From Indioceanicola profundi (GTDB lineage: Bacteria > Pseudomonadota > Alphaproteobacteria > Azospirillales > Azospirillaceae), in contig NZ_CP030126.1 in the NCBI RefSeq assembly GCF_003568845.1, positions 2,135,001 through 2,199,000 on the forward strand: 64,000 nt of DNA, written 5' to 3'. A program made the position numbers and the translations under genes. The notes under the pieces were generated by a model. That model searched no databases. It was given only the letters and a program-made list of their open reading frames with translations, and was not told the origin of the DNA. Of the stretch, positions 1 to 64,000 are shown piece after piece; the stretch's first letter is position 1, and every line of letters begins with the position of its first letter.

Positions 1-146
1 TAGGCATGGCAGATGCCCATCCCCTCGGTGGAGCCGATGGCGCCCATGGCCCCGGCCGAATTCCGCTTCTCCGTCCCGCTGGACGCGCAGGAGGCGTCGT
101 ATTTGGCGGCATCCGCCAGCACCTCCAGCTTTTCCCGCAGCTCCAT
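1..146 (-). CDS. Radical SAM protein, putative DNA modification/repair family (5' part only)
   Basis: The first 48 codons of a gene that runs off the left edge are visible on the minus strand. The translation starts MELREKLEVLADAAKYDASC and continues to a GxGICHA segment. An opening 'KLxxLADAAKYDASCASSG' followed by 'GICHxYxPDGRC' is, from memory, typical of the family annotated as putative DNA modification/repair radical SAM proteins. The CxxxCxxC cluster-binding motif would lie beyond the window, so the radical SAM call rests on the N-terminal match alone. The ATG at 146 is the only sensible start. The facing intergenic stretch (147-292) must hold its promoter. Confidence 0.75.
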   Translation of the reverse strand, partial: MELREKLEVLADAAKYDASCASSGTEKRNSAGAMGAIGSTEGMGICHA

Positions 147-232
147 CCCCGGCCCCGTTCCCGCTCACTGGTTCGCTGTATGTTCCATATAGTGCGCGGG
201 TAGGATCGGGAAACCGGGTGCGACAGGAAACA

Positions 233-264
233 CCCCGCGGGCCGGAAGCCCGCGGGGCGCTTTT
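233..264 (-). terminator. Intrinsic-terminator-like hairpin after the DUF3618 gene
   Basis: A perfect 10-bp stem (233-242 with 248-257) encloses a 5-nt loop. It is flanked by T-rich sequence on both sides (TTTT at 261-264 on the plus strand, TGTTT reading on the minus strand). It lies 30 nt past the stop of the minus-strand gene at 293-1615, so it probably ends that transcript. It could work in both directions. Confidence 0.6.
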
Positions 265-292
265 ACGTCAGTTGCCCAGGTTCGACAGATGC

Positions 293-1615
293 TCAGGTGC
301 GGTCCTTGCCGGTGGAGCCCGGAAGGTCGGTGCCGAGACCGCCGAAGCGCTTGGAATTGTCCGTCATCGGCGTGCCCGGCCCGGTGGTCCCGGTGGAGGA
401 ACCGTCGCCCTCGAAGGCCTTGGCGGCGCCCGCCGCCTTCTCACCCGACCGCTGGGTTCCGACCAGCTTGTCCGCATCGACGGAGCTGGAGGACGAGGTC
501 GAGCTGCCGGCCGTGCCCGAGGCCGGATTGCCGGTGGACGTGCCCAGACCGACCGTGCCGGCGGACATGCCGGAACCGGTGGTGCCATCCGACGTGTTGG
601 TCGCCAGCCTGCCGGTGGAGGACGGCGTCGATCCCGTCGTGCCGGTAGACATGCCGGTGGACGTGCCCGAACCCGTCGTGCCGGTTGAGGAGCCGCCCGG
701 CTCGAACGCCTTGGCGGCGTCGGACGCCTTCTCGCCGGACCGGTTATAGCCGGTCAGCTTCTGCGGGTCGGGGGAGCTGGAGTTGCTGTCCGTGCCGGAC
801 ATGAAACCGGTTGCAGAGCCCGTGGAAGTCCCTGCCGCGCCGGTGGAGCTGGAGCCGCCGCCGGCCAGCGCGCCCATTCCGGCCCCGGTGCTGCCCGCAC
901 CCGTGCTGCCGGCAGAGCTGCCCGTACCGGTCATTCCGGCGCTGCCAGCCGCGCCTGCGGTGGTGCCCAGGTTGGAGGCCGGCTTCGGAGCCGCAGGAGT
1001 TACGGAGGGGCCGTAGCCGGGTCCGCCCGGCTCACCCGCTCGTGGGAAGCTGGTGGAGCCGCTACGCAGGCCCGTCGGACGATAGGGGCCGGTGCCGGTG
1101 ATGCCGGAGGTGGAGATGCCGGAGGTGGAGCTGCGGCCGCCATTGCCGCCCATGCCGGTTCCGCGGTCGGTGTCCCGGAATGCCTCTGCCGCCTGCGCGG
1201 CACTCTCCGTACCACGGCGATAGCCGACCAGCGTCTCCGGGTCGGGGGAGCCGCCATAGGCGCTGCTGCCGCCATCCTCCACATGCATGTGGTGGCGCTC
1301 AGCCGGGAAGTTCGGCCCCAGCCGGTCGCGCATCGGGCGGTAGCGCCCGGCGCTCCGACGTCCGCCGCCGGCGATCTCCCAGGCCAGCCAGCCCAGCCCG
1401 ATGCCGATCAGCACAACGGGCAGCGGATTGCGCGCCACCACCTCGGTCACATCATCCACCAGGGCGCGGCCCTTCGGGTTGTCCCGCAGCCAGGACATCG
1501 CTCCGTCCATCATGCCGTCCGGAGACAGGCGGCGTTCGATTGCGCTGACGGTACGGGTCATGTCGCGGCGGGTTTCCTCTATCTCCCGCTCGATTTCCTC
1601 GGAACGCGTCGCCAT
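293..1615 (-). CDS. DUF3618 membrane protein with long Gly/Ser/Thr-rich tail
   Basis: A 440-aa protein. Residues 1-60 are a charged helical segment typical of DUF3618 (starts MATRSEEIEREIEETRRDM). One membrane helix follows at about 66-82. The remaining 350 residues are low complexity, rich in G, S and T. Embedded in the tail are three spaced copies of a degenerate 24-residue motif, D(P/A)xxLxGxxRSGEKAxxAAKAFE, at about 123-146, 281-305 and 379-402. The function of the family is unknown; members often sit with envelope or phage-shock-type proteins. A GGAGGAG ribosome site lies just upstream of the ATG. No partner gene adjoins it here. The tail is probably disordered and outside the membrane helix, but its orientation is not evident. 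Confidence 0.8.
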   Translation of the reverse strand: MATRSEEIEREIEETRRDMTRTVSAIERRLSPDGMMDGAMSWLRDNPKGRALVDDVTEVVARNPLPVVLIGIGLGWLAWEIAGGGRRSAGRYRPMRDRLGPNFPAERHHMHVEDGGSSAYGGSPDPETLVGYRRGTESAAQAAEAFRDTDRGTGMGGNGGRSSTSGISTSGITGTGPYRPTGLRSGSTSFPRAGEPGGPGYGPSVTPAAPKPASNLGTTAGAAGSAGMTGTGSSAGSTGAGSTGAGMGALAGGGSSSTGAAGTSTGSATGFMSGTDSNSSSPDPQKLTGYNRSGEKASDAAKAFEPGGSSTGTTGSGTSTGMSTGTTGSTPSSTGRLATNTSDGTTGSGMSAGTVGLGTSTGNPASGTAGSSTSSSSSVDADKLVGTQRSGEKAAGAAKAFEGDGSSTGTTGPGTPMTDNSKRFGGLGTDLPGSTGKDRT

Positions 1616-1764
1616 GGAAACTCCTCCTGGTCCAATGTTCCCCTTTCAACTGCCGAGCCACCGAAAGAGTTTCATCCTCCATGCCGCCCGCCCATGGGGC
1701 GCAGCCATTGGAGCAGCGTGCGCCCTGGTCTAGACTGGCCGGGACTTGAGGCTGGAGGGCGGGA

Positions 1765-2262
1765 ATGTGGCGGTGGGCACGGGGCTTGACGCTGGCGGTG
1801 CTGGCGGGGACGGCCTGCCTTTCCACACCCGCCCCTGCCGCTGACGTCCGCCCGCCCGATCAGGTTCCCTCCCCCGCAGTCCCCCAGGCGCCGGGGTCTC
1901 CGCCCATCGACCGGGAGCTGAAGCGCGAGGTGCCGCCGCCCAGGCCTTCCTGGCGTTCGCGGGATCGCATCGTCTATGCCTTCGACCGGCCGGCCGCCGA
2001 CCTCCTGGCGCCATCGCCCGAATTGTCGGCTGCGTGCCGGCGGGGCCGGTTCATACAGCGCGTGAACCTGCTGTACCGCGCCTTCGGCCCGCAGGAGCAG
2101 CCATTGGGCGTGGCCTATGGCAGGGCGGCCATCAATCTGGTCGATCCGGGCCGGCTGCGCCGCGAGGACACCGTCTATTTCTTCGAAGAGCAGGACACGG
2201 GGCGCTGCACCGTACACACCGCCCTGCTGGAGGATATCCGCCCCTACTTCGTCGGCCCCTGA
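1765..2262 (+). CDS. Exported protein of unknown function
   Basis: A 165-aa protein with a clear signal peptide: a positive start (MWRWARG), a hydrophobic core to about residue 18, and an APAA-type cleavage site near residues 23-26. After a proline-rich linker comes a mostly hydrophilic domain with one or two Cys residues, ending ...ALLEDIRPYFVGP. I do not recognise the family. The gene is monocistronic, between the divergent DUF3618 gene and carB. Periplasmic location is inferred from the signal peptide. Confidence 0.65.
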   Translation: MWRWARGLTLAVLAGTACLSTPAPAADVRPPDQVPSPAVPQAPGSPPIDRELKREVPPPRPSWRSRDRIVYAFDRPAADLLAPSPELSAACRRGRFIQRVNLLYRAFGPQEQPLGVAYGRAAINLVDPGRLRREDTVYFFEEQDTGRCTVHTALLEDIRPYFVGP

Positions 2263-2369
2263 GGCTGATCCTTCATGTTCCTGCCGGCTGCGTCACTGGC
2301 GCATGCCCGCACCCCGGTATCCGAACTTCCCCTGTATGGCCGGCGTCTCTATATAGGGCGGTCAGCCGG

Positions 2370-2405
2370 GCACCCCCCGCCCAATTGCTAGGGCCGGGGT
2401 GCTTT
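2370..2405 (+). terminator. Hairpin upstream of carB (terminator or attenuator)
   Basis: A 7-bp outer stem (2370-2376 with 2396-2402) continues into a GCCC/GGGC inner stem and is followed by only a short TTT. It lies 108 nt past the stop of the secreted-protein gene and 42 nt before carB. It may end the upstream transcript or act as a leader attenuator for carB. The short T-run makes either role uncertain. Confidence 0.35.
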
Positions 2406-2446
2406 CGTGCGACCATGGCGACCCTTTTGACCAGAGAAGCAGGCCC

Positions 2447-5731
<3,285 letters not shown>

Positions 5732-5745
5732 AGGCAAGGCGCCTG

Positions 5746-5777
5746 CGGCGCGGGAAACCGCGCCGTTGGGCTTTTAT
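5746..5777 (+). terminator. carB terminator
   Basis: A perfect 8-bp GC stem (5746-5753 with 5758-5765) is closed by a GAAA tetraloop and followed by TTGGGCTTTTATT. It lies directly after the carB stop and before greA. Confidence 0.6.
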
Positions 5778-5816
5778 TATCTTGCGCTAACGCGTTCACG
5801 CAGGAAGTAGGGAACG

Positions 5817-6290
5817 ATGGAAAAGGTTCCGATGACGGCCCGGGGGTTCAACCGGCTGCAGGAAGAGCTGAAGCACCTGAAGAGCGTCGAACGGCCGGCG
5901 GTGATCAAGGCCATCGCCGAGGCCCGCGAGCATGGTGATCTGTCGGAGAACGCGGAATACCACGCCGCGCGTGAGCGCCAGTCCTTCATCGAAGGCCGTG
6001 TCATGGAGCTGGAGGACAAGATCTCCCGTGCCGAGGTGATCGAGCCGTCGAAGCTGTCCGGCGACAGCATCAAGTTCGGCGCGACCGTCACGCTGGCGGA
6101 TGAGGATACGGACGAGGAGTCCACCTACCAGATCGTCGGCCAGGATGAGAGCGACATCAAATCCGGCTTCATCTCTATCACCAGCCCGCTGGCGCGTGCC
6201 CTGATCGGCAAGCATGTCGGAGAAGCGGTGGAAGTGACCACACCCGGCGGCTCCAAGAGCTACGAAATCATCGACATCGCCTTCAAGTAA
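5817..6290 (+). CDS. greA: Transcription elongation factor GreA
   Basis: A 157-aa protein, the standard length. It rescues backtracked RNA polymerase by stimulating transcript cleavage through the secondary channel. Residues 1-75 form the coiled-coil hairpin with the conserved acidic tip: D41 and E44 lie in [11 protein letters not shown], the same positions as in E. coli. Residues 80-157 form the FKBP-like globular domain, ending in the usual YEIIDIAFK. It follows carB, separated by a probable terminator, so it likely has its own promoter in the AT-richer stretch 5770-5810. Confidence 0.96.
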
Positions 6291-6358
6291 GCGGGGGCGC
6301 AGGGTCGGATCGGCCGACAGGTTGCTGTTCCCAGGCAGGTTGTTTGTATGAATTCCTT

Positions 6359-6386
6359 CGTCATCCCGGCTTTCGTCGGGATGACG
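6359..6386. repeat. Extragenic palindrome, CGTCATCCCG type
   Basis: A 10-bp perfect inverted repeat (6359-6368 with 6377-6386) around an 8-nt loop, between greA and mlaE. The GTCATCCCGGC core resembles widespread alphaproteobacterial extragenic palindromes, and a related copy lies at 14153-14170. It has no T-run, so it is not an obvious terminator. Confidence 0.55.
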
Positions 6387-6557
6387 GGAAGATAAAAGGG
6401 TACGGTCGCCGTACCCTTGTTCGTCTGGGCCGTGTTCTCCCACCGCCCGATCCCCGATCCGATCGCCAGGGGGTGCCCTTTCGGGCGGGGCTTGCTATAT
6501 CCCCTTCGTCCCCGTCCGGTCCTTGGCACCGGACCAAGCAGAAGCGCCGGATCGCCC

Positions 6558-7324
6558 ATGCCCTTTCTCAGCCCTATCGGCCGCACCGCCCTGACCTTCA
6601 TGGAAGCGACGGGCCGGCTGATGATGTTCACCGCATTGGCCCTGTCCCACTGCGTGCGCCCACCCTTCTATCTGCGCCATCTCGGCCGGCAGATGATGGA
6701 TATCGGCTATTACAGCCTGCCCGTGGTGGGGCTGACCGCCATCTTCACCGGCATGGTGCTGGCGCTGCAGAGCTACAGCGGCTTCTCCCGCTTCGAGGCG
6801 GAGAGCGCCATCGCCACCGTGGTGGTCCTGTCCGTCACCCGCGAACTGGGACCGGTGCTGGCGGGGCTGATGGTGGCGGGGCGCATCGGCGCCGCCATGG
6901 CGGCGGAACTGGGCACGATGCGGGTGACGGAGCAGGTGGACGCGCTGACCACGCTGAGCACCAACCCCTTCAAGTACTTGATCGCCCCGCGGCTGATCGC
7001 CGGCGTGCTGATGCTGCCCTGCCTGGTGCTGGTGGCGGACATCATCGGCGTCTTCGGCGGCTTCCTGATCAGCGTCTACCGGCTGGATTTCAACCCCGCG
7101 ACCTACATCCGGAACTCCTGGCAGTATCTGGAGGTGATGGACGTGGTCTCCGGCCTGGTGAAGGCGGCGGCCTTCGGCTTCGTGATCTCGCTGATGGGCT
7201 GCTATCACGGCTACAATTCCAGGGGCGGCGCCCAGGGCGTGGGTGCGGCCACCACCAACGCGGTGGTCAGCGCCAGCATCCTGATCCTGGTGCTGAACTA
7301 CCTGCTGACGGGGATCTTCTTCTC

Positions 7325-7328
<4 letters not shown>
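6558..7328 (+). CDS. mlaE: MlaE-type ABC transporter permease (phospholipid trafficking)
   Basis: A 256-aa inner-membrane permease of the MlaE/Ttg2B family with five to six hydrophobic helices. It contains the conserved segments YYSLPVVGLTAIFTGMVLALQ and ELGPVLAGLMVAGRIGAA. With MlaF, MlaD and MlaB homologues it moves phospholipids between the membranes to keep the outer membrane asymmetric. The ATG at 6558 gives a normal MPFLSPIGR start. Its stop overlaps the mlaF start (ATGA), so the two are translationally coupled. No mlaD follows, so the substrate-binding subunit must be encoded elsewhere. Confidence 0.92.
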
Positions 7329-8140
<812 letters not shown>

Positions 8141-8329
8141 CCCGTCCGGGCTGCCCCCTTCTCCCTCCGAACGTAAGCTGGAACCGCCGCCCACTGACCG
8201 CGTTCACCCTGTGCACCCGGGCGCGCCTCAGCGCTATCGGGTGCCGGCGGTACCATCGGCTTGAGCCAGGAATCGTCGCCCTCCATCAGAGGCGCCGGTT
8301 GACGGTGCCGGCACCGGTCGGAGCACGAC

Positions 8330-9475
8330 GTGGCGGAACCCGCATTCGCGATCCAGCAGGGGAACGGCGGCAACGAACAGGCGCGGGAGGACCGCCAAGT
8401 CCGTGTGGCGCTGATCGGGGTGGGCAACTGCGCCTCCTCCCTGGTCCAGGGCATCCATTATTACCGCGACGCGGGCGACAATGCCCATGTGCCGGGGCTG
8501 ATGAATGTCCGTCTCGGCGGCTATCATGTCGGCGATGTGAAGATCAGCGCCGCCTTCGACATTGCCCATTCCAAGGTTGGGTTGGACGTATCGGAAGCGA
8601 TTCTTGCCGAGCCGAACAATACCAAGCGCTTCGCACAGGTGCCGCATCTGGGCGTTCCGGTTCGCCGCGGCCCCACCCTGGACGGGTTCGGCAAGTATCT
8701 CCGCCAAACCGTGAAGGAAAGCGACGAGCAGCCCTGCAATGTCGCGCAGGTGCTGCAGGATACGGGAACGCAGGTCGTCGTCTCCTACCTGCCAGTCGGC
8801 TCGGAGCGGGCGACGGAGTTCTATGCCGGAGAGGCTTTGAAAGCCGGCTGCGCCTTCGTCAACTGCATTCCCGTCTTCATCGCCAGCCGGCCGGAATGGC
8901 GCCAGCGCTTCGAAGAGGCCGGGCTGCCGCTGATCGGCGACGATATCAAGTCGCAGGTCGGCGCCACCATCGTGCACCGGGTGCTGACCAACCTGTTCCG
9001 GGAACGCGGGGTGCGGCTGGACCACACCTACCAGCTCAATTTCGGCGGCAATTCCGACTTCATGAACATGCTGGAGCGGGAGCGGCTGGAATCCAAGAAG
9101 ATCAGCAAGACCCAGAGCGTCGTCAGCCAGATGGCCGAACCGCTGGCCAATGAGGACGCCCATGTCGGCCCCAGCGACTTCGTCCCCTGGCTGACCGACC
9201 GGAAATGGTGCCATATCCGCATGGAGGGCACCGGCTTCGGCGACGTTCCGCTGAACATCGAGCTGAAGCTGGAAGTCTGGGACAGCCCCAATTCGGCCGG
9301 CGTGGTGATCGACGCCGTGCGCTGCGCCAAGCTTGGGCTGGACCGCGGCTTGGCCGGCCCGCTCGAAGGCCCGTCCAGCTATTTCATGAAATCCCCGCCC
9401 CGCCAGTATACCGACGCGGAGGCCCGTGCCCTGACCCGCGCCTTCATCGACGGTGAGGCCGCGGAGTCCGTCTGA
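8330..9475 (+). CDS. ino1: Inositol-3-phosphate synthase
   Basis: A 381-aa protein of the myo-inositol-1-phosphate synthase family, short prokaryotic type. It converts glucose 6-phosphate to inositol 3-phosphate with NAD+. The NAD-binding motif is [13 protein letters not shown] at about 29-41. Other family segments are [33 protein letters not shown] and [11 protein letters not shown]. Translation starts at a GTG with GGAG 8-9 nt upstream. Its stop overlaps the ATG of the next gene (TGATG), making it the first gene of a nine-gene run. Inositol synthesis placed beside glycosyltransferases and a PIG-L deacetylase suggests that inositol is a building block of the cluster product. Confidence 0.93.
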
Positions 9476-10605
9476 TGAAACTCCTGGTCTTCGGCCTGAC
9501 CATGTCCTCGTCCTGGGGCAACGGGCATGCCACGCTATGGCGCGGCTTGGCTGCCGCCCTGGCCCGACGGGGACACAAGCTGGTTTTCCTGGAGCGGGAT
9601 CAGAGCTGGTACGCGGACAACCGCGACATGACCGAACTGCCCGCCCCCGGTGAGCTGGTGCTCTACCGGGACTGGGAGGAGGCGGTGGCGGTCGCCCGGC
9701 GGCATCTTCCCGACGCCGACGCCGCCATGGTCACCAGCTACTGCCCCGACGGCATCGCCGCCAGCGAGCTTGTGCTGGAGGAGGCGCGCGGCACCCGCAT
9801 CTTCTACGATCTCGACACGCCGGTCACGCTGTCGCGGCTGGAGGCCGGGGAAACGCTGGACTATGTGCCGCCCGGCGGGCTCTCCGGCTTCGATCTGGTG
9901 CTGAGCTACACCGGCGGCCGGGCGCTGGACCTGCTGCGCGACCGGCTCGGGGCCAAGCGCACGGTTCCGCTGTACGGCCATGTCGACCCAGCGGTGCACC
10001 GCCCGACGGAGCCGCAGTCCCATTACCGCTCCGACCTCTCCTATCTCGGCACCTATGCCGAGGACCGGCAGCAGGCGCTGGAGAAGCTGTTCATCGATGC
10101 CGCGCGCCAACTGCCGGACCGGCGCTTCTGCATCGGCGGCGCCCAATATCCGCAGGATTTCCCCTGGACGGACAACATCTTCTTCGTCCGGCACCTGCCG
10201 CCGGCGGAGCATCCGGCCTTCTTCTCCTCCTCCCGGCTGACGCTGAACGTCACCCGCAAGGCCATGGCTGAAATGGGCTGGTGCCCGTCCGGCCGGCTGT
10301 TCGAGGCGGCGGCCTGCGGCTGCCCCCTGATCAGCGACCATTGGGAAGGGCTGGACCATTTCTTCACGCCCGGCGAGGAAATCCTGGTCGCCAAGTCCAC
10401 CGAGGACACCGAAGCCGCCGTGGAGATGGAGGACCAGCCCCTGCGCAGCATCGCGGAGGCGGCGCGGGCGCGGGTCCTGGCCGACCACACCGCCGATGCC
10501 CGCGTCGGCGAGCTGCTGTCCGCCATCGAAGCGGCCCGCCGCCCCCTGCCTCGGCACGCCGATCCGCACGCCGCCATCCGATCCATCTCCGCGACTGGAG
10601 CCTGA
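9475..10605 (+). CDS. CgeB-like glycosyltransferase
   Basis: A 376-aa protein that looks like a GT-B glycosyltransferase of the CgeB/DUF3880 type. The N-terminal half carries a nucleotide-sugar-like Rossmann start ([20 protein letters not shown]). The C-terminal half has the family block LTLNVTRKAMAEMGWCPSGR, then FEAAACGCPLISD and FFTPGEEILVA, where donor sugar is usually bound. It is soluble, without membrane segments. It overlaps the inositol-phosphate synthase stop and is followed 3 nt later by the nucleotidyltransferase. Donor and acceptor are not evident; an inositol-derived acceptor is inference from context. Confidence 0.8.
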   Translation: MKLLVFGLTMSSSWGNGHATLWRGLAAALARRGHKLVFLERDQSWYADNRDMTELPAPGELVLYRDWEEAVAVARRHLPDADAAMVTSYCPDGIAASELVLEEARGTRIFYDLDTPVTLSRLEAGETLDYVPPGGLSGFDLVLSYTGGRALDLLRDRLGAKRTVPLYGHVDPAVHRPTEPQSHYRSDLSYLGTYAEDRQQALEKLFIDAARQLPDRRFCIGGAQYPQDFPWTDNIFFVRHLPPAEHPAFFSSSRLTLNVTRKAMAEMGWCPSGRLFEAAACGCPLISDHWEGLDHFFTPGEEILVAKSTEDTEAAVEMEDQPLRSIAEAARARVLADHTADARVGELLSAIEAARRPLPRHADPHAAIRSISATGA

Positions 10606-10608
10606 CCC

Positions 10609-11406
10609 ATGTGGGGCATCGTACCCGCCGCCGGCAGCGGCACGCGAATCCAGCCACTCGCCTTCTCAAAGGAACTGCTGCCCGTCGGCAGCCGCCTGGA
10701 CGGCGAAACCGAACGGCCGCGCGCCGTCAGCGAATATCTGCTGGAGCGCATGGTGCTGGGCGGGGCGGACAAGGTCTGCTTCGTCATTGGGCCGGCCAAG
10801 TCCGACATCATGGAATATTACGGCGGCGGCTATGGCCAGGCCTCCATCGCCTATGTGGTCCAGCCCAACCCGGGCGGGCTGTGCGACGCGATCTTCCGCG
10901 CGCTGCCCCTGATCCCCCCGGATGAGCCGGTGATCATCGGGCTGCCGGACACGGTCTGGTTTCCGGACGACGCGCTGAAGCACCTGCCGAACGACAAGCT
11001 GTCCTTCCTGCTGTTCCCGGTGGAACGGCCGGAGCTGTTCGACGCCGTCATCACGGACGAGACCGGGCGCGTGCAGGAGATCCAGGTCAAGCAAGCCGGC
11101 GCTGCGTCCCGCTGGGTCTGGGGCGCCTTCAAGATGCCGGGCCACATCCTGGCCGAGCTGCACGATCTGTGGCGGGAGCGGGAGCGGCAGGACGAGTACA
11201 TGGGCACGCTGGTCAACGCCTGGATTGCGCGCGGCGGCCACGCCGTCGGTATCCGGGCGGGGGAAGCCTATGTGGATGTCGGCACGGTGCACGGATACCG
11301 CGCCGCCATCGGGCTGCTGAGCGGTCAGGTCGATCAGGGCGGCGGGCTGACTCAGGCTGCCAAGGAACTTCGACGCACGGATGCGACCGTTTCCAGGGGG
11401 ACATGA
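10609..11406 (+). CDS. Sugar-phosphate nucleotidyltransferase
   Basis: A 265-aa protein of the NTP_transferase (RmlA/GalU-like) superfamily. The signature GSGTR is at residues 9-13 in VPAAGSGTRIQPLAFSKELL. The Lys after FS is the usual catalytic Lys, and LPDT near residue 108 supplies a metal-binding Asp. Such enzymes join a sugar 1-phosphate to NTP to make an activated donor. It is shorter than GalU or RmlA (about 290). It sits between two transferase genes with only a few bases on each side, and its stop overlaps the start of the methyltransferase. It probably supplies the NDP-sugar used in this cluster. Confidence 0.85.
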   Translation: MWGIVPAAGSGTRIQPLAFSKELLPVGSRLDGETERPRAVSEYLLERMVLGGADKVCFVIGPAKSDIMEYYGGGYGQASIAYVVQPNPGGLCDAIFRALPLIPPDEPVIIGLPDTVWFPDDALKHLPNDKLSFLLFPVERPELFDAVITDETGRVQEIQVKQAGAASRWVWGAFKMPGHILAELHDLWRERERQDEYMGTLVNAWIARGGHAVGIRAGEAYVDVGTVHGYRAAIGLLSGQVDQGGGLTQAAKELRRTDATVSRGT

Positions 11407-12188
11407 TGCACATGACGCAGTTGGGCGGGGTCAGCCCCTTGGACCGGGAGGAGCTTGAGCGGCGCATTGCCGAACTCGCCCCCTGGTTCCACAATCTGGA
11501 CTTGAACGGGGTACGCACCGCCCCCGACCATTTCCTGCACGACTATCCCGCCACCAAATGGCAGCGCTTCGCCCATGCGGTCCCGCAGAATCTGACGGGC
11601 AAGACCGTGCTGGATATCGGCTGCAACGCCGGTTTTTATTCCATGGAGATGAAGCGCCGCGGGGCGGAGAGGGTCGTGGCGGTCGACAGCGACCCGCATT
11701 ATCTGGCGCAGGCCCGCTTCGCGGCGGAGGTCAACGGGCTGGATATCGAGTTTCGCGAGCTCTCGGTCTATGACGTCGGCAAGCTTGGCGAGAAGTTCGA
11801 CCTCGTCCTGTTCCTGGGCGTTCTCTATCATCTGCGCCATCCCCTGCTGGCGCTGGACCTGATCCGTGAGCATGTCGCCGGCGATCTGCTGGTATTCCAG
11901 TCCATGCAGCGCGGGGCCAAGGACAGCAAGGAGTGGGCGCAGGACTACGACTTCTGGGTCAAGGATCAGTTCGACGATCCGGCTTGGCCCAAGATGCATT
12001 TCGTCGAACATTACTATTCCGGGGACTGGACCAATTGGTGGGTTCCCAACAATGCGGCGGCTGAGGCCATGCTGCGCAGTGCCGGTTTCGAGATCATCGA
12101 TCATCCGGAGCAGGAGGTCTTTGTCTGCCGGGCCACCAAACCGCCCTACGGCCTTGGCGCTGTCTATCCGGCCCAAGGGCCGGCGTAA
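11406..12188 (+). CDS. Class I SAM-dependent methyltransferase (CmoB/DUF1698-like)
   Basis: A 260-aa protein with motif I VLDIGCNAGFYSMEMKRRGA at about 68-87, an acidic post-I residue (AVDSD), and motif LVLFLGVLYHLRHPLLALD, a pattern seen in CmoB/DUF1698-type methyltransferases. From memory, similar proteins are recognised as a separate family in glycosyltransferase clusters. Three Met codons are close together (11403, 11406, 11412). The AGGGGG at 11395-11400 fits best with 11406 or 11412. The ATG at 11403 overlaps the previous stop but is too close to the ribosome site. The likely role is O- or C-methylation of the cluster product; the substrate is unknown. Confidence 0.85.
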   Translation: MHMTQLGGVSPLDREELERRIAELAPWFHNLDLNGVRTAPDHFLHDYPATKWQRFAHAVPQNLTGKTVLDIGCNAGFYSMEMKRRGAERVVAVDSDPHYLAQARFAAEVNGLDIEFRELSVYDVGKLGEKFDLVLFLGVLYHLRHPLLALDLIREHVAGDLLVFQSMQRGAKDSKEWAQDYDFWVKDQFDDPAWPKMHFVEHYYSGDWTNWWVPNNAAAEAMLRSAGFEIIDHPEQEVFVCRATKPPYGLGAVYPAQGPA

Positions 12189-12227
12189 GCCGGTGAGCGC
12201 CAAAAGAACGTTGAATGAGGGAGCACC

Positions 12228-13178
12228 ATGATTGAAGCGGTGATGATCTGGAACGAGCCGAACAACAAGTCCCATTGGGACATCGAGCTCGACAGCGACT
12301 GGGCGATGTTCGCCGAGACCGCGATCGCCGCCGGCAAGGCCGTGAAGTCCGTAGCGCCGAACCTGCCCCGCGTGCTGGGCGGCATGTCCCCGATCGACGC
12401 CAATTTCGTCCGCAACCTGCAGGGCCGGGGCGTGCTGGACCATGTGGACGCCGTGGCGGTGCATGGTTTCCCGCTGGACTGGAATCACTGGCAGATCCAG
12501 GAATGGCCGAACCGTATCCAGGAGATCCGCGACGTCACCAGTCTGCCGATCTGGGTGTCGGAAGTCGGTATCTCCACCTTCGGGGCGGAGGAGGTGCAGG
12601 AGTTCGGGCTGCACAAGACGGCGGAGCTGCTGATCGGGCAGGTGCCGCGCATCCACTGGTACAGCCTGTTCGACCTGCCCAAGGCATGGCCCGCCACCAC
12701 CCGCCACCGCGAGGCGGAGGGGTCCAGCTACTACCGTCACTTCTATATGGGCCTCTTCCGTGAGGACGGCACGCCGAAGATCGCCGCCAAGCACTTCAGC
12801 CAGTATGCACCGGAGATGGGTGTCTGCCAGTGGTTCCATTTCGAGGACCACCGGCTGGACGAAGCGGTGAAGCGGATGAAGGAGCTGGGCATCACCTATC
12901 TGCGCACCGGCCTGTCCTGGGCGGACTATTACCGGCCGGGTGCGCTGGACTGGTTCGACCGGCAGATGGATGCGCTGAAGGACTTCGACGTGACCGTCAC
13001 CTATTGCTTCACGCCGGAGCACAAGGGCATCGATCCGCATTACACCAGCCCGCCCAAGGACCCGGAGGAGTTCGCCGCCTTTTGTGCGGAGATGACCGAG
13101 CGCTATGCCAGCCACATCAAGCCGGAGTTCCAGGGAGGGGTGGCGAGCCGGTCCCGCCTCGCGCCCACGCCTGCGTGA
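12228..13178 (+). CDS. Glycoside hydrolase, TIM barrel, circularly permuted
   Basis: A 316-aa protein that resembles a clan GH-A hydrolase (beta-xylosidase/GH39-like). The protein begins with what is normally the middle of the barrel: MIEAVMIWNEPNN places the putative acid/base E10 in WNEPN, and WVSEVGISTFG places the nucleophile E112. What is normally the N-terminal third is found at the C terminus (about 205-297: ITYLRTGLSWADYYRPGALD, then VTVTYCFTPEHKG, then PPKDPEEFAAFC). The tail then leads naturally back into residue 1, so the order of strands is rotated. It has no signal peptide, so it is cytoplasmic, which is odd for a degradative hydrolase and suggests a biosynthetic or trimming role. 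Its stop overlaps the GTG of the deacetylase gene. Confidence 0.75.
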   Translation: MIEAVMIWNEPNNKSHWDIELDSDWAMFAETAIAAGKAVKSVAPNLPRVLGGMSPIDANFVRNLQGRGVLDHVDAVAVHGFPLDWNHWQIQEWPNRIQEIRDVTSLPIWVSEVGISTFGAEEVQEFGLHKTAELLIGQVPRIHWYSLFDLPKAWPATTRHREAEGSSYYRHFYMGLFREDGTPKIAAKHFSQYAPEMGVCQWFHFEDHRLDEAVKRMKELGITYLRTGLSWADYYRPGALDWFDRQMDALKDFDVTVTYCFTPEHKGIDPHYTSPPKDPEEFAAFCAEMTERYASHIKPEFQGGVASRSRLAPTPA

Positions 13179-14047
13179 ACCCCGCCGCTACTCCGCGCAA
13201 TGCCGCCCTGGCCCTCCGTTTTCTGAAGGAGTTGGGGCCGGGCGGCCCGCCAGTGCTGGATGCCCGCCGCGTCGCCATCGTCGCTGCCCATCCGGACGAT
13301 GAGACGGTCGGGCTGGGCGGTCAGCTCAACCGCCTCTCCGGCGTGCGGATCATCCATGTTACCGACGGCGCGCCGGCGGACCTGATGGACGCCCGGTCCC
13401 ATGGCTGTGACACGCGGGAGGAATATGCCGCCCTGCGCCAGGAAGAGCTGGAGGGCGCCATGGCGCTTGCGGGCATCCCGCCCGCGCGTCTGATCCCACT
13501 GGGCGTCGCCGACCAGGAGGCGAGCTTCGTCATGGCCGGGCTGGCCCAGCGCTTGGCCGACCTGATCGATGGCGGCGACGTGGGCTGCATCATCACCCAC
13601 CCTTATGAGGGCGGGCACCCGGACCACGATGCCGCCTGCTTCGCGACCCACGCGGCGGCGGAGCTGTTGCGGCAACGCGGACTGTCGGTTCCAGCATTGC
13701 TGGAGATGACCAGCTATCACGCCGCCCCAGGCGGCGAAGGGCTGGAGACTGGACGTTTCCTACCTACCCCGGGTGCCGGTCCGCAGGCGGTTTTGCCGCT
13801 GGATACGGATGGACGGGCGCAGAAGCGGCGGCTGTTCGCCGCCTTCGCCAGCCAGAGCGCCGTACTGAACCAGTTCACCACGGCGGATGAACGGCTGCGT
13901 GCCGCCCCGCGCTACGACTTCCTGGAGCCGCCCCATCCCGGCCGGCTCTGGTACGAGAACTTCCCCTGGGGCTACGATGGCCGGACTTGGCGGGACAGGG
14001 CGGCCGAAGCCGTCGCCCAACTGGAACTGGAAGCGCCGCCATGGTGA
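13175..14047 (+). CDS. PIG-L family N-acetylglucosamine deacetylase-like protein
   Basis: A 290-aa zinc-dependent deacetylase of the PIG-L/MshB/BshB superfamily. The metal motif AHPDDE is at about 38-43, and HPYEGGHPDHDAA supplies the second His cluster near 143. Family members remove acetyl groups from GlcNAc linked to inositol (PIG-L, MshB) or malate (BshB). The GTG at 13175 overlaps the stop of the hydrolase gene (GTGA); it is the only plausible start before the conserved core, though no strong ribosome site precedes it. Given inositol-phosphate synthase and GT4 genes in the same run, an inositol-linked N-acetylated sugar is the best guess for the substrate. Confidence 0.87.
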   Translation: MNPAATPRNAALALRFLKELGPGGPPVLDARRVAIVAAHPDDETVGLGGQLNRLSGVRIIHVTDGAPADLMDARSHGCDTREEYAALRQEELEGAMALAGIPPARLIPLGVADQEASFVMAGLAQRLADLIDGGDVGCIITHPYEGGHPDHDAACFATHAAAELLRQRGLSVPALLEMTSYHAAPGGEGLETGRFLPTPGAGPQAVLPLDTDGRAQKRRLFAAFASQSAVLNQFTTADERLRAAPRYDFLEPPHPGRLWYENFPWGYDGRTWRDRAAEAVAQLELEAPPW

Positions 14048-14152
14048 GGATGGATCGGACAGGCCACGCTGGACCAGCCCCACTCTGCTGCCACGGGCAC
14101 GCAATAGGGGTTTCCGGACCCATGTACAGCTGGCTTTGCCCCTCCTCCCTCA

Positions 14153-14170
14153 TCCCGGCGAAAGCCGGGA
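14153..14170. repeat. Extragenic palindrome with GAAA loop, TCCCGGC type
   Basis: TCCCGGC and GCCGGGA enclose a GAAA loop in the gap between the PIG-L and GT4 genes. It is followed by more inverted GC-rich sequence up to about 14222. The core matches the palindrome at 6359-6386. There is no T-run. Confidence 0.5.
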
Positions 14171-14282
14171 CCCAGGGGCGGCACGCACCGCCCCCGGGAC
14201 TCCTGGGGCCCGGCTTTCCCTGGAATAACGGGGGGACGGGAAGGATTTTTGCCTATCATGCAAGTGGGCGCGGAGAGTGAAC

Positions 14283-15359
14283 ATGACCAACCGCCCCCTC
14301 ACAATCCTCCAGGTCGCCTACCCCCTCGCCCCCGTCGGGCCGGACACGGTGGGCGGGGCGGAGCAGATCCTGTACTGGCTGGACCGCGGGCTGGTTGAAC
14401 GCGGACACCGCTCGCTGGTGGTCGCGGCGGAGGGATCGCGGCCGGCGGGGGAGCTGCTGCCCGTTCCCGCGCATGGCGGCACGCTGGACGACGCCGTCAA
14501 GGCCGAGGCACAGGCCGCGCATCGGAAGGCCATCCTGCGGGCGCTGGACCGGCATCCGGTGGATCTGGTGCATCTGCACGGGATCGACGCACTGGATTAC
14601 CTGCCCCCGCCGGGCGTGCCAGTGGTGATCACGCTCCACCTGCCGCCGGACTGGTATCCGCCGGGCATCTGGAATCTGGACAGGCCCGGCACATGGCTGG
14701 TGCCGGTGTCCGAAAGCCAGCGCAGACAATGCCCGGACAGCCCTTCCCTGCTGCCGCCGGTGCCGAACGGCGTGCCGGTGGACGATCTCGCCTGGACTGG
14801 ACGCAAGGCGGGCTTCACGGCGGCGCTGGGGCGCATCTGCCCGGAAAAGGGCTTCGAACATGCCATCGAGGCCGCCAAGCGGGCCGATGTTCCGATGATC
14901 CTGGCGGGCCGGGTCTATCCCTATGAATGGCACCAGCAGTATTTCAGCACCGTGCTCTCTCCGGCGCTTGACCGGCGGCGGCGCTATGCCGGGCCGCTGG
15001 GATTCCGCGCCAAGCGCCGGCTGATGGGGATGGCCGCCGCCGTGCTGGTGCCCAGCCTGTGCGAGGAGACCAGCAGCCTGGTCGCTATGGAGGCGCTGGC
15101 CTGCGGCACCCCCGTCATCGCTTTCCCCAACGGTGCCCTGCCGGAGGTGGTGGAGGATGGCGTCACCGGCTGGCTGGTTCCCAATGCCAAGGCCATGGCC
15201 GATGCCATCCACCGGGCCGGCCGCATCGATCCGGAGGCCTGCCGCGCCGGCGCCCGCGCCCGCTTCTCCCCCGGCGCCATGGTGGACGGCTATCTGGGCG
15301 CCTACGCCACCGCGCTGCGCGGCTCTAACCTGGCCGGAGCGTCCCAGGGGGCGGCATGA
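14283..15359 (+). CDS. Glycosyltransferase family 4 (MshA/BshA-like fold)
   Basis: A 358-aa GT-B enzyme. The N-terminal acceptor-side domain has VGGAEQILYWLDRGLVERGH. The C-terminal donor domain has GRICPEKGFEHAIEAAKR and the E-x7-E type motif within CEETSSLVAMEALACG, followed by TPVIAFPNGALPEVV, typical of retaining GT4 enzymes. The start is taken at ATG 14283 with GGAG 7 nt upstream; a GTG at 14277 is possible. It is separated from the deacetylase by 235 nt that include a palindromic repeat, so a second promoter is possible. The stop overlaps the acyltransferase start (ATGA). GT4 enzymes make the GlcNAc-inositol or GlcNAc-malate links in mycothiol and bacillithiol; the same step here is inference. 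Confidence 0.88.
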   Translation: MTNRPLTILQVAYPLAPVGPDTVGGAEQILYWLDRGLVERGHRSLVVAAEGSRPAGELLPVPAHGGTLDDAVKAEAQAAHRKAILRALDRHPVDLVHLHGIDALDYLPPPGVPVVITLHLPPDWYPPGIWNLDRPGTWLVPVSESQRRQCPDSPSLLPPVPNGVPVDDLAWTGRKAGFTAALGRICPEKGFEHAIEAAKRADVPMILAGRVYPYEWHQQYFSTVLSPALDRRRRYAGPLGFRAKRRLMGMAAAVLVPSLCEETSSLVAMEALACGTPVIAFPNGALPEVVEDGVTGWLVPNAKAMADAIHRAGRIDPEACRAGARARFSPGAMVDGYLGAYATALRGSNLAGASQGAA

Positions 15360-16336
15360 GCGACGTGCCGAGCCTGGAACTGCATGCCGGGGTGGCCGGC
15401 CTGCGCGGGTTGGAGCGGGAATGGTGGGAGCTGTGGCGGCAGGACGATCAGGCCACCGCCTTCCAGTCCCCTGCCTGGCTGATCCCCTGGGCCGAGGCAT
15501 TCCAGCCGGATGCCGCCTTCGCGGCCTGCCTGCGCCGCGAAGGGGCCGTCGCCGCCATCCTGCCGATGTTCGTGTTCGAGGAGGACGGGCCACGCCGGCT
15601 GCTGCCGCTGGGCGCCGGCACCACGGACTGGCTTGGTCCCGTCTGCCGGCCCGATGCCCGGCCCATAGACCTCGCCACGCTGCTGGCCGAGGTGGCGCTG
15701 GACAGGGGCGTGGAGCAAGCGGACCTGCCCCAGCTTTCCCCCGGCAGCCTGCTTGCCCGGGCCGTGGCCCCGCCGGGCTGGCGGGCGGAGCGGGCGGCCG
15801 GCACGCCCAGCCCGGCGGTGGACCTGCCGGCGGATCTGCCCAAATCCCTGCGCCAGAACCTCCGCACCGCCCGCAACCGGCTGGAGCGCACCGGCCGGGT
15901 GGAGATCGCGCAGGCCGGCGGCGAGAGCCTGACGGCGGCCATCGAGCGGCTGTTCGACCTGCATGCCGCCCGGTGGGACGGGGATGGCGGCGGCGTCCTG
16001 GCCGATCCCGCCGTGCGCCGGTTCCACCAACTGGCGGCCGGCGAGCTGGAGCGGGCCGGGCTGCTACGCCTCTACACGCTGGCGCTGGACGGGAACGTGA
16101 TCGCGGCCCTGCATGGGCTCAGGGCCAAGGGCCGCTTCCATTACTATATCGGAGGCTACGACCCGGCGCATGAGCATGGCAGCCCCGGCAACCTGTTGAT
16201 CGCCCACGCGCTGGAGCAGGCCACGGCCGACGGATGCCGCCTGTTCGACTTCCTGCGCGGGCAGGAGGATTACAAATACCGCTGGGGCGCCACGGACCGG
16301 GAAAGCGTCAGCGTCACCATGCGGGCCGTAGGTTGA
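15356..16336 (+). CDS. CelD/BcsL-type GNAT acyltransferase (Acetyltransf_6, FemAB-like)
   Basis: A 326-aa protein of the double-GNAT Acetyltransf_6 family related to FemAB aminoacyl transferases. The N-terminal part has FQSPAWLIPWAEAF. Near residue 160 is SLRQNLRTARNRLER. The C-terminal part has HYYIGGYDPAHEHGSPG, then LFDFLRGQEDYKYRWGA, which is diagnostic. These proteins are common in exopolysaccharide clusters. It overlaps the GT4 stop. Coming after a deacetylase that frees an amine, it could add an acyl or aminoacyl group to that amine; this is inference only. Confidence 0.85.
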   Translation: MSDVPSLELHAGVAGLRGLEREWWELWRQDDQATAFQSPAWLIPWAEAFQPDAAFAACLRREGAVAAILPMFVFEEDGPRRLLPLGAGTTDWLGPVCRPDARPIDLATLLAEVALDRGVEQADLPQLSPGSLLARAVAPPGWRAERAAGTPSPAVDLPADLPKSLRQNLRTARNRLERTGRVEIAQAGGESLTAAIERLFDLHAARWDGDGGGVLADPAVRRFHQLAAGELERAGLLRLYTLALDGNVIAALHGLRAKGRFHYYIGGYDPAHEHGSPGNLLIAHALEQATADGCRLFDFLRGQEDYKYRWGATDRESVSVTMRAVG

Positions 16337-16410
16337 GAGCACCCCTCTTCCCGATAGGGAGAGGAACACCGGCGCGCCATGTCCCCTTCGAAGAAGTCCG
16401 GAGCCCTGCC

Positions 16411-17217
16411 ATGCCCCCGTCCCTTCCCCCTGTCGGTATCCGCTGGACCGTCGGCGATGTGAGTGAGCGCGGGTTCCGGGCATTGCGGCTGGCGATCCTG
16501 GGCGCGCGGCGGGTGTTCGGGCCGGAGGCCGCCTATGCGGTTGTGGTGAACTCCCTCCCGGTGGCGGAGGCGCGCCGGCGGACCGGCGAGGTGCCGGGCG
16601 AGGTCGAATGGCTGCCGGCCGGCGATCTGCCGGCCGATCTCGCCGCCTTCCTGGATGAGGGCATGGCGGAGGGGGTGGCCTGGAAGCTGGCCCCGCTCCG
16701 CCTCTTCCCCGACCGGTGGGAGCTGGCCTTCGACAACGACCTGATCCTGTGGAGCATGCCGCCCTCCATCGCCGGCTGGCTGGAGCGGCGGGAGGGGCAG
16801 GCCTGCGTGCTGGCCCAGGATGTGGAGCGGGCGCTGGGCGGGTTCGAGGCGATCTGCGGACCGGAGAACCTCAACACCGGCATCCGCGGCTTCCCGCCGG
16901 GCTACGATCTGGGCGCGGCGCTAGCGGAAACGCTCCGCGCCCACCCCCTCCACCTTGCGGGCGAGCTGGATGAGCAGGGCCTGCAGGTCGCAGCGCTCCA
17001 GCGGGAGGTGCCGCCGGTCGTGGTGACGGTGGAGGAGGTCTCCATCTGCTCCCCCTTCTGGCCGAAGCGGCCGGTGCTGGGCACCTGCGGCGCGCATTTC
17101 GTTGGGCTCAACGCGCGGTCCCTGCCCTGGACCTGGTACGACCGCCCGGCAAGCGACTGCCAGAACGAGAACTTCGACAATTGGGCGGCGGAGATCGCCC
17201 GCCGCATGGGCGCGTAG
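16411..17217 (+). CDS. Unknown protein, possibly a nucleotide-sugar-using enzyme
   Basis: A 268-aa soluble protein that ends the nine-gene run, 74 nt after the acyltransferase. I do not recognise the family. It has a DxD-like segment (ELAFDNDLILWSMP, near 100-113), a NTGIRGFPPGYDL segment, and a C-terminal CGAHFVGLNARSLPWTWYD. The DxD-like motif, early Arg-rich strand region and size are compatible with a GT-A glycosyltransferase, but this is weak. The ATG at 16411 is preceded by 'GTCCGGAGCCCTGCC', where GGAG gives acceptable spacing. Confidence 0.6.
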   Translation: MPPSLPPVGIRWTVGDVSERGFRALRLAILGARRVFGPEAAYAVVVNSLPVAEARRRTGEVPGEVEWLPAGDLPADLAAFLDEGMAEGVAWKLAPLRLFPDRWELAFDNDLILWSMPPSIAGWLERREGQACVLAQDVERALGGFEAICGPENLNTGIRGFPPGYDLGAALAETLRAHPLHLAGELDEQGLQVAALQREVPPVVVTVEEVSICSPFWPKRPVLGTCGAHFVGLNARSLPWTWYDRPASDCQNENFDNWAAEIARRMGA

Positions 17218-17250
17218 GAACGCCGCCCCTCCCGCCATCCGGCCGCAATG

Positions 17251-17278
17251 AAAAAGGCCCGGGCGCATGGCCCGGACC
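17251..17278 (-). terminator. dps terminator
   Basis: On the minus strand a 9-bp stem (17256-17264 with 17270-17278, one G-T pair) with a 5-nt loop is followed by TTTTT. It lies 28 nt past the dps stop and is also in place to separate the convergent cluster gene ending at 17217. Confidence 0.85.
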
Positions 17279-17305
17279 TCTTTCCAGCATCGGCGGTCGG
17301 CAGGA

Positions 17306-17821
17306 TTACAGGGAGGCGCGCAGCATCCAGGCGGCCTTCTCATGATAGGCCATGCGCTGGTTCATCAGATCCTCGGTTACCGTGTCGCCGGCGTCCTGGG
17401 CGATGGCGACCACCTCGCGGCAGGCGCGGGTGACAAGCTCGTTGTCACGGACGAGCTGGCGGACCATCTCGTCGGCCGAGGGCACGCCGTGCTCATCCTC
17501 GATGCTGGTCAGCTTCAGGAACTGGGACAGGCTGCCGGGGGAGAAGTGGCCCAGGGCGCGGATGCGCTCGGCCAGCTCGTCCACCGCATCGGTCAGGTCC
17601 TCATACTGGTCCTGGAACATCTCATGCAGGCTGTGGAAATGGTGCCCGGTGACATTCCAGTGGAAGCCGTGCGTCTTTCCAAGCAGGGTATAGGTATCCG
17701 CCAGCACCCTGGCCAGCCCTTCCGCCAGCGCCTTGCGCTTCTCGTCGGCGAGGCCGGTCTGCACAGGCAGCGCCTCATTGGATGGCGGCGTGCGCTGGGT
17801 GTCGGTCGTCATGGAGTCCAT
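17306..17821 (-). CDS. dps: Dps-type ferritin-like DNA-binding/iron-storage protein
   Basis: A 171-aa Dps family protein. Dodecameric Dps oxidises and stores iron, detoxifies peroxide and protects DNA in stress. The di-iron-site region is visible as KTHGFHWNVTGHHFHSLHEM (about 50-69) followed by an acidic DLTDAVDELAER helix. The N-terminal tail (MDSMTTDTQRTPPSNEALP) is short and not strongly basic. The first ATG (17821) has GGAGG 5 nt upstream, which decides the start. The upstream leader (17866-17891) contains an 8-bp hairpin. It is a single-gene unit with its own terminator. Confidence 0.93.
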   Translation of the reverse strand: MDSMTTDTQRTPPSNEALPVQTGLADEKRKALAEGLARVLADTYTLLGKTHGFHWNVTGHHFHSLHEMFQDQYEDLTDAVDELAERIRALGHFSPGSLSQFLKLTSIEDEHGVPSADEMVRQLVRDNELVTRACREVVAIAQDAGDTVTEDLMNQRMAYHEKAAWMLRASL

Positions 17822-17964
17822 CGGGTCCTCCGAATCTCTTCAGGAAAAGGATCGTGAAAAGCAACAGGCCGGAACGACAATCGTCCGGCCTGCCTTCACA
17901 ACACCCTGAATTCGGTTCGGTTGCGCCCTGGCCCCGAGGCGAAGGAGCTTTTCCGGGGCAGCCC

Positions 17965-18447
17965 CTATCCGGCCGCGCGGATCAGGTCGGCCCGCCGCGG
18001 CACCATGACCAGCGCATCACCCTCGATCACCACCTTGCCCAGCACCGTGCACATGGTGGACAGATTCAGCCGCGCCTTTTCCGGATCGATGCCTGTGACG
18101 GTCACGGTGGTGGTCACCGTCTCCCCGATGCGGACGGGAGCACGGAATTTCAGGTTTTGGGACAGGTAGATGCAGCCCGGCCCGGGAAGCCGGGTGCCCA
18201 GCACCGTGGTGATGAAGCAGGCCGACAGCATGCCGTGGGCGATGCGGCCCTTGAACGGCGTCTCCCGCGCATATTCCTCGTTCAGGTGCATCGGATTGGT
18301 GTCGCCGGAGATGCCGGCAAACATCACGATGTCCGTCTCCGTGATCGTGCGGGCATAGACGCCCTTCATGCCCACGCTCAGATCCTCCAGGCAATAGCCG
18401 GTGAGGTCGGCGGGGTCCATGCCGGTACGGCGGCGGATTTCGTCCAT
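17965..18447 (-). CDS. MaoC-like (R)-specific enoyl-CoA hydratase
   Basis: A 160-aa hot-dog-fold protein. The hydratase-2 motif is present: TDIVMFAGISGDTNPMHLNE supplies the catalytic Asp and His about 5 residues apart (near 58-63), followed by GRIAHGML. Such enzymes hydrate trans-2-enoyl-CoA to (R)-3-hydroxyacyl-CoA, often feeding PHA synthesis (PhaJ), or act in other acyl-CoA pathways. Length is slightly above PhaJ (about 135-155). The start is taken at ATG 18447; ATG 18420 is an alternative without a ribosome site. It is divergent from the hydrolase at 18601. Confidence 0.88.
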   Translation of the reverse strand: MDEIRRRTGMDPADLTGYCLEDLSVGMKGVYARTITETDIVMFAGISGDTNPMHLNEEYARETPFKGRIAHGMLSACFITTVLGTRLPGPGCIYLSQNLKFRAPVRIGETVTTTVTVTGIDPEKARLNLSTMCTVLGKVVIEGDALVMVPRRADLIRAAG

Positions 18448-18600
18448 GGCTCTGCGGGTCCTGGCTGCATGACGGGCACACCCCGAAAGTGTGCGGCGCA
18501 CACAATACGTCCGGCCGGGCACGAGGGTCAAATGCCTGCCCTTGCGCTTCCGCTCCGCCCGCAACTACCCTGACCGCCCCCCAATCGAAGGTAAGCATCC

Positions 18601-19575
18601 GTGCCGATAATCGCCGATCCCCGCCCGGTCGCCGGAGCTGTGCCCTATGCCGGCTGGCAGTGCTCCCGCCTTACCCAGCCGGACGGTCACCATATCCGGA
18701 TTGCGGCCTGGAAGGAGATGCCGTCCGGCAGGCCCCGCGGCACCGTCCTGCTTCTGACCGGCCGCAGCGAGACGCTGGAGAAGTACGGGGAGCAGGCGGC
18801 CGACTGGACGGCCCGCGGCTTCCACACTGTTGGAATGGACTGGCGCGGCCAGGGCGGATCGTCCCGCTATCTGGACAACCGGCACAAGGGCCATGTGCCG
18901 GATTTCCGGATCTTCATGGACGATCTGGACCGCGCCATCGTCGAGCTTCTGCCCACCGGTACGCCGCAGCCGGTGATCGGTTTCGCCCACAGCATGGGCG
19001 GACATGTGCTGCTGCGCCATGTGGCGGAGCGGGCGCATCCCTTCGCCGGCGTGATCCTGTCCGCCCCGATGCTCGGCATCCGCACCGCACCGCTTCCGGA
19101 ACCGGTGGCGCGCCGGCTCGCCGCCTGGATGGTCGCACGGGGGAAAGGCGGGGACTATGCGCTCCGCCAGACGGACTGGATCGCCGCCGAGCCCACTTTC
19201 GAGAAGAACCCGCTGACCTCCGACCCGGTGCGCTTCCTGATCGGTCACAATTGCTATGCCGCCGATCCCGCGCTGGCCATGGGTGGGGCCACCTGGGGCT
19301 GGCTGGACGCCGCCTTCCGGTCCATGGCCGAGCTGTTCGCACCGGGGAAGCTGGAAAAGGTGGAGGTTCCCGTCCTGATGATGACGGCCAGGGCGGACCG
19401 GATCGTGCGGGTGGACCGGCACGAGCGGGCGATCCGCCACCTGAAGCATGGCCGGCGGACGATCTATCCTCTAGCCCGGCACGAGCTGATGATGGAGACC
19501 GACAGCATTCGCAATGCCGTTTGGATGGATATTGACGCCTTCCTGGCGGAGTTGACGGTTCAGGCCGGTACGTAG
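18601..19575 (+). CDS. Alpha/beta hydrolase, lysophospholipase/monoacylglycerol lipase-like
   Basis: A 324-aa serine hydrolase of the PldB/monoacylglycerol-lipase group. The nucleophile elbow is FAHSMGGH (Ser near 126). Asp lies in MTARADRIV near 265, and His in LARHELMME near 293. The start of the fold shows GTVLLLTGRSETLEKYGE and the oxyanion region DWRGQGGSSR. No signal peptide is visible, so it is cytoplasmic or membrane-associated. Translation starts at GTG 18601. It is monocistronic and convergent with phoH. Confidence 0.87.
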   Translation: MPIIADPRPVAGAVPYAGWQCSRLTQPDGHHIRIAAWKEMPSGRPRGTVLLLTGRSETLEKYGEQAADWTARGFHTVGMDWRGQGGSSRYLDNRHKGHVPDFRIFMDDLDRAIVELLPTGTPQPVIGFAHSMGGHVLLRHVAERAHPFAGVILSAPMLGIRTAPLPEPVARRLAAWMVARGKGGDYALRQTDWIAAEPTFEKNPLTSDPVRFLIGHNCYAADPALAMGGATWGWLDAAFRSMAELFAPGKLEKVEVPVLMMTARADRIVRVDRHERAIRHLKHGRRTIYPLARHELMMETDSIRNAVWMDIDAFLAELTVQAGT

Positions 19576-19621
19576 AACCGTGGGGGAGCCTGTCCCTCCC
19601 CCACGGGCATGCCGATGTCGG

Positions 19622-20365
19622 TCAGAGCACTGTCAGCATGCTGGCGACCAGCGGATGGCGGACGATGTCCGTATCGGCCAGCCGGACCACGGCGATGTTG
19701 TCCAGCGTCTCCACCCGGCGGGCGATGTCCGCAAGACCGGACAGGCCGTTCAGCAGGTCGGACTGGTCCGGGTCGCCGGTCAGCACCATGGTGGAATGCC
19801 AGCCCAGCCGGGTCAGCAGCATCTTGATCTGGGCATAGGTGCAGTTCTGCGCCTCGTCGATCACCACGAAGGCGTTGTTCAGGGTGCGCCCACGCATGAA
19901 GCCCACCGGCGCGATCTCAATGGTGCCGTCGGCCATCAGCGCCCGCAGCCGCTTGCCGCCCAGCCGGTCGGACAGGGCGTCGTAGAGCGGGCGCAGGAAG
20001 GGGGCCATCTTCTCGTTCATGTCGCCCGGCAGATAGCCGATGCTCTCCCCCGCCTCGATGGCCGGGCGGGAGAGGACGATGCGGTCCACACGGTTCGCAT
20101 CCAGCGCCTCCACGGCCGCGCTGATGGCCAGATAGGTCTTGCCGGTGCCGGCGGGGCCGAGGGCCAGGGTGAGATTGTGGGCGGCGATCGCCTCCATCAG
20201 CACCTTCTGGCCGGGGCTCTGCGGCTTGACCTTCCGTACATAGCTCTGCTCCCGACGCTCGGACCCCAGCGGGTCCCAGCCGCCATCGATCCCGGCAGAG
20301 CGGGGGAACAGGGGCCGGACCTTGCTGTCGGAAGAATTGGCGGCTTTAGGCTGGCGCTTGGCCAT
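19622..20365 (-). CDS. phoH: PhoH-like P-loop ATPase
   Basis: A 247-aa PhoH family protein. Walker A is LGPAGTGKTYLA at about 84-95; Walker B is FVVIDEAQN, followed by LTGDPDQ. PhoH proteins are phosphate-starvation-linked ATPases with proposed RNA helicase or nuclease-partner roles. No KH or PIN domain is fused. The ATG at 20365 has AGGAGAC upstream, which decides against the longer frame to 20455. The leader carries a strong terminator-like hairpin (see 20411-20441). It is not next to ybeY here. Confidence 0.9.
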   Translation of the reverse strand: MAKRQPKAANSSDSKVRPLFPRSAGIDGGWDPLGSERREQSYVRKVKPQSPGQKVLMEAIAAHNLTLALGPAGTGKTYLAISAAVEALDANRVDRIVLSRPAIEAGESIGYLPGDMNEKMAPFLRPLYDALSDRLGGKRLRALMADGTIEIAPVGFMRGRTLNNAFVVIDEAQNCTYAQIKMLLTRLGWHSTMVLTGDPDQSDLLNGLSGLADIARRVETLDNIAVVRLADTDIVRHPLVASMLTVL

Positions 20366-20410
20366 TCGCTGTCTCCTGTGTTGAGGCATCAGGGACTGAA
20401 CCGGCAACGA

Positions 20411-20441
20411 AAAACCGCACCCTCGGCAGAGGCGTGCGGTT
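20411..20441 (-). terminator. Terminator-like hairpin in the phoH leader
   Basis: On the minus strand, AACCGCAC (from 20441) pairs with GTGCGGTT, with an inner CCTC/GAGG stem and a one-base bulge, followed by TTTTC. No minus-strand gene is seen immediately upstream, so it ends either a short leader RNA or an unannotated small RNA transcribed towards phoH. Confidence 0.55.
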
Positions 20442-20765
20442 CGTGGACAGGGCATATCGCTGAAACGCGGTTGCCGGTTGCGTTGCCGGGTGGTCCGGCG
20501 CGATGAGACGCCTTCCCGCCGGGGGCGGTTCGGGCAATGGGGTCAAGGCGGGCCGATCTGGCAATATCCTTGTCCGTCTCTGCGTTGGACCACAGTGGAA
20601 CGCTACCACTAATTACAGCCGAGAACAGCACTTGTTGCGTCACAACAAAAGTTTCACACCATATGTTGCCTGTAGACCCGGAAGGCGAAGCCCGGCCGGC
20701 CTATGTCGCCGATCCGGGATCGACCGGGCCGCTGAGCCGTCTAGTCACTTGGTGAGGAGTACCCG
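20442..20765. other. Intergenic region upstream of phoH and the SHOCT-like gene
   Basis: This stretch of 324 nt has no convincing coding sequence. It holds the divergent promoters of phoH (minus) and the small gene at 20766 (plus). The middle (20580-20670) is AT-richer than the surroundings. The minus-strand transcript would run through GC-rich folded sequence before the hairpin at 20411-20441. I see no known riboswitch. Confidence 0.4.
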
Positions 20766-20972
20766 ATGAAGAACAGCCACTCCCCCCTCCCCCGTTCGGG
20801 ACGCCCCGGCGCGGCCGCCATGTCCACCGATGACGAGTCCGGCGCCGAAGGCCTGCCGGAGGCGGAGGATCGCCGCCGCGCGCTCTACGCCCTGAAAGTG
20901 ATGCATGAGCGCGGATTGCTTCCGGACGACGAATATGCGCGCCGGGTCAAGGAGCTGGGTGGAGAGGGCTGA
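20766..20972 (+). CDS. Small SHOCT-like protein
   Basis: A 68-aa hydrophilic protein. Its C-terminal half (RRRALYALKVMHERGLLPDDEYARRVKEL) resembles a SHOCT (short C-terminal oligomerisation) domain, in which a 'L...L.e.G.Is.eEf...K..lL' pattern is usual. The start is supported by a GAGGAG ribosome site 8 nt upstream. It precedes minC by 220 nt, so co-transcription with min is unlikely. Function is unknown. Confidence 0.65.
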   Translation: MKNSHSPLPRSGRPGAAAMSTDDESGAEGLPEAEDRRRALYALKVMHERGLLPDDEYARRVKELGGEG

Positions 20973-21190
20973 GGGGTCGGCCGGCCCTGCGCTTTCAGAA
21001 CCCTTGCTGTCGCCAGACATCAACTTGCGCGACTACCACAACAGATATTGTGCTCTTTGCGGCATTTGTCGCAAAATCTGGCTGAGGAACCTCTTGACGC
21101 CGCGCGCCAACTGGGCTTGAACGAGCCTTTGTCGAGAGGGTTCGCGCGTAGTGTCAGGCCACGTGCCGCGGACCGGTTCATGCGGTGGGG

Positions 21191-22018
21191 ATGTGCCCTT
21201 TGAAGACGAACACGCAAGCGGCCTTTCGGGATTCGCCGTTCCAGCTTCGCGGCAGCAACTTCACCATGATGGTGCTGAAGGTCGGGGACCCGCGGAACCC
21301 GAACTTCTTCCCGGTTCTCGCCAACAAGATCAGTCAGGCGCCGAACTTCTTCAAGAATGCGCCCGTCGTTCTTGACCTGGACGACCTGCCTCCCGGCGTT
21401 CCCTTCGACTTCCCGCAATTCTGCGGGCTGTTGCGGAATATGAGCCTGTATCCCGTGGGCCTGCAGGGCGGCACGCCGGAGCAGCAGCGCGCCGCGATCC
21501 AGGCCGGCCTTGCCGTGCTGCCCCCCAGCCGGGAGGGCGCGCAGAGCTTCGATCCGCTGGCCGGCACCGGCCGCAGCCCGGCCCAGGGCACCGGCAATGT
21601 CGCGGCGCAACAGCCGCAGCAGCCCCGCCCGGCCGCGCAGTCGGAACCGGCCCCCGCCCCGGCGCCCACCACCGTCATGCAGAAGACCACGCTGATGGTG
21701 ACGGAACCGGTCCGCTCCGGCCGGCAGATCTATGCAGCCGGCGGCGACCTGGTGGTGGTCGCCCCGGTCAGCGCCGGGGCGGAGCTGGTGGCCGACGGGT
21801 CCATCCATGTCTACGGTCCCATGCGCGGCCGCGCCCTGGCCGGCATCGGCGGCGACCAGACCGCGCGCATCTTCTGCCAGAGCCTGGAGGCCGAGCTGGT
21901 CTCCATCGCCGGGCTTTACCGCATCAGCGAGGACATGGAGAAATCCGTGGTCCGCAAAGCGGTCCAGATCTACCTCGACAACGGCTACCTCCACATCGAA
22001 CCGATGGGCGGGACATGA
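21191..22018 (+). CDS. minC: Septum site-determining protein MinC
   Basis: A 275-aa inhibitor of FtsZ assembly. The N-terminal domain (about 12-105, FQLRGSNFTMMVLKVGDP...) contacts FtsZ. A long Ala/Pro/Gln-rich linker (about 120-165) follows. The C-terminal beta-helix domain has GDLVVVAPVSAGAELVADG, then GSIHVYGPMRGRALAG, then ARIFCQSLEAELVSIAG, and binds MinD. GTG 21185 and TTG 21200 are alternative starts; TTG 21200 has the better spacing from GGGG. It is first of a minCDE operon. Two small inverted repeats lie in the leader (near 21038-21053 and 21056-21076). Confidence 0.94.
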   Translation: MCPLKTNTQAAFRDSPFQLRGSNFTMMVLKVGDPRNPNFFPVLANKISQAPNFFKNAPVVLDLDDLPPGVPFDFPQFCGLLRNMSLYPVGLQGGTPEQQRAAIQAGLAVLPPSREGAQSFDPLAGTGRSPAQGTGNVAAQQPQQPRPAAQSEPAPAPAPTTVMQKTTLMVTEPVRSGRQIYAAGGDLVVVAPVSAGAELVADGSIHVYGPMRGRALAGIGGDQTARIFCQSLEAELVSIAGLYRISEDMEKSVVRKAVQIYLDNGYLHIEPMGGT

Positions 22019-22081
22019 CGCTGCCGCAGGCTTCTTCCTCCACCTTCCTCAATCTCAACCCTTAATTCCGGGAGACGCCAC

Positions 22082-22897
22082 TTGGCCAAGATCATCACGA
22101 TGACCTCCGGCAAGGGCGGCGTTGGCAAGACGACTTCCAGCGCCGCGTTCGGAACAGGTCTTGCCATGCGCGGTTTCAAGACCTGCATCATCGACTTCGA
22201 CGTGGGCCTGCGGAACCTCGACCTCATCATGGGGTGCGAGCGCCGCGTGGTGTTCGACTTCATCAACGTCATCAATGGTGAGGCACGGATCAACCAGGCC
22301 CTCATCAAGGACAAGCGGGTGGAGAACCTGTTCATCCTCCCCACCTCGCAGACGCGCGACAAGGACGCGCTGACGGTAGAAGGGGTTGGCCGGATTCTGG
22401 ACGAACTCAAGAAGGAGTTCGACTACATCCTCTGCGACAGCCCGGCCGGAATCGAGAAGGGCGCGCTGATGGCGCTCTATTACGCCGACCATGCGATCAT
22501 CGTCACCAACCCCGAAGTTTCTTCCGTGCGTGACAGTGACCGCATCCTGGGGGTTATCCAGGCCAAGTCGCGTCGCGCGGAAATGGGGCTGGAGCCTGTG
22601 CAGGAGCATCTGCTGCTGACCCGCTACGACACCGAGCGTGTGGAGCGGGGTGAGATGCTGAAGGTGGAGGATGTGCTGGAAATCCTGGCCATCCCGCTGC
22701 TGGGCGTGATCCCGGAGAGCCCCGCCGTGCTGAAGGCCAGCAACGTGGGCATGCCCGTCGTTCTGGACGACAAGTCCAGTGCCGGCACCGCCTACGCCGA
22801 CGCGGTGTCCCGCTTCCTCGGCGAAAAGGTGGAGCACCGCTTCATGAAGCCGGAGAAGAAGGGCTTCTTCGACCGCCTGCTGCGGAGGTCTGCATGA
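22082..22897 (+). CDS. minD: Septum site-determining protein MinD
   Basis: A 271-aa membrane-associated ATPase. The deviant Walker A is GKGGVGKTT at about 10-18. DFDVGLRNLDLIMG and DSPAGIEKGA are conserved switch regions. The C terminus (about 255-271, EKKGFFDRLLRRSA) is an amphipathic membrane-targeting helix. Translation starts at TTG 22082 with GGGAG upstream. ATP-bound MinD recruits MinC to the membrane and is released by MinE. The start of minE overlaps its stop by 4 nt. Confidence 0.97.
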   Translation: MAKIITMTSGKGGVGKTTSSAAFGTGLAMRGFKTCIIDFDVGLRNLDLIMGCERRVVFDFINVINGEARINQALIKDKRVENLFILPTSQTRDKDALTVEGVGRILDELKKEFDYILCDSPAGIEKGALMALYYADHAIIVTNPEVSSVRDSDRILGVIQAKSRRAEMGLEPVQEHLLLTRYDTERVERGEMLKVEDVLEILAIPLLGVIPESPAVLKASNVGMPVVLDDKSSAGTAYADAVSRFLGEKVEHRFMKPEKKGFFDRLLRRSA

Positions 22898-23205
22898 GCC
22901 TGTTCGATTTCTTCAAGCGTAGCAAGGATGAGCCCGCGGCCGTCACGGCGCGCGACCGGCTTCAGATCGTGCTGGCCCATGAGCGGGCGGACCGGAACGC
23001 GCCGGACTTCCTGCCCCAGCTTCAGAAAGAGCTTCTTGAGGTGATCAAGAAGTATGTCGCCATCGAGGATGAGAAGGTGGCGGTGAAGCTGGAGCGGGAA
23101 AGCGGCTGCTCCATGCTGGAGGTGAATGTGGAGCTGCCCGCGCCTAAGAAGGGCGCTCCCCGTCAGGCTCCGGCCAAGGTCAACAAGCCGGCGACGGCGA
23201 GTTGA
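22894..23205 (+). CDS. minE: Cell division topological specificity factor MinE
   Basis: A 103-aa protein. The N-terminal membrane-targeting and anti-MinCD region MSLFDFFKRSKD is followed by RDRLQIVLAHERADRNAPDFL, the conserved MinD-contact strand/helix, then the topological specificity domain to about 85 and a Lys/Pro/Ala-rich tail. It stimulates MinD ATPase and drives pole-to-pole oscillation. It is the last gene of minCDE and is followed by a strong terminator. Confidence 0.97.
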   Translation: MSLFDFFKRSKDEPAAVTARDRLQIVLAHERADRNAPDFLPQLQKELLEVIKKYVAIEDEKVAVKLERESGCSMLEVNVELPAPKKGAPRQAPAKVNKPATAS

Positions 23206-23226
23206 TCTCCCTCATCGGGGAATGAG

Positions 23227-23305
23227 AGGGGACCTTCCCCATTCCGCCGGCCCTGTATGCATAGGGCTGTGCAGGCGGAATCGGGAAGGTCCCCTTTGCT
23301 TTTTA
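23227..23305 (+). terminator. minCDE terminator with very long stem
   Basis: Two 22-nt arms (23227-23248 and 23274-23295) pair at 21 of 22 positions, and the right arm is followed by TTGCTTTTTA. It lies just after minE and just before the 3' end of convergent panB, so it may serve both. Confidence 0.85.
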
Positions 23306-23309
23306 GCCC

Positions 23310-24131
23310 TTACTTCTTCGGCTGGAACACATGCTCCGGGCCGGGGAAGGCGCGGCTGCGGACGTCGGCGGTGTAGGCCCTCGCCGCCTCTTCGACCAGC
23401 GGCCCGAGCTCGGCATAGCGCTTCACGAATTTCGGCGTGAAGGCGCCGAACAGGCCGAGCAGGTCATCGCTCACCAGCACCTGCCCGTCGCAGGCGGCCG
23501 AGGCGCCGATGCCGATAGTGACGGCCGAAACGCTCTCGGTGATTTGGCGGGCCAGCGGTTCCACCACTCCCTCGATCACGATGCTGAAGGCTCCGGCCTC
23601 GGCGATGGCGCGGGCATCGCCGAGGATCTTGTGCTGCTCGGCATCCGAACGGCCGCGGGCGCGGTAGCCGCCCAGCGCATTCACCGCCTGCGGCGTCAGC
23701 CCCACATGACCCATGACCGGAATGCCGCGGCGGACCAGGAAATCGACCGTCTCCGCCATCTCCTCCCCGCCCTCCAGCTTCACGGCGGCGCAGCCGGTCT
23801 CGGCCAGCACGCGGGCGGCGGCACGGAAGGCCTGCTCCCTGCTTTCCTGATAGGTGGCCCAGGGAAGATCGACGACAACGCCGGCGCGGCTGGAGCCGCG
23901 CACCACGGCCGCGCCATGGGCGATCATCATGTCCAGCGTGACCGGCAGCGTGCTGTCCAGCCCATAGAGCACCATGCCCAGGCTGTCGCCGACCAGAAGC
24001 ATGTCTACATGCTGGTCCAGCAGCCGGGCCATGGAAACGGTGTAGGCGGTCAGGATGGAAACCGGTTCCTTGCCCTTGCGGGCGGCGATCTCCGGCACGG
24101 TGATGCGCTTCACCTGCGCAGTGGCGGACAT
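23310..24131 (-). CDS. panB: 3-Methyl-2-oxobutanoate hydroxymethyltransferase
   Basis: A 273-aa enzyme that makes ketopantoate from 2-oxoisovalerate and methylene-THF, the first committed step of pantothenate and CoA synthesis. Family segments are [33 protein letters not shown] (metal-binding Asp), KLEGG, and [13 protein letters not shown]. Length is standard. panC is not adjacent. It is monocistronic, convergent with minE and sharing the terminator region. Confidence 0.96.
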
Positions 24132-24243
24132 GGGAGCGATCCCTCTCAGCGTTCCGATGCGGCTGGCGCCGTTCTTGTGCAGCGCACATCCTTACACCAG
24201 AGCGCCGCCGGCATCCAGAGCAAGGGCCTGCTGGAAACGCAAA

Positions 24244-24272
24244 CGGCGGGGCTCCGGGGAGCCCCGCCGCAT
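24244..24272 (-). terminator. Terminator after the DUF4383 gene
   Basis: A perfect 11-bp GC-rich stem (24244-24254 with 24259-24269) with a 4-nt loop. On the minus strand it is followed by TTT. It lies 18 nt past the stop at 24287. Confidence 0.6.
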
Positions 24273-24286
24273 TCCGTGAAAGCCGG

Positions 24287-24718
24287 TCAGACCCGGGCCG
24301 CGGTGCGGTGGGCGTGCGCATCCGCCGGCGGCTTGACGCCCCAGCCGAAATAGGCGGCCACGGCGGCCAGCGCCACATGCAGCCAGACATCGTTGCCGTG
24401 CAACGGGATCAGGCCGAAAGTGGTGTTCAGTGCCGGGATCAGACCCATGATCGCCAGGACGATGTAGATGACGGCAACCGCCCTTGCGTAGCCGCGCGCC
24501 CCGAACCAGGACCGTGACGCCGCAAGGCCCCAGACACCGAACAGGATATGAACCACATTGTGGATCCAGTTCACCGGGAACAGACCCAGCAATTGGCCAT
24601 GGAAGCCTGTGACAACTACCTCATGCGCCGGGTCCGGCGGTGAGAGCAGCCCAGGGAAGAAACCCAGGATGCCCACCAACAGGAATACAATTCCGTAGAG
24701 CAGAGCGAACGTCTTCAT
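24287..24718 (-). CDS. DUF4383 small membrane protein
   Basis: A 143-aa protein with four predicted membrane helices (about 2-22, 48-66, 76-96 and 110-130). It has the DUF4383-type segment NWIHNVVHILFGVWGLAA and GND..LH near the C terminus. Function is unknown; members are often stress-induced inner-membrane proteins. ATG 24718 has GGAG at 9 nt; an upstream in-frame ATG at 24727 touches the GGAG and is unlikely. A GGAAC-N17-AGTT pair upstream (minus strand) is one mismatch from an alphaproteobacterial EcfG stress promoter, a weak hint. Confidence 0.8.
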   Translation of the reverse strand: MKTFALLYGIVFLLVGILGFFPGLLSPPDPAHEVVVTGFHGQLLGLFPVNWIHNVVHILFGVWGLAASRSWFGARGYARAVAVIYIVLAIMGLIPALNTTFGLIPLHGNDVWLHVALAAVAAYFGWGVKPPADAHAHRTAARV

Positions 24719-24822
24719 CGGGGACATCTCCGCGAGAGTCGGGGGTTGGTCACCCCCAACTGCCGTTTCGTCGAAGTTGTTCCATTATTACAGTTCGTGG
24801 ACTGCCTTTCGGCGGGCCGGCG

Positions 24823-25020
24823 TCAGGCGTCCGACTGGGCGGTGTCCTTGCCGGGCCGCTTCTTCATCTCCTCGGCCTTCGGACCCTCCGTCACGGACTG
24901 GTTCTGGTTCGGCTCGTTGCCGGTCTTACCACCTTCCAGATGACCGCTGCGAGCGGCCTTGCCGGGGCCGCCGGCTGTGTGCTTCTTGCCCTCGGTGTCG
25001 CCGGCTGCGGATTTGGTCAT
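24823..25020 (-). CDS. Small hydrophilic, possibly stress-related protein
   Basis: A 65-aa protein, very hydrophilic (rich in K, G, E, Q and N), starting MTKSAAGDTEGKKHTAGGPG. It has no membrane segment and is predicted disordered. A strong GGAGGAGA ribosome site stands upstream. The start is only 35 nt below the rpoH terminator, so either its promoter overlaps that hairpin or it is expressed by read-through from rpoH. The composition resembles small desiccation/stress-type proteins; no family is recognised. Confidence 0.65.
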   Translation of the reverse strand: MTKSAAGDTEGKKHTAGGPGKAARSGHLEGGKTGNEPNQNQSVTEGPKAEEMKKRPGKDTAQSDA

Positions 25021-25054
25021 GCTGATTCTCCTCCGTGATACTGGAGGCAGACCA

Positions 25055-25090
25055 ACAAAAAGGACGCCGCGGGCGTTCCCACGGCGTCCT
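25055..25090 (-). terminator. rpoH terminator
   Basis: A 13-bp stem (25061-25073 with 25078-25090, one G-T pair) with a 4-nt loop. On the minus strand it is followed by TTTTTG. It lies 27 nt past the rpoH stop. Confidence 0.85.
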
Positions 25091-25117
25091 TTCTTAGCGG
25101 CTCGGTGCGGGCGGCTG

Positions 25118-26032
25118 TCAGGCTGCCCGCAGCTCCGCCTTGGCGCGCTTGGACGCCATCGGCAGGATCGGGTTGGCGCTGTTCTCGTTGGACGAGCTGC
25201 GCACCCGCTTGGCGACCTTCTTGTAGGCGCCGGACTCGATCTGGCGGATGCGCTCCTTGGAGACGCCATACTGTTGCGCCAGTGTCTCCAGCGTCACCGG
25301 CTGGTCGGTCAGGTTGCGGCTCACGAAGATGTGCCGCTCCCGGTCGCCCAGATTGCCCAGGGCGTCCAGCATCAGGGCCTTGCGGGCCTCCAGCTCGCTA
25401 CGCTCCGCCAGACGAAGCTCGACGCTCTCGGCCTCGTCGGCCAGCATGTCCATCGCCTCGGCATCGCCCTCCTCACCCACGGGGGTGTTGAGGGAGCTGA
25501 CGGGCGTGGCGAAGCGGTGCTCCATCTCCCGCACCTCCTCCACGCTGGCGTCCAGTTCGGTCGCGACCTGTTCCGCCTCGGCGTCGGTCATGACGCGGTC
25601 CTGGAAGCCCAGGCGACGCTGTGTCTGACGCAGGTTGAAGAACAGGCGCTTCAGGGCGGCCGTGTTGCCGCCCTTGATCATGGACCAGTTGTGCAGCACG
25701 TAGGTCTGCACCTCCGCCCGGATCCACCACAGCGCATAGGTCGCCAGGCGGAAGCCCCGGTCGGGGTCGAACCGCTGGACCGACTTCACGAGACCGATAT
25801 TGGCCTCGGAAATCAGATCGCCGACCGGCAGGCCGGAACGGGCGTACTTGCTTGCGATCTTCACGGCCAGACGCATGTGGCTCTTCACCAGCATGTCGAA
25901 GGCCTTACGGTCCTGCTTCTCGATCCAGGCGCGCGACAGCTGCTGCTCCTGTTCGGGCGTCAGCATCGGATACTTGTTCGCCTGGGCCGTGAAGGCCCGC
26001 AGAAGATCGATGGAATCGGAATAAGCTGACAT
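25118..26032 (-). CDS. rpoH: RNA polymerase heat-shock sigma factor RpoH
   Basis: A 304-aa sigma-70 family protein of the RpoH class. Region 2 shows HMRLAVKIASKYARSGLPVG, DLISEANIGLVKSVQRFDP and the RpoH box-like QRRLGFQDR. Region 2.4 (YALWWIRAEVQTYVLHNWS) contacts the -10 element. Region 4 (ETLAQQYGVSKERIRQIES) has the HTH. The start MSAYSDSIDLL at 26032 has GGAGAAG upstream. Upstream lies a good sigma-32-like promoter (26134-26164), suggesting autoregulation as known in other alphaproteobacteria. Confidence 0.95.
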   Translation of the reverse strand: MSAYSDSIDLLRAFTAQANKYPMLTPEQEQQLSRAWIEKQDRKAFDMLVKSHMRLAVKIASKYARSGLPVGDLISEANIGLVKSVQRFDPDRGFRLATYALWWIRAEVQTYVLHNWSMIKGGNTAALKRLFFNLRQTQRRLGFQDRVMTDAEAEQVATELDASVEEVREMEHRFATPVSSLNTPVGEEGDAEAMDMLADEAESVELRLAERSELEARKALMLDALGNLGDRERHIFVSRNLTDQPVTLETLAQQYGVSKERIRQIESGAYKKVAKRVRSSSNENSANPILPMASKRAKAELRAA

Positions 26033-26133
26033 GTCTTCTCCACTCCCATGGACGCGGTGTCGCGCGTTCCCGGCCCTCGGAGGCGCCAGGCGCGCGGATT
26101 TCGGACATCGCCGTTCTCTTTTTGGAACAGTTC

Positions 26134-26164
26134 TAATATGGGGATCAGGTGCCTGTGGCACAAG
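26134..26164 (-). promoter_or_regulatory. Sigma-32-type heat-shock promoter of rpoH
   Basis: On the minus strand CTTGTGC (26164-26158) is separated by 14 nt from CCCCATATTA (26143-26134). This is close to the RpoH consensus CTTGAAA-N13-15-CCCCATnTA. It would start transcription about 95 nt before the rpoH ATG. Confidence 0.6.
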
Positions 26165-26232
26165 TCCCTTCAGTCCGTATGGTTTACAGTTCGGCGGCGG
26201 CCACGGGAATGACCGCCATCACAGGTTCGGGC

Positions 26233-26652
26233 TCACTGGCACCCCATTTCAAACAGGGCTTTGGTAAGCTCGTCATGCAGGTTCAGGCGCTCGGACACGT
26301 AGTCCACGTCCGAGCTGGCCGGTATGGCCGCGGCGGCGGACATGGCCTCATCCCACTGACCGGCGGCGAACTCGCCCCGGCCGATCAGGGTCGCGGCCTT
26401 CAACTCCTGCCGCTGATCGGGCGACAGTTCCGCAATGGCGTCGCGCAAGGCGTCGAACTCGCGCCGCTCGGCCGTCTGGCCCAACAGGCTAAGCGAATCC
26501 AGGTCGCTCGGATTGCGGTCGCCACGTTCGTCCGGCTGCTCGCCGAGTTCGATGTCGCGCAGACCGCCGACCAACCGGCGGTGCGCGTCCGCCGCTTGCC
26601 GAGCCAGATCCGCAATGCGGCGGACCTGATCGACCTCGATGCGACTGAACAT
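26233..26652 (-). CDS. DUF3775 protein
   Basis: A 139-aa protein. The C-terminal 80 residues match the DUF3775 pattern: EFDALRDAIAELSPDQRQEL, then LIGRGEFAAGQWDEAM, then YVSERLNLHDELTKALFEMG. The N-terminal part has a Leu/Ala/Arg helix (VDQVRRIADLARQAADAH). Function is unknown. The ribosome site lies inside a 10-bp hairpin immediately before the ATG (see 26661-26688). It reads towards rpoH but is separated from it by 200 nt and the rpoH promoter. Confidence 0.85.
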   Translation of the reverse strand: MFSRIEVDQVRRIADLARQAADAHRRLVGGLRDIELGEQPDERGDRNPSDLDSLSLLGQTAERREFDALRDAIAELSPDQRQELKAATLIGRGEFAAGQWDEAMSAAAAIPASSDVDYVSERLNLHDELTKALFEMGCQ

Positions 26653-26660
26653 GAAACAGC

Positions 26661-26688
26661 CCCTCTCCGTTGTCGTTCACGGAGAGGG
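26661..26688 (-). promoter_or_regulatory. Hairpin sequestering the DUF3775 ribosome-binding site
   Basis: CCCTCTCCGT (minus strand, from 26688) pairs perfectly over 10 bp with ACGGAGAGGG ending at 26661, around an 8-nt loop. The 3' arm contains the only Shine-Dalgarno-like sequence (GGAGAGGGG) for the ATG at 26652. Translation should therefore depend on opening the stem. Confidence 0.6.
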
Positions 26689-26825
26689 CCAACAGAGGTT
26701 TGGAGCCGCAGTCACGCGGCAAATGTCATTTTTGGGAAGCAGGCTTATTTAGGCGCCGCCTCCTGGGCTTCCAAGGGGGAGCGCTGCACTTTTCTGGCAT
26801 TGTCTTTTGGAGGGCGAGCCCCCTC

Positions 26826-28130
26826 TCAGACCACTTTGCGCAGCTCATCCAGGAAGCCGTCCATTTCCGCCCCCAGCCTGCTGGACTGCCGGTTCAGCTC
26901 CCCCGCAGCTCCCAGCACCTCGCCGGAAGCCGCCCCCGTGTCGCCCGCGGCCTGGGTAACGCCGCCGATCCGATGGGAGACTTCGGCGGTTCCGCGGGAC
27001 GCCTCCTCCACATTACGGGCGATTTCAGCGGTGGCGGCCCCTTGTTCCTCCACCGCGGCGGCGATGGCGACGGTGATCTCGTTGACGCCGCCGATAACGC
27101 CCGAGATGTTTTCGATGGCGCTGACGGCTTCGCGGGTAGCGGACTGGATCGTGGCGACCTGGGCCTGAATATCCTCCGTAGCCCGCGCCGTCTGGCTGGC
27201 CAGCGCCTTGACCTCGCCCGCAACCACAGCGAAGCCCTTGCCGGCCTCTCCCGCCCGCGCTGCCTCGATCGTCGCGTTGAGGGCCAGGAGATTGGTCTGC
27301 GCCGCGATCTCCTGGATCAACCCGACCACCTGACCGATGCGGTCGGCGGCATCCGCCAGCACGTTGACACGGTCCCGGGTCTCCTGCGCGCGGATCACAG
27401 CCTGACCCGCGACGCTGGTCGACCGCGTCACCTGCCCGCTGATCTCACGGATGGAGGCTGAAAGCTGCTCCGCCGCGGCGGCCACGGTCTGGACGTTGGC
27501 CGATGCCTGTTCCGATGCGGCGGCCACGGCCACCGCCTGGTCGTTCGTTCCTTCGGCCGTGTCCCGCATGGTCCGGGCGGTGGTCTGAAGCTGGATGGCG
27601 CTTGCAGAAACGCTGGCGACCACCTGCCGGGCCGAACTCTCGAACGTATCGGCGATGCTGCGGAACTGCTCAACCTTGCTGTTCATCGCGCCGGTGCCGG
27701 CATTGATGGTGCGGCTGCCGTTCAGGAAGGTGCCCAGCATCCCCTTCTCCAGCACGCGCCTCGTGTAGACCTGCCGGCTGACGGCGCTGAGTGAGGCGCG
27801 GGCCTCGCGCACGAAGGCATCCGCCCGGTCGGCGACATCGTTGACCAGGTGCAGCAACTCCCCTGCCTCGCCCTGTTCGGTGATGCCGACGATCCGGGCT
27901 TCGTAGTCGCCCCGCTCCAACCGGCGCAGCACTGCCAGGGCGCGCCGCAGCTGCCCTGACAGCCGGTGCAGCAGCCAGACAGACGTCAGGGCCGCCGGGA
28001 CGGCCAGCATGGCCGCTCCCGCCGCGATCTGCCCGAAGCCGGCGAACGCCGCAATGGCCGCAACGACACCGAGCGCCGCGCTGGCACTGGCCGCCAACTG
28101 GGCCTTAAAGAGAGAAGATGAAGCGGTCAT
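26826..28130 (-). CDS. Methyl-accepting chemotaxis protein without ligand-binding domain
   Basis: A 434-aa transducer. Two membrane helices (about 8-30 and 35-55) with almost no periplasmic loop are followed by a HAMP-like segment ([19 protein letters not shown], about 62-85). The cytoplasmic signalling domain carries the hairpin tip core [24 protein letters not shown] and [18 protein letters not shown], which bind CheW/CheA. It lacks a sensory domain and overlaps by 26 nt the upstream PAS gene, so it probably takes its input from that protein. No CheR-tethering pentapeptide is seen at the C terminus. Confidence 0.92.
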
Positions 28131-28626
28131 AGCTCAGCCCCTTATCCTTCAGCATGCCCGTCAGCAGAGCCTGCCCAGCCTCCATCCCGTCCTTCTGCCG
28201 GGTATGCTTGCGCTCCTCCTCCAGCATCGCCTTGTAGAGCGGGGCGATGATTTCGCGGATCACGCGCGGATCGGCCGTACGCCGGTTGGAATGGTGGCCC
28301 AGCACCTTTCCGTCGGCATCGAAGCTGGGCGTCACATGGGCCAGCACCCAGTAGTGATCCCCGCCGGCCGCCCGGTTCAGGATATAGGCGAACATTTCCC
28401 GGCCCGATCCGATGGTGTCCCAGAGCAACCTGAAAATGCTGCGCGGCATGTGCGGATGACGGATCAGGTTATGGGGCTTGCCGATGGTATCCCGTTCCGA
28501 CAGATCGGCAATGCGCAGAAAGATGCGGTTCGCATAGGCGATGCGTCCGCCCGTATCGGTCTTCGAAACAATGACCTCGTCGTCGCCGAACCGGCGCTCG
28601 ATCCCCGTCAGGTGCAGTTCGTTCAC
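28105..28626 (-). CDS. PAS-domain protein, aerotaxis (Aer)-like sensor
   Basis: A 173-aa soluble protein with one PAS domain (about 15-115) resembling the FAD-binding PAS of Aer: [20 protein letters not shown], then [20 protein letters not shown], then YVLAHV-type strands with [22 protein letters not shown]-terminal helical region follows (about 120-173). GTG 28626 is preceded by GGAGGAAG and is preferred over upstream starts. The gene overlaps the transducer gene by 26 nt, so the pair probably functions as a split aerotaxis receptor. Confidence 0.85.
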
Positions 28627-28900
28627 CGCGTGCTTCCTCCCCTTTGGACAGCTTACGGCAGCAGCTTTCGCCAAACGATTTGGTTGGCGCATTGATGTGT
28701 ATCAGTACCGATCCACATCGCCCGAAGGGATCGGCATTCCATTCGGTGGCTCGCCGAGCCTTCATGCATGCCGGGGAAAAGATTTCTAAACCTTTAACTG
28801 AATTTCATTAGAAGTTGCGCAACTATAGCCCCGCGGCAGGATGGTGCCGGACGGAATGGGAGGAAGAAATCAGGGGAGCGTGCTGCAAGCGGCAACCCGA

Positions 28901-29320
28901 TCAGTCCAGCGGTATCTTGCCTCGCATCTTCTTGACCTGGGAGCGGCCGCTCTTGGCGTCCAGTCGGCGGTGCTTGCTGGCCAGCGTGGGACGGGTCGGA
29001 CGGCGGGGGGCCTGACGCTCGGCGGCCTTGGCCAGGATGGCGACCAGGCGGACACGCGCATCTTCCCGGTTGCGTTCCTGGCTGCGGAAATTCTGGGCGG
29101 TGATGATCAGCACCCCGTCATCGGTCAGCCGCTTTCCCGCAACGCCGCGCACCCGCTCCTTCAGCCATTCGGGCAGCGAGGGCGAGTTGGCGACGTCCAG
29201 GCGGAGCTGCACCGCCGTCTCCACCTTGTTGACATTCTGCCCGCCCGGTCCGCCGGCCCGCAGGAAGCTCTCTTGCAGTTCGGATTCGTCCAGGCGGATA
29301 TAGGGTGTGATCTGGAGCAT
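28901..29320 (-). CDS. arfB: Peptidyl-tRNA hydrolase ArfB, ribosome rescue
   Basis: A 139-aa codon-independent release factor (YaeJ). The catalytic GGQ is in LRAGGPGGQNVNKVETAVQL (GGQ near residues 26-28), and the basic C-terminal tail (KHRRLDAKSGRSQVKKMRG) inserts into the empty mRNA channel of stalled ribosomes. Length and composition are standard. It is next to the higBA relic; no operon partner is apparent. Confidence 0.95.
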   Translation of the reverse strand: MLQITPYIRLDESELQESFLRAGGPGGQNVNKVETAVQLRLDVANSPSLPEWLKERVRGVAGKRLTDDGVLIITAQNFRSQERNREDARVRLVAILAKAAERQAPRRPTRPTLASKHRRLDAKSGRSQVKKMRGKIPLD

Positions 29321-29323
29321 GGG

Positions 29324-29641
29324 TCAGGCGGTGCGCGGTTGGAAATGCGCCAGGGCCGACGCGATAAGGCAACGATGGTTCATCAGGTCGTGATCAGCCT
29401 GATACCAAGGGGAGAAGCCCTGCGGAAACCCGAAATACCGAGCCCGCCGCAGGTCGGCATCTGCTGTTGCCGCCTTCTTGCCGTGCACGATCCCATCGAT
29501 CCGCCGGGGCGGGATAGTGATGTCCCGGTCCAAGGCGTTCCGGCCCAGCCCCATGGGCTTCAGGAACTCCGTCCGGAGGATGTCACCCGGTTGCGGGCGC
29601 TCCGACCGGCCTGGATCAGTAAAGATCGATGATCTCGACAC
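29324..29641 (-). pseudogene. Decayed HigA-type antitoxin
   Basis: A 105-codon frame (if GTG 29641 is used) matches HigA over QPGDILRTEFLKPMGLGRN and IPPRRIDGIVHGKKAATADA, the XRE helix-turn-helix, then LRRARYFG. The usual continuation 'TSPxFWxNLQAxYDL' has become FPQGFSPWYQADHDL and the tail is unrelated, so several conserved core residues are lost. The frame is open, so a rudimentary protein might be made. Upstream is a broken HigB end. I judge it a relic of a higBA toxin-antitoxin pair. Confidence 0.6.
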
Positions 29642-29714
29642 GGCTCGGCCCTCCCGATGTCCAGATGGAACAGGTTCACCACTGGTACCCGAAAATCCTG
29701 ATCGCGAATACGGA
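29616..29714 (-). pseudogene. HigB toxin C-terminal remnant with an in-frame stop
   Basis: Read on the minus strand from 29714, the translation gives SVFAIRIFGYQW, then TGA, then TCSIWTSGGPSRVEIIDLY and a stop at 29616-29618. The RelE/HigB C terminus normally reads like SIRINxQWRICFxW...GPxxVEIVDYH, so the TGA stands where an Arg codon is expected and the 5' two-thirds of the gene is gone. This sits directly before, and overlaps, the HigA remnant, the order of an authentic higBA operon. Confidence 0.55.
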
Positions 29715-30043
29715 GCTCGTATCACTTTGCTCCGTGCGGGGGCCGCTGGAGTGTGGTGGGGTGTTGTCTCGTGAGCGGGAGGGACCTCTCCCGCAGGGGG
29801 GCCAGGCTTCTGCCCGAACGGCATAGTGTCGTAAATCCGAGTTTCGAGCGTCGAAAGAACCGACCCGCACCCTAGCCGAACGCTAGGTATGGGCTGAACC
29901 CCAAGGCCGTGAGCCAAGCTCAGCCGATGCCACGCCGTTCCTGCACATCGCCATCGCGGCATTCCGCTATCGCATCCAGACGGCGCTGAACGATAACGGC
30001 ACCCGGTATTAGCGTTACGGCCGCGGGCTGCCGCGCCCGCGCA
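29715..30043. other. Intergenic region with small palindrome, no gene seen
   Basis: About 330 nt between the higB remnant and the OpgC-like gene. It includes a GCGGGAG/CTCCCGC-type inverted repeat near 29773-29793 and an imperfect GC-rich palindrome just past the 30044 stop. I see no coding frame with a convincing start or composition. It may contain debris of the same toxin-antitoxin locus. Confidence 0.4.
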
Positions 30044-31243
30044 TTATTGCGCGGGCTTGGCGACGGCGGTCTTGGCCTTGCTACGCTCCTGCCAGCTTGC
30101 ATGGGCCCAGGCGGGAAGGCCCAGGCTGGCGATGCCGGCCAGGGTGATCAGGGTCTTGGTGTCCTCGTCGAACGGGCCGGCATAGCCGTCCAGCGCCATC
30201 AGCGCATAAACCAGCACCAGATGGTAAGCATAGACCTGCAGCGAGTGCTGACCCAGGAAGACCAGCGGGCGAAGGCGGAACAGGCCGTTGAGGAACCGCC
30301 CGGCCACCTGGGCGGCCCGCACCGTGCTCTCCTGGCCCGACACGACCAGCCAGGTCACCAGCCAGGCCAGGGCGGTGAAGTTCACCAGGAACACGGCGCC
30401 GAATTCCGTCCGGTCGGAGAAGCGGCCAAAGCGTTCCGCAGGGGCGCCGCTGATCCAGCCATAGGTCAGGGCCAGCTTGTAGACCAGGAACACGCCCAAC
30501 AGCGCCAGCGCCAGCTTGGCGAGGTCGGTGCGATGCGGGCCGAACCAGCGCTGCCAGTCCAACCGGCCCTGCACCTCGGCGGCGCCCAGCAGCATGCCGG
30601 TCACGAAGATGATCTGCCAGGCCAGCGGATTGAAATGGCCGCGCAGGGTGAAGCCGGGGAGGACCATGCGGACCAGATCCTCCATACCCTCCGTCAGCGG
30701 AAGATGCCAGCCGAGCTGAACCGCCAGCCAGAGCAGGGCGCTGCCCACCAACACTTCCTGGCCGCGCCCGGCGGCGATCAAGCGCAGCAGCAGCGGGGCG
30801 ACCAGCAGGTAGACCATGTACTGGGGCAGGATGTCCATGTAGGCGGGCTGGTACAGCAGCATCAACGATGCCGCCGCATTGGCCGCCGGCTGCTCGAACA
30901 GCTCATGCATGAAGCGCCCCCAGATTTCCGGCGATCGGGGCAGGAGCACCGCCATGGTCAGGATCAGGAGCAGCAACCCGGCATGATACCAGTACAGCTC
31001 CCGCACACGGGCGGCCAGCTTGGCATCCATGTCGCCGATGCGACCCTTCTGCATCAGGCGCATATAGTAGAGGCCGATGATCGTGCCGGAAAGGAAGACG
31101 AACCCCTGCGCATCCTGCACAAAACCAAGCTCCGCATGGTTGGCCTTGGCGAGCAGCAGGCCGCCTGCAAAGGGCAGGTGGTTCAGCAGCATGAAGACCA
31201 GAAAATAACCACGAAAGCCATCAAGCAGTTCTAGCCTACGCAT
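30044..31243 (-). CDS. OpgC-type membrane acyltransferase
   Basis: A 399-aa polytopic protein with about ten hydrophobic helices. It starts MRRLELLDGFRGYFLVFMLL, the OpgC/acyltransferase-3-like opening with the Asp-Gly-Phe-Arg motif and a following NHLPFAGG (conserved His). The C-terminal segment PLVFLGQHSLQVYAYHL is typical of OpgC_C proteins. OpgC adds succinyl groups to osmoregulated periplasmic glucans; the actual substrate here is not shown. No opgG/opgH gene is adjacent. It is divergent from the SGNH hydrolase at 31502, a class also linked with glycan deacylation. Confidence 0.85.
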   Translation of the reverse strand: MRRLELLDGFRGYFLVFMLLNHLPFAGGLLLAKANHAELGFVQDAQGFVFLSGTIIGLYYMRLMQKGRIGDMDAKLAARVRELYWYHAGLLLLILTMAVLLPRSPEIWGRFMHELFEQPAANAAASLMLLYQPAYMDILPQYMVYLLVAPLLLRLIAAGRGQEVLVGSALLWLAVQLGWHLPLTEGMEDLVRMVLPGFTLRGHFNPLAWQIIFVTGMLLGAAEVQGRLDWQRWFGPHRTDLAKLALALLGVFLVYKLALTYGWISGAPAERFGRFSDRTEFGAVFLVNFTALAWLVTWLVVSGQESTVRAAQVAGRFLNGLFRLRPLVFLGQHSLQVYAYHLVLVYALMALDGYAGPFDEDTKTLITLAGIASLGLPAWAHASWQERSKAKTAVAKPAQ

Positions 31244-31501
31244 CTGGGTGCCACCTGTGCCGTTTCGAGTACGTGCCTGCTAACGCTTGAAATCAGGCAG
31301 ACAGATGGCTGGAAAGTGTGGTAAATAGGAGATCGCTAACCTGATTTAGCTGCGCCGTGCCGATTCCTGGCCTTTTTGTCATCTGACAAATTTAGGACAG
31401 GTTGTGGCATAATTGTGCACTGGCCTTATGTAATCTTTTTCCCGGCGACTTTAGCGGGTGCGGATGTTATCCAGCGGAAGCAACCGGGAGAGCTGGATTC
31501 C

Positions 31502-32287
31502 ATGCCGATCTGTCGCCATCCGCACCGCAGTCCGTTTGCACGTCCGTTTTCCAGTTCGGGGCTTCGGCTGGTCCTGGCGGCCCTCGCCGTGTCCGGAACT
31601 GTGGCGTTCGCCGGTTTGGCATCGGCTTGCACGGCGACTGCTCCACTCTCCATCCCGCCAAAGTTTCCGGCCGTGGCGACGGCCCTGGTCGATGACCGGG
31701 CACTGACCATCGTCGCCTTCGGTTCTTCCAGTACCGAAGGCATCGGAGCCAGCGGACCCGCAACAACCTATCCCGCCCGGCTGGAACAGGAATTGCTCCA
31801 GCGCCTTCCAGGCCATGAGGTGCGGGTAGTGAACAGCGGGATCGGCGGGGATACGGCGGCGCTGATGATGGCCCGGCTGGACCGGGACGTGCTTGCGCAC
31901 AGGCCGGACCTGGTGGTCTGGCAATTGGGCACAAACGATGCCTTGCGCGGCGTGAAGCCGGAGGAGTTCCGGAAGCTGGCTCTTCAGGGCGTCGAGCAGA
32001 TCCGAGGCATTGGGGCGGACATCCTGTTCATGGAACCGCAGCTGCTGTCCGGCCAGGGTCCGGAAAGCCTGTACAGCCGCTATATCGCGGAGGTGCGGGC
32101 ATTGGGGGCGGAGTTGGGGATTCCAGTGCTGCTGCGCGCCAGCATCATGGCCGAGTGGGCCGAGCGCGGCGTGATTCCCGCCGGTCAGATGCTGAGCCAC
32201 GACGGGCTGCACATGACCGATGCCAGCTATCGCTGCCTGGCCGAGGTGGTGGCGGATGCCATCGCGCCGGACGCTCCTCCGGCGTAA
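31502..32287 (+). CDS. Exported SGNH/GDSL-family hydrolase
   Basis: A 261-aa protein with an N-terminal signal sequence (about 1-42) ending in FAGLASAC, either a lipobox or an ASA-type signal peptidase site. The SGNH blocks are FGSSSTEGIGAS (catalytic Ser near 73), GIGGDTA (Gly), LGTNDA (Asn) and DGLHMTD (catalytic Asp/His, about 240). It is an esterase or acyl hydrolase of the cell envelope. ATG 31502 is preferred since the signal peptide begins there; a longer frame reaches 31376. The intergenic 31244-31501 is AT-rich and has an AAATCAGG/CCTGATTT inverted repeat. Confidence 0.85.
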   Translation: MPICRHPHRSPFARPFSSSGLRLVLAALAVSGTVAFAGLASACTATAPLSIPPKFPAVATALVDDRALTIVAFGSSSTEGIGASGPATTYPARLEQELLQRLPGHEVRVVNSGIGGDTAALMMARLDRDVLAHRPDLVVWQLGTNDALRGVKPEEFRKLALQGVEQIRGIGADILFMEPQLLSGQGPESLYSRYIAEVRALGAELGIPVLLRASIMAEWAERGVIPAGQMLSHDGLHMTDASYRCLAEVVADAIAPDAPPA

Positions 32288-32302
32288 GCGCCAAGTCCCT
32301 GT

Positions 32303-32449
32303 TCAGATGCGGAACAGGGCGGAGATGCCGCCGAAGGCCACCAACAGGGTAGTCCCGATATAGAACCATTTGATTCCCCGATCCAGGCGCGCACGATCCA
32401 GCCGGTCCTTGCGCGCCTCCTCCGTTTCATCGTGCGATTGATCGGTCAT
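32303..32449 (-). CDS. Small single-helix membrane protein
   Basis: A 48-aa protein, MTDQSHDETEEARKDRLDRA then a membrane helix (WFYIGTTLLVAFGGISALF, about 28-46). The highly charged N-terminal half followed by one helix is plausible for a small membrane protein, but the ribosome site is weak (GGGATTGG). It is convergent with the SGNH hydrolase with 15 nt between stops. No family is recognised. Confidence 0.45.
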   Translation of the reverse strand: MTDQSHDETEEARKDRLDRARLDRGIKWFYIGTTLLVAFGGISALFRI

Positions 32450-32639
32450 GAGCACCAATCCCTTTGTCCCGGGTCGCAGATTCTTCAGTCGATCAGGGGC
32501 CGGGCCAATGGCATGCCTGGCCCGCATAATGAATGTCTCTCGTCCCCTTCCCCAATGTTCCTGCCGCTGTTCCAGTTCCAACAGGGAAATGCCGTACGCC
32601 GGTTAAAGGCAGCGGGAAGCGAAATGCCGCCGTACGCGC

Positions 32640-32830
32640 CACAGGGGTGAAGCTGATGGTGGATCGCCGAGGCGGAAATGCCTGATCTTGTTGAACATCC
32701 CTACGAGGCGGTTCCGGTCCCAAGACTGCCGGAAATTGCAGACGTCCGGGTCGTGCCTGTTCGCCTCGGGCGGAACATCGGGCAGGATGTCCTTCGCTCG
32801 CACAACGTGCGTGCGACTTGGGCCACCGAC
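32640..32830 (-). pseudogene. IS5-family transposase C-terminal remnant
   Basis: On the minus strand a frame contains DILPDVPPEANRHDPDVCNF and then FRQSWDRNRLVGMFNKIRHF. This lines up with the end of IS5-type transposases, which read approximately 'ANIPPKxNRxDPxxFSPxLYRxRNLVERFFNKIKxFR'. The catalytic Glu position is visibly mutated (RLVGMFNKI for NLVERFFNKI), and the usual ATRYDKLA continuation is lost to frame changes. The rest of the element and its ends are not visible. It lies about 55-240 nt from the 3' end of tRNA-Phe. Confidence 0.5.
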
Positions 32831-32883
32831 TCTCAGGTAAGCCTCAATCTGACATGAAGGGAATCAATGGCTGAGAAGGATCG

Positions 32884-32959
<76 letters not shown>

Positions 32960-33090
32960 ACACCACGCTCGGACGATACGGACTGTATGAAATCGCCTCG
33001 TCTCCAGCCTCACCGGAAGCGTCGGCCGTGGCCGCGTCCCGTCGAGGACCCGCGATATAGACAATCTTCCGGGGCCTGTCCAGCGTCTGT

Positions 33091-33306
33091 TTAGCCCGGC
33101 GCGAATTTTTCCGGATCGGCCTCCTCCGCCTCGTCATCCTGCTCCACCGCCGGCACGCGGTAGACGCCGTTCAGCCAGCGGGCCAAGTCGACGTCGGCGC
33201 AGCGTTTGGAGCAGAAGGGCTTGGCTTCCGGTACCGGGGGCCGGCCGCAGACCGGGCAAGCAGCCGCCTTGCGGGATTTCGGGAATTCGATGGGATCGTT
33301 CGACAT
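33091..33306 (-). CDS. yacG: DNA gyrase inhibitor YacG
   Basis: A 71-aa zinc-ribbon protein with the four-Cys motif C-x2-C-x15-C-x3-C in CPVCGRPPVPEAKPFCSKRC (about 17-36), followed by ADVDLARWLNGVYRVP. The tail is acidic. In E. coli YacG binds GyrB and blocks DNA binding. Its place after rng, and before tRNA-Phe, is the usual alphaproteobacterial order. Confidence 0.93.
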   Translation of the reverse strand: MSNDPIEFPKSRKAAACPVCGRPPVPEAKPFCSKRCADVDLARWLNGVYRVPAVEQDDEAEEADPEKFAPG

Positions 33307-33334
33307 CTCGGAACGGGCGCTCGTATTTCGGGGC

Positions 33335-34516
33335 TTACAGAGTAGGAGCTTGCGGGGCCAGCAGGTCGGAGAGGGGCGGGCCGCGGCGCGACCGGGTCAT
33401 CTCCACCAGCCCCAGTTTGGACATGCCATACACATGGGTGCCCGCGGGATCGTTGGAAACCGCATGGCTGAGCGCCAGGATCAACTGCTCCCGCTCATAG
33501 GCCTTGGCGAGATTGATGAAATCCACCACCACGATCCCGCCGATGTTGCGCAGGCGGAGCTGGCGGGCGATCTCCCGCACCGCTTCCAGATTGGTGGACA
33601 GCGGATTGCCGCGCTCCCCGCCGTTCACATCGATCACGGTCAGCGCCTCCGTCCGCTCGATCACGAGGGAGCCGCCATGGGAGAGAGGGGCGCGCCGGTC
33701 CAGCAGGGACTGGATCGCCCCCTCCACATCCCCCGTCTCGAACAAGGGCAGCTTGGCGATATGCAGGGTAATCCGGGCGGCCAGATCGGGTGCCCGCTCG
33801 GCGCACCAGCGCTTCAGGTCCAGCAGCGCTTCCGAGCCTTCCACCCGGATGGCGTCGAACCCCGCCCCGCCAAGTTCCACGCAGGCGCGCACCGGGGCCG
33901 CTGGCGGGACCAGCAGCTCCTGCGGAGCCTCCGCGCCGGCGAGAGCCGATTCGGCGGCCCTCCAATCGGCATAGAGCGCCTCCGCCTCCAGCGCCACGAG
34001 CCCGGGGTCGGCCTCCGCCGCATCGGCGCGCACGATCCAGCCGCCGCCGGGCGGCACGGCATCGCGCATGGCGGCAGCCAGTGCCGTACGCTGCGGCCCG
34101 GCGGCGAGGCGCTTTGAGAGATGCACCCCCTGCCCTTGCGGCAGATGCACCAGGAAGCGTCCCGGCAGCGAGATGTCCATGGTGAGGACGGCACCCTTGT
34201 CGCCATGGGCGTCCGCCTTGACCTGGACCACCACCTCCTGCCCGGTGCGCAGCATCTGGCCGATCCGCAGTTCCCGCCCCTTCTTCGGGGCCGGGCGCAC
34301 ATCGGCGGCGTTCAGCAGGGCCGGCAGCCGCTCGCCGATCTCCACGAACGCCGCCTCCAGCCCGGCCGCCAGCCGCACCACGCGCCCAAGCAGCACCGCG
34401 CCCATGCGGGCGGGCCGGTCGGTGCGGTCGATGTAGAGGTCGGTCAGCTCGCCGCCGGTCAGCACCGCCGCCCGCCGCAGCAGGCCCTTGCCGTCGACCA
34501 GCAGCTCCCGGTTCAT
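33335..34516 (-). CDS. rng: Ribonuclease E/G family protein (RNase G-like)
   Basis: A 393-aa protein, shorter than E. coli RNase G (489). It has an S1-like N-terminal part (GAVLLGRVVRLAAGLEAAFVEIG) and the catalytic DNase I-like region with LTVIDVNGG (metal-binding Asp), STNLEAVREIARQLRLRNIGG and IVVVDFIN (second Asp). The Zn-link and C-terminal small-domain region appear shortened. It likely takes part in RNA maturation or decay. Its ATG overlaps the maf stop by 4 nt. Confidence 0.88.
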   Translation of the reverse strand: MNRELLVDGKGLLRRAAVLTGGELTDLYIDRTDRPARMGAVLLGRVVRLAAGLEAAFVEIGERLPALLNAADVRPAPKKGRELRIGQMLRTGQEVVVQVKADAHGDKGAVLTMDISLPGRFLVHLPQGQGVHLSKRLAAGPQRTALAAAMRDAVPPGGGWIVRADAAEADPGLVALEAEALYADWRAAESALAGAEAPQELLVPPAAPVRACVELGGAGFDAIRVEGSEALLDLKRWCAERAPDLAARITLHIAKLPLFETGDVEGAIQSLLDRRAPLSHGGSLVIERTEALTVIDVNGGERGNPLSTNLEAVREIARQLRLRNIGGIVVVDFINLAKAYEREQLILALSHAVSNDPAGTHVYGMSKLGLVEMTRSRRGPPLSDLLAPQAPTL

Positions 34517-35151
34517 GACGGTGCGCCGGCGTTGCGGAGCAGGGCCGCCAGCGGGTCGATGCCGGCGGCGCGCAGCAGCCCGCCGACCTCGTGCACCGGC
34601 AGGCCGACCACATTGGGGTGGGAGCCGATCAGCTCCCGCACGAAGAGTGCCGCCAAGCCCTGGATGCCGTAGCCGCCGGCCTTGCCGTTCCATTCGCCGC
34701 TGGCGAGATAGGCCTGGATCTCCTGCTCCGACAGGCGCTTGAAAACCACGGCCGTCTGGACGGTGCGGGTCCGTTCCCGCCCGTCCGGGCCGATGACGCA
34801 GACGCCGGTATGGACACGGTGGCGGCGGCCGGACAGCAGCTCCAGGCACATGCGGGCGGTGGCGGCATCCTCCGCCTTGGGCAGGATGCGGCGGCCGCAG
34901 GCCACCACCGTGTCGGCGGCCAGGATGACGGCGCCCGGATGGCGGGCGGCCACCACGGCCGCCTTCCCGCGCGCCAGCCGCAGGGCGTGGGGTGCCGGCA
35001 GCTCCCCCTTCCGCACCGATTCGTCGATGTCGGCGGGATCGACGACGTCGGGCTTCAGCCCGATCAGGGCAAGCAGGTCCCGACGCCGCGGGGACGAGGA
35101 GGCAAGCACCAGCTTCGGGCCGCCCGGCCCGGCTGCAACATCAGAAATCAT
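34513..35151 (-). CDS. maf: Maf-like nucleotide pyrophosphatase
   Basis: A 212-aa Maf/HAM1-superfamily protein that hydrolyses non-canonical or dTTP/UTP nucleotides to monophosphates. Motifs: LASSSPRRRDLLALIG (about 16-31), VDPADIDES, AADTVVACGRRILPK (Asp), and SGEWNGKAGGYGIQG. It is in the infA-maf-rng-yacG operon. The stop overlaps the rng start. Confidence 0.94.
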   Translation of the reverse strand: MISDVAAGPGGPKLVLASSSPRRRDLLALIGLKPDVVDPADIDESVRKGELPAPHALRLARGKAAVVAARHPGAVILAADTVVACGRRILPKAEDAATARMCLELLSGRRHRVHTGVCVIGPDGRERTRTVQTAVVFKRLSEQEIQAYLASGEWNGKAGGYGIQGLAALFVRELIGSHPNVVGLPVHEVGGLLRAAGIDPLAALLRNAGAPS

Positions 35152-35162
35152 CAGCCCTACGC

Positions 35163-35381
35163 TTACTTGAAGCGGAATATGATGCGTCCCTTGGTGAGGT
35201 CGTAGGGCGTCATCTCGACATTGACGCGGTCCCCTGCCAGCACCCGGATGCGGTTCTTGCGCATCTTACCACTGGTATGGGCCAGAACCTCATGGTCGTT
35301 ATCGAGTTTCACACGGAACATCGCGTTGGGCAGCAGTTCGGCGACCGTGCCCGAAAACTCGATCAAATCCTCCTTCGCCAT
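35163..35381 (-). CDS. infA: Translation initiation factor IF-1
   Basis: A 72-aa OB-fold protein of exact family length, [20 protein letters not shown] ... ending GRIIFRFK. It binds the ribosomal A site and helps IF-2/IF-3. The ATG at 35381 fits the near-universal MAKED start. It is first of the closely spaced infA-maf-rng-yacG-tRNA-Phe group (11 nt to maf). Confidence 0.98.
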
Positions 35382-35524
35382 CTCTTTCTTATCGCCGCTG
35401 TGGATTTCGCAGCATTGGTGATTGAGAGGTTTTCGGTGGTCAAGACCTTTCCGCGTCCAAGTCCCCGGCCCTCTTCTCCTTCGCCTGGGCACGTCGCCGG
35501 AAGAGCACGCCTTGCGGGAAAAGC

Positions 35525-35974
35525 CTAGCGCGGAAGCTCCGCCCCGAACCGCTCCCCGATCCGGCGCAGCAGGGTGTCGCGCACCTGCCGGTAGGCATCC
35601 ATCCGCACATCGCGGGAGCCCTCGACCACCGAGGGGTCGAAGGTGTGCCAGAACTCCACATCGCAGGCCATGGTGCGGGTCATCTCCACCGCCCGGTGCT
35701 GCGCCTCCGGCGAGAGGGAGATGACAAGGTCGAAGCTGGTGTCCTCCAGCATGTCGAAGGTCTTGCAGCGGTGCCGGCCGATATCAACCCCGATCTCGCT
35801 CATCACCGCCACGGCGAAGGGGTCCGGCTCCCCCTCCCGCACGCCGACGCTGTCGACATAGAGCTTCTGCCCCAGCAGATGCTTCAGCAGCCCCTCCGCC
35901 ATGGGGGAGCGGATGGAATTGTGCGTGCAGGCGAAAAGTACGCTGGTGACGCTGGGCGGGTGGATATCGGCCAT
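35525..35974 (-). CDS. Low-molecular-weight tyrosine phosphatase / arsenate-reductase-like protein
   Basis: A 149-aa protein of the LMW-PTP superfamily. The P-loop C-x5-R-S is CTHNSIRS at about 16-23. The general-acid region is [13 protein letters not shown]. The order matches alphaproteobacterial clusters hisD-UPF0262-phosphatase-infA. It lacks the extra Cys pair of thioredoxin-linked ArsC, so a tyrosine phosphatase or related activity is more likely than arsenate reduction. The substrate is unknown. Confidence 0.85.
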
Positions 35975-35982
35975 TCCCCGCC

Positions 35983-36465
35983 TCAGCCCCGGATATGCAG
36001 GACGCAGATCAGGGTGAACAGGCGGCGGGAGGTGTTGAGGTCCAGCTCGGCCTTTCCGGACAGCCGTTCCCGCAGCAGCTCCGACCCTTCGTTGTGGAGG
36101 CCGCGGCGGCCCATGTCGATGGCCTCGATCTGCGAGGGGGAGGCCGACTTGATGGCCTTGTAGTAACTGTCGCAGATCATGAAGTAATCGCGCACGATGG
36201 TGCGGAACGGCGAGAGAGGCAGGATGATGCGGGCCAGCTCCGAATCCTCCTCCGCCCGCACATCGAAGACCAGCCGGTTCTCCTCCACCGAGAGATAGAG
36301 CCGGTAGGGACCCGGCGTCGGCGGGTCCGTCAGGGCGAACCGGTTCTCCTCCATCAGGTCGAACAGGGCGACGGCCCGTTCATGCTCGACCTCGGGGGAA
36401 CGGCGGACGACGTGCTTTTCCCTCAGCTCCACATGGGTGATGCGGTCCTTGGCGGCTGTCGTCAC
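35983..36465 (-). CDS. UPF0262 family protein
   Basis: A 160-aa protein of the UPF0262 family. Characteristic segments are [49 protein letters not shown] and [14 protein letters not shown]. Function is unknown but the family is nearly restricted to alphaproteobacteria and linked with hisD. It lies 30 nt after hisD and 8 nt before the phosphatase. Confidence 0.93.
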
Positions 36466-36495
36466 GGAAGCTCCCCCTGCGGATGGTCGGCCCTG

Positions 36496-37809
36496 CTATT
36501 CGGCTGCCCCGGCATCCAGGCGGATGGACACGGACAACGCATGGGCGTCCAACCCTTCCGCCCGCGCCAAGGATACGGCAGCAGGGCCGATCGCCGCCAG
36601 ACTTGCCGCATCGCAGCCGACCAAAGTGGTACGCTTCATGAAATCCAGCACGTTCAGCCCGGAGGAGAAGCGGGCCGAACGGGCGGTGGGCAGCACATGG
36701 TTCGGCCCCGCCACATAGTCGCCGATGGCCTCCGGCGTGTGGCGGCCCAGGAAAATGGCGCCGGCATTGCGGATTTTCGCCGCCAGCGCGTCCGGATCGG
36801 CCACCGCCAGCTCCAGATGCTCCGGCGCTAGCCGGTCCACCAACGCCACCGATTCGGACAGGTCGCGCACCAGGATCACCGCCCCGTGGTCGCGCCAGCT
36901 CGGCCCCGCGATGTCGGTGCGCGGCAGCCTGGCGAGCTGGATTTCCACCGCCTGCTCGACCCGGGCCGCGAAGCCCTCGTCATCGGTGATCAGGATGGAT
37001 TGGGCGCTGGCGTCATGCTCCGCTTGCGACAGCAGGTCGGCGGCGATCCAGGCCGGATCGTTCTGCCCGTCGGCCACCACCAGGATCTCCGAGGGACCGG
37101 CGATCATGTCGATGCCGACGGTACCGAAGACCTGGCGCTTGGCATTGGCCACATAGGCATTGCCGGGGCCGACGATCTTGTCCACCGGGGCGATGGAGTC
37201 CGTGCCGTAGGCCAGCGCCGCCACGGCCTGCGCGCCGCCGATGCGGTAGATCTCCTCCACCCCCGCGATCCGGGCGGCAGCGAGGACCAGCGGGTTCAGC
37301 TTGCCGTCCGGCGTCGGCACCACCATGGCGATGCGCGGCACGCCCGCCACCTTGGCCGGGATGGCGTTCATCAGGACGGAGCTGGGATAGGCCGCCGTGC
37401 CGCCGGGCACATAGATGCCGGCCGCCTGCACCGCGGTCCAGCGCGCGCCCAGGCGTACGCCGGCGGCATCGGTGTAGCTGGTGGCATCGGGGAGCTGGCG
37501 CGCATGGAAGTCGCGGATGCGGTCGGCCGCGAGATTCAGTGCTTCCATCGTCTCCGCCGAGCAGGCGGCGATGGCGGCATCCACCTCGGCCGCCGTGATG
37601 CGCAGGTTGGCGGCCGTCAGCTCCACCCGGTCCCAGCGCCTTGTATACTCGATCACTGCGCCATCGCCGCGGGCACGCACATCGGCCAGAACCGCGGACA
37701 CGGCGGCGGTCACATCCTCCGCCGTTTCCCGCTTGGCATCCAGCAAGGCGCGGAAACCGGTTTCGAAGTCGGGGCTGCGGGTGGAAAGCTTAAGCGGCAT
37801 TGGTGGCAT
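36496..37809 (-). CDS. hisD: Histidinol dehydrogenase
   Basis: A 437-aa enzyme that oxidises L-histidinol to histidine in two NAD+-dependent steps. Family segments are [53 protein letters not shown], and the zinc/active-site His pair in RLAPEHLEL and AGPNHVLPT. The start overlaps the end of hisG by 20 nt; ATG 37800 (MPLK) is an alternative with better spacing from GGGA. It forms hisG-hisD-UPF0262. Confidence 0.96.
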
Positions 37810-38464
37810 CCCGGAAGCGGTCGACCCAGTTCTGGATTTCCGGATGGCGGGTCTTGAGGGCGGCGCGGTTGACGATCAGCCGGCTGGTGATGTCGGCGAT
37901 ATGCTCGATCTCGACCAGCCCGTTGGCCTTCAGCGTGGCGCCGGAGGAGACGAGGTCGACGATGCGCTGGCTGAGCCCCAGGGAGGGGGCCAGCTCCATG
38001 GCGCCGTTCAGCTTGATGCATTCCGCCTGAACGCCGCGGGCGGCGAAGTGGCGCTTCGTGATCTCTGGATATTTCGTCGCCACGCGCACATGGGACCAGC
38101 GGGACGGATCGTCCTTCGCCACCATCTCCACCGGCTCCGCCACGGCGATGCGGCAGCGGCCGATGCCGAGGTCCAGCGGGGCGTAGATTTCCGGATAGTC
38201 GAATTCCATCAGCACATCGTTGCCGCAGACGCCGAGTTGCGCCGCCCCGAAGGCGACGAAGGTGGCCACGTCGAAGCTGCGCACCCGGATGATCTGCACG
38301 AAGGGCAGGTTGGTGCCGAAGCTGAGGGCCCGGGACTTCGGATCGTCGAAGGCCGGTTCCGGCTCGATCCCGACGCGATGGAGCAGCGGCCGGACCTCAT
38401 CCAGGATGCGGCCCTTCGGCAGGGCCAGGACGAGAGGATCGTTGGCGGGCGGCGGCAGCGTCAC
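37790..38464 (-). CDS. hisG: ATP phosphoribosyltransferase, short form
   Basis: A 224-aa short-type HisG, which starts histidine synthesis from ATP and PRPP and needs HisZ (not in this window) as regulatory subunit. Segments: [53 protein letters not shown] and the PRPP-binding [14 protein letters not shown]. It is first of the his block, preceded by 400 nt of repeat-bearing intergenic DNA. Confidence 0.96.
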
Positions 38465-38864
38465 GGGACAGGGCTCCGGCAGCAGGCGAAAAACCCATTA
38501 ATTGGCACGGGATGCCCGGTGCGTCCACCCGCTGGCGCGGAAAGGCTGGGGTGCGTGAGGGATGGCGGGCGCAGCCGGCGTGGCGCCACGCCCATTCACC
38601 CTTCGACAAGCTCAGGGTGAGGCTATGCTTGAAGTCCTGTCCAATATTCCTGATCCATCAATGAGGGCCGACTGGAGCTTTAACCCTCACCCTGAGCCTG
38701 TCGAAGGGCGAGGGTTAAGGCGGGACGCCTTCTCCGTCACCATGGGCGAAGACCAGGGGATCAAGTTTCCCGGTTTCCGCCACGCCGCTTCACCCTAGCC
38801 GCCTTCGGCGTCTGCCTGCGGCAACGACAAGCTCAGGGTTGAGGAGGGGTGGCTCCCACCTTCC
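38465..38864. other. Repeat-bearing intergenic region upstream of hisG
   Basis: 400 nt without a gene, between DUF2948 and hisG. It contains two facing copies of a 24-nt palindromic half-element (38599-38622 and 38685-38708) and a degenerate third copy at 38822-38844. No leader peptide rich in His codons was seen. Confidence 0.5.
38599..38708. repeat. Facing extragenic repeats, CCTTCGACAAGCTCAGGGTGAGG type
   Basis: The copy at 38599-38622 is inverted relative to 38685-38708 (one or two mismatches), forming a long stem with a 62-nt loop. A third, degenerate copy is at 38822-38844. This is a well-known type of alphaproteobacterial and other proteobacterial extragenic palindrome. Confidence 0.8.
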
Positions 38865-39323
38865 CTACTCCGCCGCGTCCACGCCCTCATGGCAGGGGCG
38901 GAGTTCCGTGGGCCAGGGTTCGCCCACATCCTCCAGCCGGCAATCAAGCGAGCCGACCGTGAGGCGGATGCTGGCGCCGCCGGCGAAATACAGCAGCACC
39001 GCATTCTCCGCCGCCTCGACCGCCAGCAGGTTCAGCATCTGCGCACGGTCCTTCAGGTCCAGCCCGCGGACGGAGACCCGGTCCACCCGGTCGAAGCGCA
39101 CCGCGCAGTTGGTGCGCTCATAGGGCAGGTCCACGTCGGGGGTGGGGCCGTCCGCTTCGGCCCGCTTCCCTTCCCATTTGAAGCGGTTGGCGATCATGAC
39201 GAAACTGCGCTCCCCGGCCAGCCAAGCCAGATCGCAGATGGGAATGATGCTGTCCTGCAGCATGGCGGAGACGACCTTCAGGTCCTCCGCATCGCGCGCA
39301 CGCAGCTTGAGACCGCCCGACAT
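38865..39323 (-). CDS. DUF2948 family protein
   Basis: A 152-aa protein of the DUF2948 family: LKLRARDAEDLKVVSAMLQD, then FVMIANRFKWEG, then RTNCAVRFDRVDRVSVRGLD, ending ...GEPWPTELRPCHE. Unknown function; it is conserved beside murA and his genes in alphaproteobacteria. It lies 45 nt after murA, probably in the same transcript. Confidence 0.9.
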   Translation of the reverse strand: MSGGLKLRARDAEDLKVVSAMLQDSIIPICDLAWLAGERSFVMIANRFKWEGKRAEADGPTPDVDLPYERTNCAVRFDRVDRVSVRGLDLKDRAQMLNLLAVEAAENAVLLYFAGGASIRLTVGSLDCRLEDVGEPWPTELRPCHEGVDAAE

Positions 39324-39368
39324 GCCGATATGCCCCTGTTGTCCGGAAAGAACCCCGAGGGCTGATAC

Positions 39369-40661
39369 TTAGGAAGTCTCCCGCAGACGTTCCATATCCG
39401 CGCCGCAGGCGGACAGCTTCTGCTCGATCCGTTCATAGCCGCGGTCGAGGTGGTAGATGCGGTTGACCACCGTTTCCCCTTCCGCGGCCAACCCGGCCAG
39501 GACAAGGGAGACGGAGGCGCGGAGGTCGGTCGCCATCACGGGAGCCCCGGTCAGCTTCGGCACGCCGCGCACCAGGGCGGAGGAGCCGTGGACGGTGATG
39601 TTCGCCCCCATGCGCATCAACTCCGGCACATGCATGAAGCGATTCTCGAAGATCGTCTCCGTGATCATGGAAGCACCCTGGGCCACGCACATCAGGCTCA
39701 TCATCTGGGCCTGGAGGTCGGTGGGGAAGCCGGGGAACGGCTCCGTCATCACATCCACCCCGTGCAGCGCGCCATTGGCCCTGCGGACGCGGAAACCCTG
39801 CTCCGTCTCCTGGAACACCACTTCCGCCGGGACCAGCGCCGTGGCCACGGCCCGGATATGATCCAGCTTGCCGCCCAGCAAATGCAGGTCGCCGCCGGTG
39901 ATGGCGGCCGCCATGGCATAGGTGCCGGCCTCGATCCGGTCGCCCACGACCTCATGGGTGGCGGCATGCAGCCGGTCCACGCCGGTGATGCGGATACGGT
40001 CGGTGCCCGCCCCCTCGATCACGGCACCCATCGCGATGAGGCACTTGGCGAGATCGCCGATTTCCGGCTCCCGCGCGGCATTGACAAGCGTGGTCTGGCC
40101 CTTCGCCAGGCAGGCGGCCATCATCAGGTTCTCGGTCGCTCCGACGGAGACCTGCGGGAACACGAACTCCGCCCCGGTCAGCCCGCCGGCCGGGGCCTTG
40201 GCCAGGACATAGCCGCCCTCGATCTCGATCTGGGCGCCCATGGCCTGCAGGCCCTTGATGTGCAGGTCGACCGGGCGCGGGCCGATGGCGCAGCCGCCGG
40301 GCAGGCTGACCTTGGCCTGGCCGAAGCGGGCCACCAGCGGGCCGAGCACCAGAACGCTGGCGCGCATCTTGCGCACCAGATCGTAGGGCGCCTCCAGGCT
40401 GGTGATGCTGCCGGCATTCAGCTCGATGGTGCGGCCCTGGCTGCCCGCTCCCTCATCCCCGTTCAGGCGGATGTCCACCCCGTGCTGCGCCAGCAGGTTC
40501 GCCATGGTGGAGATGTCGGCGAGATGCGGCAGGTTGGTCAGCGTCAGCGTCTCGTCCGACAGCAGGCAGGCGGCCAGCAGCGGCAGCGCCGCGTTCTTGG
40601 CGCCGCTGATCTGGATATCACCGATGAGCGGACGGCCGCCGCGGATACGAAGCTTGTCCAT
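39369..40661 (-). CDS. murA: UDP-N-acetylglucosamine 1-carboxyvinyltransferase
   Basis: A 430-aa enzyme that transfers enolpyruvate from PEP to UDP-GlcNAc, the first committed step of peptidoglycan synthesis. [10 protein letters not shown] near the N terminus (Lys22) and the active-site loop [13 protein letters not shown] (Cys115 equivalent, about 116) are intact, so it should be fosfomycin-sensitive in principle. Length is standard. Confidence 0.97.
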
Positions 40662-40772
40662 GGGGAGGGTTTTCTTCTGGCAGGAGGGACCGGCAGGGTC
40701 GCGACGGATTTTGGCCCCGTTATGGTCAACAAGCGGTTACCGCGTGGCGGATCGCATAGGATTTCCGGGCGT

Positions 40773-41327
40773 TCAGAGCCGCGGCAGGGTCACGCCGCGC
40801 TGCTTCATGTACTTGCCCGCCCGGTCGGCATAGCTGACGTCGCACACCGGGTCGCCCTTCAGGAACAGGAACTGGCACAGCCCCTCATTCGCATAGACCT
40901 TGGCCGGCAGCGGGGTGGTGTTGGAGATTTCCAAGGTGACATGCCCCTCCCACTCCGGTTCCAGCGGCGTCACATTCACGATCAGGCCGCAGCGGGCATA
41001 GGTGGATTTGCCAAGGCAGATCACCAGCACGTCGCGCGGCACGCGGAAATATTCCACCGTCCGGGCCAGGGCGAAGCTGTTGGGCGGGATGATGCAGACG
41101 TCGGTGTTGCGGTCGACGAAGCTGGTGGCGTCGAACTGCTTGGGATCGACCACGGCGTTGTCGACATTGGTGAAGATCTTGAACTCCGGCGCGACGCGGG
41201 CGTCGTAGCCGTAGGAGGACAGGCCGTAGCTGATCACCCCTTCCCGCTTCTGCGCCTCCACGAAGGGCTCGATCATGCCCTTGGTCTGGGCCATCTCGCG
41301 GATCCAGCTATCGGGCATGATCGCCAT
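40773..41327 (-). CDS. dcd: dCTP deaminase
   Basis: A 184-aa trimeric enzyme that turns dCTP into dUTP. Conserved segments: [41 protein letters not shown] (catalytic Glu) and [12 protein letters not shown]. Proteobacterial type, not the bifunctional archaeal form. It lies 110 nt upstream of murA, in the same direction. Confidence 0.96.
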
Positions 41328-41437
41328 GGGTCGGGTCCTTTTGGATGAAATCGTGAGGAAGAGCAGAGATGGGTTCTAGCCCGCCCGCGTGATGCGCTCA
41401 AGATGCGTGGCAGCCGTGCGGGCATGGCGCGCGCCGC

Positions 41438-41584
41438 TCACTCCTCCCCCTCCTCCCGCGCGCGTCCCTGCTCCTTGCGCTTGCGCAGGTTCTCGCGCAG
41501 GGCCTGTGCCAGACGTTCCTTGCGCTCGTCCTTCTTGGCCGGGGGGGATTTGGCGGACGTCTTGCCGCTCGGATCGGTCGCCAT
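41438..41584 (-). CDS. Small basic, coiled protein
   Basis: A 48-aa protein, starting MATDPSGKTSAKSPP, followed by KKDERKERLAQALRENLRKR, a strongly charged helix. Similar small proteins occur near murA/dcd in many alphaproteobacteria (from memory). It is upstream of dcd by about 110 nt. Function is unknown. Confidence 0.65.
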   Translation of the reverse strand: MATDPSGKTSAKSPPAKKDERKERLAQALRENLRKRKEQGRAREEGEE

Positions 41585-41767
41585 GGATGATGGTATCGAA
41601 TGTGGTGGATGGGGCTGGGCCGGATTCACCGTCCTTTCCGGCCCCTCCGTCAAGCCTTCACAAAATCCGTCATCGCCGTGAAGGTTAATGCTTGCATCCC
41701 CATCCAGGCTGTGGCACATAGCGCGCCACTTCGGGACGGCGCTCCGGCGCTTACCACCGGATCAGAT

Positions 41768-41842
<75 letters not shown>

Positions 41843-41902
41843 TCCGGACCCGACCGAAAAACGGCCGCCTGGGACTGCCCGGCGGCCGTTTTCGTTTGCC
41901 AC

Positions 41903-42250
41903 TCAGATGCCGTGATCGGCGACCATCAGGATCTGGTCCCGCAGGCCGGTGTCGTACAGGCTGCCCTCGCGGGTCAGGATGAAGCCGATGGGATACTGGC
42001 TGCGGATCAGGCCCTTGCGCTCCAGCGCCACCCAGGGGGACGGGTTGCGCAGGCCGGTGGCGTCCTGGCTGGCGACAATCCAGGGGCCGAGATGGAAATG
42101 GCTGCCGTGCGACCAGGGCAGTTCCATCACCGCGATCTCCCCATCGCCGATCGGCTGCCCCACCCCCTCGAGCTCCGACAGGGCCTGGAAGATGGTCAGG
42201 GTCTTGAGCTGAAGGGCGTTGAGGTTCAGCGGGTTCTTGCGGGCGCTCAT
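41903..42250 (-). CDS. Conserved protein of unknown function
   Basis: A 115-aa soluble protein, starting MSARKNPLNLNALQLKTLTI, with the internal segment PWSHGSHFHLGPWIVAS and C-terminal YDTGLRDQILMVADHGI. The composition is protein-like and the start is sensible. I do not recognise the family; it looks like the small conserved hypothetical proteins of Rhodospirillales. It is divergent from the Sel1/SPOR gene. Confidence 0.65.
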   Translation of the reverse strand: MSARKNPLNLNALQLKTLTIFQALSELEGVGQPIGDGEIAVMELPWSHGSHFHLGPWIVASQDATGLRNPSPWVALERKGLIRSQYPIGFILTREGSLYDTGLRDQILMVADHGI

Positions 42251-42426
42251 CACTTTTCCTGGATCGGTTGCATGCAGGCCGGGGGCCTGCGGCGGGGCTG
42301 TCCGCGGTTTCTGCGCATGGCGGCCCGGCCCGTCAAGCGGAATGCCCCGGGACCCACTTGCGCCGGCCGACGGGACAGGCATGTTAGGGCGCTGTCCTTC
42401 CCTGCCCCGCAAACGGATGTTCCGCC

Positions 42427-43545
42427 ATGGCGTTCCGTGAATCCCGTGCTTCCGGCCGCCCGGCCATCGCCCTCCTGCTCCTGGCCCTGCTGATGCCGGG
42501 CCTGCCGCCCTCCCCGGCGCTGGCCGACATGGCGGCAGGCAGGGAGGCGTTCCGGGCCGGCGACCTGCCCGCCGCCTACCGCCATTTCCTGGAGGAGGCG
42601 GAGGCCGGGCGGGTCGAGGCGCAGTTCCTGGTGGGGCAGATGCTGGCCAACGGCCAGGGGATGGACCGCGACATCCCCAACGCGCTGGACTGGCTGGAGC
42701 AGGCGGCAGCCGGCGGCCATACGAGCGCGCAGATGATGGCCGGCACCATCTATGCCTTCGGGGACGGCGTCCCTGCCGATTACGAGCGCGCTCTGCTTCT
42801 TCTCACCCCCGCGGCCGAGGCCGGGGACTCGCTGGCCCAGAACAATCTGGCGGTTCTGACCTTCTACGGGCTCGGCACCCCGGCCGATCCGGTCCAGGCC
42901 CTGGCCTGGGCGATCCGGGCGGAACGGAAGGGGCTGATCCAGGCCATCAACTTCCGGCAGGAAATCGAGAAAAGCGTTTCTCCCGACCAGAAGCGGGCGG
43001 CCATGGAACTGGCATCCAAGCCGCTGGCGGGCAGCAACGCCGCGCCAGCCGCCACAACGGCAGCCACCAGCACTGAGACGCCCGCACCCGCCCCATCCGC
43101 CGGGGCTCCGGCCGTTCCCGCGGAAGCGCGGGTCCCCTCCTCCGTCCAGGCGGAAGCGCTGGAGCCGATGCCGGCAACTCCGGAGCCGGAGCCCGAGCCG
43201 GCTCCTCCCCCGGTCCAGTCGGCGGCGGAGGAACCCGCGGCACCGGCGACACCCCGGCCGGAGCCGCCGCCCGGCCCTGCGGTACAGAGCGGGGATGGCG
43301 CATGGTCTGTGCAGGTCGCCGCATTGCCGACCGCGGAGGAAGCCAAGCGCCAATGGGCCGCCATCTCCCGCCGCCAGTCCGCGCTTCTGGACGGGCAGCC
43401 GATGGAAACGGTCACGGCGGAGCTGGGCGAGCGCGGCACGTTCCACCGCATCCTGGTCGGGCGCTTCGCCGGTTCCGGGGCGGCGCAGGAATTCTGCAAC
43501 CGGTTGAAGGAAGCAGGGCAGGACTGCCTGATCCGCAAGCGGTAA
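42427..43545 (+). CDS. Exported Sel1-repeat and SPOR-domain protein
   Basis: A 372-aa periplasmic protein. Signal peptide about 1-34 (ends PALADMAAG). Three to four Sel1/TPR-like repeats (about 40-175: AEAGRVEAQFLVGQMLANGQ, AAAGGHTSAQMMAGTIYAFG, AAEAGDSLAQNNLAVL). A long Ala/Pro/Glu linker (about 200-290), then a C-terminal SPOR domain (about 295-370, GAWSVQVAALPTAEEAKRQW) that binds denuded septal peptidoglycan. It is probably involved in cell division or wall remodelling. Confidence 0.88.
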   Translation: MAFRESRASGRPAIALLLLALLMPGLPPSPALADMAAGREAFRAGDLPAAYRHFLEEAEAGRVEAQFLVGQMLANGQGMDRDIPNALDWLEQAAAGGHTSAQMMAGTIYAFGDGVPADYERALLLLTPAAEAGDSLAQNNLAVLTFYGLGTPADPVQALAWAIRAERKGLIQAINFRQEIEKSVSPDQKRAAMELASKPLAGSNAAPAATTAATSTETPAPAPSAGAPAVPAEARVPSSVQAEALEPMPATPEPEPEPAPPPVQSAAEEPAAPATPRPEPPPGPAVQSGDGAWSVQVAALPTAEEAKRQWAAISRRQSALLDGQPMETVTAELGERGTFHRILVGRFAGSGAAQEFCNRLKEAGQDCLIRKR

Positions 43546-43622
43546 ACCGGGCGCCGGCCTTGCCCGCCGCCGCCGCCCCGCTTACGTGACAAGTCCTGGC
43601 CCCGCGACCCGGAGCATCAGCC

Positions 43623-44558
43623 TTGGCCGAAACGACCACCCCGATCACCCTGCCCGCCGCCCCGCCCCCCGATCTGCCGGAGGGTGTTCGCGTCGCCGCC
43701 CTGCCCGGCACCGGCGTGCTGCGGGTTGCGGGTGAGGACCGGATCGCCTTCCTTCAAGGGCTGGTCAGCAACGACGTGTCCGCCGTGGCGGAGGATCGGG
43801 CGGTCTGGTCCGCCTTTCTGACGCCGCAGGGCAAGTATCTGCACGACTTCTTCATTGCCGCGCAGGCCGATGCCCTGCTGATCCTGTGCGAGGCGGAGCG
43901 GCGGGGGGATCTTTTCCGACGTCTGCGCATGTACAGGCTGCGCAGCAAGGTGGAACTGGCCGATGTGACGGAGCAGTACGGCGCAGCACTCGCCTTCGGC
44001 ACCGGGGCCGCAGCGGCTTTCGGTCTGCCGGCGGCCCCGGGCGCAGCTGCCGCCGCCGCGGATGGCATCGCCTTCGTCGATCCCCGGCGGGCGGAGCTGG
44101 GCGTGCGGATCGTTCTGCCGCGCGGTTCCATGACCGGCCTGCTGGATGCGTATTCCGATGGCTCGCTGGCGGAGTGGGACCGCATCCGCCTTGCCCTGGG
44201 CGTGCCGGACGGCAGCCGCGATCTGGTGCCGGAGAAGTCGATCCTGCTGGAAAGCGGGTTCGATGAGCTGCAAGGCGTGTCCTGGACCAAGGGCTGCTAC
44301 ATGGGGCAGGAGCTAACTGCTCGTACCAAATACCGCGGGCTGGTGAAAAAGCGGCTGATGCCCGTTCTCATCGAAGGCCCCCTGCCCCCGCCGGGCACGC
44401 AGATCCTGGCCGATGGCAAGGATGCAGGCGAGATGCGCAGCGGCATTGAGGGGCTGGGGCTCGCCCTCGTCCGGCTCGATGCCGCAGCCGGGTCGCACCC
44501 GCTGGAAGCCGCCGGAACCCGATTGCAGCCTCTGAAGCCCGCCTGGGCAGGGTTCTGA
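43623..44558 (+). CDS. ygfZ: YgfZ/GcvT-like folate-binding protein (Fe-S cluster repair)
   Basis: A 311-aa protein. The YgfZ signature K-G-C-Y-x-G-Q-E is present as TKGCYMGQELTART (about 223-236), with conserved Cys. Upstream segment VLRVAGEDRIAFLQGLVSND is typical. YgfZ uses folate to help synthesis or repair of certain [4Fe-4S] enzymes. Translation starts at TTG 43623 with GGAG 9-10 nt upstream. Confidence 0.92.
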   Translation: MAETTTPITLPAAPPPDLPEGVRVAALPGTGVLRVAGEDRIAFLQGLVSNDVSAVAEDRAVWSAFLTPQGKYLHDFFIAAQADALLILCEAERRGDLFRRLRMYRLRSKVELADVTEQYGAALAFGTGAAAAFGLPAAPGAAAAAADGIAFVDPRRAELGVRIVLPRGSMTGLLDAYSDGSLAEWDRIRLALGVPDGSRDLVPEKSILLESGFDELQGVSWTKGCYMGQELTARTKYRGLVKKRLMPVLIEGPLPPPGTQILADGKDAGEMRSGIEGLGLALVRLDAAAGSHPLEAAGTRLQPLKPAWAGF

Positions 44559-44684
44559 GCCACAGGCTCCGTGACAAGCGTGTAGATACCTCGTTCGGGC
44601 GCACCAAATGGGTGAAGCCCGCCCCCACCTTTGATAGGCTGCGCTGTCCGGGACGGCCCCGGCGGTGGATGGGGGAGAAGCGGT

Positions 44685-47363
44685 ATGGTCGGGGGCAAGG
44701 CATCGCCGCTCGCGTCTTTGCGTGGTCAGGGCACGGCGATCACCGTGACGGCATTGCTTCTGGGCGGCTCCCTGCTGGGGGGATCGGCGTTCCATCTGCT
44801 CAGCTCCGGATCGGCCCGGCCCGGCATCGCCGGCAGTCCAGCCGAGGTGATGGCGAAGGCCGTGGCGCTGGATGAGGTGCATGCCAGCCTGGGCCATGGC
44901 GGGCTGTTGCAGAACCTGTCCCTCTATGCCGAGACCTCGGCCGCGACGGCGCGGGAGGCCATGACCGCCGACCTGGACGCCGCGGCCAAGTCCCTGGACG
45001 GCTACAAGCGGCAGCCGCTGTCCCAGACCGAGGCGGCCCTGGCCCGCGATCTGGACCGCATGCTGGACACCTACCGCCGCATCCTGGCGGAGCGGATGGA
45101 CCCCGGCCTTCTGGCCGGTCCCGCGGGACTGACCCTGCTCGCCCAGCATGCGGCCCTCACCGACCGCATCACCCGGCTGAACCATGAACAGGCCCTTGCC
45201 GGGCAGGATAATCTCGCCCGCGCGGCCGAACGTGGCCTCTGGCTCAGCCTTGCGGCGGCGCTGTCGCTGGCGGCCGGGCTGGGCGCCATGCTGTGGCTGC
45301 TACGGGTACAAATTCTTTCGCCGATGCGCAGCCTGTCCGCCAGCGTCGCCGACGCCGCCAGGGCCGACTGGCGGACGCCGGTATATGGCGTCGGGCGGCA
45401 GGACGAGCTGGGTGAACTGGCCCGCATCGTGGATGAGTTCCGCGCCCAGGCCGCCGCCATCCCCGACATATCCCTGGCCGGCGAGGAGGGCCGTCTCCGC
45501 TTCCGCTTCGAAGGCAAACAGGCCGACCTGTTCTCCGCCCTGACCGCCCGCCTGCAGGAAGCGGGAGACGCGCTTACCCAGCGGGGAACGGAGCTGGCCG
45601 GCATGACGGCGGCGGTGCGCCGCGACCTGACCGGCACCGTGGCCGAGGTGAAGGACCTCTGCGCCGAAACCGTCCGGGCGAGCGGCGAGAGCAATGCCAG
45701 GATCGTGAAGTCCAGCGACCTGCTGGCCCATGCCGCAGCCCAGGTCCAGGCCTTCGACGCACGCGGCAGGAGCGGCGGGCTGGATGGGCTGGTCGCCACC
45801 CTCACCTCCCACACGCAGGAGGTGGCGGAGCTGCTCGCCGATGCGGGCCATCGGATTTCTCACACGCTCCGCGCCATCTCCGGGACCGAGGGGGAGATGC
45901 GGGAGGCCACCAGCACCGCCCGCGATGCGGCCAAGGGGCTGGCGGACGCCATGGCCGACACGCAGGAGCGGCTGTTCGGCGCGGTCAAGCTGCTGAAATC
46001 CTCCGGCGACCTGCTATCCACCACGGCCAGCGATGCCGGCGAGCGGCTGGCCCGCGTCGCCGACTCCGTCGATGCCGGGGAGAAGGCGCTGGTCGCCGCC
46101 CTGGGGCAGGCCACCACCACCCTGGACGAGGTGACCCGCGCCGCCTCCGACCGGCTGGAGGATGCGGCCGCCCACATGTCCCGCTCCGCCGACCTTCTGG
46201 AAAACCAGGCCATCGGCGTCGGCGGGCAGCTTCACGGCGCGTTGGACGAGCTGCGCGAGGCCGGCGGGCTGCTGCGCCAGACGACGGAAACCCAGACGAA
46301 CCGGCTGGACCCGCTGGCCGGCCAGTTGGAGCGGCTGGAATCCGGCCTGTCCACCATCGTCGCCGATGTGGGGCTGCGCGCGGGCGAGATCGGCCGCACG
46401 CTGGAGGATTTCCAGCTTCTGGGCGCATCCTTCCAGGCGGAGCTGGACCGGCTGCGCATCGAGCCGGAAACCCGCGCCGCGGCGGAAAGCATGCTGATGC
46501 GCATGACCGAGACCGCGGACCTGCTGTCAAACCAGGTGGAGATCGTCGAGGATTCGGCGAAGCGCCTGGCGCAGAGCCTGGCGGGCGGGGTGGACGAGGC
46601 CACGGCCAGCCTGCGCGACGCCACCCGCGAGCTGCATGCGGAGAGCCGTTCCCTGGCCGCAGACGCGGCGACCGCCACCGCCGCCCTGACACGCGCCGCC
46701 GCCCGGCAGGACGAAATGCTGGAGACCATGGCCGGGCATGCCTCCCTCGCCTCCGACCTGCGGGCCGGGCTTGAGCAGGCCGGCGATTTGAGCGGGGCGC
46801 TGGGCGCCGCCACCGACGCGGTCCAGGCCCTGGCCAGCACGGCCGATCATTCCGGCCGCGAGGAGCTGGCGGAAATGGCGGCCCTGATCCGCGGCCTGCA
46901 GGAGCGGGTGGACGGGCTGGACCGGCTGGCGGATGGGCTGACCGCGGCGGCGGAGACCGTGCGGGCGCTGATGGAGGCGCATGATCTGGAGCGGGCCGGC
47001 GACACGCAGGAGCATCAGGCCTTGATCGCCCTGGCCGCCGACCTCAAGGACCGGCTGGCCAACGTCGGCCGGCTCGAGGCGGAGCTGACCGAGGCGACCA
47101 GGGCGGTGCGCGGGCTGGGCGAGCGCGAGACGGAATCCCATCAGGCCCTGTCCGGCCTGACCCGCGCCCTGGATAGCCGCCTCGCCGGGATCGACGGGTT
47201 GTCGGGCCAGCTCACGCTTGCCATCAATGCGCTGATGGCGGCGGCGGACCGGAACAACGCCAACACGGCCGCTTCGGCAAATGCCAGCAAGGAGCTGGGC
47301 CTGAAGCTCGCCCAGGTGGCAGAGCAGCTCCGCGCGACGGCAACAGGTCTGGCGGCCGGCTAA
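44685..47363 (+). CDS. Very large HAMP/coiled-coil membrane protein
   Basis: An 892-aa protein. One membrane helix near 18-37 and a second near 184-210 bracket a periplasmic four-helix-like domain (about 38-183). Next is a HAMP-like segment (LSPMRSLSASVADAARADWR, about 215-265), and then over 600 residues of nearly continuous heptad-rich coiled coil rich in Ala, Leu, Asp and Glu. It resembles a chemotaxis transducer in layout but lacks the hairpin tip core (no [21 protein letters not shown]). The start has GGAGAAG. I do not recognise a family; roles in envelope or polar organisation are possible. Confidence 0.8.
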   Translation: MVGGKASPLASLRGQGTAITVTALLLGGSLLGGSAFHLLSSGSARPGIAGSPAEVMAKAVALDEVHASLGHGGLLQNLSLYAETSAATAREAMTADLDAAAKSLDGYKRQPLSQTEAALARDLDRMLDTYRRILAERMDPGLLAGPAGLTLLAQHAALTDRITRLNHEQALAGQDNLARAAERGLWLSLAAALSLAAGLGAMLWLLRVQILSPMRSLSASVADAARADWRTPVYGVGRQDELGELARIVDEFRAQAAAIPDISLAGEEGRLRFRFEGKQADLFSALTARLQEAGDALTQRGTELAGMTAAVRRDLTGTVAEVKDLCAETVRASGESNARIVKSSDLLAHAAAQVQAFDARGRSGGLDGLVATLTSHTQEVAELLADAGHRISHTLRAISGTEGEMREATSTARDAAKGLADAMADTQERLFGAVKLLKSSGDLLSTTASDAGERLARVADSVDAGEKALVAALGQATTTLDEVTRAASDRLEDAAAHMSRSADLLENQAIGVGGQLHGALDELREAGGLLRQTTETQTNRLDPLAGQLERLESGLSTIVADVGLRAGEIGRTLEDFQLLGASFQAELDRLRIEPETRAAAESMLMRMTETADLLSNQVEIVEDSAKRLAQSLAGGVDEATASLRDATRELHAESRSLAADAATATAALTRAAARQDEMLETMAGHASLASDLRAGLEQAGDLSGALGAATDAVQALASTADHSGREELAEMAALIRGLQERVDGLDRLADGLTAAAETVRALMEAHDLERAGDTQEHQALIALAADLKDRLANVGRLEAELTEATRAVRGLGERETESHQALSGLTRALDSRLAGIDGLSGQLTLAINALMAAADRNNANTAASANASKELGLKLAQVAEQLRATATGLAAG

Positions 47364-47505
47364 GTCGCCGTGCAGAGCTCCGGCAGCTCGTCGATGTCAC
47401 GATGATGTCCCGTCCGACGGCGGGACAAATTGCGGGTCCTTCTGTTCTTGGTTCCGAACATGCGGCGATTGCTGCATGCCTTGAGCCACCAAGAGGAACA
47501 GCACG

Positions 47506-48057
47506 ATGCGCAAGAACCTGATTGCTGCCGTGTCTTCCATCGGCCTGCTGGTGACCGGCGCTGCCTATGCCCAGGAGGCCTCCCCCACCGCGCCGCCCGC
47601 CGCCGGGCAGAGCGAGCCGGCGATCACCCAGCCGGGCATGACCGAGCCGAGCGCCACGCAGGATATGGCTGGCACCGCATCGGTCGATGCCACCTCGGCC
47701 GATAACCTGCTGGGTCGTACTGTCGTCGGCTCCGATGGTGAGGAGCTGGGCGAGGTTGAAGATGTGATCCTGAACGCCAGCACGGGCGATGTGGAGCAGC
47801 TGGTGATTTCCAGCGGCGGCATACTCGGCATCGGCGGGAAGAGCATCGCCGTGGACTTCGCCGACGCCACTTTCGATCAGGAGCAGGAGCAGGTGCGCCT
47901 GTCGAACCTGACCTCCGCCCAGGTCGAGGAGATGCCTGACTTCGAGTATCAGGACAGCACCGTTTCCCTGGGCCGCGGCAATGCCGACTCGGTCGGCGGC
48001 ACGCAGACCGAGCCCATGGAGGCCGCTCCGGCGGAGAAGCCGGAACAGGGTCAGTAA
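47506..48057 (+). CDS. Exported PRC-barrel domain protein
   Basis: A 183-aa protein with signal peptide about 1-22 (ends AAYAQE), a Pro/Thr/Ser linker, and one PRC-barrel domain (about 67-130: LLGRTVVGSDGEELGEVEDV and QLVISSGGILGIGGKSIAVD). The C terminus is acidic and disordered. Periplasmic PRC-barrel proteins are frequent in alphaproteobacteria and often stress-related; no specific role is known. It has its own terminator. Confidence 0.87.
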   Translation: MRKNLIAAVSSIGLLVTGAAYAQEASPTAPPAAGQSEPAITQPGMTEPSATQDMAGTASVDATSADNLLGRTVVGSDGEELGEVEDVILNASTGDVEQLVISSGGILGIGGKSIAVDFADATFDQEQEQVRLSNLTSAQVEEMPDFEYQDSTVSLGRGNADSVGGTQTEPMEAAPAEKPEQGQ

Positions 48058-48092
48058 AGCGTTCTACTCTCTCTCTGAAGCCTGAAGAACTT

Positions 48093-48127
48093 GCCTCCGG
48101 ACCATACGGTCCGGGGGCTTTTCTTTT
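48093..48127 (+). terminator. Terminator of the PRC-barrel gene
   Basis: An 11-bp stem (48093-48103 with 48108-48118, one G-T) with a 4-nt loop, followed by TTTTCTTTT. It lies between that gene and the 3' end of convergent ppdK. Confidence 0.9.
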
Positions 48128-48204
48128 GGGCTTTGCGCAGTCCCACGGCCGGTGGTCCGTCCGTGGGATTTCAGACGCTCAGCACCGCCAGGGGGCGGCC
48201 CGGC

Positions 48205-50886
<2,682 letters not shown>

Positions 50887-50959
50887 GATTTCCGGTCCCG
50901 TCTTGTGGTGGGTGCGAATGTTGCTTGGCGCCCGCACCTGACGCCAGCGGTGAAACACG

Positions 50960-50980
50960 AAAAAGGGGCATCCGGCCCCT
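50960..50980 (-). terminator. Hairpin with T-run upstream of ppdK
   Basis: A 6-bp stem (50964-50969 with 50975-50980) with a 5-nt loop, followed on the minus strand by TTTTT. It is 460 nt past glyS and 74 nt before ppdK, so it suits a leader attenuator or late terminator of glyQS. Confidence 0.5.
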
Positions 50981-51166
50981 GAATTGTTGTCGCAGGGAGC
51001 GTAACGCGAAACGCCGCGATCCGGCCCCTGCTCAAACGGCGTGTGAACGAATGAAACGCAATGCAACACTTTCCGGGATGCGCTGCACATAATGGTGCGC
51101 TGATATGCCCGGCTCCCCGGTCCCGGTGTTTGCCGGGATGGCGGAGAGGAGCAGCGGAAAGTGAGC

Positions 51167-51293
51167 CCTCTCCCCTGCGGGGAGAGGATGGGGAGAGGGG
51201 GTCTTGCCGCCTTCCCGGACACCCCCGCGAAGAACCGCCTCCTCTCCCGCTTGGCATCCGCCTCGCCGCCCTCTCCCCGCTGGGGCGAGGGCT
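51167..51293. repeat. GC-rich extragenic palindromes
   Basis: CCTCTCCCC-TGC-GGGGAGAGG at about 51167-51187 and a related GCCCTCTCCCCGCTGGGGCGAGGGC at about 51269-51293. They resemble widespread intergenic CTCTCCCC palindromes and do not carry T-runs. Confidence 0.55.
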
Positions 51294-51437
51294 TGGCACC
51301 GCGCAAGGTGGCGGAGCGGCGGCCGCCCCGGTAGTGGAAGTAGCGCCACAGGCGGCTGGCGCCGTAACTCCGCTACATCCCCGCCCGGCCCCCCGCCGCA
51401 TCTCCGCGGCCGGGGCTGGGCGGAACGGGGTCATGGA

Positions 51438-53681
51438 TCAGCCTTCGATCCGGGAGAAGTCGGCGACGCTGTTCAGCGTGTCGCGGATGGTGGAGAGCAG
51501 GCGCAGACGATTGGCGCGCAGATCGGCATCATCCACATTCACCGTGACCTTGTCGAAGAAGGCATCCACCGGTGCGCGAAGGCCGGACAGCAGCCGCATG
51601 GCCCCGGTGAAATCCTCCGCCGCCAGCAGCGGCTCCAACTCCGCCGCGGCGTCGTTCAGCGCCCCGAACAGCGCCTGCTCCTCCGGCTGGCCCTGGGCCA
51701 GCAGCATCGGGTCGGCCTTCTGCTGCCCATAGCTCCGGCCGTCCTTCTTCTCCTCGATGCGCAGGATGTTGGCGGCGCGGCGATAGGCCACCAGCAGGTT
51801 CGCCCCATCCTCCGACGTCACGAACCCGGCCAGCGCCTCCACCCGCTTCAGCAGCAGCACGAGATCGTCCTGACCGCCCAACGCGAATACCGCATCGATG
51901 AGGTCATGGCGGACGCCCTGCTCCTTCAGCGCGACCTTAAGACGGTCGGCGAAGAAGTCCTGAAGATCCCTAGACACTTCAGGAATAATTTCGCTCTCCA
52001 GAACAGCTTCACCTGTTCTCGGGCCGCGTTCTTCTCGGTGTTTCGCATGGTAAGCGAAATGAAGATGGTAGGAAGGCGTCTCTTGCGCATCCAGCGCGCG
52101 CAACGCAGCAGCGAATGCCTTGCCCAACTTCACCCGCAGCCCATTCTCCACCACCAGCCGGATCACGCCCAGCGCGGCACGACGCAACGCGAACGGGTCG
52201 CGTGAACCCGTAGGCTTCTCGTCGATGCCGAAGAAGCCGACCAGCGTGTCGATCTTCTCCGCCACCGCCACGCAGATGGCGACGGGGTCGGTGGGAACGC
52301 GGTCGCTCGGCCCCTGGGGCTTGTAGTGGTCGGCGATGGCGTCGGCCACCTCGGCCGGCAGGCCCTGCGCCTTGGCGATGTAGCCGCCGAGGATGCCCTG
52401 CACCTCCGGGAACTCGCCCACCACGCCGGTGACGAGGTCGGATTTGCAGAGACGGGCGGCGGTGCGGACCTTGTCCACCGTGGCCGCGTCGAGGTTCAGC
52501 GCGCCGGCGATCTCCGCCGCCAGCCTCTCGATCCGATCCACGCGCTCCAGCACCGTGCCCAGCTTGTCGTGGAACTTGATGTCGGCCAGCTTGGCGCGCT
52601 GGTCCTCCAGCGGCGTCGCGCGGTCCAGGTCCCAGAAGAACTTGGCGTCGGAGAGGCGGGCGCGCAGCACGCGCTCATTCCCCGCCACCACCGCCTTGCC
52701 GCCGTCCACCGTGGGTCGGTTGGCGATGACGATGAAGCGCGGCGCAAGCGCGCCCTTCTTCGTTTCGAGGGCGAAATAACGCTGGTGGGTACGCATGGAG
52801 GTGGTCAGCACCTCGGCCGGCACGTCCATGAACCGGTCGTCGATGCGGCCGACATAGGCGACCGGCCATTCCACCAGCCCTGCCACCTCGTCCAGCAGGC
52901 CGGGATCGGACTTCAGCACCAGCCCCTCGCCCGCCGCCAGCCGCTCCGCCGCCTCCAGGATCAGGCGCTTGCGCTCCTCCCGGTCCAGCACGACGTTGGC
53001 GGCGAACAGCTTGGCCTTGTAGTCGTCGAAGCCGGCGACCTGGACGGCATCGGGGGCCAGGAAGCGGTGGCCGCGGGTGGTGTCGCCATAGGCGATGGCG
53101 GTGCGCGTCGGCTCCCCCGCCAGGCAGACATTGCCGTCGGACTGTTCGGGCGCCGGCTCCTGCACGCCCAGCGTCAGGCTGCCGGGCACCACCTGCCCGT
53201 CGAACAGGGCCAGGATGCCGTGCAGCGGGCGCACCCAGTTCAGACTGTTCGCACCCCAGCGCATGGATTTCGGCCAGGGCAGCTCCCGCATCGCAGAGTC
53301 GATCAGGGCGGGAAGGACGGTGATCGTCTCCTGCCCCTTCTTCTCGATCACGGCGAAATAGAACTCGCCCTTGCCGGTGTCGCGCACCTCCGCCTGCCCG
53401 ATGTCGGTCAGGCCGGCGCCGCGCAGGAAGCCCTGGAGCGCCTGTTCGGGCGAGCCGACGCGGGGCCCCTTCTTCTCCTCCCGCACATCCGCCTGCCGGG
53501 TGGGCAGGCCGCGCACGACGAGGGCGAGGCGGCGCGGAGTGCTGTGCGCCTCCGCCCCCTCGAAGACCAGACCGGCGGCGGCGAGCTTGTCGGTGACCAG
53601 CTTGCGGAAATCCTCCGCCGCACGCGCCTGCATGCGGGCCGGGATCTCTTCCATGAAGAGTTCGATCAGAAGTTCGGCCAT
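51438..53681 (-). CDS. glyS: Glycyl-tRNA synthetase beta subunit (with in-frame insertion)
   Basis: A 747-aa beta subunit of the two-chain (bacterial) glycyl-tRNA synthetase. [18 protein letters not shown] is the typical start, and [33 protein letters not shown] and [21 protein letters not shown] are family segments. It is about 45-50 residues longer than expected: residues about 531-576 are encoded by DNA near 50% GC that holds inverted repeats (51988-52060) and codons rare here. The reading frame is intact. It pairs with glyQ, with a 2-nt gap (53682-53683). Confidence 0.93.
51955..52090. repeat. Low-GC palindromic element inserted in glyS
   Basis: About 135 nt at roughly 50% GC inside a gene near two-thirds GC. 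It contains a 7-bp hairpin (52000-52019, AGAACAG/CTGTTCT) inside an 8-bp inverted pair (51988-51995 with 52053-52060, ATTTCGCT/AGCGAAAT). It is in frame and stop-free in glyS. Exact borders are uncertain. Confidence 0.5.
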
Positions 53682-53683
53682 GG

Positions 53684-54592
53684 TCAGGCGGCCCCCACCG
53701 GCCGGTAGATTTCTTTGCGGTACCTGTCGGCCAGCCATACGTCGCAGCAGGCCTTGGCCAGTTCGCGGACGCGCAGGATATAGCTCTGCCGCTCCACCAC
53801 GGAGATCACGCCGCGGGCGTCCAGCAGGTTGAAGCGGTGGCTGGCCTTGATGCACTGATCATAGGCCGGCAGGGCGAGCCCCGCCGCCAGCAGCGCCTTG
53901 CACTCCTTCTCCGCATCCTGGAAGTGGCGGAACAGCATGTCGGTGTCGGCATGCTCGAAGTTGTGGGCGCTGAATTCCTGTTCGGCGCGGTGGAACACCT
54001 CGCCATAGGTGACGCCGCGGCCGTTGTAATCCAGGTCGTAGACGTTCTCGACGCCCTGGATATACATGGCCAGCCGCTCCAGCCCGTAGGTCAGCTCGGC
54101 CGCCACGGGATTGCACTCGATGCCGCCGACCTGCTGGAAATAGGTGAACTGCGTCACCTCCATCCCGTCGCACCAGACCTCCCAGCCCAGGCCCCAGGCG
54201 CCCAGGGTCGGGCTTTCCCAGTCATCCTCGACGAAGCGGATGTCGTGCAGGGCGGGATCAATGCCCAGCGCCACCAGCGACTTCAGGTACAGTTCCTGGA
54301 TGTCCGCCGGCGATGGCTTCATGATCACCTGGAACTGATAATAATGCTGAAGCCGGTTCGGGTTCTCGCCATAGCGGCCATCCTTGGGACGGCGCGAGGG
54401 CTGGACATAGGCGGCGTTCCAGGCGTCCGGACCCAACGCCCGCAGGGTGGTCGCCGGGTGGAACGTACCCGCGCCCACCTCCATGTCGTAGGGCTGCAGG
54501 ATGGTGCAGCCCTGTTCGGACCAGAATTGCTGGAGGGTGAGGATCACACCCTGAAAGCTGAGGGGCTTCCTGCCCGTGTCGCCGGCCGCCAT
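53684..54592 (-). CDS. glyQ: Glycyl-tRNA synthetase alpha subunit
   Basis: A 302-aa catalytic class II subunit. Segments: [60 protein letters not shown] (motif 2 region) and [14 protein letters not shown]. It is upstream of glyS with 2 nt between them. Together they form the alpha2beta2 enzyme. Confidence 0.98.
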
Positions 54593-54681
54593 TTGCGCTG
54601 GAACTTCGTGGTTTTATTGCGGTGCGGCACCTTAAAGGCCGGCCCTTGGGGAATCAAGGCGCGGTATGGGGGCCCCTGGTC

Positions 54682-55149
54682 TCAGGTGGGTAGCGCCGTG
54701 CGCTTGGCGACGGTGCGCAGGGTGAAGCTGGAGCGGACGCGGGCGACGCCGGGCAGCCGGGTCAGCACCTGTGTGTGCAGCCGTTCGTAATCCGCCCCGT
54801 CGGCCACCACGACGCGCAGCAGATAGTCAGCGTCGCCGGCCATCAGATAGCAGTCCATCACCTCCGGGCATTCCCGCACCTTGGCCTCGAACAGGGCGAG
54901 GTCCTGCTCCTGCTGGCGGTCCAGGGTGATGGAGACGAAGACTGAGGTGCCGAGGCCCATGGCGCAGGGATTCAGCAGGGCCACATAGCCCTCCACCACC
55001 CCCTCATCCTCCAGCCGTTTCAGCCGCCGATGGCAGGCGGAGGCGGACAGGCCTACCCGCTCCGCAAGGTCGGCCACGCTGACCCGCCCATCCGCCTGGA
55101 TCGCCAGCAGAATCCTACGATCCACGGCGTCGAAGTCCATCGCCCGCAT
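54682..55149 (-). CDS. Lrp/AsnC family transcriptional regulator (likely regulator of ald)
   Basis: A 155-aa regulator. N-terminal HTH (VDRRILLAIQADGRVSVADL, then SASACHRRLKRLEDEGVV) and C-terminal RAM/ligand domain (DCYLMAGDADYLLRVVVAD). The start is uncertain (ATG 55149, 55140 or 55179). It is divergent from ald, the classic AldR/BkdR arrangement, and so probably senses an amino acid such as alanine and controls ald. Confidence 0.92.
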   Translation of the reverse strand: MRAMDFDAVDRRILLAIQADGRVSVADLAERVGLSASACHRRLKRLEDEGVVEGYVALLNPCAMGLGTSVFVSITLDRQQEQDLALFEAKVRECPEVMDCYLMAGDADYLLRVVVADGADYERLHTQVLTRLPGVARVRSSFTLRTVAKRTALPT

Positions 55150-55276
55150 TTTCCGCCGCCGATCCTGATTTCCACGCACGATTCATCGAAAGTGGGCCAT
55201 GGCGGCAGGCCCCTTTGCAAGGACATTCTCCGCCCCTTCGGAGTAAGCTCGGCACATAAAATCAACGGAGGCTTCC

Positions 55277-56386
55277 ATGCTCGTCGGCGTGCCGAAGGAG
55301 ATCAAGAATCACGAGTACCGGGTGGGTCTGATCCCGGGCAATGTGCGTCAGCTCACCGTCCATGGTCATCAGGTCATCGTCCAGAAGGACGCCGGTACGG
55401 CCATCGGCCTGACGGACGACCAGTATGTCGCCGCCGGCGCCACCATCGTGGACTCGGCCGAGGAGATTTTCGCCCGCGCCGACATGATCGTGAAGGTGAA
55501 GGAGCCGCAGCCGAACGAGTGCCGCATGCTCCGGCCCGGCCAGGTCCTGTTCACCTACCTGCATCTGGCCCCTGATCCGGACCAGACCAAGCTGCTTCAG
55601 GACTCCGGCGCCATCTGCATCGCCTATGAGACGGTGACCGACCGCAATGGCGGCCTGCCCCTGCTGGCCCCGATGAGCGAGGTCGCCGGCCGCATGTCCA
55701 TCCAGGCCGGCGCACATTGCCTGGAGAAGAGCTATGGCGGCATCGGCATCCTGCTGGGCGGCGTGCCCGGCACCCCGCCGGCCAAGGTGGTGGTGATCGG
55801 CGGCGGCGTCGTCGGCACCAATGCCGCCCGCATGGCCATCGGGCTGGAAGCGCATGTCACCGTGCTGGACAAGTCGCTGGACCGGCTGCGCGCCCTGGAC
55901 CTGCAGTTCGGCCGCCGCCTGAACACCGTCTATTCCAATGTGGAGACGGTGGAGCAGCATGTGCTGGAGGCCGATCTGGTCATCGGCGCCGTGCTGGTTC
56001 CGGGTGCGGAAGCCCCGAAGGTCGTCACCCGTGAGCTGGTCGGCCGGATGAAGCCGGGCTCCGTCCTGGTGGACGTGGCCATCGACCAGGGCGGCTGCTT
56101 CGAGACCTCGAAGCCCACCACCCATGCCGACCCGACCTATGTGGTGGATGGCGTCATCCACTACTGCGTCGCCAACATGCCGGGTGCGGTGGCCCGCACC
56201 AGCACCTTCGCCCTGAACAACGCCACGGCACCCTTCGTGCTGGCGCTGGCGGACAAGGGCTGGAGCCAAGCGCTGGCCGACGACGTGCATCTCCGCAACG
56301 GGCTGAACGTCTTCAAGGGCAAGCTGACCCACCCCGGCATCGCCCATCTGGGCCAGGTCGTGGCGCCGGAGACGGTGCTGGGCTGA
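55277..56386 (+). CDS. ald: Alanine dehydrogenase
   Basis: A 369-aa NAD-dependent enzyme that interconverts L-alanine with pyruvate and ammonia. [37 protein letters not shown] (Lys75 region), the pyruvate-site His97 equivalent in YLHLAPD, and the Rossmann [20 protein letters not shown] are all intact. AGGAGG-type ribosome site (GGAGG at 55268-55272). It is divergent from the Lrp-family regulator with a 127-nt shared promoter region. Confidence 0.97.
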
Positions 56387-56412
56387 TCCCGGCCGGATTG
56401 TTTCAGGAGGAG

Positions 56413-56447
56413 AGCCGCGCCGGGCAGCCGGGGCGGCTTTTCTTTTT
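56413..56447 (+). terminator. ald terminator
   Basis: AGCCGC (56413-56418) pairs with GCGGCT (56433-56438) with additional inner CCGG pairing, followed by TTTCTTTTTT. Confidence 0.85.
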
Positions 56448-56531
56448 TGTCCGGACGTTACGAGCCGCACATCTGCCGGAACCGTAGCACCTCCCCCCTG
56501 TTGCCACACCCGCTCGCGGGGAGGAGAAGAG

Positions 56532-57860
56532 ATGCGGTACGGCGATGTGGGGAAGAACCCGGAGATCACCCGGCTGATCGGGGCCGCGGCCGAACCGCTG
56601 CCGCCCATCGGGGATGACGGGTTCGGCGGGATGTTCGACCGGCTGGCGGAGGCGCGGATCGTGCTGATGGGGGAAGCCACCCACGGCACCTCCGAATTCT
56701 ACCGCGCCCGCGCCGCGATCACCCGGAGGCTGGTGGAGCATCACGGCTTCAACATCGTGGCGGTGGAGGCCGACTGGCCGGACGCCGCCCGGATCGACCG
56801 CCACATACGCGGCCGCCCCATCCCGACCGGCGACGGGGAGCCGCCCTTCCAGCGCTTTCCAACCTGGATGTGGCGGAACCGGGAGGTGGAGGCGTTCGTC
56901 GCTTGGCTGCGCGAACATAATGAGCGGGTCAACGATCCCGACCGGAAAGTGGGGTTCTACGGGCTGGACCTCTACAGCCTGGGCGGCTCAATCCGTGCCG
57001 TGCTGGACTATCTGGACCGTGTGGACCCGGAGGCGGCGGCGGAGGCGCGGCGGCGTTACGGCTGCCTGACGCCTTTCCAGGAGGAGCCGCAGGGGTACGG
57101 CGCCGCCGCCCTCTCCTTCGGCACGCCCTTCTGTGAGAAGGAGGTGCTGAAGGTTCTGCAGGAGCTGATGTCCCGCCGCATGGAATATCTGCGCGCCGAC
57201 GGGGAGGAGTTCCTGGATGCCGAGGCCAATGCCCGGCTGGTGGCCGATGCCGAGCGCTATTACCGGGCCATGTACCGCTCCGGCTATGAAAGCTGGAACC
57301 TGCGCGACACCCATATGGTGGACACGCTGGAGGCGGTGCTGCGCGCCCGCGGGCCGGATGCCAAGGCCGTGGTCTGGGCCCACAACTCCCATTGCGGCGA
57401 TGCCACCGCCACCGAGATGGGCGACATGGGCGAGGTGAATGTGGGCAGCCTGTGCCGCGACCGCTTCGACGATGCGGTGCGCATCATCGGCTTCGGCACC
57501 GACCGCGGCATCGTGGCCGCGGCGGACGACTGGGACGAGCCGGTGCAGTTCAAGCGGATCGTCCCCGCCCGCTCCGACAGCTACGAGGCGTTGTGCCGCG
57601 ATACCGGCATCCCCAGCTTCCTGCTGGATCTGGAGAAGAAGGACAATTCGGAAGTCATCGACGCGCTGATGGAGCGGCGGCTGGAACGGGCCATCGGCGT
57701 GATCTACCGGCCGGAGACGGAGCGGACCAGCCATTATTTCGGCGCCGAGCTGCCGAGCCAGTTCGACCATTACCTCTGGTTCGCCGAAACAAAGGCCGTG
57801 ACGCCCCTGGGCGAGGAGCCGGACCACGGCCCCTCGGAAACCTGGCCGTTCGGGGTTTGA
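56532..57860 (+). CDS. Erythromycin esterase family protein
   Basis: A 442-aa protein of the erythromycin esterase (EreA-like) superfamily. Conserved catalytic segments are VLMGEATHGTSEFYRARAAI (His near 51), VAVEADWPDA, and VVWAHNSHCGDA (His near 285). Most chromosomal members of this family are not macrolide-resistance enzymes, and their substrates are unknown, so resistance should not be assumed. It stands alone after ald, with a palindromic repeat following. Confidence 0.85.
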   Translation: MRYGDVGKNPEITRLIGAAAEPLPPIGDDGFGGMFDRLAEARIVLMGEATHGTSEFYRARAAITRRLVEHHGFNIVAVEADWPDAARIDRHIRGRPIPTGDGEPPFQRFPTWMWRNREVEAFVAWLREHNERVNDPDRKVGFYGLDLYSLGGSIRAVLDYLDRVDPEAAAEARRRYGCLTPFQEEPQGYGAAALSFGTPFCEKEVLKVLQELMSRRMEYLRADGEEFLDAEANARLVADAERYYRAMYRSGYESWNLRDTHMVDTLEAVLRARGPDAKAVVWAHNSHCGDATATEMGDMGEVNVGSLCRDRFDDAVRIIGFGTDRGIVAAADDWDEPVQFKRIVPARSDSYEALCRDTGIPSFLLDLEKKDNSEVIDALMERRLERAIGVIYRPETERTSHYFGAELPSQFDHYLWFAETKAVTPLGEEPDHGPSETWPFGV

Positions 57861-57868
57861 GGAAGTCC

Positions 57869-57960
57869 GTAGGTCGGATCGAGCCCATGGCGATGATCCG
57901 ACACGGTGGCGAAGACCAATGACGGTGTGTCGGATCGGCGCTCCGCTTGATCCGACCTAC
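57869..57960. repeat. Nested palindromic element, TCGGATC-rich
   Basis: The outer 12-bp arms GTAGGTCGGATC (57869-57880) and GATCCGACCTAC (57949-57960) are perfect. Inside, GATCCGACAC (57894-57903) and GTGTCGGATC (57927-57936) form a second perfect 10-bp inverted pair. It lies immediately after the esterase stop and abuts the 3' end of the NTP-transferase gene. Confidence 0.8.
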
Positions 57961-58739
57961 GAAGCCGCCGCCGCCAGCCGCTCCGCCAGTTCCAGATCGG
58001 CGGGCTTGTCCACATCCACGGCGGCCATGCCGAAGGGCATTTCCACCACCGCCCCCTTGGCCCCGCTGATCTCCCCCAGCCGTTTCAGCGCGTCCGGCAG
58101 AGTGAGCGCGCCCATGGCGAATCTGGCGACCGCCACCGGCCCCAGCATGGCGACCAGCTTCAGAGGGTTCTTGCGGTCCTGCTCCACCTTCTGCCAGGTC
58201 CGCACCACGTCCAGCGCCGCCGGCGTGCGGAAGGCGAAGAGGTTGCAGCCGGAGAAGCTGCCATCGGCGAATCGCAGATAGGTGCGCTGGGTGCCGGGCA
58301 CGTCCCGCTCGATCACCTCTTTCCGGGCAAGGCCGGCGGCGACATCGGCCTCTTCCGGCACATGGGTCCAGAAATGCGTGACCCATTCCGGACGCAGCAG
58401 GGCGTGGTCGGCGGTCGTGACCAGCAGCGGCGTGCCTGCCTGCTCCAGTGCCGCGGCGACGGAGCGGGCCGGGCTGCCGGCGGCGGGCAGCACGCGCAGA
58501 CGGCCGGAGGCTGCGAGCGGGCCCAACTCCGCATCTCCCTCCACCAGCTCCGGCCGCTCGATGGAGACCAGCAACGTGCCCGCCACCGGGCAGGCCAGCA
58601 GGGCGCGGACCACGCGGCAGATCATGGGCACGCCGCCCACAGGGATAAAGGCCTTGTGGCTGACGCCGGCAGCCACCGCCATGGGATCGTCCGGCCCGCG
58701 GGAACCGGCCAGGATCAAGGTGGAAACGGGCACGGTCAC
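57957..58739 (-). CDS. MobA-like NTP transferase
   Basis: A 260-aa protein of the NTP_transf_3 type. The N-terminal nucleotide-binding region is VSTLILAGSRGPDDPMAVAAG (modified GxxGSGR-like), then KAFIPVGGVPMICRVVRAL (catalytic Lys) and LVTTADHALLRPEW (Asp). It is the last of a three-gene operon, overlapping the GNAT-like stop by 4 nt. Such proteins transfer a nucleotide to a phosphorylated sugar or lipid headgroup precursor. Confidence 0.8.
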   Translation of the reverse strand: MTVPVSTLILAGSRGPDDPMAVAAGVSHKAFIPVGGVPMICRVVRALLACPVAGTLLVSIERPELVEGDAELGPLAASGRLRVLPAAGSPARSVAAALEQAGTPLLVTTADHALLRPEWVTHFWTHVPEEADVAAGLARKEVIERDVPGTQRTYLRFADGSFSGCNLFAFRTPAALDVVRTWQKVEQDRKNPLKLVAMLGPVAVARFAMGALTLPDALKRLGEISGAKGAVVEMPFGMAAVDVDKPADLELAERLAAAAS

Positions 58740-59902
58740 AGCGTCTTACCGTAGATGCGGTAGGTCTTGTAAGGGCTGGCGATAATGGATTCGGCGATGC
58801 GCCGCATGGGGACATTGTCCTCCAGCACCCAGGACAGCTCGAAGAACTCCATGCCGCGCTTCAGGCATTCCCTGCGGCAGGCGTCGATCAGCAGCCAGGA
58901 CAGCATGCCGCCGGACAGGCCCTTGGCATGTTTGCGCTTGACGCCCATCAGCGGCACGCGCCCGGTCTTCAGCCCCTTGACCTTCAGCCGCCAGACCAGC
59001 TTGGCCCAGCCGAAGGGCAGCAGGCTGCCGTTCAGATCGCGGATGGCCTCGTTCAGGTTGGGCAGCGTCACCATGAAGGCCGCAGGCTCCCCGTCGATCT
59101 CCACGAACCAGACAAGGTTCCTGTCGATCAGCGGGCGGATGGAGGCAGCGAGATGGTCGGTATCCGCCTCCGTCAGCGGCACGAAGCCCCAATTGCCGGC
59201 CCATGCATCGTTGAAGATGCCGGTCAGCGCCGCGATCTCCTGCTTGTAGCGGGACATGTCCAGCCGGCGCAGCACCGTGCCCGGCGGCAGCGGCTTCTCC
59301 AGCCGCTTGCGCACGGCGGGCGGAAAATCATGCCGGATATCGTAATGATAGGCCAATACGTCCTTGGCCTTGGCGTAACCCAGCTCCTCCACCCGCCGCA
59401 TCGCATAGGGCGGGTCGTGGGGCATCATCAGCATGGGCGGGGTGTCGAACCCGTCAACCAGCAGCCCGGTCTCCTCATTGATGGAGAGGTTGAAGGGACC
59501 CAGGATCCGGGTGCGGCCGCGGGCGCGCAGCCAGTCCTCCGCCGCCGCGAACAGGGTGCGGAAGATTTCCGGATCGTCTTCGGCACAGATCATGCCGAAA
59601 TAGCCGATGCCTTCGGCCGTCAGCGGGGACAGGCGGTCGATCTGGGCGCTGATCCGGCCGACATCGCGCCCGTCGCGCACGGCCAGGAAGAGCTGCGCCT
59701 CGGCATGGGCGAACAGCGGGTTCTTCTTCGGCGACAAGGCTTCGCGCCGCTCCATCATCAAAGGCGGCACCCAGTTCGGGTCGCCCGCATTGACGTGGAA
59801 GGGGACGCGGATGAACCGGTCCAGCATGGCCTTGTCGGACAGGGAAACGGGGACGATCCGCACCGTCCCCGTCACTGTACCCGCCTGTTCGGCAGCGCTC
59901 AC
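58736..59902 (-). CDS. GNAT-like acyltransferase (possible ceramide-synthase-type protein)
   Basis: A 388-aa soluble protein with two GNAT-like halves. Segments: RIVPVSLSDKAMLDRFIRVP, ERREALSPKKNPLFAHAEAQ, GPFNLSINEETGLLVDGFD, and the C-terminal FELSWVLEDNVPMRRIAES. This family is often misannotated as dATP pyrophosphohydrolase. Operon context (fatty acid hydroxylase upstream, NTP transferase downstream) and my memory of Caulobacter sphingolipid genes suggest N-acylation in lipid synthesis; this is inference. Confidence 0.75.
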   Translation of the reverse strand: MSAAEQAGTVTGTVRIVPVSLSDKAMLDRFIRVPFHVNAGDPNWVPPLMMERREALSPKKNPLFAHAEAQLFLAVRDGRDVGRISAQIDRLSPLTAEGIGYFGMICAEDDPEIFRTLFAAAEDWLRARGRTRILGPFNLSINEETGLLVDGFDTPPMLMMPHDPPYAMRRVEELGYAKAKDVLAYHYDIRHDFPPAVRKRLEKPLPPGTVLRRLDMSRYKQEIAALTGIFNDAWAGNWGFVPLTEADTDHLAASIRPLIDRNLVWFVEIDGEPAAFMVTLPNLNEAIRDLNGSLLPFGWAKLVWRLKVKGLKTGRVPLMGVKRKHAKGLSGGMLSWLLIDACRRECLKRGMEFFELSWVLEDNVPMRRIAESIIASPYKTYRIYGKTL

Positions 59903-60693
59903 GATGCGGCCTTCATCTCCGGTTGGTCCTTGTCCGCCGGCCGCCGCTCCGTCGCCCGGGGCGGACGGTCGCGGGGCGGGGAGCCGGTCAGCTTCATGAC
60001 CCAGGGATACCGCTCCGCCTCCTTCACGTCATAGCCCAGATTGAAGACGTGCGGGCTGCGCGGCCGCTCCTTCGCGCTGTTGTAATAGGTTCCGAAGACC
60101 ATGTCCGGCAGGTAGGAGACGATGCCGTAATTGCCGTCCTCGTTATGGAAGTGGTGCTGCAGGTGCAACTGCTTGATCCGCGCCACCCAGGCCCAGCGGG
60201 GCTTGTAGTTCAGGTGCTGGATGCAGTGGAAGAACTCGTACACGCAGGTGCAGACCAGACCGGAGGACAGGGCCGCCGCGGAACCGGCCGGCCCGCCGAT
60301 CAGCCATCCTACCGGCACCGTCACCGCCGCGATGGTGGGCAGCGTGTTGGCCAGGCTGCCGAACAGCACGTCCAGCTTGTGCGGGTCCTGGTGGTGGTCG
60401 AAATGGATGCGCTTCCACAGGGAGGCCGTCCACGGCATCTTGTAGAGCCAGCGCCCGTGCAGGATCCAACGGTGGATGCAGTACCAGGCCAGCGGATAGA
60501 GCAGCGCCGCCACGGCGACGGCCGCCAGCGGCGCCAGCCAGCTTTCCGCCCAGACAACCGCCAGCACGCCGCTTACCACCGCCAGCGCCGAATAAACCTG
60601 AATTGCCGGATAGGTCCAGTAGGCGACCGCCAGTTCCTTCAGGGTCATCTTGCCCAGGTCATAGCTGCGGCCGCGCCACGCGTCGCCCCACAT
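59899..60693 (-). CDS. Fatty acid hydroxylase / sterol desaturase family protein
   Basis: A 264-aa integral membrane di-iron enzyme. The His-box motifs are HRWILHG, HFDHHQDPH, HCIQHLNY and HLQHHFHNEDGNYG. Membrane helices lie at about 30-50, 55-70 and 125-145. The C-terminal 30 residues are basic and disordered. It is first of the three-gene operon and overlaps the GNAT-like start by 4 nt. It probably hydroxylates an acyl or ceramide-like chain. Confidence 0.88.
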   Translation of the reverse strand: MWGDAWRGRSYDLGKMTLKELAVAYWTYPAIQVYSALAVVSGVLAVVWAESWLAPLAAVAVAALLYPLAWYCIHRWILHGRWLYKMPWTASLWKRIHFDHHQDPHKLDVLFGSLANTLPTIAAVTVPVGWLIGGPAGSAAALSSGLVCTCVYEFFHCIQHLNYKPRWAWVARIKQLHLQHHFHNEDGNYGIVSYLPDMVFGTYYNSAKERPRSPHVFNLGYDVKEAERYPWVMKLTGSPPRDRPPRATERRPADKDQPEMKAAS

Positions 60694-60840
60694 GCCCGAA
60701 CTCCTTTACTTCACCATGGGCGCCCTTCAGGCGCCGATTGCACATTTCCGTAGCGGGAAACTAGGAGCAACCCGACTGTTCATCAAGCGAGCGGGAGCCG
60801 CAGGCCAGCCATACTGTCAAGGTGTGGCAGCGCCGCCGCG

Positions 60841-61911
60841 CTATCCTTCCACATAGACCAGGATGGCCCCGCCCACGGCAGTGAAGAACAGGGTCGGTCC
60901 CCAGGCCGCCAGAACGGGGGGCAGCACCCCGGCCTCTCCCAGCGCCACCAGAAGCCCGTCGGCCAGCAGGAACACCAACCCGATGCTGATGCCCAGCGCC
61001 AGCGCGCCCTGCGCCCCGCCGCGCCGCCGCAGCCCATGTGCCACCGGTGCGGCCAGCAGCAGCATGACGAGCGAGGCCAACGGGCCGGAATAGGTTTCAT
61101 GCAGGCGGGTCTGGTAATAGGCTGGGCTCTGGTTTCCGGACCACTGGCCGCGCAGGATGCTGCGCAGCCGCAGGAACGGGATGTTCTGCACCGGCTGGGT
61201 CAGCTCCACCACATTTGCCGGATGCAGGCGGACGTCCCAGGCAAGCTCGTCGAACCGCTCCAGCCGGGCGTCATTCCGCAGGTCGACGCGGGTCGCCTGC
61301 TCCAACTGCCAACCGCTGGGCGTGAAGACCGCGACCGATGCGGTCAGCCGCTCGGTCACCCTCCCGTCCTCGTCCCGGACGAAAATGCGAACATCCTCCA
61401 GCCGCTGCCCGTCCTCGCGGACCCGCTGGGCGGAGACGACGTTTTCCCCGACCCGGAGCCAGAGCGGGTCTTCCTTCCTCGGCTCATCGCCCGGAGGCTC
61501 GGTCGCGGCCCACCATGTGAAGAAGGCCCGTTCGGCCCTTGGGGCGATCTGGTCGGCCAGGATCAGGTGGAACACGGCCACCGCGGCGGCTGCCGGCACC
61601 AGCGCCCATAGGAGCTGATAAGGCGTCAGCCCGGCGGAGCGCATGGCCACCACCTCGTTATTCTGGGCCAGTCCCCAGAGCGTCACGAGTGAGCCGATCA
61701 GAACGGCCAGCGGCACCAGCCGTTCCAGCATCACCGGCAGGCGCAGGGCGGCATAGCGGCCGAGGTCCAGAAATCCCCCGCCCCGCTCCAGCACCGCGCT
61801 GGCCGCGTCGAGCAGGTCGAGAAGTTGCAGCAGGGCTGCGAGCGCCACCAGCACCGCCAGGCAGCGGGCCAGGAAAATGCGCGTCATGTAACGTGCGATG
61901 ACGCCGGTCAT
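60841..61911 (-). CDS. lptG: LPS export permease LptG
   Basis: A 356-aa YjgP/YjgQ-family inner-membrane permease. Helices at about 10-30, 50-80 and 90-115, a periplasmic beta-jellyroll (about 130-250), then helices near 268-350. The segment NNEVVAMRSAGLTPYQLL is the coupling region for LptB. With LptF and LptB it extracts LPS from the inner membrane. The start overlaps the lptF stop (ATGA). Confidence 0.93.
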   Translation of the reverse strand: MTGVIARYMTRIFLARCLAVLVALAALLQLLDLLDAASAVLERGGGFLDLGRYAALRLPVMLERLVPLAVLIGSLVTLWGLAQNNEVVAMRSAGLTPYQLLWALVPAAAAVAVFHLILADQIAPRAERAFFTWWAATEPPGDEPRKEDPLWLRVGENVVSAQRVREDGQRLEDVRIFVRDEDGRVTERLTASVAVFTPSGWQLEQATRVDLRNDARLERFDELAWDVRLHPANVVELTQPVQNIPFLRLRSILRGQWSGNQSPAYYQTRLHETYSGPLASLVMLLLAAPVAHGLRRRGGAQGALALGISIGLVFLLADGLLVALGEAGVLPPVLAAWGPTLFFTAVGGAILVYVEG

Positions 61912-63149
61912 GCCGCCCCCCGCTTCCGCTTGCGCCGCCGCGGCAACAGGCGGCCCATATCCTGCGCTAGGCCTTCGATCCGGTCGAAGGCGTGACCGAA
62001 CGGGTTCTCTCCCGGCCTGACCTGGGCGCGGTGGAACAGCCATGCGCACAGGATGCTGAACAGGACGAAGGGCACCCAGATGCCCAGTGCAGGCGGAATG
62101 CGCCCCACATCGCCCAGACTCTCACCGAACTGGAGGGAGTGGTTGTAGAGCACCAGGATCACCGCCGCCACGGCGATGCCGACACCCCGCCGGGCGCGCT
62201 TCGCTGCCATGCCCATCGGCACGGCCAGCAGCGGCAAGAGCGGCAGGGTCAGGGCACGGGCCAGCCGCGCATTGAATTCCGCCTCCAGCTGGCTTTTCGG
62301 GGTCAGGGAGAAGGGCGCATGTATCTCCCCCCACAGTTCCAGCAGCGTCAGCTCCCGCTCATTCCCGCCGCGGGCGCGGAAGGGAGGCGCTTCCAGCGAG
62401 AAATCGCGGTCCAGGGTCAGCCTGCCGAAGCTCAGCACCTGCGGCTCCGCGTCCGAAGGGGTGCGGAGCTGCACCCCGTCCTCCAATGTCAGAAGGATGC
62501 GGGTGCGTTCCTCGTTCGTGCCCAGAACGCCGCGGGCAGCCGTGGTCACCAGCTCGGCTCCCTCGCGGACCTGATGGACGAAGACCCGCTCCAGCTCCCG
62601 CCCGGTGGGATCGACCATGTCGGCCGTGATGGTCAGCCCGTCGCCCGCGTCGACGAAGGCCGCCTGCGGCACGGTGGCGTCCCAGGCTGCATAGACCACG
62701 CTGTGATAGATGGCCCCGTAGGCATAGCGGCTATAGGGCTGCACGAAGCCGAACAGCAGGATGGAGAAGACCATCAGCCCGGCCCCCATCCACAGGAACG
62801 GCCGGGCGAAGCGCGCCACCGACAGGCCGGTGGACTGCAGAGCGTCCAGCTCGTTCTCCTCTCCGAACTTGGAGACGACGACGAAGATGCTGATGAAGAA
62901 CGCCGCCGGCAGGGCCAGGCCGAGATAATGCGGGACCAGATTGGCCGCCATCCGCAGCACCAGGTCGAACGGCCCGCCATGGTTGGCCAGCAGGTCGAAC
63001 AGGCGCAGGATGCGCTCCATCAGCAGCGCGATCAGCACCACCGTGAGGGAGACCAGCAACGGCTTGGTCGTCTCCCGCATGATGTACCGGTCGAGCAGCC
63101 GGGTGCTGGACGGAAACCGTCCGCGCCGAGCAGACCGCGCCATTTCCAT
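61908..63149 (-). CDS. lptF: LPS export permease LptF
   Basis: A 413-aa permease, same layout as LptG. LLDRYIMRETTKPLLVSLTV opens helix 1, ENELDALQSTGLSVARFARPF is the LptB-coupling segment, and the periplasmic domain spans about 150-290. The C terminus is very basic (RRRKRKRG). ATG 63149 is chosen (AGGGAC upstream); the frame extends to 63185. The first codons precede the HIT stop at 63167 by 17 nt. Confidence 0.93.
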   Translation of the reverse strand: MEMARSARRGRFPSSTRLLDRYIMRETTKPLLVSLTVVLIALLMERILRLFDLLANHGGPFDLVLRMAANLVPHYLGLALPAAFFISIFVVVSKFGEENELDALQSTGLSVARFARPFLWMGAGLMVFSILLFGFVQPYSRYAYGAIYHSVVYAAWDATVPQAAFVDAGDGLTITADMVDPTGRELERVFVHQVREGAELVTTAARGVLGTNEERTRILLTLEDGVQLRTPSDAEPQVLSFGRLTLDRDFSLEAPPFRARGGNERELTLLELWGEIHAPFSLTPKSQLEAEFNARLARALTLPLLPLLAVPMGMAAKRARRGVGIAVAAVILVLYNHSLQFGESLGDVGRIPPALGIWVPFVLFSILCAWLFHRAQVRPGENPFGHAFDRIEGLAQDMGRLLPRRRKRKRGAA

Positions 63150-63166
63150 TGTCCCTGTTCCGTCCT

Positions 63167-63607
63167 TCAACGTACCGCCGCCCATAGGGCCTTCAACTCC
63201 GCCACCAGCGCGTTCCGCTGCCCGTCGGACAGCGCCACCGCCGGCGAAAGGGCCGGCGGGCCGGGCCAGCCCGTGTCGGGGAAGCTTACTCCCCCATGCT
63301 CCCGCGCCCCCTCATAGCGGGGAATGACATGGAAGTGTACGTCCGGGTCCACCATCATCAGCATCAGGTAATTGATCTTCTGGTATCCCACGAACCGCGA
63401 CAGCATCGATTCCGCTCCCGCCACCGCCTTCTGGAGATCCGCGAAGGCTTCCGGGCTTACCTGTCCGAAGGCGGTCGCCGGTTCCTTGCAGACCAGCACC
63501 AGCGCGCCCAGCGTCGGCTGCTGGGGGCGGAGCTGGACGGTCCAGTAGGTGGTTTCCGCAATCAGGCTCTGCGGATGGCCGAACTTGGCCATGGTGGGAT
63601 TGATCAT
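63167..63607 (-). CDS. HIT family (Fhit/HINT-like) hydrolase
   Basis: A 146-aa histidine-triad protein. The motif HFHVIPRY provides the triad-type His residues (variant of HxHxHxx). KINYLMLMMVDPDVHFHVIP spans the core strand. ATG 63607 or 63592 may be the start. HIT proteins hydrolyse nucleoside phosphoramidates or dinucleotides. It is 17 nt upstream of lptF, probably in the same operon. Confidence 0.88.
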   Translation of the reverse strand: MINPTMAKFGHPQSLIAETTYWTVQLRPQQPTLGALVLVCKEPATAFGQVSPEAFADLQKAVAGAESMLSRFVGYQKINYLMLMMVDPDVHFHVIPRYEGAREHGGVSFPDTGWPGPPALSPAVALSDGQRNALVAELKALWAAVR

Positions 63608-63769
63608 CGAACCATTCCGGTCAGGATAGGATCGCCCCGTTACTCCGGGCTGTGACGCCCGGCACGGAACGGAGGTGAATCCGGCCAGTCTAGGGGCAAG
63701 CGCCGGCCTGCGCAAACAAGCGCGTCCGGCATCCGCCCATCGGAGGGAGGGCGGCACCGGACGCCCCGG

Positions 63770-63982
63770 TCACGCCGCAGCCGTGGGAGGGCCTGCCGCC
63801 GGCCCGGCCAGCAACAGGTCGAACCGACCCAGCGTCTCGAAACCCGCCTCGTCGGCCGTCAGCCCGCGAAGGGTCACCTCGGCCCGCCAGCCCTTCCCTT
63901 CCTCCCGGCGGACCCGAACCAGGGTCCAGCGGGCGGCATCGTGATGCTTGTGCCGCACGGCGGAGGCGGAGGGCACGGTCAT
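63770..63982 (-). CDS. Small protein of unknown function
   Basis: A 70-aa frame, starting MTVPSASAVRHKHHDAARWT, then LVRVRREEGKGWRAEVTLRG. The alternating beta-like pattern (WTLVRVRR, WRAEVTLRG) looks protein-like, but the family is unrecognised and the gene is close to the window edge. It is in the same direction as the HIT gene, 163 nt upstream. Confidence 0.45.
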   Translation of the reverse strand: MTVPSASAVRHKHHDAARWTLVRVRREEGKGWRAEVTLRGLTADEAGFETLGRFDLLLAGPAAGPPTAAA

Positions 63983-64000
63983 GGATGGGATCGGCCCCAG

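Follow-up and report, generated by a model that had tools for sequence, protein, structure and literature searches.

An open reading frame on the plus strand of the 64,000-nucleotide stretch of Indioceanicola profundi DNA analysed here (the window; contig NZ_CP030126.1) raises the question of whether a TIM-barrel glycoside hydrolase encoded in a biosynthetic cluster has been circularly permuted, and which role such an enzyme would play there. A first-pass annotation had proposed, from the sequence, that the protein begins in the normal strand 4 region and presents the segment that usually opens the barrel late in the chain. The coordinates, reading frame and motifs given there (WNEPNN with E10, WVSEVG with E112) are correct, and the permutation itself is borne out by sequence blocks, a rotation scan, profile searches and the strand order of an AlphaFold2 model. 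On the grounds of sequence and predicted structure, the reading frame is thus confirmed as encoding a complete eight-stranded clan GH-A barrel in circularly permuted form (Table 1).

The product comprises 316 residues and begins with MIEAVMIWNEPNN. The barrel-opening segment, ITYLRTGLSWAD, indeed starts only at about residue 222, within the b1-b3 portion at residues 198-295. Since an in-frame TGA is located at 12216-12218 and the upstream methyltransferase gene ends at 12188, there is no room for an N-terminal extension with b1-b3, and a hidden extension of this kind in the window is ruled out by the TGA. No signal peptide is visible on reading of the glycosidase sequence, and the model places residues 2-7 in a barrel strand.

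Table 1. Features of the glycosidase gene and its neighbours, in positions of the window
Feature	Coordinates	Strand	Basis
Inositol-3-phosphate synthase-like	8330..9475	+	PF01658; TIGR03450-like, below cut-off
Glycosyltransferase	9475..10605	+	PF13524
Sugar-phosphate nucleotidyltransferase-like	10609..11406	+	PF00483
TIGR04290 family methyltransferase	11403..12188	+	390.7 bits, cut-off 300
In-frame TGA, four codons 5' of start	12216..12218	+	sequence
GGGAG, possible ribosome-binding site, 4 bases 5' of ATG	12219..12223	+	by eye, inference
Circularly permuted clan GH-A glycosidase, 316 aa plus stop	12228..13178	+	sequence, AlphaFold2 model, rotation scan
Residues 1-190, canonical strands b4-b8 and helices	12228..12797	+	model strands 2-7, 48-53, 75-80, 108-113, 142-145
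E10 of WNEPNN, putative acid/base, invariant 81/81	12255..12257	+	alignment; role inferred from clan GH-A
E112 of WVSEVG, putative nucleophile, invariant 81/81	12561..12563	+	alignment; role inferred from clan GH-A
Residues 191-197, new linker between helix 8 (old C-terminal end) and b1 (old N-terminal end)	12798..12818	+	
Residues 198-295, canonical b1-b3 and helix 279-294, end ERYAS	12819..13112	+	model strands 198-200, 224-230, 254-260
Residues 296-316, variable, low-confidence tail, nearly missing from shortest homologues	13113..13175	+	
PIG-L deacetylase, GTG start	13175..14047	+	domain search
GT4-type glycosyltransferase	14283..15359	+	domain search
GNAT-fold acyltransferase	15356..16336	+	PF13480

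In a phmmer search against solved structures, residues 200-295 of the query correspond to residues 25-130 of PslG and residues 3-125 to residues 132-264, i.e. in swapped order, and a search with the family profile reproduces the swapped PslG blocks (E 1e-6 for PslG). After rotation, the glycosidase matches PslG in a single stretch with 39.1 bits, compared with 26.6 bits in the native order, and also gives weak matches to GH39 beta-xylosidases (E about 0.2). The same exchange is seen against seven sister domains of normal order: the native profile yields two swapped blocks in all seven (198-293 against 2-99 and about 3-190 against 104-289), while the rotated profile yields one block of about 2-288 and scores higher than the native one in each of them. 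When all 295 rotations were scanned, the best start fell at residue 189-193 for each of the seven sister domains, with scores of 367-434 for the best rotation versus 242-303 for the native sequence; 200 shuffles compared with one of the seven reached a maximum of 54, and a control pair of normal order scored best unrotated. Moreover, the rotated form exceeds the native form in 80 of 80 family members in a comparison with L100. The earlier impression that the C terminus runs on into the N terminus holds as well, the join ERYAS-MIEAV being aligned without a gap in 7/7 sister domains at 33.5-35.6% identity. As in a circular permutant, the blocks are hence exchanged with respect to the relatives and merge after rotation, the native termini are adjacent in the relatives, and the domain is complete. 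Among Pfam models, PF11790 (Glyco_hydro_cc), which is without permutation, alone exceeds its cut-off for the glycosidase (27.8 bits, cut-off 21); it covers only a part of the window enzyme (positions 66-208 of 237, residues 2-148 in native order), and its score after rotation is 32.2 bits. An NCBIfam search of the glycosidase assigned no family.

AlphaFold2, run on 81 aligned sequences, predicts a (b/a)8 barrel with helices between the eight strands listed in Table 1 (pLDDT 85.8, pTM 0.85), whereas a single-sequence model (pLDDT 49.3) was discarded. The predicted strand order is b4-b8 followed by b1-b3 and thus departs from the canonical b1-b8 order, which is usual in clan GH-A and lies outside its mechanism. 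In the model, N9-E10 are situated just behind strand 2-7 and E112 within strand 108-113, which corresponds to the b4 and b7 glutamates of the clan with their putative roles. Upon structural re-alignment, PslG is aligned over 185 residues at 2.6 A with 24% identity (Z 12.2). No other of the 50 rows has so low an rmsd or so high an identity, the remaining 49 aligning over 203-250 residues at 3.3-4.6 A. A short, close and high-identity match is what would be expected of a permuted member in an order-dependent alignment. Since PslG ranked only 20th, and since the GH5 enzyme BlMan5B (6mp7), a clan GH-A member, aligned over 250 residues at 4.0 A in chain order, structural alignment is treated as supporting evidence only; Foldseek in chain order, with other TIM barrels at high rmsd as its top rows, is uninformative alone. 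Of the families GH39, GH42 and GH5, which had been named for comparison, it is GH39 to which the solved protein nearest in sequence, PslG, belongs.

A scan of a genome collection returned at least 591 related stretches, and the best 80 of these, which were kept for examination, all match from query residue 1. The permuted order is thus shared by these 80 homologues, a point that the first-pass annotation had raised. Their start codons are ATG in 70 cases and GTG in 10, with the one nearest query residue 1 taken where several were possible, and the in-frame stop 5' of the start lies within 31 codons in 32 loci, at 32-95 codons in 20 and farther away in 28. In none of the 80 loci was a b1-b3-like match found within 1500 bases 5' of the homologue, which speaks against an N-terminal extension in the family, and an assembly artefact is contradicted by the agreement of the 80 loci. 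WNEPNN and the nucleophile motif are each present in 80/80 homologues, and the alignment shows a mean column identity of 76% with 108 invariant columns. The shortest homologues comprise 293-296 residues and stop at RYA or a few residues off, so that the tail of the window protein is dispensable. The 80 homologues cover Myxococcus, Pyxidicoccus, Thermoanaerobaculum and Chthoniobacterales in addition to many Alphaproteobacteria. In annotated plasmid records, members of the family are labelled beta-xylosidase or hypothetical protein and often adjoin a TIGR04290 methyltransferase.

Relatives of normal order, which the first-pass annotation had counted as evidence against a permutation, were indeed found, but they constitute a separate sister family and serve to demonstrate the permutation. 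In these proteins, detected in other genomes by profile searches (P0002, P0003), the same barrel in normal order, with both catalytic motifs in common with the permuted enzyme, is fused to an SDR (SDR2), which among solved structures is most similar in sequence to CDP-tyvelose 2-epimerase. The two fusion loci examined in full, L107 and L108, carry SDR1, radical-SAM and glycosyltransferase genes alongside, and L108 additionally contains TIGR04290-type methyltransferase and decarboxylase-like (UXS) genes at 51-56% identity. Compared with the genes round the permuted enzyme in three annotated records, the SDR1, SDR2, radical-SAM and glycosyltransferase genes of L107 and L108 show 36-69% identity; in those three records, SDR2 stands alone. 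In a tree of rotated sequences, the permuted clade (95/96) is separate from the fused clade (98/99), with 22 of the 80 permuted homologues and the window as its permuted rows, very long outgroup branches and a risk of long-branch meeting among the decayed rows. Because the normal order is found in PslG and in every other relative seen, the permutation represents the derived state, and the permuted form is most simply attributed to one event. Neither Pfam glycosidase models (searched with residues 1-310 of P0002 and P0003) nor PDB chains (searched by sequence with P0003) matched the sister barrel, which has therefore likely been overlooked by annotation. A distant GH-A-like match of 23-25% identity was also noticed in a 1380-aa protein of genome G215 (L109 8055-12197).

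The distribution of the two forms was followed at 145 SDR2 loci, with 1250 bases upstream examined for the fused barrel. A survey of the order (82 genomes, SDR2 at E 1e-75) found the permuted enzyme in 37 genomes, all 37 of which carry SDR2. The barrel before SDR2 is undetectable in 31 of these and decayed in six (G202, G206, G215, G714, G715, G716); all six decayed copies have lost the NEP motif and five the nucleophile, which is kept in G714. In G221 and G698, which lack the permuted enzyme, the fused barrel is intact. The remaining 7 of the 46 SDR2-bearing genomes of the order (G658, G661, G662, G671, G674, G675, G690; L264-L270) have neither GH form, which excludes a universal link between SDR2 and a GH. 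Their SDR2-like genes, at 43-51% identity, possibly belong to a paralogous cluster, and the copy in G674 contains four internal stops.

In a sample of the class (385 genomes), SDR2 occurs in 15 genomes, comprising eight with the permuted enzyme, six with an intact fused barrel only and G281, in which the locus is cut at the contig start. Among the eight, the fused barrel is missing in six, decayed in G206 and unreadable in G408, where the nucleophile is kept and the rest is lost at the contig end. Fisher's test gives p 0.0006 here and 0.005-0.01 when less favourable choices are made, one of the tables leaving out G281 and G408. The genomes of the 80 homologues give a similar account: SDR2 is present in 76, with the barrel undetectable in 71, decayed in four and intact in one. 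The lesions of the four are a change of the acid/base E to K in G617, of the nucleophile E to A in G612 and G614, and loss of both in G597. The intact copy is that of G598, which also has the permuted enzyme (the L028 record is labelled a MAG); hence strict mutual exclusion does not apply, as G598 and possibly G408 hold both forms. Four of the 80 (L005, L024, L040 from Rhodoplanes, L046) carry the permuted enzyme without SDR2 at E 1e-70. Where a fused barrel occurs without the permuted enzyme, both glutamates are kept in 8/8 genomes. If readable genomes are counted once each, G597 and G215 being treated as one genome on account of equal coordinates and sizes, and likewise G579 and G208, the ratio of decayed to intact fused barrels is 9:1 with the permuted enzyme and 0:8 without it (Fisher p 0.0004). 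Counted by lineage, in a rough grouping by genus and phylum, the ratios are 4:1 versus 0:6 (p 0.015, or 0.06 with G408 counted as intact), the independent lineages being few because several decayed cases come from one genus or family. The apparent takeover, as read from these sequences, is thus a strong pattern that rests on few independent lineages.

As for the genomic surroundings, the GTG start of the PIG-L deacetylase gene overlaps the glycosidase stop (GTGA at 13175-13178), an arrangement that suggests translational coupling. By tblastn across the 80 loci, the upstream neighbours recur as the synthase-like gene in 69, the PF13524 glycosyltransferase in 69, the nucleotidyltransferase in 57 and the TIGR04290 methyltransferase in 73, and the downstream ones as PIG-L in 19, the GT4-type glycosyltransferase in 18 and the GNAT protein in 13, these counts including some weak paralogues (glycosyltransferase matches at 26-28%). 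A miss does not amount to absence, since the flanks in these loci are 6 kb long at most. Further gene types come from annotated regions of Sinorhizobium meliloti pSymB, Bradyrhizobium and Roseomonas, namely a histidine phosphatase, two SDRs, a TIGR04295 B12 radical-SAM protein, additional glycosyltransferases, a UDP-glucuronate decarboxylase family protein and dehydrogenases, never all together in any one of the three; the best-scoring models for the dehydrogenases are inositol or inosose dehydrogenases, with scores that fall far short of the cut-off. In the genome of the window itself, SDR1, SDR2 and four glycosyltransferases are located about 265 kb away (L129, G000:C1:1868000-1887999), and a TIGR04295-like gene is absent there between SDR2 and the following glycosyltransferase. 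A literature search on TIGR04290, TIGR04295 and the cluster found no description of a product; the cluster probably makes a glycan containing inositol, a pentose or a methylated sugar.

Taken as a whole, a cytoplasmic retaining beta-glycosidase that arose by a single permutation and took over the step of a fused domain, with subsequent decay or loss of the fused barrel, is the reading that we consider likely. The chain opens directly ahead of strand 4, with nine residues before E10, and closes after helix 3; by analogy with clan GH-A, the enzyme would act by retaining double displacement, E10 serving as acid/base and E112 as nucleophile. The neighbouring sugar-nucleotide and inositol genes and the apparent lack of a signal peptide suggest that the step is cytoplasmic, and trimming, editing or transglycosylating a soluble intermediate would be the most likely job. 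The permuted form most likely originated once, presumably by duplication of a fused-type gene and the opening of new ends between helix 3 and strand 4; no tandem intermediate turned up in searches that were aimed at other questions. The permuted enzyme would then have assumed the catalytic step, and the fused barrel would afterwards have decayed or been lost. The more specific proposal, that a permuted duplicate freed from the fusion took over the biosynthetic glycosidase step while the fused original lost its catalytic residues and then vanished, strikes us as evenly balanced.

Alternatively, the permuted and the fused form might serve different functions, their near-exclusion reflecting lineage history and separate losses. 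This account, rather unlikely in our judgement, would fit the two separate clades at ~34% identity, the two intact forms in G598 and perhaps in G408, the seven SDR2 genomes without either form and a p by lineage of only 0.015-0.06; it is at odds with the varied lesions (E to K, E to A, loss of NEP with deletions), which occur only alongside the permuted enzyme and in 0/8 genomes without it. A role of the permuted barrel as a mere pseudoenzyme or binding protein is improbable: the family owes its name to homology alone, but both motifs are retained in every homologue, and the high column identity contrasts with the decaying fused barrels. Finally, an ordinary barrel with misnumbered strands, or a truncated or misassembled gene, is scarcely credible, for although barrel pseudo-symmetry lets other TIM barrels such as 6mp7 align almost whole in chain order and the upstream frame is open for at least 96 codons in 28/80 loci, the blocks swapped against PslG and seven sisters, the rotation scan and the profiles already refute it, the PslG row combines the lowest rmsd with the highest identity, no b1-b3-like match is found within 1500 bases upstream in the 80 loci, and the first residue is identical in 80/80.

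The preferred reading of a permuted enzyme that succeeded a fused barrel can be set against known systems. PslG of Pseudomonas aeruginosa (GH39; PDB 4zn2, 5bx9), the best solved relative by sequence, has the NEP and nucleophile motifs and the clan GH-A barrel in common with the window enzyme but displays the normal strand order. The SDR-fused sister shares the cluster type and motifs and differs by its canonical order and its decay in 9/10 readable genomes with both forms. GH39 beta-xylosidases (1px8, 4ekj), matched weakly as described, have the normal strand order, and beta-xylosidase is an annotation name only. Catalytic barrels are seldom circularly permuted in nature; GH70 enzymes are permuted relative to GH13, with a clan and a cut point different from those of the window enzyme. 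GH70 glucansucrases are reported to show a natural circular permutation of the catalytic barrel (PMC6274110), MalS of GH13_19 has likewise been reported to contain permuted domains (PMC10223318), a GH3 glycosidase with a permuted domain is cited in PMC6887791, and GH39 beta-xylosidases bear extra accessory domains (PMC6887791). PslG is described in PMC10485009 as encoded in a polysaccharide operon, which makes it an earlier example of a glycosidase in such a setting, and as periplasmic with an N-terminal transmembrane segment, whereas no such segment is seen in the window enzyme. Among the papers listed in a literature search that reached few subscription journals, no permuted clan GH-A enzyme was found.

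The apparent replacement of a fused domain goes beyond what a single sequence could reveal. Because a permuted enzyme, a normally ordered sister and decayed intermediates occur in like clusters, the effects of permutation on catalysis, folding and partner association become testable. If the proposed history is true, a topological variant took over an active site, and several stages of this process would be preserved in living genomes.
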